From NCBI GenBank assembly GCA_014730235.1, contig WJIO01000108.1:1-33573 (forward strand): a stretch of 33,573 nt of DNA, written 5' to 3'. The translations under genes and the position numbers were made by a program. This DNA comes from Candidatus Poribacteria bacterium (GTDB lineage: Bacteria > Poribacteria > DTPJ01 > WJIO01). The notes beneath the pieces were generated by a model that had not been told where the DNA came from, did no database searches, and worked only from the letters and a program-made list of their open reading frames with translations. Of the stretch, positions 1-33,573 are shown one piece after another (the stretch's first letter is position 1; every line of letters begins with the position of its first letter).

Positions 1-4
1 GGCC

Positions 5-36
5 TGAGTGTAGAAATATAAACATATTGTCTAGTT
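5..36. repeat. Diverged dispersed repeat, copy A
   Basis: This stretch aligns with 14299-14331 at 26 of 33 columns by hand, with one single-base gap. Both copies begin TGAGTGT and share the core ATTGTCT. Both lie in intergenic DNA. The function is unknown; it could be the decayed end of a mobile or REP-like element. The rest of 1-280 holds the palindromes listed separately and no gene. Confidence 0.45.
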
Positions 37-73
37 AGCATTCACTGATTTTCTATTATTAATTATAGAATTC

Positions 74-99
74 GTTATTCCTGCGAAAACAGGAATGAC
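74..99. repeat. Palindromic REP-like hairpin 1
   Basis: Ten-base arms GTTATTCCTG (74-83) and CAGGAATGAC (90-99) pair with one G:U-type mismatch around a six-base loop. The copy at 161-186 has the same arms, and both are followed by GCTGAGAGA, so the repeated unit is longer than the hairpin, about 37 bases. There is no following T-run, so it is a repeat rather than an obvious terminator. Confidence 0.75.
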
Positions 100-113
100 T
101 GGCTGAGAGATTT

Positions 114-233
114 GGCTCTTCCGGGTTAAGTGTGGTAAAGATAAGAAACTTCTTTATGCTGTCATTCCTGCAAAAGCAGGAATGACAAGCTGAGAGAATT
201 TTCAATTATAACCACACTTAACCCGGAAGAACC
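114..233. repeat. 120-bp nested inverted-repeat element (MITE/REP-like)
   Basis: Outer arms of 23 bases (114-136 and 211-233) are inverted copies with 22 of 23 matches; the arm core is TTCCGGGTTAAGTGTGGT. Inside lies a perfect hairpin at 161-186 with 11-base arms (GTCATTCCTGC) and an AAAA loop. A palindrome nested in longer inverted ends is the layout of a small non-autonomous element or a REP doublet. No target-site duplication could be defined by eye. It ends 47 bases before the metalloprotease start and may affect its mRNA 5' end. Confidence 0.7.
161..186. repeat. Palindromic REP-like hairpin 2
   Basis: Perfect 11-base arms (161-171 and 176-186) close on an AAAA loop. The core TCATTCCTG/CAGGAATGA recurs at 74-99 and 13366-13405. 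This is the centre of the nested element at 114-233. Confidence 0.8.
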
Positions 234-280
234 AGATATCTTTAAACTATCATCACACTTAAAGATGGGAATAAGAAGTA

Positions 281-2290
281 ATGTTTTTGAATAAACGCCT
301 ATACTTTTTCGTGGTTTTATTTGTTTTGTCCCTGTCCTTCATGAGTTATGCAGCCCCGCCGCATCCCAAGATTCTTCTAAAGAAACTCACCCAAATGCTT
401 AAATTTGATATGAGTCCATCCAGTTCTGATTATTCCGCAATGTGGGATTCAGACATACCAAAACAGGGATATGAACCGCAGCCGGATGGTATAGAATACA
501 TACTCGCAATCAGGGTAGATTTTTCAGATAAACCAGGAATAAAACCCTCAACAGATTTTGATGATGCTATATTTGGCACAAACGGTAGTTCCTTAAGACT
601 TTATTTTGAGGAAGTGTCTTATGGAAATATGACAGTAATGCCAGGTTATATGGGTGGCGTTGTGCCCGGTGGTGATAGGTGGTATCGAATGAGCAACCCT
701 ATGACTTACTATGGCTCTGGAACTATATCAACCCGTAGATACAAAGAGATGGCTGTTGAAGCCTGCAAAGCCGCCGATGACGAAGTTGACTTTTCTAAAT
801 ATGATCGGGATGGGGATGGTTATGTAGATCATTTTATGCTTATACATGCCGGGAACGATGAAGCATCTACCGGTATGCCTAATGATATATGGTCTGCTGT
901 GGTTGACAATATACAGGGAGTTTATGACGGTGTGTCCATATCCTCAGCCATGATTGTGGCAGAAGATCCAAGCTTGAGCTTTATAAATATAGGCATATAC
1001 TGCCATGAGTTTTTCCATGAATTCGGGGCTCCTGACCTTTATGCTTATGATTATCCAGTGGGAAACTGGTGTCTGATGGGAACATTCGGCCCTTACCAGG
1101 ATAACGGCCGACATCCAGCCCATATATGCGGTTACCTGAAATGGGATTTTGACGCTGACCGATCCAATGGTATAACAGGCTGGCTGAATCCTATTGAGCT
1201 TAATACACCGGGTACATATTCAATAGATAGCTTTGAACATCCGGAAGGTCAAAGGCTTTACAAAGTTAATATAACGGGTAAATCAGGCAGGGAATACTTC
1301 CTTATTGAAAACAGGAATCGCTTTTCCGGTCTGATGTATGACACTTATCTTCCTGAGTCCGGGATAGTGATATGGCACATAGATGAAAATCAACCCAAGT
1401 CTTTTGGTTATCCTCATAGGGCATGGGTTGAAGACCCAGAAGATCCGGAACACCGGAGTTTTATGGGCGCAACAGAAAGATCTGCTTATTCTGCTGACGA
1501 TAATCAAACAGCTTTTACGCCTTCTACAACACCCTCCAGCAGTGCTAATGATGGTTCTGACAGTGGGATTATAATAACTGATATAAGTGAAGAAGGTATG
1601 ACCATGAATTTCACATTTTTTTCCGGTGATACTTACGAACCTAATGACAGCATAGCTGAAGCTTATGGACCTTTGGAATATAGCCGCGAATATACGTCAT
1701 TCCTGACTGAAACGGAAGATATAGATTATTATAAATTCCACGCAGAAGCAAATAAAACTACATTAATATATCTTGAAAATATACCTGAAGAAGCTAATTA
1801 TGACATAGAAGTATATGATTATATGGAAAGAGTTGTGGCCTATTCTTCAGCCCCAGGGCAAAATCCTGAAATACTAAGCTTTGAAGTTGATTCACCGGGT
1901 ATATATTATGTGGCTGTCATATCCCAGTATGGTCACAATACAAAGCATCATTATTCCCTGACAGTGGACTCAATCGCCCTCGCACCCGGTGGAGTTATAG
2001 CCATTTCTAAAGTATATCCAAATCCGGGACCTGGTAGCAGCGAATCCATTATCTTCGATTACAAGCTGCTAGAACAGGTAGACACTATAACCCTAGACAT
2101 TTATACATCAACTGGTCAGTTAATACATACATACACAACGAGCTTGAATGGAAGGGCTGATAAACTCACGTGGGACGGAACCAATGATATAGGAACCAGA
2201 GTTGCCCAGGGTATATATGTCTACATGATAAAAGCGGATCGTAACGGAGAAAGTGATATACTAACGGGTAAAATCGCTGTTGTGTATTAA
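281..2290 (+). CDS. Secreted M6-family zinc metalloprotease with PPC and FlgD-like C-terminal domains
   Basis: This 669-residue exported protease probably degrades extracellular protein. A signal peptide (about 1-24, cleavage near SYA-APP) precedes the catalytic domain. The zinc motif HEFFH lies at 242-246 with a following GAPD, as in immune-inhibitor-A-type M6 peptidases. An EF-hand-like loop with Asp at 175, 177, 179 and 183 suggests calcium binding. Residues about 451-568 look like a bacterial pre-peptidase C-terminal (PPC) domain, starting YEPNDS. The last 90 residues, beginning VYPNP, resemble FlgD-Ig or T9SS-type sorting domains, so surface display or secretion through an FCB-type route is possible; this is inference. 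No pro-domain is obvious apart from about 25-70. The start is the first ATG, 15 bases after a weak purine stretch. Its stop directly abuts the stop of the opposing Gfo/Idh gene, leaving no room for a terminator. Confidence 0.88.
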   Translation: MFLNKRLYFFVVLFVLSLSFMSYAAPPHPKILLKKLTQMLKFDMSPSSSDYSAMWDSDIPKQGYEPQPDGIEYILAIRVDFSDKPGIKPSTDFDDAIFGTNGSSLRLYFEEVSYGNMTVMPGYMGGVVPGGDRWYRMSNPMTYYGSGTISTRRYKEMAVEACKAADDEVDFSKYDRDGDGYVDHFMLIHAGNDEASTGMPNDIWSAVVDNIQGVYDGVSISSAMIVAEDPSLSFINIGIYCHEFFHEFGAPDLYAYDYPVGNWCLMGTFGPYQDNGRHPAHICGYLKWDFDADRSNGITGWLNPIELNTPGTYSIDSFEHPEGQRLYKVNITGKSGREYFLIENRNRFSGLMYDTYLPESGIVIWHIDENQPKSFGYPHRAWVEDPEDPEHRSFMGATERSAYSADDNQTAFTPSTTPSSSANDGSDSGIIITDISEEGMTMNFTFFSGDTYEPNDSIAEAYGPLEYSREYTSFLTETEDIDYYKFHAEANKTTLIYLENIPEEANYDIEVYDYMERVVAYSSAPGQNPEILSFEVDSPGIYYVAVISQYGHNTKHHYSLTVDSIALAPGGVIAISKVYPNPGPGSSESIIFDYKLLEQVDTITLDIYTSTGQLIHTYTTSLNGRADKLTWDGTNDIGTRVAQGIYVYMIKADRNGESDILTGKIAVVY

Positions 2291-3283
2291 TTAAAACGGG
2301 AGTTTAACCTCTCGATCTTCCTTTGCCGAAATATAAGCTCCCTGGACTATCTCTATAGTTTTTTTGCCATCCCAACCGGGTATAGGTGGTTCCTTATCCT
2401 CGATTATGGATTCTATAAATAACCTTATTTCCCGTCTGACTCCCGGTTCGGTTTTCATATCATCCCTACCCAGAGTAACTTCTTCACCATCAAAAGGTTT
2501 ATAATTAATAGTGCCTTTGCCGTTGTCAAAGTGCATTGTTCCCCTGGTGCAATGAATTTTGCCGTCATATCCGCCAATACTTGAGCATTGACCGGCCAAC
2601 AGAGAACCCATTCCACCGCTTTTGAATTTTAACAATACATGGACTGTATCCTCATAATCCCTGGTATCATGTTTAAGGAAATTTCCCATGTGGGAACAAA
2701 CACTGTCCACATCGCCGCATACATAGCGCATATAGTCCAGTTCATGGACATTAAGCTCATAAAGCACGCCGCCGCATGTTTCGGCTTTCATACGCCAGTG
2801 TTGAGGGTTACCCCATGTACCGCTGCCCAGTCGGGATACATACATGGAAAAAGGATTACCCAGTAAACCGGAATCAAGTATTTCCTTCATCTTATTAAAC
2901 ACCGGCAGATAACGAAGCACCTGGCCTATCATCAGCTTTACATTACTGGATTCAGATGCTTTAATCATCCTGTCACAGTCATCTACGGTTAAAGCCATAG
3001 GCTTTTCGCAAAACACATGCTTACCACTATGCGCAACAGCTACAGAAACGTTGGCATGAAGATAATTGGGAACGGCCACAATTGCAGCGTCAATCCCGCC
3101 TTTATCCAGCATTTCTTCATAGCTGCTGAAAGCATTTACGTTTAATTCATCGGCCAGTCTTTTGGCGTTTTCAGCTATAGGATCAGCAACAGCAACCGCT
3201 TCTGCGTTATCAAGCTGAGCACACGCTTTAAATAGACCTGAACCCATGTTGCCACATCCGATAAGCCCTACTTTTACTTTCAT
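2291..3283 (-). CDS. Gfo/Idh/MocA-family NAD(P)-dependent oxidoreductase
   Basis: This 330-residue cytoplasmic dehydrogenase has the family's usual length. The N-terminal Rossmann fold carries GCGNMG (9-14), the acidic strand end is at VAVADP, and the catalytic EKP motif is at 93-95. A conserved His (180, in LNVHELDY) lies in the C-terminal alpha/beta domain. The family oxidises or reduces sugars, inositols and similar polyols; the substrate cannot be read from sequence. It starts six bases after the ABC ATPase stop, with an AAAGGT ribosome site in that gap, so the two are likely co-transcribed. Only about 35-40% of residues appear shared with the paralogue at 14754-15749, so it is not a recent duplicate. 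Confidence 0.9.
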   Translation of the reverse strand: MKVKVGLIGCGNMGSGLFKACAQLDNAEAVAVADPIAENAKRLADELNVNAFSSYEEMLDKGGIDAAIVAVPNYLHANVSVAVAHSGKHVFCEKPMALTVDDCDRMIKASESSNVKLMIGQVLRYLPVFNKMKEILDSGLLGNPFSMYVSRLGSGTWGNPQHWRMKAETCGGVLYELNVHELDYMRYVCGDVDSVCSHMGNFLKHDTRDYEDTVHVLLKFKSGGMGSLLAGQCSSIGGYDGKIHCTRGTMHFDNGKGTINYKPFDGEEVTLGRDDMKTEPGVRREIRLFIESIIEDKEPPIPGWDGKKTIEIVQGAYISAKEDREVKLPF

Positions 3284-3289
3284 GATATT

Positions 3290-4060
3290 TTACCTTTCGT
3301 CATCTGTATCTTCGGTTATAGTTTCAGCTACCTCGCCAACCTGATCGTAATTATATGATTGCACATATTCCATATAAATTTCTTGAAGATCAGCTTTTAC
3401 TATTTCATCTCTTTCCATCAGTGCAACAAGATTACCTTTACTCATTATACCAAGACGATCGGCAATTTGACTAGCACGAAAAATGTCGTGAGTTGACATG
3501 AATATGGCTTTTTCTTCTGATTTAAGAACTTGAAGAAGCTCCAGGAATTCGGCTCCACCTCTAGGATCAAGACCCGAAGTAGGTTCATCAAGCAGTACGA
3601 GTTTTGCATTTTTCATAATTGCTATGGCAATTCCCAATCTTTGGCGCATACCTTTTGAAAAACTTTTAACTCTCCTCTTAAATGCTTCCTCTGGTAAACC
3701 AACTCTTCTCATTGCCTCGTCATAATCTTCCTTTGTCGCGTCTTTATTCCCCCCGAGTTTTGTGAAGAAATCCAGGTTTTGCCGGGCGGTAAAATTACCA
3801 TAGAGCATTACGTTTTCAGATACATACGCCACATATTTTTTCGCTTCCAATGGCTCTTTGACAATATCAATGCCGTTAATAAGGGCAGTTCCCTCGGTTG
3901 GTTCAATAAAACCCAGTATCAGGTCTATAGTTGTAGTTTTTCCCGCTCCATTGGCCCCGAGCATAACGAATATTTCACCGGATTCTACTGTTAAATTCAG
4001 GTTATTTACAGCTCTTATGGTGTTATCATAAACCTTTGTAAGATTTTGTATTTCCAGCAT
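3290..4060 (-). CDS. ABC transporter ATP-binding protein (ABC-2/multidrug type)
   Basis: With the start chosen here the protein has 256 residues: Walker A GANGAGKTT at 35-43, signature SKGMRQR at about 135-141, Walker B LVLLDE at 154-159 and the switch His at 191 (STHD). The short cassette with a GMRQR-type signature is typical of ATPases paired with ABC-2 permeases that export drugs, lipids or polysaccharide, or of copper/gliding-type exporters. The frame is open upstream to 4102, but the ATG at 4060 has a strong AAAGGGG site seven bases upstream and begins exactly where the domain begins. No permease gene lies on either side, so its partner must be encoded elsewhere. The gene downstream is a Gfo/Idh oxidoreductase. 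Confidence 0.88.
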   Translation of the reverse strand: MLEIQNLTKVYDNTIRAVNNLNLTVESGEIFVMLGANGAGKTTTIDLILGFIEPTEGTALINGIDIVKEPLEAKKYVAYVSENVMLYGNFTARQNLDFFTKLGGNKDATKEDYDEAMRRVGLPEEAFKRRVKSFSKGMRQRLGIAIAIMKNAKLVLLDEPTSGLDPRGGAEFLELLQVLKSEEKAIFMSTHDIFRASQIADRLGIMSKGNLVALMERDEIVKADLQEIYMEYVQSYNYDQVGEVAETITEDTDDER

Positions 4061-4067
4061 TGGCTTT

Positions 4068-4074
4068 CCCCTTT
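4068..4074 (-). promoter_or_regulatory. Ribosome-binding site fixing the ABC ATPase start
   Basis: Read on the minus strand this is AAAGGGG, seven bases before the ATG at 4060. The upstream in-frame ATG at 4102 has no comparable site, so the shorter form is preferred. Confidence 0.65.
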
Positions 4075-4133
4075 CTAAGCAATTTCCAGAAAACATATTC
4101 AACTTTTCCCTTAATGAGTGAAGCCCATTTTTA

Positions 4134-4159
4134 CCCCTTAAAAAGGGGATGAGGGGGAT
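4134..4159. repeat. CCCCTT/AAGGGG palindrome with G-rich flank
   Basis: Arms CCCCTT (4134-4139) and AAGGGG (4143-4148) close on three A bases and are followed by ATGAGGGGGATT. Read on the other strand it resembles the C-rich intergenic repeats (AATCCCCCTCATCCCC type) that recur in many bacterial genomes. Only one copy is present in this window, so repeat status rests on recollection of such elements. Confidence 0.4.
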
Positions 4160-4321
4160 TTTTGACGCACATGAAGACTTTGATATCTCGAAAGAATTTT
4201 CTTGAAATTGCTTATGTAAATTATATTTATTTATAAATATTCTACATTAATAAAGACGATGCAAGTTTACTTTTGGTTGCGATTTTTCTGTTAATAAAAT
4301 ATAAACATAAACGGAATCCGG

Positions 4322-4350
4322 TTGACAAACCCTGGGTAACAAACGATAAT
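4322..4350 (+). promoter_or_regulatory. Sigma70-type promoter of the esterase/YeeE unit
   Basis: A perfect -35 TTGACA (4322-4327) and a -10 GATAAT (4345-4350) are separated by the optimal 17 bases. Transcription would start near 4357, giving a leader of about 48 bases before the ATG at 4405. Confidence 0.75.
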
Positions 4351-4404
4351 ATCCGTCAAGAGTTTTTGTTTATCTTTTCTCATAATTAAAGGGTTACATA
4401 AATC

Positions 4405-6771
4405 ATGAAAAATGTTAAAATAGTCAAAATCGTTATTGTTACAATGTTAGTTTGCTTGGCCATTCAAATATTGGAGGTAAAAGCTATGATGATATTTAAT
4501 AGTACTGGTATTGAAAAAATTACCAGTGAGAGTTTAAAAGTTACGGAATCGGGAACTTATTACATATGGCTCTGGGGTAGAGGTGGAACATCAGTCACAA
4601 TTAAAATTGATGAAGCTGAATTAAAAAATAAAAATTTTGGTTCGGGAAATATCTTTTCCTGGGGTAAAGTAGGTCAACTGGAACTTAGTGCTGAAAAAGC
4701 CTATGAATTTAAAATGGCTTCAACCCAAAAAGATGATGTCGCATGGTTTGTTTTGACATCTGATGAAAATTTCAATCCCCAGAGGATACATGAGCTAATG
4801 AGTATATATCCCGAACGTCCTTCTCCGTTGCCGGATTTACGTTATCGGGAAATGCGTCATACTTATTCCTCTTTTCCTTTCCCGGAATATGATTCTCTGG
4901 AAGACTGGAAAGATCGTAAAAATGATATACGCAGGAAAATACTGGTAAGTGCAGGCTTATGGCCCATGCCGGAACCATGTCCTTTGAATGTTAAAGTGGT
5001 GGAAACTCTGGATCGGGATGGATACACTGTTGAAAAGATGTATATGGAAACCTGGCCCGGATATTATTTCCCATGTTCCCTTTATCGTCCAAAGGACAAG
5101 TCCGGGTCCCTACCGGGAATAATCAACCCTCATGGTCACTGGGCAGAAGGTCGTATGGCCGAAGCAGTACAGAAAAGATGCGCCAATTTTGCCCTTCAGG
5201 GATATATTGCTTTATCATATAATATGGTAGGATATATAGATAATAACCAGCTCGATCACCGTTTCCGAAGTGATGAACTCTATCTCTGGTCGGTAAGTGT
5301 AGGCGGGTTGCAATTATGGAACAGTATTCGGGCCCTGGATTTTATTACATCTCTGCCTGAAGTTGACAATAGCAGGATAGCATGCACAGGTTGCTCTGGT
5401 GGCGGATCTCAGACATTTCTGGTGACGGCTGTGGATGACAGGATAAAGGTTACTGCCCCTGTGTGCATGGTATCTTCTCACTTTCAGGGTGGTTGTATCT
5501 GCGAAAATGCACCAAGCCTTCGTCTAGACACCTATAACGTTGAAATAGCCGCCACAGCAGCTCCTATACCCCAGATACTGGTAGGAGCAACCGGGGACTG
5601 GACAGACTTAACACCAGAAGTGGAATATCCGGAAGTTTTAAGTATATATAAAATGATGGGGATCGGAAACAAACTCACATATTATTACCAGGACGCAGGA
5701 CACAATTATAACCAGAACAGCCGGGAAGCTGTATATAAATGGTTCGGAAAATGGCTTTTGAATGAAAATGATGAAAGTAAATTCAGAGAGGTGGAAACTC
5801 CTTTTGAAACTATTGAGACACTCAGAACCTTCGATAAAAAACATAAAAGACCTGATAGCGCACCGGATCAGAACTCCCTTTTAAAATCAATAACCAGCCA
5901 TTTTAAAAACACTCTGGATGCAATATGGCCCAGGGGTATAGAAAGCCTTAAGGAATACAGGGAAATAATGCTGCCAGCCCTTGGTGATGTGCTTAATGTA
6001 AAAGTTCCTGATACAGTAAATGCCAAACTCATGCCAAATCGAGGCAGTGCCCATGTTAAACGGGAAAATTTTATGGCAGCCCGTTACATTCTCACTCGTC
6101 CCGGAGAAAAAGACCAGGTTCCAGCTATAGTATACAAACCCAGGTCCAATTCAAAAACGGCAAACCTTATTGTCTACCCTCAGGGCAAAGCCGGACTTGT
6201 GGATATGAATTCAGGAAAGCCGTCTGTTATGGTGGAAAGCCTAATTGAAAAAGGACAAACGGTGGTTGGAATTGATACATTCCTTACCGGAGACCATCAT
6301 TCCCCGTTGAAAGATACAGTCAGGGAAAAATACTGCACCTACTTCAGCACATTTAATGTGGAAGATGAAGCCTTAAGAATTCAAGACATAGTTACTGCGG
6401 CTATATATTTGCAGGGAAAATATGATTCTGTGAATATTATAGGTCTTGATGAAGCCGGATTATGGTGCTTTATGGCCAGGGCCTTCCTGGATAATATAGA
6501 TAATACTGTGGTTGACGTAATGGAATTTGACACCAATGCCGAATCAGCGTGGGTAGAAAAATTAAACATCCCCGGTATACTGAGAGTCGGTGGTTTTGAT
6601 ACGGCTGTGGCCTGCATTGTTCCGGATAAGATTTTCATACATAATACAGGTTCAGGTTTTGATACTGAAAGGATGATTAAATTATATGGAATTTCCGGTG
6701 TTGATGATAAACTCAACATCAGAAAAATAAAAGTCGCAGATAGTGAAATTTTGGCAATACTGTCTGAGTAA
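4405..6771 (+). CDS. Acetylxylan-esterase-like protein with tandem alpha/beta-hydrolase domains
   Basis: This is a 788-residue protein with a signal peptide (about 1-27). Residues about 30-120 form a beta-rich, possibly carbohydrate-binding domain. Residues about 150-460 form an alpha/beta-hydrolase domain: nucleophile elbow GCSGGG with Ser331, candidate acid Asp398 or Asp401 (GDWTD) and His433 (AGHNYN). The expected reaction is hydrolysis of acetyl or other esters on polysaccharide. Residues about 560-788 form a second hydrolase-like domain whose elbow reads GLDEAG, so the Ser position is Asp and this half should be catalytically dead. The annotated ATG has AAAGGG 11 bases upstream. An in-frame ATG at 4486 (Met28), at the likely signal-peptide cleavage point, has its own consensus GGAGGT, so a leaderless product is possible. 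It heads a unit with the YeeE/YedE genes 80 bases downstream. Confidence 0.85.
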   Translation: MKNVKIVKIVIVTMLVCLAIQILEVKAMMIFNSTGIEKITSESLKVTESGTYYIWLWGRGGTSVTIKIDEAELKNKNFGSGNIFSWGKVGQLELSAEKAYEFKMASTQKDDVAWFVLTSDENFNPQRIHELMSIYPERPSPLPDLRYREMRHTYSSFPFPEYDSLEDWKDRKNDIRRKILVSAGLWPMPEPCPLNVKVVETLDRDGYTVEKMYMETWPGYYFPCSLYRPKDKSGSLPGIINPHGHWAEGRMAEAVQKRCANFALQGYIALSYNMVGYIDNNQLDHRFRSDELYLWSVSVGGLQLWNSIRALDFITSLPEVDNSRIACTGCSGGGSQTFLVTAVDDRIKVTAPVCMVSSHFQGGCICENAPSLRLDTYNVEIAATAAPIPQILVGATGDWTDLTPEVEYPEVLSIYKMMGIGNKLTYYYQDAGHNYNQNSREAVYKWFGKWLLNENDESKFREVETPFETIETLRTFDKKHKRPDSAPDQNSLLKSITSHFKNTLDAIWPRGIESLKEYREIMLPALGDVLNVKVPDTVNAKLMPNRGSAHVKRENFMAARYILTRPGEKDQVPAIVYKPRSNSKTANLIVYPQGKAGLVDMNSGKPSVMVESLIEKGQTVVGIDTFLTGDHHSPLKDTVREKYCTYFSTFNVEDEALRIQDIVTAAIYLQGKYDSVNIIGLDEAGLWCFMARAFLDNIDNTVVDVMEFDTNAESAWVEKLNIPGILRVGGFDTAVACIVPDKIFIHNTGSGFDTERMIKLYGISGVDDKLNIRKIKVADSEILAILSE
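4473..4478 (+). promoter_or_regulatory. Internal Shine-Dalgarno site for an alternative esterase start
   Basis: GGAGGT sits seven bases before an in-frame ATG at 4486, inside the signal-peptide coding region. It is closer to consensus than the site serving the first ATG. Confidence 0.5.
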
Positions 6772-6851
6772 GTATCTGTATCACACTTATAAATGACTGG
6801 AACTAAAATTTTTCTGAAAATAATCAAAACCACTTAAATTGGAGGTTTAAA

Positions 6852-7394
6852 ATGGAATGGCTTAAGCTTGAAGAATGGTCACCTTATATCATTGGTGCTG
6901 GTATTGGCATCCTCAGTTGGTTTGCTTTTCTCTTTTCAGACCATCCCATAGGATGCTCTACAGCTTTTGCCCGTACCAGTGGTATGATAGAACGTTTATT
7001 TCGGGGTGGCAAGGTAGAGGAAAAACCTTATTACCAGAAATTTAAACCTACTATAGACTGGCAATGGATGCTCGTTCTGGGTGTTATTATAGGTGCTTTT
7101 ATATCTTCCAGATTATCCGGTTACTTTCAACCGCGATGGGTTCCTGAAATACCATCAGATATGTCAAATGACCTTAATCGAGTGTTTGTAACCATACCCT
7201 ATGCAAGAATATTGATGGCATTTGTGGGTGGTATACTTATGGGTATTGGCTCTCGATGGGCAGGAGGATGTACCAGCGGACATGGTATCAGTGGAACTCT
7301 ACAGCTTGCAGTAAGTAGCTGGATTGCAGCCATATGTTTCTTTGTTGGTGGTATTGCTGTTGCAATGCTGATTTTCCGAGTCTTTACAGGTTGA
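6852..7394 (+). CDS. YeeE/YedE-family membrane protein, N-terminal half of a split sulfur transporter
   Basis: This 180-residue inner-membrane protein has about four hydrophobic segments (about 12-28, 71-90, 117-138, 151-176). Conserved cysteines lie in GCSTAF (Cys35) and in GGCTSGHG (Cys140); these match the Cys-centred loops of YeeE/YedE (DUF395) proteins, where such residues relay thiosulfate through the membrane. Full-length members such as TsuA are about twice this size, and the partner half is the next gene, 16 bases downstream. The ATG has a strong GGAGGT site five bases upstream. The role is probably import of thiosulfate or another sulfur compound. The substrate assignment is inference from the family. 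Confidence 0.85.
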   Translation: MEWLKLEEWSPYIIGAGIGILSWFAFLFSDHPIGCSTAFARTSGMIERLFRGGKVEEKPYYQKFKPTIDWQWMLVLGVIIGAFISSRLSGYFQPRWVPEIPSDMSNDLNRVFVTIPYARILMAFVGGILMGIGSRWAGGCTSGHGISGTLQLAVSSWIAAICFFVGGIAVAMLIFRVFTG

Positions 7395-7410
7395 CAGGAG
7401 GTAAAACGGT

Positions 7411-7968
7411 ATGCTGAAATCTCTACATTCTAAAAAGAGAGCACAGCTATTTATAGGTTTGATAATAGGTATATTATTCGGTTTTTTACTTCAAAAAGGC
7501 GGGGTTACTAAATATGATGTCATCATAAGTCAACTGCTGTTAAAGGATTTTACTGTGGTTAAGATAATGCTTACAGCTGTAATTGTGGGTATGATAGGTA
7601 TTCATTTTATGAAAAATCTGGGTTTGGTGCAGTTGCATCCGAAGCCCGGATCTGTAGGTATGTCTGTAATCGGTGGATTAATCTTTGGAGCAGGCTTTGC
7701 TGTTCTTGGTTATTGCCCCGGAACAATAGCCGGTGCTGTGGGACAGGGTTCTATTGATGCCTTGATAGGCGGAGTGGTAGGCATTATTCTGGGATCTGGA
7801 ATATTTGCCTCCATGTATCCAAAACTACAAGAACCTGTTTTGATGAAAAACAGCTTTGGTGAACTTACACTACCACAATTATTTAAAGTAAATGAATGGA
7901 TTGTTGTAATTCCGTTTGTAATAGTTATAACAATTATACTCTGGCTTTTAGAGAATGCCGGTTTATAA
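7411..7968 (+). CDS. YeeE/YedE-family membrane protein, C-terminal half (DUF6691-like)
   Basis: This 185-residue membrane protein has hydrophobic segments at about 12-28, 50-66, 83-101, 112-132 and 160-180. Family features are FLLQKGGVTKYD near the start and GYCPGT containing Cys102. Together with the upstream protein it supplies the three conserved cysteines found in single-chain thiosulfate channels, so the two chains probably form one unit, as in PmpA/PmpB-type pairs. AGGAGGT precedes the ATG. It ends seven bases before the -35 of the next unit, with no terminator between, so read-through into the glycosidase-sulfatase genes is possible. Confidence 0.84.
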   Translation: MLKSLHSKKRAQLFIGLIIGILFGFLLQKGGVTKYDVIISQLLLKDFTVVKIMLTAVIVGMIGIHFMKNLGLVQLHPKPGSVGMSVIGGLIFGAGFAVLGYCPGTIAGAVGQGSIDALIGGVVGIILGSGIFASMYPKLQEPVLMKNSFGELTLPQLFKVNEWIVVIPFVIVITIILWLLENAGL

Positions 7969-7974
7969 AGTATC

Positions 7975-8003
7975 TTGACTTTTTAACATGCATCCTGCAT
8001 AAT
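7975..8003 (+). promoter_or_regulatory. Sigma70-type promoter of the glycosidase-sulfatase unit
   Basis: TTGACT (7975-7980) and CATAAT (7998-8003) are 17 bases apart; each hexamer is one base from consensus. The leader to the ATG at 8079 would be about 70 bases. Confidence 0.65.
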
Positions 8004-8078
8004 GCAATCAACATCATATATGACAACAGAAATTTCGTCATATCTATATTGTATTAGATAAAATAATGGAGTCAGAAA

Positions 8079-9296
8079 ATGGATGAACTGGTATATGGAC
8101 ATGGAGATGGTTTTCTTTATGTAAACGGACAAAGGATTTTTCCTATTGGCTTTTATGAGTTACCTCAAGAAGAAGATGAACTGGTAAGGATGGCAGAATC
8201 AGGGATCAATTTAATACGTTGTGGAAAGAGAGAAGACCTGGATCGCCTGGGTGCTCTGGGGGTTTTAGGTTGGGTTCCTCTGCCGCTTCATCAGGGTGTT
8301 ACCGACAGTTTGCAGGAGCGCATAGAATACCTGTTAGATCATCCAGCTTTAGCTGTCTGGGAAGGGCCTGACGAAGTTGTGTGGAACTTCACAGCATGGA
8401 GCCATTTATGGCGTAAAGACAAACTTGGGATATTTGAAAACCAGGGTGAATGGTGGATGCAAACTCCTGTGGCTATTAACTATTCAGAAGAACGGGCAAA
8501 AGAGATTATACCCAATATTAAACAAGCTATACAATACATCAGAAGTGTTGATGAATATAACCGTCAATTCTGGATTAACGAAGCCAGAGACAGCGACCTT
8601 AAGTTTGTACGTCAGTATATGGATTACATTGATATTACCGGTTGTGATGATTACCCCATTACTGAAAATGAAAAGGATGCTGCCCGGGTTGGAGATTCTA
8701 CAAACCGATGGAGATTGATGGGTAAAAATCGACCCGTCTGGATGGTGCTTCAGGGATTTTCATGGAGTGACCTTGAACCTGAGCGCGGTGTGGCTTATCC
8801 TTCATTCCGGGAGTCCAGATTAATGGCTTATGACTGTATAGCCTATGGTGCCCGGGGTATTCTCTACTGGGGTTCAAGCTATCTACAATCTCCGGGAAGC
8901 GATGAATTCCGGTCTTCCCTGTATGCCCTTACCAGTGAATTATCAGCATTACAGCCTTTTCTGACTTCACCGGATGAAAGTTATGTTAAAGTAAATGTTA
9001 TAGAAGGCCGAAGGGGAACAGAAACCCAAAAAGGGGTGAAGATAATCTCCCGCAGGATTGGAAGGGAATGGTTGATTATCCTTATCAACGAGGATAATAT
9101 TATACAGATGGGGGTTGAAGTAACAGGTTTAGGTGCTCTGAATAATGTAAACTTCGTTTTGCTATACGGTGATGAGATTGCCACTGTCAGCGGCGGGGGA
9201 TTTGTTACCCGGATGATGCCCCATGAAGTTAAAATATTTGCTACAAGTCAGAGATGGGAAACAAATTGGATGGATGGAAGAGCTTTTTTGGGTTAA
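8079..9296 (+). CDS. Putative cytoplasmic TIM-barrel glycoside hydrolase-like protein
   Basis: This is a 405-residue protein without signal peptide or membrane segment. The opening (FLYVNGQRIFPIGFYE) is the usual entry of GH2/GH42-like barrels, where the substrate-facing protein states its own strand-turn-strand before the barrel. WEGPDE (94-99) after a predicted barrel strand resembles the D-E acid/base motif of clan GH-A enzymes. QGFSW further on may mark a later barrel strand, and the last 100 residues look like a small beta domain. No CAZy family can be named from memory, so substrate and activity are open. It is followed 12 bases later by a sulfatase, which suggests joint processing of a sulfated oligosaccharide inside the cell. 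Confidence 0.7.
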   Translation: MDELVYGHGDGFLYVNGQRIFPIGFYELPQEEDELVRMAESGINLIRCGKREDLDRLGALGVLGWVPLPLHQGVTDSLQERIEYLLDHPALAVWEGPDEVVWNFTAWSHLWRKDKLGIFENQGEWWMQTPVAINYSEERAKEIIPNIKQAIQYIRSVDEYNRQFWINEARDSDLKFVRQYMDYIDITGCDDYPITENEKDAARVGDSTNRWRLMGKNRPVWMVLQGFSWSDLEPERGVAYPSFRESRLMAYDCIAYGARGILYWGSSYLQSPGSDEFRSSLYALTSELSALQPFLTSPDESYVKVNVIEGRRGTETQKGVKIISRRIGREWLIILINEDNIIQMGVEVTGLGALNNVNFVLLYGDEIATVSGGGFVTRMMPHEVKIFATSQRWETNWMDGRAFLG

Positions 9297-9308
9297 GAGA
9301 GGGAAAAT

Positions 9309-10658
9309 ATGGATAAGACAAATGTAGTGTTTATAATGACTGATAATCAAGGAGCCTGGACTCTGGGATGTTATGGTAATGATGATATTTTAACACCTAA
9401 TATTGACAACATGGCAGAGGAAGGTGTGAAATTTTCTCAGGCTTATGCTGTTAATTCTGTATGTTCACCAAGTCGGGCAACTTTTTTGACGGGTTTGATA
9501 CCTTCTCAGCATGGAGTCCATTGCTGGCTTGGAATGGAGAAACCCGATGCCCAGATCGGACCTGATGCATACTGCACCATAAGCGAATTTACAAATTTGC
9601 CAAGAGTAATGTCTCAGGCTGGTTATACATGTGGATTAAGCGGAAAATGGCATCTGGGTGATAGTATTAAACCTCAAGAGGGATTCAGCTACTGGTTTAC
9701 TAAACCTAAAGGACATACCAGTACCTTTTATAATGCCGAGGCCATATGGCAGGGGAAAATCTACAGGGAACCCCGTTATTTCACCGATGCTATTACAGAT
9801 CATGCTCTGGATTTTCTTGCCCAGAACCATGAAGATCCGTTTTTCCTTTATATAGCTTATAACGGCCCCTACGGTCTTGGTGAACACATGTATAAAACCC
9901 ACCAGAATCGCCACACCGATTATTACGCTGACAAGGAACTACCTTCGTTCCCCCGGAAACCTATCCATCCCTGGCTGAAAAATAACCGGGAAATTATAAA
10001 TAATCCTGTTAGTATCAGGGGATATGCAGCAGCTTGTAGTGGGGTTGATGATGGTGTAGGTGAAATACTCAATGCACTGAATGAATATGGTCTGGATGAA
10101 AACACCCTGGTTATATATACAGCAGATCAGGGACTATGCGGAGGACACCACGGTTTCTGGGGAATGGGAGACCATTCAAGACCAATTCATACTTTTGAGG
10201 AAACCATACATATTCCCCTCGTCTTCAGACACAAGGGAAAAATACCCGCAGGTAGCTTATTTGACGGTCGTACATGCAATTATAATTTTTTCCCGTCAAT
10301 CCTTGATTACCTTGGAATGGCTGAAAAAACTCCAGAAGCATCACCGGGAAAAAGCTACGCAAATGCAATGATAGGGCAGAAAATTGAATGGAATAATACT
10401 ATATTCCATGAATTCGAAAACACCAGGATGATAAGAAATGACAGATGGAAATATACCAAACGCTATCCGTCAGGTCCTGATCAGCTATATGATATGCAAG
10501 AAGATCCTGGTGAAACAAATAATCTGGTTGGTGATGAAAAATTTAACGATGTAATATCCGATATGAGTGATCAGTTAGATGGATTTTTTAATGCACACGC
10601 TGATCCAAAATACGATATGTGGAAATCCGGAACATCAAAGGCCGGGAGAATGATTTAA
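9309..10658 (+). CDS. Cys-type sulfatase (S1-like, alkaline phosphatase superfamily)
   Basis: This 449-residue protein hydrolyses sulfate esters. The sulfatase signature CSPSRATFLTG begins at Cys52, which would be converted to formylglycine. TDNQG near the N-terminus and TADQG later supply metal ligands, and SGKWHLG is the second classic sulfatase signature. The C-terminal RNDRWKYTKR...YDMQEDPGETNNL block is standard for the family. The protein starts directly at the fold with no signal peptide, so it should act in the cytoplasm on imported oligosaccharide; most sulfatases of marine polysaccharide degraders are exported. Neither FGE nor an anaerobic maturase lies in the window. It is co-transcribed with the TIM-barrel protein upstream and closed by the palindrome at 10676-10712. 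Confidence 0.92.
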   Translation: MDKTNVVFIMTDNQGAWTLGCYGNDDILTPNIDNMAEEGVKFSQAYAVNSVCSPSRATFLTGLIPSQHGVHCWLGMEKPDAQIGPDAYCTISEFTNLPRVMSQAGYTCGLSGKWHLGDSIKPQEGFSYWFTKPKGHTSTFYNAEAIWQGKIYREPRYFTDAITDHALDFLAQNHEDPFFLYIAYNGPYGLGEHMYKTHQNRHTDYYADKELPSFPRKPIHPWLKNNREIINNPVSIRGYAAACSGVDDGVGEILNALNEYGLDENTLVIYTADQGLCGGHHGFWGMGDHSRPIHTFEETIHIPLVFRHKGKIPAGSLFDGRTCNYNFFPSILDYLGMAEKTPEASPGKSYANAMIGQKIEWNNTIFHEFENTRMIRNDRWKYTKRYPSGPDQLYDMQEDPGETNNLVGDEKFNDVISDMSDQLDGFFNAHADPKYDMWKSGTSKAGRMI

Positions 10659-10675
10659 GTTGGTAGTGTATAATA

Positions 10676-10712
10676 AACTTGTAGAGACGCGTTAAACGCG
10701 TCTCTACAAGTT
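10676..10712. terminator. Strong palindrome between convergent genes, likely bidirectional terminator
   Basis: Perfect 17-base arms (10676-10692 and 10696-10712) close on TAA. The core GTAGAGACGCGT lies between the sulfatase stop (+) and the phnE stop (-). No long T-run follows on either strand. The core closely resembles a dispersed palindrome known from other bacterial genomes (GTAGAGACGCG type), so it may be an inserted repeat that also ends transcription. Confidence 0.7.
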
Positions 10713-10717
10713 ATATA

Positions 10718-11488
10718 TCAAGTCACATATTTCCTTATCTTTGAACATATCAGATCTATAAGGCTAACCATAACAACCATTATCAACAGCATAGCGCACA
10801 CCTCTTTTGATTTGAAAGATCTGATAGCTTCCCATAAAAGAAAACCGATACCACCAGCTCCGGTAAAGCCTATAATAATGGATGCCCTTACATTAACCTC
10901 AAATCTATATAAAGCGTTAGATACCCATAAAGGCATAATCTGCGGTATGATGCCAAAAGATATTACCTGAACCCTATTTGCCCCTACGGAGGTTATAGCT
11001 TCTACCTGGCCCTTATCTATACTCTCTACAATCTCCGATATAAGCTTTCCCAATACACCTATGTTATGTATTGTTAATGCCAATACGCCGGCAAATGGGC
11101 CTAAACCTACAGCTACAACAAAAATCAGCGCAAATATAAACTGATCCACAGCTCGTAGAAAATCCAGTATTCTTCGCAAAACTTGATGAATGACAGGATT
11201 GCCCACCACGTTTTTTGACGCCATAAGCCCCAGGGGAAGAGATGTAATTAAAGCAAGAAGGGTCCCCCAGATAGCGATAGATAAAGAAACTGATATTTCT
11301 TTCAGGTATATACCAGTTCGTGAAAAATCTGGTGGAAAGTAATCTTTAAGATATATAAAAACATCTTTTGTTCCCTTGAATAGACTTACAAAGCCCATCT
11401 CTGATTTTTCCCATGACCATGCCAGTATAACAAAGATTATAATCAACCAAAACCATTTACTGGCTTTATTTACAATTTTGCTTTTCAT
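10718..11488 (-). CDS. phnE: Phosphonate-type ABC transporter permease (PhnE-like)
   Basis: This 256-residue inner-membrane permease has about six hydrophobic segments (near 14-22, 69-88, 115-135, 136-150, 198-222 and 228-247). The cytoplasmic EAA-type loop reads EAITSVGANRVQVISFGIIPQ (about 162-182) and contacts the ATPase. PhnE proteins import phosphonate, phosphite or phosphate analogues with PhnC and PhnD. It is the third and last gene of the unit, 12 bases after phnD. A second permease, sometimes present in Phn/Ptx systems, is absent, so it should act as a homodimer. Confidence 0.88.
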   Translation of the reverse strand: MKSKIVNKASKWFWLIIIFVILAWSWEKSEMGFVSLFKGTKDVFIYLKDYFPPDFSRTGIYLKEISVSLSIAIWGTLLALITSLPLGLMASKNVVGNPVIHQVLRRILDFLRAVDQFIFALIFVVAVGLGPFAGVLALTIHNIGVLGKLISEIVESIDKGQVEAITSVGANRVQVISFGIIPQIMPLWVSNALYRFEVNVRASIIIGFTGAGGIGFLLWEAIRSFKSKEVCAMLLIMVVMVSLIDLICSKIRKYVT

Positions 11489-11500
11489 TATACTGCTTTC

Positions 11501-12400
11501 TTAGTTTTGCTTTCGTAATCGGTCTTTAACTTCCCTCATTGCTCTTATTGGATCGTAGTCTTCATCTATAGCTTTAACAAATCCAGCCAGTTGGAGTTGC
11601 TCCAGGCCTTTGGGATCGCTGTAAGTAGTTATAATTTTCTGTAGTTTCATAACAAATCCATAGGATAAATCACCTCGGACTACCAATGGAGAGCCGGGAA
11701 TCGTATCTGATTTCCATATTATATTGAATTCACCCAGGGATAATCTACCTGACTGGATCTGTCTGTCTAGATCAAGGTCGTTTGTAGATGCTGCATCTAC
11801 TTTTCCCAGTTTTACAGTCATTATACTTGCTTCATGGGAGCCGGAGAATATGACTTTGCTGAAATACTCTTCAGGAACAATTTCTTCATCTCTAAGAAAA
11901 TAAGTCATGGGAACTAAATAACCGGATGTAGAATTAGGGTCATTAAATGCAAAGGTTTTATCTTTAATATCCTCAAATGTCTTCAAGCCGCTGCCCTTTT
12001 TGGTTATAATAATGCTGTGGTATCCCTCTGAACCATCCAGCATTTTTTCCCTCGCAATAGCCCATGCATTAGACCGTTCTGAAGCTTCCACGTAGGATTT
12101 TGGGCCAAAATAAGCTGCCTCAATTTTACCAAATCTCATGGCTTCAATAATACCAGCATAATCCGAGGCAGAATAAGGTTTTATTTTTATATTCATGGTT
12201 TTTGCTATATGATCCAGCAAAGGTTCCCATCTATCAGTTATCTGGGTTGATGATTCTGTAGGTATCAAACCAAATCGAATCTCTTTAGGGTCTTCTACAG
12301 CCAAAGAGTAGCTGTATAAGGATATAATTAGAAAAGCCGTAACAAATACTATGCTTAAAACGAAATTCAATTGCCCTTTTACCGAAAACTTATGTTTCAT
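11501..12400 (-). CDS. phnD: Phosphonate/phosphite-type substrate-binding protein (PhnD-like)
   Basis: This 299-residue protein has an N-terminal hydrophobic export signal or anchor (about 15-34) with no lipobox. The PhnD fold is recognisable from IRFGLIPTES at the start, Tyr-Phe-Gly-Pro (97-100), the anion-binding STSG (157-160) and SGSHEAS (186-192), whose Glu190 matches the phosphonate-amine-binding Glu of PhnD. VDAASTNDLDLDR follows. The ligand could be a phosphonate, phosphite, hypophosphite or phosphate; sequence alone does not separate them. Its ATG lies eight bases past the phnC stop, with AGGTG as ribosome site. Confidence 0.9.
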   Translation of the reverse strand: MKHKFSVKGQLNFVLSIVFVTAFLIISLYSYSLAVEDPKEIRFGLIPTESSTQITDRWEPLLDHIAKTMNIKIKPYSASDYAGIIEAMRFGKIEAAYFGPKSYVEASERSNAWAIAREKMLDGSEGYHSIIITKKGSGLKTFEDIKDKTFAFNDPNSTSGYLVPMTYFLRDEEIVPEEYFSKVIFSGSHEASIMTVKLGKVDAASTNDLDLDRQIQSGRLSLGEFNIIWKSDTIPGSPLVVRGDLSYGFVMKLQKIITTYSDPKGLEQLQLAGFVKAIDEDYDPIRAMREVKDRLRKQN

Positions 12401-12408
12401 TTTTTCAC

Positions 12409-13197
12409 CTATTCCCCAACTGTAAATGTTTCTTCTGAATTTTCTTCCCTTAATTCCTCTTGCATATCTCCGTAATAAATAGTTCTAAAATACTCATCCA
12501 GCAAAGAAGTATCACCATCAAGAACAATTTTACCTTCAGCAAGACCGATTATGCGATCAGCAAATTCCTTTGCCAGATCTACCATGTGAAGATTGACAAT
12601 AACAGTAATTTTATCCTGGCGACTGATCTCCTTTAGCAGTTCCATTATCTCTCTTGCGGTGCGCGGGTCAAGACTGGCAACAGGTTCGTCAGCCAAAATG
12701 ACTTCTGGCTCCTGGGCCAAACCCCTGGCAATAGCAACGCGCTGCTGTTGACCACCACTGAGTGTATCAGCCCGACGATTGGCAAGTGAGTCTAAACTAA
12801 CTCGCTCCAGACATTCCATAGACAGATTATAATCTCTCTTACCAAAGGAGTGAAACACACTCGTTAATGAAGAGCTATGGCTTAGTCTGCCGCTGAGGAC
12901 ATTCTTTATTACCGATAAACGTCTGACTAGGTTAAACTGCTGAAAGATCATACCGATATTTTGTCGGGTTTTACGAAGTTTTTTTCCTTTTAGCTTCAAT
13001 ATTTCTACTTCATTGAGAAATATCTTTCCGCTGGTTGGTTCAACTAATCTGTTAGTGCAGCGCAGTAAAGTTGATTTACCTGCGCCGCTAGGACCCAAAA
13101 CGGTAACAAATTCACCCTTATCTATACTCGAGTTGAAGTCAGATAAGGCCACAGTTCCGTCTTCGTATACCTTTGAAACATTCTGGTATTCTAGCAT
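12409..13197 (-). CDS. phnC: Phosphonate-type ABC transporter ATPase (PhnC-like)
   Basis: The 262-residue ATPase carries Walker A GPSGAGKST (35-43), the Q-loop in IGMIFQQFNLV, signature LSGGQQQR (146-153) and Walker B VILADE (166-171). The length and the FQQFNLVRRLSV stretch are characteristic of PhnC. It is the first gene of phnC-phnD-phnE. AGAGGAAAG precedes the ATG. No C-P lyase, PhnX, PhnW or PtxD gene is nearby, so the fate of the imported compound is unknown. Confidence 0.92.
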   Translation of the reverse strand: MLEYQNVSKVYEDGTVALSDFNSSIDKGEFVTVLGPSGAGKSTLLRCTNRLVEPTSGKIFLNEVEILKLKGKKLRKTRQNIGMIFQQFNLVRRLSVIKNVLSGRLSHSSSLTSVFHSFGKRDYNLSMECLERVSLDSLANRRADTLSGGQQQRVAIARGLAQEPEVILADEPVASLDPRTAREIMELLKEISRQDKITVIVNLHMVDLAKEFADRIIGLAEGKIVLDGDTSLLDEYFRTIYYGDMQEELREENSEETFTVGE

Positions 13198-13365
13198 TTT
13201 ATCTTTCCTCTAATAAGATTCAGGCCTTTTTTAGTAAACTCTAAGTTTACATAATGCCTAACTCTCAGGATACAATAAAGAGTTTAAGGAAAGATTTGCT
13301 TTAAGTTAATTTTGGGTAAATGAAGGTGGGATTTTTTATTAAATGTAATTAAAAAATGAATATCA
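13198..13365. other. Upstream region of the phn unit
   Basis: This is AT-rich DNA containing a small inverted repeat (GTAAACT at 13234-13240, AGTTTAC at 13244-13250) 36-52 bases upstream of phnC, which could be an operator. I could not find a convincing -35/-10 pair or Pho box. Confidence 0.35.
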
Positions 13366-13405
13366 CTTATTCGTCATTCCTGTGCTCACAGGAATGACGA
13401 ATAAG
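13366..13405. repeat. Perfect 19-bp-arm palindrome, REP-like hairpin 3
   Basis: Perfect arms of 19 bases (13366-13384 and 13387-13405) close on two bases. The core GTCATTCCTG/CAGGAATGAC is identical to hairpins at 74-99 and 161-186. It sits 13 bases beyond the stop of the LamG gene (minus strand). A T-rich stretch follows about ten bases later on that strand, so it may serve as that gene's terminator as well. Confidence 0.8.
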
Positions 13406-13417
13406 CCTGATACAATC

Positions 13418-14197
13418 TCAATAGTATTTCTTAATTTCTCCCCATATACAACATAATTTATTTTTTTTAGAAACAGACAGGAATATTTCAGGATCCATAG
13501 CAGTTTTGATTTCATCCTCGCTCAGGGCCCGACGGAAGACCATTGCTTCATCTACGATACCAACCAGGAACTCCCCGGTGTGTCTCCCAATGGCCAAGGG
13601 TACATCATTGGTTAAATCCTGAGTCGGATCATCTCCCTCAAAATCCATGTTGCCATCTACATAAAGATAGCTCTTTTCATTTTCAGCATCTCTGACCAAT
13701 GCTATATGATGCCACTCATCATCATTTATGACATCCAGTGACCAGGGATCGATTAAAGTTCCCCCTGTATCCCGAAGATAAGCGTGAACCTGATTGTTGG
13801 CATTATGAAATATACCATAAAACGGAGTGGTACCTGCATCTACAGCATACTTTGCCAGCAGGTTTCCCTGCCCGGAAGGTGGTCCTATTATCAGTGCCCA
13901 GCACATTGCTGTAAGGGATTCACCTGGGCCAAAATTTAAATCCGGACTATCAGGAACTATAATCCATGTATCCATTCCGCTATATTCCAGGGCCATTCCA
14001 TGAATACCCTCCACAGGTTTAGCACCATTTACCTCCGCGTCATTTCCGTTGCCTGATAAATCCTCAACGGCCTTATCGTTACCTTCATCAAAGGATAGAT
14101 ATAGCACAAGGTCTTTGGGCATATCGGCATGACTGATTAAGGTGAAAGAAAACATTATACAGAACAATACAACAGATGATTTAAGCTTTGAAAACAT
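13418..14197 (-). CDS. Secreted LamG (concanavalin A-like) domain protein
   Basis: This 259-residue protein has a signal peptide (about 1-24, cleavage near SHA-DMP) followed by one LamG/laminin-G-like jelly roll (about 28-235). Hallmarks are LYLSFDEG, DLSGNGNDAEVNG, the DEWHHIALVRD strand and the closing IGRHTGEFLVGIVDEAMVFRRALSEDEI. Such domains bind glycans or calcium and are expanded in Poribacteria-like and PVC genomes. The short tail with WGEIK after the fold resembles tails I associate with poribacterial LamG proteins, from memory only. An AGGAGG site supports the start. No enzyme is fused to it, so the role is binding or adhesion at best. Confidence 0.85.
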   Translation of the reverse strand: MFSKLKSSVVLFCIMFSFTLISHADMPKDLVLYLSFDEGNDKAVEDLSGNGNDAEVNGAKPVEGIHGMALEYSGMDTWIIVPDSPDLNFGPGESLTAMCWALIIGPPSGQGNLLAKYAVDAGTTPFYGIFHNANNQVHAYLRDTGGTLIDPWSLDVINDDEWHHIALVRDAENEKSYLYVDGNMDFEGDDPTQDLTNDVPLAIGRHTGEFLVGIVDEAMVFRRALSEDEIKTAMDPEIFLSVSKKNKLCCIWGEIKKYY

Positions 14198-14290
14198 TTA
14201 ATTATCCTCCTGATATTAATGGATTTTGTGAAGATATCTTTAACAGTAGTCCCACTAAATCCTTGGTAAAGTTAAGAAACAATTTGGTTA

Positions 14291-14331
14291 TTCCGATTTG
14301 AGTGTGGAAATGTAAAATACATTGTCTGATT
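14291..14331. repeat. Diverged dispersed repeat, copy B
   Basis: The segment starts TTCCGATTTGAGTGTGG, similar to the outer arm of the 114-233 element (TTCCGGGTTAAGTGTGG). From 14299 on it matches 5-36 at 26 of 33 columns. It lies in the 150-base gap upstream of the LamG gene. I see no clear promoter in this gap. Confidence 0.4.
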
Positions 14332-14350
14332 GAAAATAAGAAATTTTGTC

Positions 14351-14740
14351 CTATTTAGACAGAGCATTTTCAATAGCTTTAAGAGTTGTGAGGGTAGTAA
14401 CTGTTGCACCTGATACAGTATCAATCTGAAGAGATTGTTTCTCTATAACCTTAGCATAAATTTTTCTATAAAGTTCTTCTTGAGGCGCTGATGATTTAAG
14501 AGCTTTTATATCCACAATTTTATTATATTTTACAGTAACCATGAGGAAATTTGAAAAACGACCACCTTTAAAGTTACCTTCATATGTTCCATCGGCAATA
14601 TTTTGCAAATCCACGTCTTTTATTTCCAAATCTTTATATTTCGTTACATCCAGATAAGCCCAACCTGCAAGTCCTATAGCGATAATGATTATGACACCAA
14701 TGACGATAAGGATTATTTTAAAAGTTTTACCTATTTTCAA
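14351..14740 (-). CDS. Membrane-anchored FMN-binding domain protein
   Basis: With the start chosen here it has 129 residues: one transmembrane helix (about 7-29) and an extracytoplasmic FMN_bind domain (about 48-129). DGTYEG is the family's opening and SGAT (110-113) is the flavinylation motif, whose Thr receives FMN through ApbE in NqrC/RnfG-type proteins. It should carry electrons on the outer face of the membrane. The frame is open to a TTG at 14764, which has no ribosome site; the TTG at 14740 has AGGGAG nine bases upstream, overlapping the stop of the preceding Gfo/Idh gene, so translational coupling is likely. No apbE, nqr or rnf gene is nearby. Confidence 0.8.
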   Translation of the reverse strand: MKIGKTFKIILIVIGVIIIIAIGLAGWAYLDVTKYKDLEIKDVDLQNIADGTYEGNFKGGRFSNFLMVTVKYNKIVDIKALKSSAPQEELYRKIYAKVIEKQSLQIDTVSGATVTTLTTLKAIENALSK

Positions 14741-14753
14741 TTTATGATTCTCC

Positions 14754-15749
14754 CTAAAGTCCAATGGGTTGTCTGTATTTTATAGATTCTTCCAAAGCTC
14801 TAACAACTTCAACGGCTGCTCTCCCATCTTCTCCGGTAACAGCAGGATTTTTGTCATATTTAATACAGTCAACAAAATGATTTATTTCATCTCTCAATAT
14901 ACCGGTTTTCATGCCATAAAGTTCTGGTGTATACATTACATCAGGACATTCGCTTTCTGTATCGCTGTATATTTCTACAGCTTGCCCTGAACCATCTATA
15001 AACAAAGTTCCTTCTGTTCCCATTATCTCAACTACAGCATCTAATCTCTTGGCAAAGGTTTTAGGTAATATCCAGGAGACTTCCAGGGAAGCTATTGCAC
15101 CATTTTCGTATTTGATCAAAGCCATATAAGAATCATCTATATTTTCATCTTTAAGCTTTTTGGATACTGACTCAGCATACGCCCTTTCCATTTTACAACC
15201 CATACACCAGTTAATGAAATCAATATCATGTATTCCAAGAAAAAAGAGAACTGATGAGTTTTTGCCCATACGGATTGCGCTGGAAAGCAGATTGTTCCTT
15301 CGGGTATAGATATGAACGGGTTCTCCGATTTTTCCTGAGATAACAGCTTCTCTGGCTGCATGATATCGAGGATCGAATCTTAATATCTGTCCTACCATTA
15401 ATTTTGATTTTGATTCTTTTGCTGATTGGATCATTACATCACAATCATCAAGGGTTTTTGCAAGGGGTTTTTCCACAAGTACATGAACTCCAGAAAATAA
15501 AGCCGCTAATACCGGTTCAAGATGTAATCCATCAGGGGTGCAGACACTTATCAGATTAAGCTGTTGCTCTTCCAGGAGAATTCTGTAATCCTGGTAAGTT
15601 TTAACATTATATCTGGATTCCATTTCTTTCAAAGCATGGGGATTTAAATCAGCAACAGCCACTAAATCAACTGAATCCATTTCATAATATGTTCTGGCGT
15701 GCATGCTTCCAAAAATACCAACACCTATAACTCCTGCCTTTAGTTTCAT
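14754..15749 (-). CDS. Gfo/Idh/MocA-family NAD(P)-dependent oxidoreductase
   Basis: This is a 331-residue cytoplasmic dehydrogenase with nucleotide-binding GVGIFG (9-14), VAVADLNP, catalytic EKP (93-95) and His174 (LGIHDIDF). MGTEGTLFIDG marks the C-terminal sheet domain. It probably acts on a sugar or cyclitol; the substrate is unknown. AGGAGT lies five bases before the ATG. It is followed by the FMN-binding protein gene, an unusual partner, and preceded by a fragmentary gene four bases upstream. Confidence 0.9.
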   Translation of the reverse strand: MKLKAGVIGVGIFGSMHARTYYEMDSVDLVAVADLNPHALKEMESRYNVKTYQDYRILLEEQQLNLISVCTPDGLHLEPVLAALFSGVHVLVEKPLAKTLDDCDVMIQSAKESKSKLMVGQILRFDPRYHAAREAVISGKIGEPVHIYTRRNNLLSSAIRMGKNSSVLFFLGIHDIDFINWCMGCKMERAYAESVSKKLKDENIDDSYMALIKYENGAIASLEVSWILPKTFAKRLDAVVEIMGTEGTLFIDGSGQAVEIYSDTESECPDVMYTPELYGMKTGILRDEINHFVDCIKYDKNPAVTGEDGRAAVEVVRALEESIKYRQPIGL

Positions 15750-15753
15750 TTAA

Positions 15754-16107
15754 TCACTCCTGGTTAGAAATAAGACTATCAAAAGATAAAAAAGATCCAG
15801 ACATATCCCCCATAATATCAGTCATATCAGACCAAAAACTGACATTGCTACGCTCAAAATTTTCATTGTAACACAGCAGATAATGGAAATGCCATGCTAA
15901 ACGCTTAATATTTTCATGGTTTGAGATATACTTTGCTCTTGATTTAAGGTAGGATATAGCTTTTTGGGGGAAACCGACCAGTGAGGTATTCTTTGATATT
16001 TGGTTCGGAGTTAAGAAAGGGAGTTTTCCTTCAGGAATGTTTTTCTGTGAGGTTTCCCAATCAATATTAATATTTTCATCCAGCGGTTTTTGTAAATCGT
16101 TAGTCAC
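15754..16107 (-). CDS. Hypothetical protein, probable truncated NAT_N/GNAT_C-type acyltransferase remnant
   Basis: A GTG start preceded by GAGGG opens a 117-residue frame. The middle (IKRLAWHFHYLLCY, then SFWSDMTDIMGDMSG) recalls, from memory, the N-terminal domain of acyltransferase domain-containing proteins common in Poribacteria and Planctomycetes, which are about 300 residues long. The frame leaves this pattern after SGSF. Removing one base from the six-T run (minus strand, 15788-15793) would give FYLLIVLFL, the expected continuation, but that frame also stops just before the next gene. The gene therefore looks both frameshifted and truncated. A TATAAT (minus, 16124-16129) lies upstream without a good -35. 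If the resemblance is wrong, it is a small cytoplasmic protein of unknown function. Confidence 0.5.
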   Translation of the reverse strand: MTNDLQKPLDENINIDWETSQKNIPEGKLPFLTPNQISKNTSLVGFPQKAISYLKSRAKYISNHENIKRLAWHFHYLLCYNENFERSNVSFWSDMTDIMGDMSGSFLSFDSLISNQE

Positions 16108-16118
16108 TCTCTATTATT

Positions 16119-16189
16119 CCCTCATTATAATATCCTAGTATATCAAAAAGCTCTAATGACTTTTAACAGTATACAAATATTAATGAGGG
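16119..16189. repeat. Inverted repeat CCCTCATTA / TAATGAGGG
   Basis: Nine-base arms at 16119-16127 and 16181-16189 are perfect inverted copies 53 bases apart in the gap between the response regulator and the fragmentary gene. They may be a protein-binding site or chance. Confidence 0.35.
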
Positions 16190-16206
16190 TATTTCAAGAG
16201 CTAATA

Positions 16207-16824
16207 TTATTTATTCTTTTCCATCTCCAGAAGTTGTGGTTTTACTATTTTTTCATAACATTCAGGACACACACTGTGACTAAATTTGGCATTTGAACGC
16301 TGAGTGATATATTCTTCAACACGTGTCCAGTAATTTTTATCGTCCCGAATTTTTTTGCAGTAGGAACAAATGGGTAGAAGCCCATGTAGCTTTTTAATTT
16401 TATTCATTGCTTCTTCCAGTTCTTTTACTCTTTTGGATAATTTCCCTCTTAATTCTACCATACGAGCACCGACTTTTACACGGGCCTTTAGTTCCTCCCG
16501 GTCAAAAGGTTTGGTAATATAATCATCAGCACCAGCTTCAAAGCCAGTAACTATATCCTCGTTGCGGCCCTTAGCAGTCAGCATAATTATATAAGGTGGA
16601 TTTGTCTGGAATTGTTCGCGTATTTTGCGGCATAATGTTATACCATCCAAACAGGGCATCATCCAGTCTAGTATTGCTAATTTAGGATAATTTTCTTGTT
16701 TATTAAATGCTTTCCAGGCTTCTATTCCATCGTATGTAACCAATACTTGATAATCCCATTTTTTAAGAATTGTTTCCAGAATTTTTCGGGAAATGGGATC
16801 GTCCTCAGCAATAAGGATTTCCAT
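16207..16824 (-). CDS. Response regulator with C-terminal zinc-ribbon-like domain
   Basis: The 205-residue protein has a receiver domain (about 1-120) with acidic pocket Asp8/Asp9, phospho-acceptor Asp53, Thr83 and Lys105. A short coiled coil (about 122-147) follows. The tail then carries Cys153-x2-Cys156 and Cys186-x2-Cys189 separated by a KIRDDKNYW...YI stretch. This tail is a recurrent module at the end of PAS/REC signalling proteins and probably binds zinc, but its output is not known; there is no DNA-binding or cyclase domain. It starts three bases after the stop of the hybrid kinase with AAAGGAAG as ribosome site, so it is the natural partner of that kinase and likely receives phosphate from its HPt domain. 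Confidence 0.9.
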   Translation of the reverse strand: MEILIAEDDPISRKILETILKKWDYQVLVTYDGIEAWKAFNKQENYPKLAILDWMMPCLDGITLCRKIREQFQTNPPYIIMLTAKGRNEDIVTGFEAGADDYITKPFDREELKARVKVGARMVELRGKLSKRVKELEEAMNKIKKLHGLLPICSYCKKIRDDKNYWTRVEEYITQRSNAKFSHSVCPECYEKIVKPQLLEMEKNK

Positions 16825-16827
16825 TCA

Positions 16828-19800
16828 TCAACTTCCTTTGATAAGGCCAAAAAGTGCTGGTTCTAGTTGTTTTAGCTTTGATTTCAGATTTTCAAGGACT
16901 GCTGGTGCTTCTGATAAATTACCATTGCGCCCGATAATCTCTAAATTTAATGCAGCATCAAAAACCTCTTGTGAACCAAAATTACCTACAGAACCTTTAA
17001 GGCTATGGGCAGAATATTCAAGAGATTTGTTGTCTTTATTATCAATGGCTTGTTTGATTTCTGCCAATAACGAAGGATACTCCTCCATAAATATCTCTAT
17101 CATATCTGATAGTAATTCCATATCACCATCGACTCTTTCCATTACATCGTTTTTATCAATTGATATATTACTTTTATCAATTTGCATATAACCCTCCTTT
17201 TTATCTTCATATAATTTATCAATACAAGCAGAAAGCTCATCGGGTTTAACAGGTTTTGCTACATAATCATCCATGCCAGCTTCCAAACATCTTTCTTTAT
17301 CGCCTTTCATGGCATGAGCTGTCATGGCGATTATATGTATATGCCGATCAGTGTTTTTTTCCTTTTCCCTGATTATTTTTGTTGCCTCAAATCCATCTAT
17401 CTCAGGCATCTGTACATCCATTAGTATTAAATCAAAATGTTGTTTTTCCCATAATTCAATTGCTTCTTTACCATCATTTGCAATCGAAACCTGATAATCT
17501 TGCTTCTCAAGAAAGCTTTTGGCAAATTTCTGGTTTACTATATTATCTTCAGCCAAAAGTATATTCAATTTTTCACCTTTGGATTCTAATGCACATGTTT
17601 CTATCTCGTCATCTGTATCTTCTTCCAAAGGATTTTTTGCCAATACATCCATTATGGTATTGAATAACTCTGACTGTTTGACTGGTTTTGTCAAGAAAGC
17701 GGATATTCCGTATTCTTTATAACGACAAAGCTCTTTTCTCTGTCCAATTGAAGAAAGCATTATAATCTGCATATTACCTAGATAATTATTTTCCCATATT
17801 TTTTCAGCCACAGAAAAACCATCCATCCCCGGCATCTGGAAATCGAGAATAATAAGGGCAAAAGGTTCTCCTGTTTTATTGGCATTTTTAACGGCATATA
17901 GAGCTTCTATACCACTGGAAACCATTGTCGGATTCATCTTCCAGTTACTTAATACCTCTTCGATAATTTTCCTGTTTGTTATATTATCATCAACAACAAG
18001 TATAGGTAAACCGTTTAGATTTAAAGGATTTGCTTCGGATTTCTTTACTACGTTTTTCTGAAGGTCAAAACATGCTGTAAAATGGAATTTACTACCAACC
18101 CCCAGTTCACTTTCCACCCATATTTTTCCATTCATAAGGCTTACAAGCTGTTTTGATATAGTCAATCCTAAACCAGTTCCACCGTAATTCCGGGTTGTAG
18201 AACCGTCAGCCTGGGTAAATGAATCAAATATCTGGCTTTGTTTTTCATATGGAATTCCAATGCCAGTATCCGAAATACTACATTGAATTTCTACCTCATT
18301 ATCCTTAACAGAACTAGCTTTAACATGTATTACAACTTCACCTTCATTTGTAAATTTAATGGCGTTGCCACCGATATTTAAGAGAATTTGCCTTAATCTT
18401 CCGGGATCTCCGATTAAGGCATCGGGAACATCAGGCTTTACATGGGATATTAATTCCAATTTCTTTTCAAAAGCTCTAACTGCTAATGATTCTGCAACTG
18501 AATCTACAACATCCCTTAAACTAAAATCTATAGAATCCAGGTCAAGTTTTCGAGCTTCTATTTTAGAAAAATCAAGAATATCATTCAACAGGTTCAAAAG
18601 AGCATCAGCTGATACTTTTACCATATTCAAATATTCTCTTTGTTCATCATTTAATTCTGTATCCAGGGCCAATTCTGTCATACCTACTATACCGTTCATT
18701 GGAGTTCGTATTTCATGGGACATGTTAGCCAGGAATTCGCTCTTGGCCCTATTTGCCTCTTCTGCTTTGTCGCGCGCTATTTCCAGCTCCTGACTAAGCT
18801 GTTTTTGACTATCCAGAGCTTCAGATAGGGATCTATTAAGTTCTTCCGCTTCCCTTCTAGCTGTAACAAGCTCTGTTACATCAACGATATTCAGAAGAAC
18901 ACCTTCGTATATTTTCTCCCTATAAATTGGCTGAATTCTGGTGATAACATATGTTTCTCCAATATTTTGCTGTATAACCAGTGGTGAAGAGAATGTCTCA
19001 GATTTAAATTTTTCTATATATTCCTTTAATTTATCTATGCCTATATTGAGATATATATCAAAGATTTTCTTATTAACTATCTCAGAGCGTGACATTCCTA
19101 TAAGTCGGCAGAAATATGGATTTGCTTCAATAACGTAATCCTGGGCGTTGGCAAATAATATACCCTCTTCCATACCAGAAATCATAGCTGAAAGTTTAGC
19201 TGTTTCACGTTTAAGACCTTCTTCTGCCATCTTCCGCTCGGTAATATCCCGGGATATTACCTGAACTCTGGATATATTTCCATCAGGTTCTCTTATGGGC
19301 TGCAAATTAGCCGAAACCCAACCAACTCCTGATGGATATACTATCATAGATTCACTGGTAATTCCTTTACCCCTTTCTATTACTTCTCTTATGGTGGATA
19401 AATATCCATCGGCAATATGTCTGGGAAATACATCATGAAGCTTTTTTCCGATAAAATCTTCAGGACTTCCATTTATTGTATTGGCTGCAATGTTATTCAG
19501 GAACAGTATTTCACCATCATAGTTAGCCATGATTGTCTGTGTTCCTGAATTTTCCACTAAAAGACGATACTTTTCTTCACTATCCTCCAGAGATTTTAGA
19601 ATATTATAATTGTGCAGGGCGATAATAACCAGATCCAGAAATGCCGATACTATTCTAATGTCTTCATCATTAAAACCACCGGGTTTATTTAACAAAGATA
19701 TAATGCCAACAACTTTATCATCCAGAACCATTGGTGCTATTAGATCGCTTTCTATATCAATAGAACCTTCCGGCATGAATTCTTTCCACTCACTTTTATC

Positions 19801-21609
19801 AAAATCGTTGGTATAGATAACCTCTCTAAAATCATTTACTTTTTCCTGTAATTCGCCCAGAGTAATAGGAATATCCACAACAATATCTTTTGATTCATCT
19901 TCCATACTCATAAATAAAAGCTGCTTTTTGTCTTCATATTCCGGGAACAATGCAATATATCCATCTTTGTGTTTAACTGATTTTTTGCAGGAATTAAAAA
20001 TTTCAATAACTGCATCCTTAAAATCCTGATGTTCCAGAACAATTCTGGATGCTTCCAGAAGTGATAGTACTTCTGCCTCGTGTTTTTGCGAATCATTCAA
20101 GGCTAATTTTAAAGCTTTTGATGTTTCCTTGAGTTCTGTTATATCTGTAGCTACACCCAGGACATATTCTTTTTTCCCCTTGATAGAGAGAGGAGTTTTA
20201 ACTGTTTGAAAATATTTAATACTGTCATCAGGCAGAGTAAAGCTTTCCTCAGGAACAAATTTAGGATTTTGTGTTTCGATAACCTCAAGATCATCAGCTA
20301 AGAAGTTTTCTGCTTCGCTTTTTTGGGTAATATATACACGAGAAAAATCCAGATCAGTTTTACCAATCATATCTTCAGGAGTAGTTTGGTATAAATCTGC
20401 AATGTATTTGTTGGTCATTACATATTTACCCTCCTGGTCTTTTACAAAAATACAGGCCGGGGTAGTATCTATTATTTTTCTTAAAAAGGCTTCCGCTTCT
20501 TTTATTTCATTTTCAGCTTTTATTTTTTCAGTTATGTCCTGTACCATTTCTATAGCTGAGATTACATTACCAGACCCATCCTTGATGGGGGATGATACAA
20601 CTCTATAATTAATAATTCCATCACCAGATGGTGTTTCTGTTATAGATTCATGGACTTTTCCATCATGAAGGGTTTTTATAGTTGGACAGTATGAACAAGG
20701 TTCGTCAAAAGGTGGATTATTAAAGGCTTTGTAACATAAAGGTTTTTCTGATGTATCAATATTAGGAAACCACTTCCGCATCTGACGATTCAGGGAAATT
20801 ATCCTCATATCTTTGCTGATAAGTGATATGCCAATACCGACATTATCCACAACACTTCTGTATTTTTCCTCTGATTCTCTGAGCCTTGTTTCTGTATGAA
20901 CACGCTCTGTTATATCTTCTCCTGAGCTAAGGGAACCAATTATATTTCCGTTATCATCTTTTAATATGGCATTGTGCCAGTGTATTAATCTTTCTTTACC
21001 ATCTTTTCTTTTTATAAATTCATTTATCTCTTCTACAGATTTAACCTTACCGGATATAAGAGTTTGAAAAATATCTTTTACATTTTCCTTTTTACTATCC
21101 GGTAAAAAGTTATCAAACCAATTTTTCCCGAGTATTTCATCTTCGTTATCATATCCCAGAATTTCGCATACCTTTTTGTTTATATGTATAACAGTGCCAT
21201 TGGTGTTTAAAGCCACAAACATGATATCTGCCACATCCATATATGTCTGGAAATCATCCCTTTGCTTCCTCAGTTTATCTGATTCCTGAACATGGTTATG
21301 GATCAGCTTATTAAAAACACTTCTCCTGACATTAGAATCAAATATAAGATAACTTACAATTACAGCAAAACTAAGGTTTATAGAATTGATAAATAGAAAT
21401 TTCGTTATTGATGTATATTTAGTAATCTTCCAGGCATATATGAAACTAACAAATGTCATAATAGCAATAAAACCAATAGACAGGAAATAGGCTTTGTATG
21501 GAAATCTCCCTTTTGTTTCTCCCCGCGTTGCGATATAATAATATACCAGGGATAATGCTAAAAGCGGAATTATATAAAATAATAAAAGATAATAAGGATT
21601 CTGAAACAT
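16828..21609 (-). CDS. Multi-PAS hybrid sensor histidine kinase (HisKA-HATPase-REC-REC-HPt)
   Basis: This 1593-residue membrane sensor has three N-terminal transmembrane helices (about 5-27, 41-60, 69-90). Sensory domains in order are PAS (about 120-235), PAS (247-365), PAS (372-492), GAF (about 515-668), PAS (675-795) and PAS (800-915). A coiled coil leads to HisKA with His965 (SHEIRTPMNG). HATPase_c spans about 1070-1185 with N-box GNAIKFTN and GTGLGL. Receiver 1 has Asp1256, receiver 2 has Asp1398, and an HPt domain has His1535 (AHSLKGS). This is a complete intramolecular phosphorelay of the BarA/ArcB type. The second PAS holds a cysteine group (Cys292, Cys305, Cys308) that could sense redox state or bind metal. 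AGAGGT precedes the ATG. The response regulator follows directly. Signal and output are unknown. Confidence 0.95.
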   Translation of the reverse strand: MFQNPYYLLLFYIIPLLALSLVYYYIATRGETKGRFPYKAYFLSIGFIAIMTFVSFIYAWKITKYTSITKFLFINSINLSFAVIVSYLIFDSNVRRSVFNKLIHNHVQESDKLRKQRDDFQTYMDVADIMFVALNTNGTVIHINKKVCEILGYDNEDEILGKNWFDNFLPDSKKENVKDIFQTLISGKVKSVEEINEFIKRKDGKERLIHWHNAILKDDNGNIIGSLSSGEDITERVHTETRLRESEEKYRSVVDNVGIGISLISKDMRIISLNRQMRKWFPNIDTSEKPLCYKAFNNPPFDEPCSYCPTIKTLHDGKVHESITETPSGDGIINYRVVSSPIKDGSGNVISAIEMVQDITEKIKAENEIKEAEAFLRKIIDTTPACIFVKDQEGKYVMTNKYIADLYQTTPEDMIGKTDLDFSRVYITQKSEAENFLADDLEVIETQNPKFVPEESFTLPDDSIKYFQTVKTPLSIKGKKEYVLGVATDITELKETSKALKLALNDSQKHEAEVLSLLEASRIVLEHQDFKDAVIEIFNSCKKSVKHKDGYIALFPEYEDKKQLLFMSMEDESKDIVVDIPITLGELQEKVNDFREVIYTNDFDKSEWKEFMPEGSIDIESDLIAPMVLDDKVVGIISLLNKPGGFNDEDIRIVSAFLDLVIIALHNYNILKSLEDSEEKYRLLVENSGTQTIMANYDGEILFLNNIAANTINGSPEDFIGKKLHDVFPRHIADGYLSTIREVIERGKGITSESMIVYPSGVGWVSANLQPIREPDGNISRVQVISRDITERKMAEEGLKRETAKLSAMISGMEEGILFANAQDYVIEANPYFCRLIGMSRSEIVNKKIFDIYLNIGIDKLKEYIEKFKSETFSSPLVIQQNIGETYVITRIQPIYREKIYEGVLLNIVDVTELVTARREAEELNRSLSEALDSQKQLSQELEIARDKAEEANRAKSEFLANMSHEIRTPMNGIVGMTELALDTELNDEQREYLNMVKVSADALLNLLNDILDFSKIEARKLDLDSIDFSLRDVVDSVAESLAVRAFEKKLELISHVKPDVPDALIGDPGRLRQILLNIGGNAIKFTNEGEVVIHVKASSVKDNEVEIQCSISDTGIGIPYEKQSQIFDSFTQADGSTTRNYGGTGLGLTISKQLVSLMNGKIWVESELGVGSKFHFTACFDLQKNVVKKSEANPLNLNGLPILVVDDNITNRKIIEEVLSNWKMNPTMVSSGIEALYAVKNANKTGEPFALIILDFQMPGMDGFSVAEKIWENNYLGNMQIIMLSSIGQRKELCRYKEYGISAFLTKPVKQSELFNTIMDVLAKNPLEEDTDDEIETCALESKGEKLNILLAEDNIVNQKFAKSFLEKQDYQVSIANDGKEAIELWEKQHFDLILMDVQMPEIDGFEATKIIREKEKNTDRHIHIIAMTAHAMKGDKERCLEAGMDDYVAKPVKPDELSACIDKLYEDKKEGYMQIDKSNISIDKNDVMERVDGDMELLSDMIEIFMEEYPSLLAEIKQAIDNKDNKSLEYSAHSLKGSVGNFGSQEVFDAALNLEIIGRNGNLSEAPAVLENLKSKLKQLEPALFGLIKGS

Positions 21610-21694
21610 TCTTGTTACCTCTTAAGATTGAATGTTATTTATATTATATGATATATTTATCGGCATTATCTGCTAATTCTTGAATTATTATTTA

Positions 21695-21723
21695 TTGAAA
21701 TCGTAGAACATAGATGATAAAAT
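21695..21723 (+). promoter_or_regulatory. Sigma70-type promoter of the 21753-27695 unit
   Basis: TTGAAA (21695-21700) and TAAAAT (21718-21723) are 17 bases apart, each one base from consensus. The leader is about 25 bases, with GGAG seven bases before the ATG at 21753. The remaining divergent gap toward the kinase gene is AT-rich, with a minus-strand TATAAT but no good -35. Confidence 0.65.
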
Positions 21724-21752
21724 CCGGAAGGATTCGTTTATGGAGATAATAA

Positions 21753-22517
21753 ATGAATACTAAAAGTCAATACCAGGATTCTTCAAGACTAAAATCACGA
21801 ATTCAGATTCACAAATTATATAGTATCAATAAATACGGATGGCAAAAATGGGTTTTTGATCATCTTAAATTTCCTGCAAAATCCCGGATTCTGGAAATTG
21901 GCTGTGGTAATGGAATTTTATGGAGGGAAAACCACAAACAGATTAAAAATGAGATTGAATTATACTTGTCAGATATTTCGATTGGTATGATTCAGGATTG
22001 CAAGATTAATCTAAGGGATCTGAAAGAGACATTCCTATTTACTGTTTGTGATGCGCGAAATATACCGTTCAAAAATAATATATTCAATTCAGTCATTGCA
22101 AACCACATGTTATTCCATACTGATGATTTGGACAAAACCCTTTCTGAAATAAAGAGAATAATTAAACCTGATGGATATCTTTATGCCGCAACCAATGGTA
22201 AGAACCATATGAAAGAGCTTAATGAATTAACCCAGTTTTTCTTTCCTGACTTTAAAACCGGCGAAGTAACAAAATCTTTCACATTAGAAAATGGAAAGGA
22301 TAAGCTAAGAAAATATTTTTCAAATATAGAAATTCATTATTATAAAGATTATCTTGTTATAAACAAAGCTAAACCCCTGGTTGATTATATACTTTCGACA
22401 GTGGATGAAGTTGATAGGTCAATAGAAGTGGAAATTACCAACTATATACAAGGGAAAATATATTCAGAAGGAGTTATAAAAATATCTAAAGAATCGGGTA
22501 TGTTTGAGGCATTTTAG
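21753..22517 (+). CDS. SAM-dependent class I methyltransferase
   Basis: This 254-residue cytoplasmic protein has SAM-binding motif I ILEIGCGNG at 46-54, an acidic residue after the next strand (LSDIS), the motif around CDARNIPF, and IIKPDGYLYAATNG before the later strands; this is the Methyltransf_11 pattern. The acceptor may be a small molecule, lipid or protein; nothing in the sequence decides it. It is the first gene of a tightly packed unit, three bases before the signal peptidase gene. Confidence 0.85.
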   Translation: MNTKSQYQDSSRLKSRIQIHKLYSINKYGWQKWVFDHLKFPAKSRILEIGCGNGILWRENHKQIKNEIELYLSDISIGMIQDCKINLRDLKETFLFTVCDARNIPFKNNIFNSVIANHMLFHTDDLDKTLSEIKRIIKPDGYLYAATNGKNHMKELNELTQFFFPDFKTGEVTKSFTLENGKDKLRKYFSNIEIHYYKDYLVINKAKPLVDYILSTVDEVDRSIEVEITNYIQGKIYSEGVIKISKESGMFEAF

Positions 22518-22520
22518 AAC

Positions 22521-23045
22521 ATGAAAATAAACCAAAACCTGATGCTGATAATTTTAGCCGTTATAGCTGTTTTAACTATTACTGCGGCATCACTAAGGTT
22601 AATATTTTTTGATATTTTAATTATCAACGGTGATTCTATGTTCCCTACTATAAGAACAGGTGATGTAGTTCTATCAAATAAAATAGTCTATAAATATGAA
22701 GATTTAAAACATGGTGATATAATAGCATTTAAAGTAAGTATAAAAAGGCTTGTAAAGCGAATTATAGGAATTTCAGGAGACACTGTTGAATTAAAAAATG
22801 GTATAATATATATAAATGGTGACAGAATACAAAATAATATATTTTACATAACCGAAAAGGCGAAGAAGAAATCATTTGGGCCTCATATTGTAAGACAAAA
22901 CCATGTTTTCGTTCTGGGGGATAATATATCCATCAGCATAGACAGCAGAAATTTTGGCGAAATACCATACGATGATGTTATAGGTAAAGCTGATTATATA
23001 TGCTATCCACCAGATCGGGCTGGTAAAATTCAACACTGGGAATAG
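22521..23045 (+). CDS. lepB: Signal peptidase I
   Basis: This 174-residue membrane protease removes signal peptides from exported proteins. One anchor helix (about 8-29) precedes the catalytic Ser39 in NGDSMFPT. The general base is Lys79 in VKRIIG, and GDNISISIDSRNFG is the third signature box. It is short, like the Gram-positive and small-genome forms. The ATG lies three bases after the methyltransferase stop, and the ribosome site (GAGG) lies inside the previous gene. Its position upstream of two secreted proteins suggests dedicated support for their export. Confidence 0.92.
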   Translation: MKINQNLMLIILAVIAVLTITAASLRLIFFDILIINGDSMFPTIRTGDVVLSNKIVYKYEDLKHGDIIAFKVSIKRLVKRIIGISGDTVELKNGIIYINGDRIQNNIFYITEKAKKKSFGPHIVRQNHVFVLGDNISISIDSRNFGEIPYDDVIGKADYICYPPDRAGKIQHWE

Positions 23046-23060
23046 AACGAGGAGATTTAC

Positions 23061-25109
23061 ATGGCAAAGATTAATCCGCCAGTTGCCAAAATAATACCTA
23101 AAACAATCACTATACATGGTGATAAAAATATTGACAACTATTTCTGGATGCGAGAAAAGGACAATCCGGATGTTATAAAATACCTGGAAGCTGAGAATAA
23201 CTATACTGAAGCTGCTATGGAACATTCTGAGGAGTTACAGAAAAAACTCTATGATGAGCTTCTGGGCAGGATAAAGGAGACTGATTATACCGTTCCTGTC
23301 AGGCTTGATGAGTATTTTTACTATACGCGCACAGAAGAAGGAAAGCAATATAGAATATACTGCCGTAAGAAAAAAAGTATGGATGCTCAGGAAGAAATAC
23401 TTCTGGATGCCAACCAGTTGGCTGAAGGTAGTGACTATTTTCATCTTGGGGTATATGAAATCAGCCCTGATCATAAATTTCTGGCATATTCAGTTGATAT
23501 GAAAGGTTCGGAAAAATATACCCTTTTTATCAAAAATTTAAATGCTGGTGAACTACTTTCAGATCAGATTCCTGATACATACTGTTCAGTAGAATGGGCT
23601 AATGACAATAAAACCATATTTTACAATGTCCTTGATGAATCCATGCGTCCTTACAAGCTTTTCAGACATACTTTAGATACAGATCCAGAAGATGATATAA
23701 TGTTATATCATGAGGAAAATGAAGCCTTTTATCTTTCTATACATAAGAGTCGAAGCAAAAAATATATATTCCTGGAACTGGAAAGTAATAATACCACTGA
23801 ATATCATTTTCTACAAGCTGATCAACCTGATGGTAAATTCCAGATAATACATCCAAGACAGCATCAGATGGAATATTCCGTATGTCATCATGATGATAAA
23901 TTCTTTATCACAACGAATGATAACGCCAGGAATTTCAAAATGATCGAAACCCCTGTGGATAATCCTGAAAAAGATAACTGGAAGGAAGTTATCCCCCACC
24001 GGGAGGATGTAAAAATTGACGATGCTGATGCTTTTACGCAGCATCTTGTGATATATGAAAGAAAAGCAGGTCTTAAACATATACGCATAAGAAATCTGGA
24101 AAGCGGCGCAGAGCATTACATAGATTTCCCCGAACCCGTTTACAGCTTTTGGAAAGGTGATAATCCGGATTTCAACACGAATATCTTCAGGTTTGAGTAT
24201 ACCTCCCTCGCGACGCCGGATTCTGTATTTGATTATGATATGAATACCAGGACCAGAGAGCTTAAAAAGCAGGATGAAGTTTTAGGCGGATATGATCCTG
24301 AGCAGTATGCTTCTGAGCGTATTTTTGCCACAGCGTCAGATGATAGTAAAGTACCTATATCTCTGGTATATAAAAAAGGAATGCCCAGGAATGGTGAAAA
24401 TCCTCTTCTTTTATATGGGTATGGTGCTTATGGTGCCAGTTCTGATCCCGGTTTTTCATCCAATCGTCTGAGTTTGCTGGACAGGGGATTTATCTATGCT
24501 ATAGCTCATATCCGGGGTGGCCAGGAAATGGGGAGATACTGGTATAACCAGGGAAAGCTGTTGAAGAAAAAGAACACCTTTACCGACTTTATCGCCTGTG
24601 GAAAGCACCTGATTTCAGAGAAATATACATCAAAAGATAAATTGGTTATATATGGAGGGAGTGCCGGTGGTCTGTTAATGGGTGCAGTTACGAATATGAG
24701 ACCTGATATGTTTAAAGCAGTTATTGCTAAAGTACCTTTTGTTGATGTGGTAAACACCATGATGGATGCCTCTATACCATTGACTGTAACTGAGTATGAA
24801 GAATGGGGTAATCCAGAAATCAGGAAATACTACAATTACATAAAGTCATATTCACCTTATGACAACATAGAACCCAAAGAGTACCCTAATATTCTGGTTA
24901 CCGCCGGTTTAAATGATCCCAGGGTTCAATACTGGGAGCCAGCTAAGTGGACGGCAAAACTCCGAGCAACAAAAACAGATGACAATCTGCTTATTTTAAA
25001 GACAAATATGGGTGCAGGTCATGGCGGGGCATCCGGCAGATATGATTATTTGAAAGAAATCGCCTTTGAGTATGCTTTTATGATGTATGTCCTTGGTATA
25101 AATGATTAA
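23061..25109 (+). CDS. ptrB: Oligopeptidase B / prolyl oligopeptidase family S9A peptidase
   Basis: This 682-residue cytoplasmic serine peptidase is of normal family length. The N-terminal half is the seven-bladed propeller; its opening (REKDNPDVIKYLEAEN, then LLGRIKETDYTVP and YYTRTEEGKQY) is characteristic of oligopeptidase B. The catalytic domain has Ser534 (GGSAGG), Asp619 (LNDPRVQYWEP) and His654 (AGHGGASGR). It cleaves short peptides after basic residues. There is no signal peptide. A GAGGAG site lies six bases before the start. It stands 15 bases after the signal peptidase, so it may clear peptide fragments, but that link is inference. Confidence 0.93.
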   Translation: MAKINPPVAKIIPKTITIHGDKNIDNYFWMREKDNPDVIKYLEAENNYTEAAMEHSEELQKKLYDELLGRIKETDYTVPVRLDEYFYYTRTEEGKQYRIYCRKKKSMDAQEEILLDANQLAEGSDYFHLGVYEISPDHKFLAYSVDMKGSEKYTLFIKNLNAGELLSDQIPDTYCSVEWANDNKTIFYNVLDESMRPYKLFRHTLDTDPEDDIMLYHEENEAFYLSIHKSRSKKYIFLELESNNTTEYHFLQADQPDGKFQIIHPRQHQMEYSVCHHDDKFFITTNDNARNFKMIETPVDNPEKDNWKEVIPHREDVKIDDADAFTQHLVIYERKAGLKHIRIRNLESGAEHYIDFPEPVYSFWKGDNPDFNTNIFRFEYTSLATPDSVFDYDMNTRTRELKKQDEVLGGYDPEQYASERIFATASDDSKVPISLVYKKGMPRNGENPLLLYGYGAYGASSDPGFSSNRLSLLDRGFIYAIAHIRGGQEMGRYWYNQGKLLKKKNTFTDFIACGKHLISEKYTSKDKLVIYGGSAGGLLMGAVTNMRPDMFKAVIAKVPFVDVVNTMMDASIPLTVTEYEEWGNPEIRKYYNYIKSYSPYDNIEPKEYPNILVTAGLNDPRVQYWEPAKWTAKLRATKTDDNLLILKTNMGAGHGGASGRYDYLKEIAFEYAFMMYVLGIND

Positions 25110-25133
25110 ATATGATTTTCAAAGGAGTTAGTT

Positions 25134-26474
25134 TTGTCCAAAATTATCAACGCTTATTTATCAATAGCTCTTGCTGGGTTGGGAGTAATTGCCAATAACA
25201 GCGAGGCTCAGAAAATTGAATATGTCCTTGATGTATCACCTGTCTGGTCAGGACATCCTGTGGGCTTTGCCATGCTTACATACCCTGCCTATCAATATAT
25301 AGCTTTTTATGACGATCAAAGACGAATGACTTTGGCTTCTCGAAAACCTGATGAAATGGAATGGGATATTGTGTATCTGCCTGAATCTGTGGGTTGGGAT
25401 AGCCATAATTATATTACCATGACTGTTGATGATTATGGTTATTTACACCTCAGCGGCAACATGCACTGCGATCCTCTGGTCTATTTCCGTACATCCAAAC
25501 CTTATGATATTGAAACCTTCCAGCGTATAAACAGCATGGTAGGAGATAGAGAGAAAAGGTGTACCTATCCGCGATTTTTCCGCGGGGCTAAAAACGAGCT
25601 TATATTTACATATCGGGACGGTTCCAGCGGTAACGGGGATCAAATATACAACATATATGATCATAAAACTCAGACATGGAATAGATTGTTAGATCAGCCC
25701 TTGACATCCGGTGAAGGTAAATCCAATGCTTATCTTCACGGCCCGAAGCGTGGTCCAGATGGATATTTTCATCTTTGTTGGGTATGGCGTAATACTCCCG
25801 ATTGCTCAACAAATCACCATCTCTCTTATGCCAGAAGCAAAGACCTTGTGCATTGGGAAAAAAGCAATGGAATACCCCTGAAACTTCCCATTACTATTGG
25901 TACAGCGGAAATTGTTGATCCTGTTCCGGTAAACGGAGGAATTATAAACGGCAATACTATTCTGGGTTTTGATTCACAAAAACGACCAGTAATAAGCTAT
26001 CATAAATTCGACAAAAACGGAAACACACAGATATACAATGCCCGAAGAGAAAATGGTGGATGGAAGATATATCAGACAAGTAATTGGGACTATCGCTGGG
26101 AATTTAAGGGCGGTGGGGCTATATCGTTTGAGATTCGCATAGGAGCAATCCGTGTTGAATCTGATGGCAAACTCAGCCAGTGGTATCGTCACCCGGAATA
26201 TGGTTCTGGCACATGGTTATTAAGCGTGGAAAATTTTGAGATTACAGGCAAAAAGAAAAGACAGAAAAAATCAGAACTACCCGGAGAGCTAAATCAACTG
26301 GAGTTGGATTTCCCCGGAATACAAAAACGTCGGGCTGATGACATGGGTAAAAGTGGGGAAAAAGGTGTCAAATATATAATAACATGGGAAACTCTTGGAG
26401 CAAACCGGGACCGACCAAGAGAAGGAGAAATTCCTCCTCCAAGTATGTTAAAATTATACAAACTAAAAAATTAA
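25134..26474 (+). CDS. Secreted BNR_4 beta-propeller protein with ulvan-lyase-like active-site residues
   Basis: This 446-residue exported protein has a signal peptide (about 1-25, SEA-QKI). The start is a TTG, supported by AAAGGAG just upstream; no ATG gives the same leader. The body is a BNR_4-type seven-bladed propeller with repeated strand patterns such as DDYGYLHLSGN and GPDGYFHLCW. His91 (DSHN), His111 (GNMH), Tyr145 (CTYPRF) and Arg161 (YRDG) can be paired with the catalytic His/His/Tyr/Arg set that I recall for the PL25 ulvan lyase: both the 20-residue His-His and the 16-residue Tyr-Arg spacing agree. A polysaccharide lyase acting on a uronate-rich sulfated glycan is thus plausible; another BNR_4 activity is possible. 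Residues about 366-390 are a highly basic insertion. The next gene follows 12 bases later. Confidence 0.78.
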   Translation: MSKIINAYLSIALAGLGVIANNSEAQKIEYVLDVSPVWSGHPVGFAMLTYPAYQYIAFYDDQRRMTLASRKPDEMEWDIVYLPESVGWDSHNYITMTVDDYGYLHLSGNMHCDPLVYFRTSKPYDIETFQRINSMVGDREKRCTYPRFFRGAKNELIFTYRDGSSGNGDQIYNIYDHKTQTWNRLLDQPLTSGEGKSNAYLHGPKRGPDGYFHLCWVWRNTPDCSTNHHLSYARSKDLVHWEKSNGIPLKLPITIGTAEIVDPVPVNGGIINGNTILGFDSQKRPVISYHKFDKNGNTQIYNARRENGGWKIYQTSNWDYRWEFKGGGAISFEIRIGAIRVESDGKLSQWYRHPEYGSGTWLLSVENFEITGKKKRQKKSELPGELNQLELDFPGIQKRRADDMGKSGEKGVKYIITWETLGANRDRPREGEIPPPSMLKLYKLKN

Positions 26475-26486
26475 GGAGAAGCGATC

Positions 26487-27695
26487 ATGCAAGTTGTTTC
26501 ATGCGTTTTATGGGGTGCAATGCTTATAAATATAAACGCTGCATCAGCTAATAAACGCGATTATCAATTTGATGGAAAGATTTCCCGGGAAGTGCTGGAA
26601 AATTATCTTTCTCGCTCTATTACCATGATGGATTTACTCAGCGGCGTTGGAAACCCGGATGACAATATCCGTATGCTGATAAATATTGGTGCGAAATATG
26701 CCGGGCGTTCTTTGTATGTATGGGGAACAGAAAGCCGACTGCCAAAAATGTTACCTTTAGCCAGGGAAATTGCCGTTAAAATTCATGAGAAAGACCCAGA
26801 GATGATACTTCAGGCCGGAATTTATGAGATCGTTACGAAGGATATAGAAAGGATTCCCATACCTGCATGGGTTTTCCTGGAATTTGAAATGCCTGTGGAA
26901 GAACGGAATTTTAATTACCAGGCCATGATTTATCCTGACGGTCATGGTCATAATCACTGGAGTAAAGGAGCATCCATACCCGATATGAGTCAACTGGAAA
27001 CCCGTATGTGGTTTTACTACGCTTCTGCATCATATATTAACGTAGGGATTGAGGCTATACATTTCGGTCAGGTGGAGATAATGGATAACAACGATCAGGA
27101 TCACAAGCACTGGCGGGATATGTTGGCTCGTGTGCGTAAGTATGCGTCTGAAAATGCAAGAAGACACATTGTTTTATGCGATGCTCATGTTCCCAGCGGG
27201 GGTATAGTATATGACGATGGGAAGCTTATGTTTGATCTGCATTCCTTCCCCCTGCGTATTGAGGAAGTCGAAGATTCACCTCATCACGGTATACTGAAAA
27301 TGGGTTATCTTGACAGTATATTCGGCAGAAGCAAAGGAGGTATAACTCCAAGCGGATGGAATTGCGATCATCTGCCTTATATGGTGGAATTAGACAACTT
27401 CGGTTCCAGTGGCAAAGAAGATCAGAATATAGGCGCTCATTGGATATGGGGTTACGACGAAATAAGCTGGTTTGCCAACCAGTCCGAAGAGTATCGCAAT
27501 AAATGGCTGAAATACGCCTGGAACTGGATCAGAGAACACGATCCCAACGGCTTTCTGGAAATGCCCGGAAGCAGATGTCTGGCTTCTCCTGCCAATGGTA
27601 GAAGGTGGTATTTTGCCAATACTGCCAGTGATGCCACACCAGATGGCTTTAACCAGGAAGAAACTATAAAAGCAATCTGGATGTCTGATGAATAA
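26487..27695 (+). CDS. Secreted TIM-barrel protein, putative glycoside hydrolase
   Basis: This 402-residue protein has a short signal peptide (about 1-21, cleavage ASA-NKR) and a body reading as a (beta/alpha)8 barrel: repeated hydrophobic strands such as SLYVWGTES, EMILQAGIYE, WVFLEFEM, GIEAIHFGQVEIMD, HIVLCDAH and GAHWIWGYDE. Glu197 (GQVE) and Glu301 (MVELDNFG) sit at strand ends typical for acid/base and nucleophile in retaining barrel enzymes; this is suggestive only. I do not recognise a CAZy family. It shares a transcript with the BNR_4 protein, so a joint role in degrading one extracellular glycan is likely. AAGGAG precedes the ATG, and a terminator follows the stop. Confidence 0.7.
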   Translation: MQVVSCVLWGAMLININAASANKRDYQFDGKISREVLENYLSRSITMMDLLSGVGNPDDNIRMLINIGAKYAGRSLYVWGTESRLPKMLPLAREIAVKIHEKDPEMILQAGIYEIVTKDIERIPIPAWVFLEFEMPVEERNFNYQAMIYPDGHGHNHWSKGASIPDMSQLETRMWFYYASASYINVGIEAIHFGQVEIMDNNDQDHKHWRDMLARVRKYASENARRHIVLCDAHVPSGGIVYDDGKLMFDLHSFPLRIEEVEDSPHHGILKMGYLDSIFGRSKGGITPSGWNCDHLPYMVELDNFGSSGKEDQNIGAHWIWGYDEISWFANQSEEYRNKWLKYAWNWIREHDPNGFLEMPGSRCLASPANGRRWYFANTASDATPDGFNQEETIKAIWMSDE

Positions 27696-27727
27696 TACTT
27701 GAAATTAATACAGTATATGAGGAATAT

Positions 27728-27771
27728 ATACCTTCTAAAACTGCGTTTTCAGTTTTAGAAGGTATTTTTAT
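27728..27771 (+). terminator. Rho-independent terminator of the 21753-27695 unit
   Basis: Perfect 16-base arms (27728-27743 and 27750-27765) close on a six-base loop and are followed by TTTTATTT, 33 bases after the stop of the TIM-barrel gene. Confidence 0.88.
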
Positions 27772-27777
27772 TTAATA

Positions 27778-27806
27778 TTGGAAACCTTATTGAAATAACA
27801 TATTAA
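27778..27806 (+). promoter_or_regulatory. Candidate promoter of msrB
   Basis: TTGGAA and TATTAA are 17 bases apart, each with four of six consensus bases. A terminator lies just upstream, so msrB needs its own promoter in this short gap. Confidence 0.35.
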
Positions 27807-27831
27807 AAATTAAACAGGCGGTGTTAAATTA

Positions 27832-28347
27832 ATGAAATCTGTTTTTTCTGTTATTCTATCAATAATAGTTATTGCTGGATGTGGTTCCTCCACAATGGAT
27901 AATAAAGGTGATAAAATGAATAGGGAAAATACAAAAGAAACTGCTTTTGAAGTAAATAAAACTGAAGAAGAATGGAGAGAAACCCTCACCCTTGAGCAGT
28001 TCTATATACTAAGAGAAAAAGGTACTGAAAGGGCCTTTACCGGAAAGTATTACGATAACAAGAAAAAAGGTTTATATATATGTGCCGGCTGTGAAAACGA
28101 GCTTTTCCATTCTGCTGAAAAATTCGATTCAGGAACCGGTTGGCCCAGTTACTGGGATACAGTATCAGAAAATAGCGTAATTACAAAGCCTGACAACAGT
28201 CTCTTTATGAGAAGAACCGAAGTCGTATGTGCTAGATGCGGCGGTCATCTTGGTCATGTTTTTGAAGATGGTCCTAAGCCAACAGGTTTAAGATATTGTA
28301 TCAATTCTGCTGCATTGAAATTTGAAGAAAATAAAGAAAAACCATAG
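27832..28347 (+). CDS. msrB: Lipoprotein peptide-methionine (R)-S-oxide reductase
   Basis: This 171-residue MsrB reduces methionine-R-sulfoxide in proteins. A lipoprotein signal ends in the lipobox IAGC (Cys17), followed by a polar linker (18-45), so the enzyme should be tethered to the outer face of the inner membrane or to the outer membrane. The catalytic domain (about 46-165) has zinc ligands Cys84, Cys87, Cys133 and Cys136 and catalytic Cys156 in RYCINS. The resolving cysteine position must be supplied by another thiol, since no further free cysteine is evident. Electron supply in the envelope is unknown. It is a single-gene unit between two hairpins. Confidence 0.93.
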   Translation: MKSVFSVILSIIVIAGCGSSTMDNKGDKMNRENTKETAFEVNKTEEEWRETLTLEQFYILREKGTERAFTGKYYDNKKKGLYICAGCENELFHSAEKFDSGTGWPSYWDTVSENSVITKPDNSLFMRRTEVVCARCGGHLGHVFEDGPKPTGLRYCINSAALKFEENKEKP

Positions 28348-28359
28348 AACTCCAAAGAT

Positions 28360-28393
28360 CAACAGCCATCTCTGTATACAGAGATGGCTGTTG
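28360..28393. terminator. Bidirectional hairpin between msrB and the M42 peptidase gene
   Basis: Perfect 15-base arms (28360-28374 and 28379-28393) close on TATA. The two genes converge on it. The flanks are AT-rich but lack a long T-run on either strand. Confidence 0.7.
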
Positions 28394-28414
28394 TATATTA
28401 TTTATAAATCCAAA

Positions 28415-29440
28415 TTATCGAACCAAAACGCCTAATTCATGAGCATTTTCCAGGAATTTAACAAGTAATTTTACTGTAGCTTCTATATCATCTCCATGAG
28501 CAAGCTGGACTGTGGAGTGCATATACCTGGTTGGAGCACCTATAGTAGTGGCCAGCGCGCCTATCCCTGTTCTTTGTATAGCAGACGCATCAGTACCTCC
28601 TCCAATGTTCCTTTGATATGGAATATCATATTTTTCACACAAATCAAAAAGGAATTTCACCAAACGTCTGTCTCCTATTGTTAAGCCATCCATAAGATAT
28701 ATTCCTGTTCCCTGACCCATTGCGCAAATATTGTCAACTTTACTTACATGCGCTCCCCATGTAGGACTGCCGTCAATGGCAATACCCATATCTGGCTTGA
28801 TTGCAAAGGCTGCAATAGGCATACCTCTAACACCTTTTTCCTCCTGTACTGTACTTACTGCATAAACATCAACACAAGTTTCTCCCAGATTCTTTACAGC
28901 TTCCAGCATGCAATATGTACCAAGTCGATCATCGAAATTACGACTCATATATACTTTTTCGTTAAGATATACTAATTCCTGGGCAAAGGTAATAACATCA
29001 CCTACTTCTATCAACTTACGAACTTCATCTCCAGGAAGTCCTGTGTCAATCAACATATCTTTTAAAGCTGGTGTTCTATCACCGCTGGTTGGCACGATAA
29101 CACCATTTACCGATTTCCGACCATGAATAATCACACGCTGAGATACAATGGCCTGGGGATTTAATCCCCCTACAGGTGCAAAACGGATGAACCCATCGCC
29201 GTCAATATGTTTAACCATCATTCCAATTTCGTCTGCATGGGCAGCCAATATAACTCTTAAAGGTTCCTGATTATTATCCTGCTTTCTGGCTTTTTTTAAT
29301 CCTATTACGTTACCCATTCGGTCCCGATAAGCTTCATCACAGTTGGGTTTAAGTATTCCCATTACAAATTCCTGTATGGGATCTTCAAATCCGGGTATAC
29401 CGGGGATATTACATACTTTTTCAAGTAATTCGTTATTCAT
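28415..29440 (-). CDS. M42-family metalloaminopeptidase (glutamyl aminopeptidase/cellulase-M type)
   Basis: This 341-residue cytoplasmic dinuclear-metal peptidase has His68 and Asp70 (AAHADEIG), Asp170 or Asp171 (NFDDR), Glu200/Glu201 (QEEKGVRG), Asp223 (IDG) and His308 (YMHST), the expected metal and catalytic set. GGGTDAS is the family's glycine-rich loop. Members form dodecameric tetrahedral particles that trim peptides. It is the last gene of the long minus-strand block, 23 bases after the glycosyltransferase, and ends at the hairpin 28360-28393. Confidence 0.92.
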   Translation of the reverse strand: MNNELLEKVCNIPGIPGFEDPIQEFVMGILKPNCDEAYRDRMGNVIGLKKARKQDNNQEPLRVILAAHADEIGMMVKHIDGDGFIRFAPVGGLNPQAIVSQRVIIHGRKSVNGVIVPTSGDRTPALKDMLIDTGLPGDEVRKLIEVGDVITFAQELVYLNEKVYMSRNFDDRLGTYCMLEAVKNLGETCVDVYAVSTVQEEKGVRGMPIAAFAIKPDMGIAIDGSPTWGAHVSKVDNICAMGQGTGIYLMDGLTIGDRRLVKFLFDLCEKYDIPYQRNIGGGTDASAIQRTGIGALATTIGAPTRYMHSTVQLAHGDDIEATVKLLVKFLENAHELGVLVR

Positions 29441-29463
29441 AAATAATTTATTCCTTTCTCAAA

Positions 29464-30594
29464 TCAAGAATTAAAAATATGTTGATAAACTTTCTGTATT
29501 TCCCGGACATTTTTGTCTATACTAAACTTATCCCTGGCCCTTTTTTGTCCTGCGTAACTCATATTTCTCATTAATTCTGCATCCTGAAGAATCTCGAGAA
29601 CCCCATTAGCAATAGCCCGGGGATTTTTAGGAGGTACAAGTTTGCCGGTTATGTTATCGCAAACAATTTCCGGAGCACCTCCGGCCTTTGTGGCAATTAC
29701 GGGACATCCGGCAGCCATTGCCTCAATAATAACCCGACCAAAAGGTTCTGCCCAGGAAGCCGATACCAGAATATCCAGAGATGCCATAACGTTTGGAATA
29801 TCTTTTCGGAAACCTGTAAATATTGTCTTTTCGTCGATATTTAATTGACGGGAAAGCTCTTTTAATTCTTTTATATATGAACCATGTTCCGGTGATGAAA
29901 CAGGTGTATTATCACCACCTATCAGGACGAAATGGACATCGGAACGGCTTTTCAATATCTCTGCGGCGGCATGAAGGAACTCACGTTGGCCTTTCCATTG
30001 GGATGTGGGATTCATCTGACCAACGATACCCACCAGGTAACCTGAAACAGAATACTCCCGACGCAATGTTCTTTTGAGATTTTTAAATAGGGAAAGGTCA
30101 ACACCGTTATATATTCGGTAAACTCTTTTATTATCAATACCTGATTTTATTAAAACTTCTCTGACTGAATCGGAAATTGCGATAACAGCATTGATTTTAT
30201 CAAGAGAATATTTTTTCACCTGTTCTACTGCTATCAGGTCGCGAAGATGACATATTACAGGAATATCCAGTTTTTTACCTGTTTTACAGGCATAGTGGTT
30301 TACCCATATTGTGTTGCAGTGTATTAAATTTATGCTTTTTGACTGAGCAAAACGGATTACACGATCCAGGCATGAGTATTTGAAGGGTAGAGATTTAATT
30401 TTCCGCCAGGATGGTAAAGGGATAATGCAGGTAGATATTTGGTTGGTTTTAAATTTATCAACAAGGTTTCCGGAATGAGGGCAGAGCACAAAGGGTTCAT
30501 ACCTATCTTTATTCAAATCCATTACCAGATGGTAAAGACTGATTTCGGCTCCACCCGTATATCCGCTGGAACTAAGGTAAAGTATATTTTTCAA
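29464..30594 (-). CDS. GT4-family glycosyltransferase
   Basis: This is a 376-residue retaining GT-B glycosyltransferase. The N-terminal domain opens NILYLSSSGYTGGAE with the glycine-rich loop, and VGQMNPTSQWKG starts the C-terminal domain. EPFGRVIIE holds the EX7E pair Glu283 and Glu291, which bind the sugar nucleotide. Activity is probably in a surface polysaccharide or glycolipid pathway; donor and acceptor are unknown. The start is TTG directly after an in-frame stop, with no clear ribosome site. It lies 29 bases downstream of the small membrane-protein gene. Confidence 0.88.
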   Translation of the reverse strand: MKNILYLSSSGYTGGAEISLYHLVMDLNKDRYEPFVLCPHSGNLVDKFKTNQISTCIIPLPSWRKIKSLPFKYSCLDRVIRFAQSKSINLIHCNTIWVNHYACKTGKKLDIPVICHLRDLIAVEQVKKYSLDKINAVIAISDSVREVLIKSGIDNKRVYRIYNGVDLSLFKNLKRTLRREYSVSGYLVGIVGQMNPTSQWKGQREFLHAAAEILKSRSDVHFVLIGGDNTPVSSPEHGSYIKELKELSRQLNIDEKTIFTGFRKDIPNVMASLDILVSASWAEPFGRVIIEAMAAGCPVIATKAGGAPEIVCDNITGKLVPPKNPRAIANGVLEILQDAELMRNMSYAGQKRARDKFSIDKNVREIQKVYQHIFNS

Positions 30595-30623
30595 TTAGGT
30601 ATTGCAAAATTGTTATGGATATA

Positions 30624-30794
30624 TCATCCAGAGCGAAGTTTTCTGATCAGGAACATAATACCCATAAATGCAGCAACTACTATGACTATATTGACAACAG
30701 CACCAATTACCCATGATAAGATTTTTAATGCTGCCGCCGCCCCTATAGCGGCTAAAACTGCAATGAGTATTAATATAATTATACTCTTAAGCAT
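30624..30794 (-). CDS. Small two-TM membrane protein, 56 residues
   Basis: An ATG at 30794 preceded by AAGGAG at good distance opens a 56-codon frame ending TGA at 30624. The product is almost entirely hydrophobic: helix 1 about 5-23 with Ala-rich LAAIGAAAA, helix 2 about 27-49, then a basic end RKLRSG. The strong ribosome site, and the position 35 bases after a PspA gene and 29 before the next gene, argue for a real gene. I know of no named family. By analogy with PspB/PspC or LiaI it could anchor or sense for the PspA proteins. Confidence 0.72.
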   Translation of the reverse strand: MLKSIIILILIAVLAAIGAAAALKILSWVIGAVVNIVIVVAAFMGIMFLIRKLRSG

Positions 30795-30829
30795 TGAAAA
30801 AAACTCCTTTTATATGGAAAACAGACAGA

Positions 30830-31495
30830 TCAGTTCTTTTTACGGGCAATCTGGGCTTTAAGTTTTTCAAGCTCATCATCAACATCTTCATCTTCCAGAG
30901 CGGCGAACTTATTTTCAATGGAATTGGCTTCAACTTCGGCGATGGCTTCAGCATTTACTTCCGCTTCCTTTACCCGTCCTTCCATCTTTTCCAGTGCAGT
31001 CAGAGCATTTGATTTTGACATTCCACTTATAGTCTCGCTAATAGCCTTTTGAGCTTTTGCCCTTTTTTGCCGCGCGATAAGCAGGTCTTTACGACGCTTA
31101 GCATCCTCAATTTTGGCTTCAAGGGCTGTTAAGCTAGTTCTAAGAACCTGAACACTCTTGGACTGTTCTTCCAATTGCTCCTTGTAACCCTGAGCTACCT
31201 GTTCGTATGTACGCTTTCTTCTCAATAATTCTTTTGCGGCTACATCATTTCCCTCTTCAACAGCGTTTATAGCCTTAAGCTCGCACCTTTTGACCAGAGC
31301 AAGGTTTTCTTTATATTTTGTTTCTAACTTTTTCTGATCCCTGATAGCAGCAGCGACATGAAGCTTGGCTTCTCTCAAATCCTGCTGCATATCATCCATA
31401 ATTTGCTGGAGTATTTTTTCCGGATCTTCAGCCCGATCCAGAAGCTCACTTATATTTGATCTTATTATTCGGCTTATTCTTTCAAAGACCCCCAT
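30830..31495 (-). CDS. pspA: PspA/IM30 family protein (paralogue 1)
   Basis: This 221-residue protein matches the normal PspA length. N-terminal amphipathic helix MGVFERISRIIRSN is followed by LLDRAEDPEKILQQIM and a long alpha-helical hairpin (about 25-150) rich in Lys, Glu and Arg; this is the ESCRT-III-like fold that polymerises on stressed inner membrane. A linker about 150-205 contains EVEANSIENKF, and the acidic-basic tail ends in ARKKN. AGGAGG precedes the ATG. It follows the DUF151 gene by 50 bases and precedes the small two-TM protein. Its conserved sequence makes it the likely canonical PspA of the cluster. Confidence 0.92.
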   Translation of the reverse strand: MGVFERISRIIRSNISELLDRAEDPEKILQQIMDDMQQDLREAKLHVAAAIRDQKKLETKYKENLALVKRCELKAINAVEEGNDVAAKELLRRKRTYEQVAQGYKEQLEEQSKSVQVLRTSLTALEAKIEDAKRRKDLLIARQKRAKAQKAISETISGMSKSNALTALEKMEGRVKEAEVNAEAIAEVEANSIENKFAALEDEDVDDELEKLKAQIARKKN

Positions 31496-31545
31496 TTTTG
31501 ATTTCCTCCTGTAAAATGGCAGCGGGGTCGGTTAGTTGATTCTTA

Positions 31546-32037
31546 TTACAACTTATTGTTTCCAAAATCTTCAGGTTTCATATTTTCTAGAATTGATTTT
31601 AATTGGCTTTTATCATCATCCTGAACTATATCTGGACTAATTCCAGAATCATCCATTACTTTTTCAGCCACATATATCTTTGCCCCTGTTCTGAGGGCCA
31701 GAGCCATTGCATCGCTTGGTCGTGAATCTATTTTTTTAATTTCATTGTTACCAAGTTTTAAAGTTATCTCAGCAAAAAATATACTGTTATCCAGTTCAGA
31801 AACCAGAACAGATATTACCTCTGCACCTACATTTGTAATAATGGATTTCATCAGGTCATGGGTCATAGGTCTGGTTACGGGTTGTTTTTCTATTTCTGAG
31901 ACAATGGCAAATGCTTCAAAAACCCCAATCCATATAGGTAATAATCTTCTGGGGTTGCCTTGTTTTTCCTTTAATACAACAATAGGAGCTTTTACCTCTG
32001 GATCGAATCTCACCATGGCTATTTCCACTTCAATCAT
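31546..32037 (-). CDS. Bifunctional nuclease domain protein (BFN, DUF151)
   Basis: This 163-residue cytoplasmic protein has the family motifs LPIWIGVFEA (about 33-42), TRPMTHDL (55-62) and IDSRPSDAMALALR (103-116). In plants a member has DNase and RNase activity; in bacteria the role is not settled. The tail (about 125-163) is acidic. TAGGAG precedes the ATG. It sits between two PspA genes, an unusual place for this family. Confidence 0.9.
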   Translation of the reverse strand: MIEVEIAMVRFDPEVKAPIVVLKEKQGNPRRLLPIWIGVFEAFAIVSEIEKQPVTRPMTHDLMKSIITNVGAEVISVLVSELDNSIFFAEITLKLGNNEIKKIDSRPSDAMALALRTGAKIYVAEKVMDDSGISPDIVQDDDKSQLKSILENMKPEDFGNNKL

Positions 32038-32085
32038 TTTGCTCTCCTAAGTATTTTCAGGTTTGTTTTTGCTTTTCATCTGTCA

Positions 32086-32733
32086 TTATGAATTCTCTAC
32101 CTTCATTTTTTCTTTGAGCTTTGCTAACTCATTTTCTAATTCTTCATCTTTTCTTTTGGATAGAACTTGGTTTTCGGAATTCATCTTCGCCAGGGCTTCA
32201 GATTCTGCATCAAGATTCATAATCTTTTTTTTCAGTCTGGCAAAAGTCTCCATTTGTTGGGATATTGGTTTTTTTTGCAGAAGCGAGTTCATACTAGTCC
32301 GATGTTTTCTTGCTATCAACAGGTCTCTTTTCCTTTTAACTTCCTGGATTTTATTTTCAAGAGCAGATAAAGCCGATTTCAGGGAACTGACAACCTGTTT
32401 ATGTAATTCACATTCCTTTTTGTATTCAAGAGTAAGGGCAGCGGCAGAGCGTTTACGAAGTATGGCCTCTCTTGCAAGTTCATCCTTACCATATTGAACC
32501 GCCAGTAATGCCTTTTCCTGCCACTTCTCAGCCAGTTGCTCATTTTCTTTATACAGCATCTCAAGTCTTTTACCTTCTCGGACGGTAGAAGCCATCTGAC
32601 GCCTGGCATCTGTCAGTTCTGATTGTAATTCTGAAAGAAGCTGGCTCAAAGCTCTTTCAGGATTGGATGTATTGTCAAGCAGATCGTTCAGGTTGGCCTT
32701 TAGTATGCTCTCTATTCTTTCTAAAACTCCCAT
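32086..32733 (-). CDS. PspA/IM30 family protein (paralogue 2)
   Basis: With the start used here it has 215 residues: amphipathic start MGVLERIESILKANLNDLL, NPERALSQLL, then a long coiled-coil hairpin to about 150 and a charged tail ending KMKVENS. It differs clearly from paralogue 1 in the second half (for example LLQKKPISQQ), so it is an old duplicate. The frame extends to a TTG at 32748, but the ATG at 32733 has GGAGGG seven bases upstream and lines up with the conserved PspA N-terminus. A promoter is present at 32768-32796. Confidence 0.88.
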   Translation of the reverse strand: MGVLERIESILKANLNDLLDNTSNPERALSQLLSELQSELTDARRQMASTVREGKRLEMLYKENEQLAEKWQEKALLAVQYGKDELAREAILRKRSAAALTLEYKKECELHKQVVSSLKSALSALENKIQEVKRKRDLLIARKHRTSMNSLLQKKPISQQMETFARLKKKIMNLDAESEALAKMNSENQVLSKRKDEELENELAKLKEKMKVENS

Positions 32734-32767
32734 ACCTCTGCCCTCCAATTATTTTCTGCTCTTTCTA

Positions 32768-32796
32768 AGTATATCATAAGAAATTAACTAAAACAA
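32768..32796 (-). promoter_or_regulatory. Candidate promoter of pspA paralogue 2 and downstream genes
   Basis: On the minus strand TTGTTT (32791-32796) and TATACT (32768-32773) are 17 bases apart, with four and five of six consensus bases. The leader would be about 28 bases to the ATG at 32733. Confidence 0.45.
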
Positions 32797-32806
32797 CATT
32801 TAATCA

Positions 32807-33199
32807 TTAATCATCATTACCTAAACCAGCCAATTCTGAAATCAGTTTACCAGCAGCTTTAATATCTTTATTTCTGGCGTTTCTAATAAGATATTTATAT
32901 TGATCAACCTGCATACCCATGCTGGATTGTCCCAGGATTTTATTCATTTTAGATCTGAAAAAGTCTACCTCAGTAATTTGATCAATTGGAACATTTTCCT
33001 TTATATTCACATAAGTCTTACCAAGAGTACCTATGGTTCTCTCGTCCATAACCAATACCCGTCGAGATGTAATAACAACATAGTCCTTTGAAGTCATGGA
33101 CGAGCCGGCTAAGAAGCACATTTTAACATCTTCATCCGGTGACATTTGTTCTAACGCTGCCTTGCGAATGCGTTCGGGCAAACGTTCAAATACGGCCAT
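32807..33199 (-). CDS. Small bacterial PH-domain protein (YokE/bPH-like)
   Basis: This 130-residue cytoplasmic protein has a leading helix (MAVFERLPERIRKAALEQM) followed by a PH-like barrel: VKMCFLAGSS, DYVVITSRRVLVMDERT, YVNIKENVPIDQITEVDFFRS, QSSMGMQV, QYKYLIRNARN, then a C-terminal helix (AAGKLISELAGL). VITSRRVLVMDE is the characteristic second-third strand pair of bacterial PH domains. The role is probably binding protein or lipid at the membrane. It begins 18 bases after the partial PspA gene. Its first residues resemble the PspA membrane-binding helix. Confidence 0.75.
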   Translation of the reverse strand: MAVFERLPERIRKAALEQMSPDEDVKMCFLAGSSMTSKDYVVITSRRVLVMDERTIGTLGKTYVNIKENVPIDQITEVDFFRSKMNKILGQSSMGMQVDQYKYLIRNARNKDIKAAGKLISELAGLGNDD

Positions 33200-33217
33200 T
33201 TACTTACCTCTTCAGGG

Positions 33218-33573
33218 TCAGGTATTCATCTTATCCTTCATGGCTTTTAGCTCTGAATCAACCTTTGATTCTTTTTCCATTTTTCTGAATTCTTCTTCCA
33301 CTTCATCTTTTTTTGCCAGTTCTTCCAGAGCTTCAGCCTGAATTTCAAGAGTTACCACCTTGTCCACCATGCGGTCGTAAGTGTCAAAAGTGCTTATATC
33401 AAGCTCTACATTAGATACCACAGGTCTGGAAATTGGTGTCTGGGAAATTATCTTCCGGGTGTGGGCATGACGCTTAATTAATTCAATCCTCTTTTTATAA
33501 AGGTCATCCAGTTTACTTTCCAGTTCCGTTAATCCTTGTTTAAGTTCCTGAACCGTTTGTTTTTGTCTTTCCA
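33218..33573 (-). CDS. PspA/IM30 family protein (paralogue 3), C-terminal part, runs off the window
   Basis: The frame is open to the right edge; about 117 residues are visible and the N-terminus is missing. The visible part starts in a long helix (ERQKQTVQELKQGLTELE, then SKLDDLYKKRIELIKRHAHTR), as in the second arm of the PspA hairpin. A linker follows with FDTYDRMVDKVVTLEIQAEALEEL, matching the FERMEEKV...EAEAEA region of PspA, and a charged tail. The linker SQTPISRPVVSNVELDIS is less usual. An internal GTG at 33421 is not a likely start because the helix continues upstream. Confidence 0.8.
   Translation of the reverse strand, partial: ERQKQTVQELKQGLTELESKLDDLYKKRIELIKRHAHTRKIISQTPISRPVVSNVELDISTFDTYDRMVDKVVTLEIQAEALEELAKKDEVEEEFRKMEKESKVDSELKAMKDKMNT

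What the first reader, a model, noticed from the sequence alone, without database searches (positions are those of the whole stretch)
30624..33573. Three PspA/ESCRT-III paralogues interleaved with PH-domain, DUF151 and tiny membrane proteins
Genes in minus-strand order are PspA-3 (partial), PH-domain protein, PspA-2, DUF151 nuclease-like protein, PspA-1 and a 56-residue two-TM protein, all with short gaps. Classical Psp loci have one PspA with PspB/PspC/PspF or LiaF/LiaI partners; none of these is visible. Several paralogues could co-polymerise, as eukaryotic ESCRT-III subunits do, with the PH protein and the small membrane protein as recruiters. Cluster content is seen; the joint function is inferred.
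Basis: partly seen in the sequence, partly recalled or inferred. Interest (0 to 1): 0.75.

Follow-up and report, generated by a model that had tools for sequence, protein, structure and literature searches.

The report
Poribacterial paired-PspA membrane-remodelling gene cassette
A gene cluster conserved across one bacterial phylum pairs two anciently diverged relatives of the ESCRT-III membrane-shaping protein PspA with a PH-fold protein, a small membrane protein and (in most relatives) a flotillin, which makes it a natural place to test whether bacteria build mixed ESCRT-III polymers.

Summary
On the minus strand at the end of contig C24 of a Candidatus Poribacteria MAG lie PspA3 (C-terminal half), a PH-fold protein, PspA2, DUF151/BFN, PspA1 and a 56-aa two-TM protein, with gaps of 18-73 bp.

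The window shows a derived form of a phylum-wide cassette: (SmpB)-PspA3-PH-YqiJ-flotillin-DUF151-PspA1-TM56. PH and DUF151 lie within 6 kb in 66 of 68 poribacterial genomes holding both. PspA3 lies beside DUF151 in 13 of 13. The PH family was found in 70 of 84 Poribacteria and 0 of 155 other genomes. PspA1 and PspA3 are two ancient clades. PspA2 is a fast-evolving, window-only copy from the PspA1 lineage. The cassette YqiJ and flotillin were not found in the window genome, and PspA2 sits in their slot. A separate CesT/Tir-PspA locus lies on another contig.

Best reading: an inner-membrane maintenance or remodelling module of the known PspA-SPFH kind, with new partners (PH, DUF151, TM56) and two specialised PspA subunits. 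Mixed polymers are plausible but untested. No paper found describes PspA with PH or DUF151. Family f3 Poribacteria lack these free PspAs at the cassette and carry tandem RDD-PspA fusions elsewhere. New variant of a known kind.

The parts
33218..33571 (-). PspA3, C-terminal half (contig end); divergent PspA paralogue
   Evidence: Pfam PspA_IM30 6.4e-7, 29.6 bits, below the 33.9 cut-off because partial. In the PspA3 clade 99/99, sister to the full-length G001 PspA3 100/96. Contig ends at 33573.
32807..33199 (-). PH-fold protein, 130 aa, no TM segment
   Evidence: bPH_3 0.0015, 19.4 of 23 bits; orthologue 25.7 bits, over cut-off. AF2 pLDDT 90.4, pTM 0.84. Foldseek top hits 3hsa/3dcx bacterial PH, Z about 10. 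Orthologues in 70 of 84 Poribacteria, 0 of 155 outside.
32086..32733 (-). PspA2, 215 aa from ATG 32733; window-only PspA copy
   Evidence: PspA_IM30 3.6e-32. On the stem of the PspA1 clade (96/90), end branch 1.28. AF2 helices 3-21, 25-80, 84-154, 157-214. Foldseek top hits Vipp1/PspA.
31546..32037 (-). DUF151 / bifunctional-nuclease-domain protein, 163 aa
   Evidence: BFN_dom 6.1e-38. Profile matches TM0160 (1sj5/1vjl), 5e-32. Within 6 kb of PH in 66 of 68 genomes.
30830..31495 (-). PspA1, 221 aa, the most PspA/Vipp1-like paralogue of this locus
   Evidence: PspA_IM30 3.2e-47. Full-length matches to solved Vipp1/PspA, 2e-40. PspA1 orthologues in 13 genomes.
30624..30794 (-). TM56, small two-TM protein with basic C-terminus (RKLR)
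   Evidence: No Pfam family over cut-off. Orthologues after PspA1 in f5 and f6 genomes, conserved I/L pattern, W28, K52-L53-R54; also L104, L106-L108.

Best explanation
This is the window lineage's form of a conserved poribacterial inner-membrane maintenance cassette. SHOWN: two ancient, distinct PspA paralogues (PspA1, PspA3) are encoded next to a PH-fold protein, a DUF151 protein and a small two-TM protein. In most relatives holding PspA3 and PH the locus also carries YqiJ, usually with a cassette flotillin. In the window lineage those two were not found and a copy from the PspA1 lineage (PspA2) occupies the slot. INFERRED: PspA1 is the PspA/Vipp1-like subunit that binds stressed or curved inner-leaflet membrane through its N-terminal amphipathic helix and assembles ESCRT-III-like polymers. 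PspA3 is a specialised subunit that seeds, caps or modifies that polymer and is positioned by the PH protein. TM56, and in relatives YqiJ-flotillin, provide the membrane platform, as YdjG/H and the SPFH protein YdjI do for PspA in B. subtilis. PspA2 may compensate for the missing flotillin platform or add a third subunit. DUF151 is probably a regulatory or nucleic-acid-binding partner; its role is the weakest part of the model.
For: Profiles and fold. Conserved order across families f1, f2, f5, f6, f9. Co-localisation counts: PH-DUF151 66/68, PspA3-DUF151 13/13, PspA3-PH 11/11, PH-flotillin 49/54. YqiJ_N 4.5e-13 and Flot/Band_7 beside PH in relatives. Two ancient PspA clades: PspA3 clade 99/99; PspA1 orthologues one group, 82/79; PspA1+PspA2 96/90. 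The LLIAR-type helix-3 motif is present in 13/13 PspA1 and in PspA2 but in 0/13 PspA3, which points to specialisation. All paralogues keep an amphipathic N-terminus. Outside the phylum no PspA-BFN neighbours in 15 sampled genomes with both. Precedent: B. subtilis YdjI (SPFH) with YdjG/H brings PspA to the membrane (PMC8581546); PspA operons with Band-7/flotillin and YqiJ (PMC11237479).
Against: No interaction, expression or localisation data. Co-operon expression is inferred from short gaps; the promoter and terminator scan found no more sites than shuffles. Most f3 genomes keep PH-YqiJ-flotillin-DUF151 without free PspA beside them, so PspA is not obligatory for the rest. f6 genomes keep the PspA pair without PH. 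SmpB also stays next to the cassette in many genomes without any obvious functional link, so synteny alone is not proof of joint function. PspA2 is known from a single MAG.
Confidence: 0.6

Rival explanations
1. The paralogues do not co-assemble. PspA1, PspA2 and PspA3 are subfunctionalised and act as separate homo-oligomers on different membrane signals, sharing only an operon.
For: PspA3 lacks the helix-3 motif present in PspA1, and its orthologues share only 23-30% identity with PspA2. f3 genomes keep the PH-YqiJ-flotillin-DUF151 part without either free PspA.
Against: Where PspA3 exists it is within 6 kb of DUF151 in 13/13, and in all nine gene maps of the first set PspA1 lies within about 5 kb of it, so the pair is inherited together.
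Confidence: 0.35
2. Synteny inertia: neighbouring but functionally unrelated genes kept together by slow rearrangement within one phylum.
For: SmpB also stays next to the cassette in f3, f5 and f6 genomes. In G016, G023 and G067 the PH gene stands away from a DUF151 orthologue.
Against: In G001 the core PspA3-PH-DUF151-PspA1 is intact with quite different upstream genes and no SmpB. Members are lost and gained individually (PH in f6, PspAs in f3, flotillin in f1, f2, f9) while the remaining ones stay adjacent.
Confidence: 0.2
3. PspA2 is a relaxed or decaying duplicate of PspA1 with no distinct role.
For: Long branch 1.28, single genome, highest identity 42% to any PspA.
Against: Intact 215-codon frame, own Shine-Dalgarno-like sequence, PspA_IM30 112 bits, kept LLIAR motif and full helix layout.
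Confidence: 0.3
4. The locus is mainly a nucleic-acid-linked stress response: DUF151 is a nuclease or regulator released or inhibited by the PspA/PH membrane proteins, as PspA holds PspF in E. coli.
For: DUF151 is one of the two most constant members (66/68 with PH). Plant DUF151 proteins have reported nuclease activity (PMC7249048). It is strongly conserved (RPMTHDL, RPSDA motifs).
Against: No regulator or HTH gene seen in the cassette. BFN genes occur in 59 of 80 sampled genomes outside the phylum and were not beside PspA in the 15 that have both, so the link is local.
Confidence: 0.15

Closest known systems
PspA with Band-7/flotillin and YqiJ/YuaF operons (Ravi et al. 2024, PMC11237479)
   Same: PspA-family gene beside a TM-band-7-flotillin protein and a YqiJ-like membrane protein, in Poribacteria of family f5.
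   Different: No CesT/Tir chaperone and no AAA+ ATPase recognised at this locus. Two diverged PspA paralogues instead of one; PH, DUF151 and TM56 are added. The window itself lacks YqiJ and flotillin.
B. subtilis ydjFGHI (PspA, YdjG, YdjH, SPFH protein YdjI; PMC8581546)
   Same: PspA plus integral-membrane helpers plus an SPFH protein that brings PspA to the membrane.
   Different: No YdjG/YdjH-like proteins recognised; two-TM TM56 and a PH protein instead; paralogous PspAs.
Cyanobacterial PspA-Vipp1 dyads/triads (PMC11237479; mixed polymers discussed in PMC13051332)
   Different: The poribacterial pair is separated by PH, YqiJ, flotillin and DUF151; PspA1 and PspA2 are 215-222 aa, too short for the Vipp1 C-terminal extension.
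Classical pspFABC(D) of E. coli
   Same: PspA family only.
   Different: No PspF, PspB or PspC recognised in the cluster.
CesT/Tir-PspA dyad (present elsewhere in the same genome, G000:C294)
   Same: PspA_IM30.
   Different: A separate PspA with CesT_Tir_1 (2.7e-11) and small TM proteins; outside the PspA1 and PspA3 clades.

Membership tests
PspA/IM30 (PF04012) | Score over Pfam gathering cut-off: PspA1 and PspA2 | tested here: met
   161.4 and 112.2 bits against 33.9
PspA/IM30 (PF04012) | Score over Pfam gathering cut-off: PspA3 (window fragment) | tested here: inconclusive
   29.6 bits on a C-terminal half; full-length orthologue in G001 106.5 bits; clade 99/99
ESCRT-III superfamily | Helical layout (N-terminal amphipathic helix, long helix 1-2 hairpin, helices to the C-terminus) shared with solved PspA/Vipp1 | tested here: met
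   PspA2 model, pLDDT 82, pTM 0.52; Foldseek E 2e-8 to Vipp1 7o3w, the top 17 hits all PspA/Vipp1. Overall rmsd is high, so the layout rather than the conformation is matched.
ESCRT-III superfamily | Polymerisation and membrane remodelling | not testable with these tools
   needs purified protein
Classical Psp system (pspFABC) | PspB, PspC or PspF encoded with PspA | tested here: not met
   Pfam scan of all six visible cluster genes and two downstream genes shows none; the flank upstream of PspA3 is lost to the contig end, and relatives' flanks were not profile-scanned in full
PspA-flotillin-YqiJ operons (Ravi 2024) | Flotillin/band-7 and YqiJ beside PspA | tested here: not met
   Met in f5 relatives; not met in the window genome: no YqiJ match at E 1e-3, best flotillin match only 6e-33
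PspA-flotillin-YqiJ operons (Ravi 2024) | CesT/Tir chaperone in the operon | tested here: not met
   Not in the cluster; CesT_Tir_1 lies with another PspA on C294
Bacterial PH (bPH_3, PF14470) | Profile score over cut-off | tested here: not met
   Window protein 19.4 of 23 bits; orthologue L042 25.7 bits, met
PH fold | Seven-strand barrel capped by a C-terminal helix, matching solved PH domains | tested here: met
   AF2 pLDDT 90.4; seven strands of three or more residues then a C-terminal helix; Foldseek 5.5e-5 to 3hsa; Z about 10
BFN/DUF151 (PF02577) | Domain over cut-off | tested here: met
   129.5 against 27 bits
BFN/DUF151 (PF02577) | Nuclease activity | not testable with these tools
   reported for plant members (PMC7249048); needs an assay

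The most novel reading that the evidence does not exclude
A bacterial composite ESCRT-III: PspA1 and PspA3 (plus PspA2 in this lineage) assemble as distinct subunits of one polymer, with a phylum-specific PH-fold adaptor and a two-TM anchor playing the recruiter role that PH/GLUE-domain ESCRT proteins such as Vps36 play in eukaryotes. In family f3 Poribacteria a tandem array of membrane-anchored RDD-PspA fusions stands in for the free subunits.
Probability: 0.25. Interest if true: 0.85.

Novelty: new variant of a known kind. Interest (0 to 1): 0.55.

Why it matters
Whether bacterial ESCRT-III proteins form mixed-subunit polymers is open: a 2026 review raises it as a possibility for cyanobacterial PspA/Vipp1 (PMC13051332). 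This cassette gives pairs of co-inherited, clearly diverged PspA subunits with dedicated partner proteins, so the question can be tested by co-expression in a laboratory E. coli strain. It also adds three partners (a PH-fold protein, DUF151, a two-TM protein); PH domains and DUF151 are not mentioned in the main text of the PSP surveys read here. It links PspA to a PH fold, which in eukaryotes is a common membrane-targeting module.

Tried and rejected
1) 'Three ancient paralogues': rejected. The tree puts PspA2 on the PspA1 stem, and no other poribacterial gene map examined has it in that slot. 2) Names by single-protein scan of genome contigs with PspA2: no confirmed relative; the scan with the PH alignment named the phylum as Candidatus Poribacteria. 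3) Missing N-terminal half of PspA3 on another contig: not found. 4) Window-lineage flotillin/YqiJ elsewhere in the genome: cassette orthologues not found; the MAG is 91.6% complete, so absence is not proven. 5) PH family by profile in solved structures: no sequence match; fold search succeeded instead. 6) VIA hits such as Vps36 PH (Z 9.8), myotubularin and TFIIH p62 are nearly tied and say only 'PH fold'. 7) Promoter/terminator scan: counts at shuffle level. 8) PH protein on plasmids: none.
Full report
OBSERVATION. The minus strand of 30624-33573 carries, in transcription order, PspA3 (partial), a PH-fold protein, PspA2, DUF151, PspA1 and a 56-aa two-TM protein, with gaps of 18, 73, 48, 50 and 35 bp and Shine-Dalgarno-like sequences before the genes. 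Pfam confirms PspA_IM30 for PspA1 (3e-47) and PspA2 (4e-32), BFN/DUF151 (6e-38), and the C-terminal half of a PspA for PspA3 (6e-7). The PH assignment is weak by profile (bPH_3, 0.0015, below cut-off). Downstream lie a group-1 glycosyltransferase and an M42 peptidase. The window is contig C24 of a 5.53-Mb MAG (91.6% complete); the contig stops at 33573, and the missing PspA3 N-terminus is not in the assembly.

ORGANISM. An alignment of the PH protein scanned against named genomes returned ten loci, all Candidatus Poribacteria.

CONSERVED CASSETTE. In relatives of the same phylum the fullest form is SmpB-PspA3-PH-YqiJ-flotillin-DUF151-PspA1-TM56 (L038, L042, L108; similar in L107). Variants are: no flotillin in L037 (G057); no PH in L043/L044; PspA3-PH-DUF151-PspA1 in L045 (G001, same order as the window, whose contig ends before a possible TM56). 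YqiJ and flotillin were identified by Pfam in L042 (YqiJ_N 4.5e-13; Flot 3.7e-20 and Band_7). Phylum-wide searches (84 genomes) and a coordinate comparison give: PH found in 70; PH and DUF151 within 6 kb in 66 of 68 genomes with both; cassette flotillin within 6 kb of PH in 49 of 54; PspA3 within 6 kb of DUF151 in 13 of 13 and of PH in 11 of 11. Outside the phylum the PH family was found in 0 of 155 genomes. In 80 of those genomes, 15 have both PspA and BFN genes by these searches and none has them as neighbours on one contig (the comparison of coordinates is mine). Many of these assemblies are fragmented, so this is a sample, not proof of absence.

PARALOGUES. A 44-row maximum-likelihood tree puts PspA3 orthologues in one clade (99/99) with the window fragment inside it, and PspA1 orthologues in one group (82/79). 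The window's PspA2 joins the PspA1 stem (PspA1+PspA2 96/90) on a long branch (1.28). So the three are two ancient subunits plus one further copy of the PspA1 lineage. The position of a long branch is unsure. PspA2 was seen in no other gene map. It lies between PH and DUF151, which is where YqiJ and flotillin sit in relatives; their cassette orthologues were not found in the window genome or in G001. PspA1 (13 of 13) and PspA2 have an LLIAR-type helix-3 motif that PspA3 lacks (0 of 13), but E. coli PspA also lacks it, so this marks divergence, not loss of function. N-termini of all paralogues remain amphipathic.

STRUCTURE. The PH protein model (27-row alignment, pLDDT 90.4, pTM 0.84) matches bacterial PH domains 3hsa/3dcx best (Foldseek 5e-5) and many PH domains at Z about 9-11. 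These hits establish the fold, not the ligand. The PspA2 model (pLDDT 82, pTM 0.52) has helices 3-21, 25-80, 84-154 and 157-214, and its 17 best PDB matches are all PspA or Vipp1. PspA1 matches solved Vipp1/PspA full length. DUF151 matches TM0160.

SAME GENOME, OTHER PspA. Contig C294 holds a separate PspA next to a CesT_Tir_1 protein (2.7e-11) and two small TM proteins. This is the CesT/Tir-PspA dyad described in PMC11237479.

MECHANISM. Shown: gene content, conservation, fold assignments, paralogue history. From established work: PspA/Vipp1 are ESCRT-III relatives that polymerise, and their N-terminal helix acts as a membrane anchor (PMC13051332). In B. subtilis an SPFH protein with two membrane proteins brings PspA to the membrane (PMC8581546). 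Inferred: the cassette is an inner-membrane maintenance module in which PspA1 is the main polymer-forming subunit, PspA3 a specialised subunit positioned by the PH protein, and TM56 (with YqiJ-flotillin in relatives) the membrane platform. Co-polymerisation is my extrapolation (probability about 0.25-0.35). DUF151's role is open.

NOVELTY. PspA with flotillin and YqiJ is known, and so are adjacent PspA paralogues in cyanobacteria (PMC11237479). The main text of that survey contains no 'PH domain' or 'DUF151', nor does PMC9239133. The literature search found no paper with PspA and DUF151 and none with Poribacteria and PspA. Only open-access papers were searched, and supplements were not read. 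I rate it a new variant of a known kind.

SIDE FINDING. In family f3, PspA1, PspA3 and TM56 are missing from the cassette in the maps examined, while PH, YqiJ and DUF151 remain, with flotillin in most. The same genomes carry ~365-aa RDD-PspA fusions, in runs of two to four in 27 of 39 genomes tallied. The PspA match starts at about profile position 16-23, so the amphipathic helix appears to be replaced by the RDD membrane domain. Full-length fusion matches were listed only in f3. No paper with RDD, PspA, Vipp1 and fusion was found.

Noticed in passing
L046:3122-7844 (+); also L047, L052, L053; rows G020, G034, G046, G021: Tandem runs (two to four copies) of ~365-aa RDD (PF06271) + PspA_IM30 fusions in Poribacteria family f3; the PspA amphipathic helix 0 appears replaced by a multi-TM RDD domain. 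No description found in the papers searched.
   Followed up: partly
L035:6390-8353 (-) = G000:C294: A second, CesT/Tir-PspA type locus in the window's genome: small TM-coiled-coil protein, CesT_Tir_1, PspA, 92-aa two-TM protein.
   Followed up: partly
L098:9396-10302, L112:8696-9605, L113:7146-8111: DUF151 is duplicated in tandem in several f3 genomes of genus g3 (first copy shorter, about 139-152 aa).
   Followed up: no
L097:4890-5351, L098, L099, L104, L042:4070-4555 and others: An SmpB-like gene (recognised by eye) lies just upstream of the cassette in many Poribacteria; it is absent from the upstream flank in G001, so it marks ancestral synteny rather than a functional partner.
   Followed up: partly
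window 28360-28393: Perfect 15-bp inverted repeat CAACAGCCATCTCTG-TATA-CAGAGATGGCTGTTG between convergent genes (MsrB-like at 27832-28347 and M42 peptidase at 28415-29440), probably a bidirectional terminator.
   Followed up: no
G134:C1:5894881-5896687: A genome outside the phylum has two adjacent PspA genes, like the cyanobacterial PspA/Vipp1 dyad.
   Followed up: no
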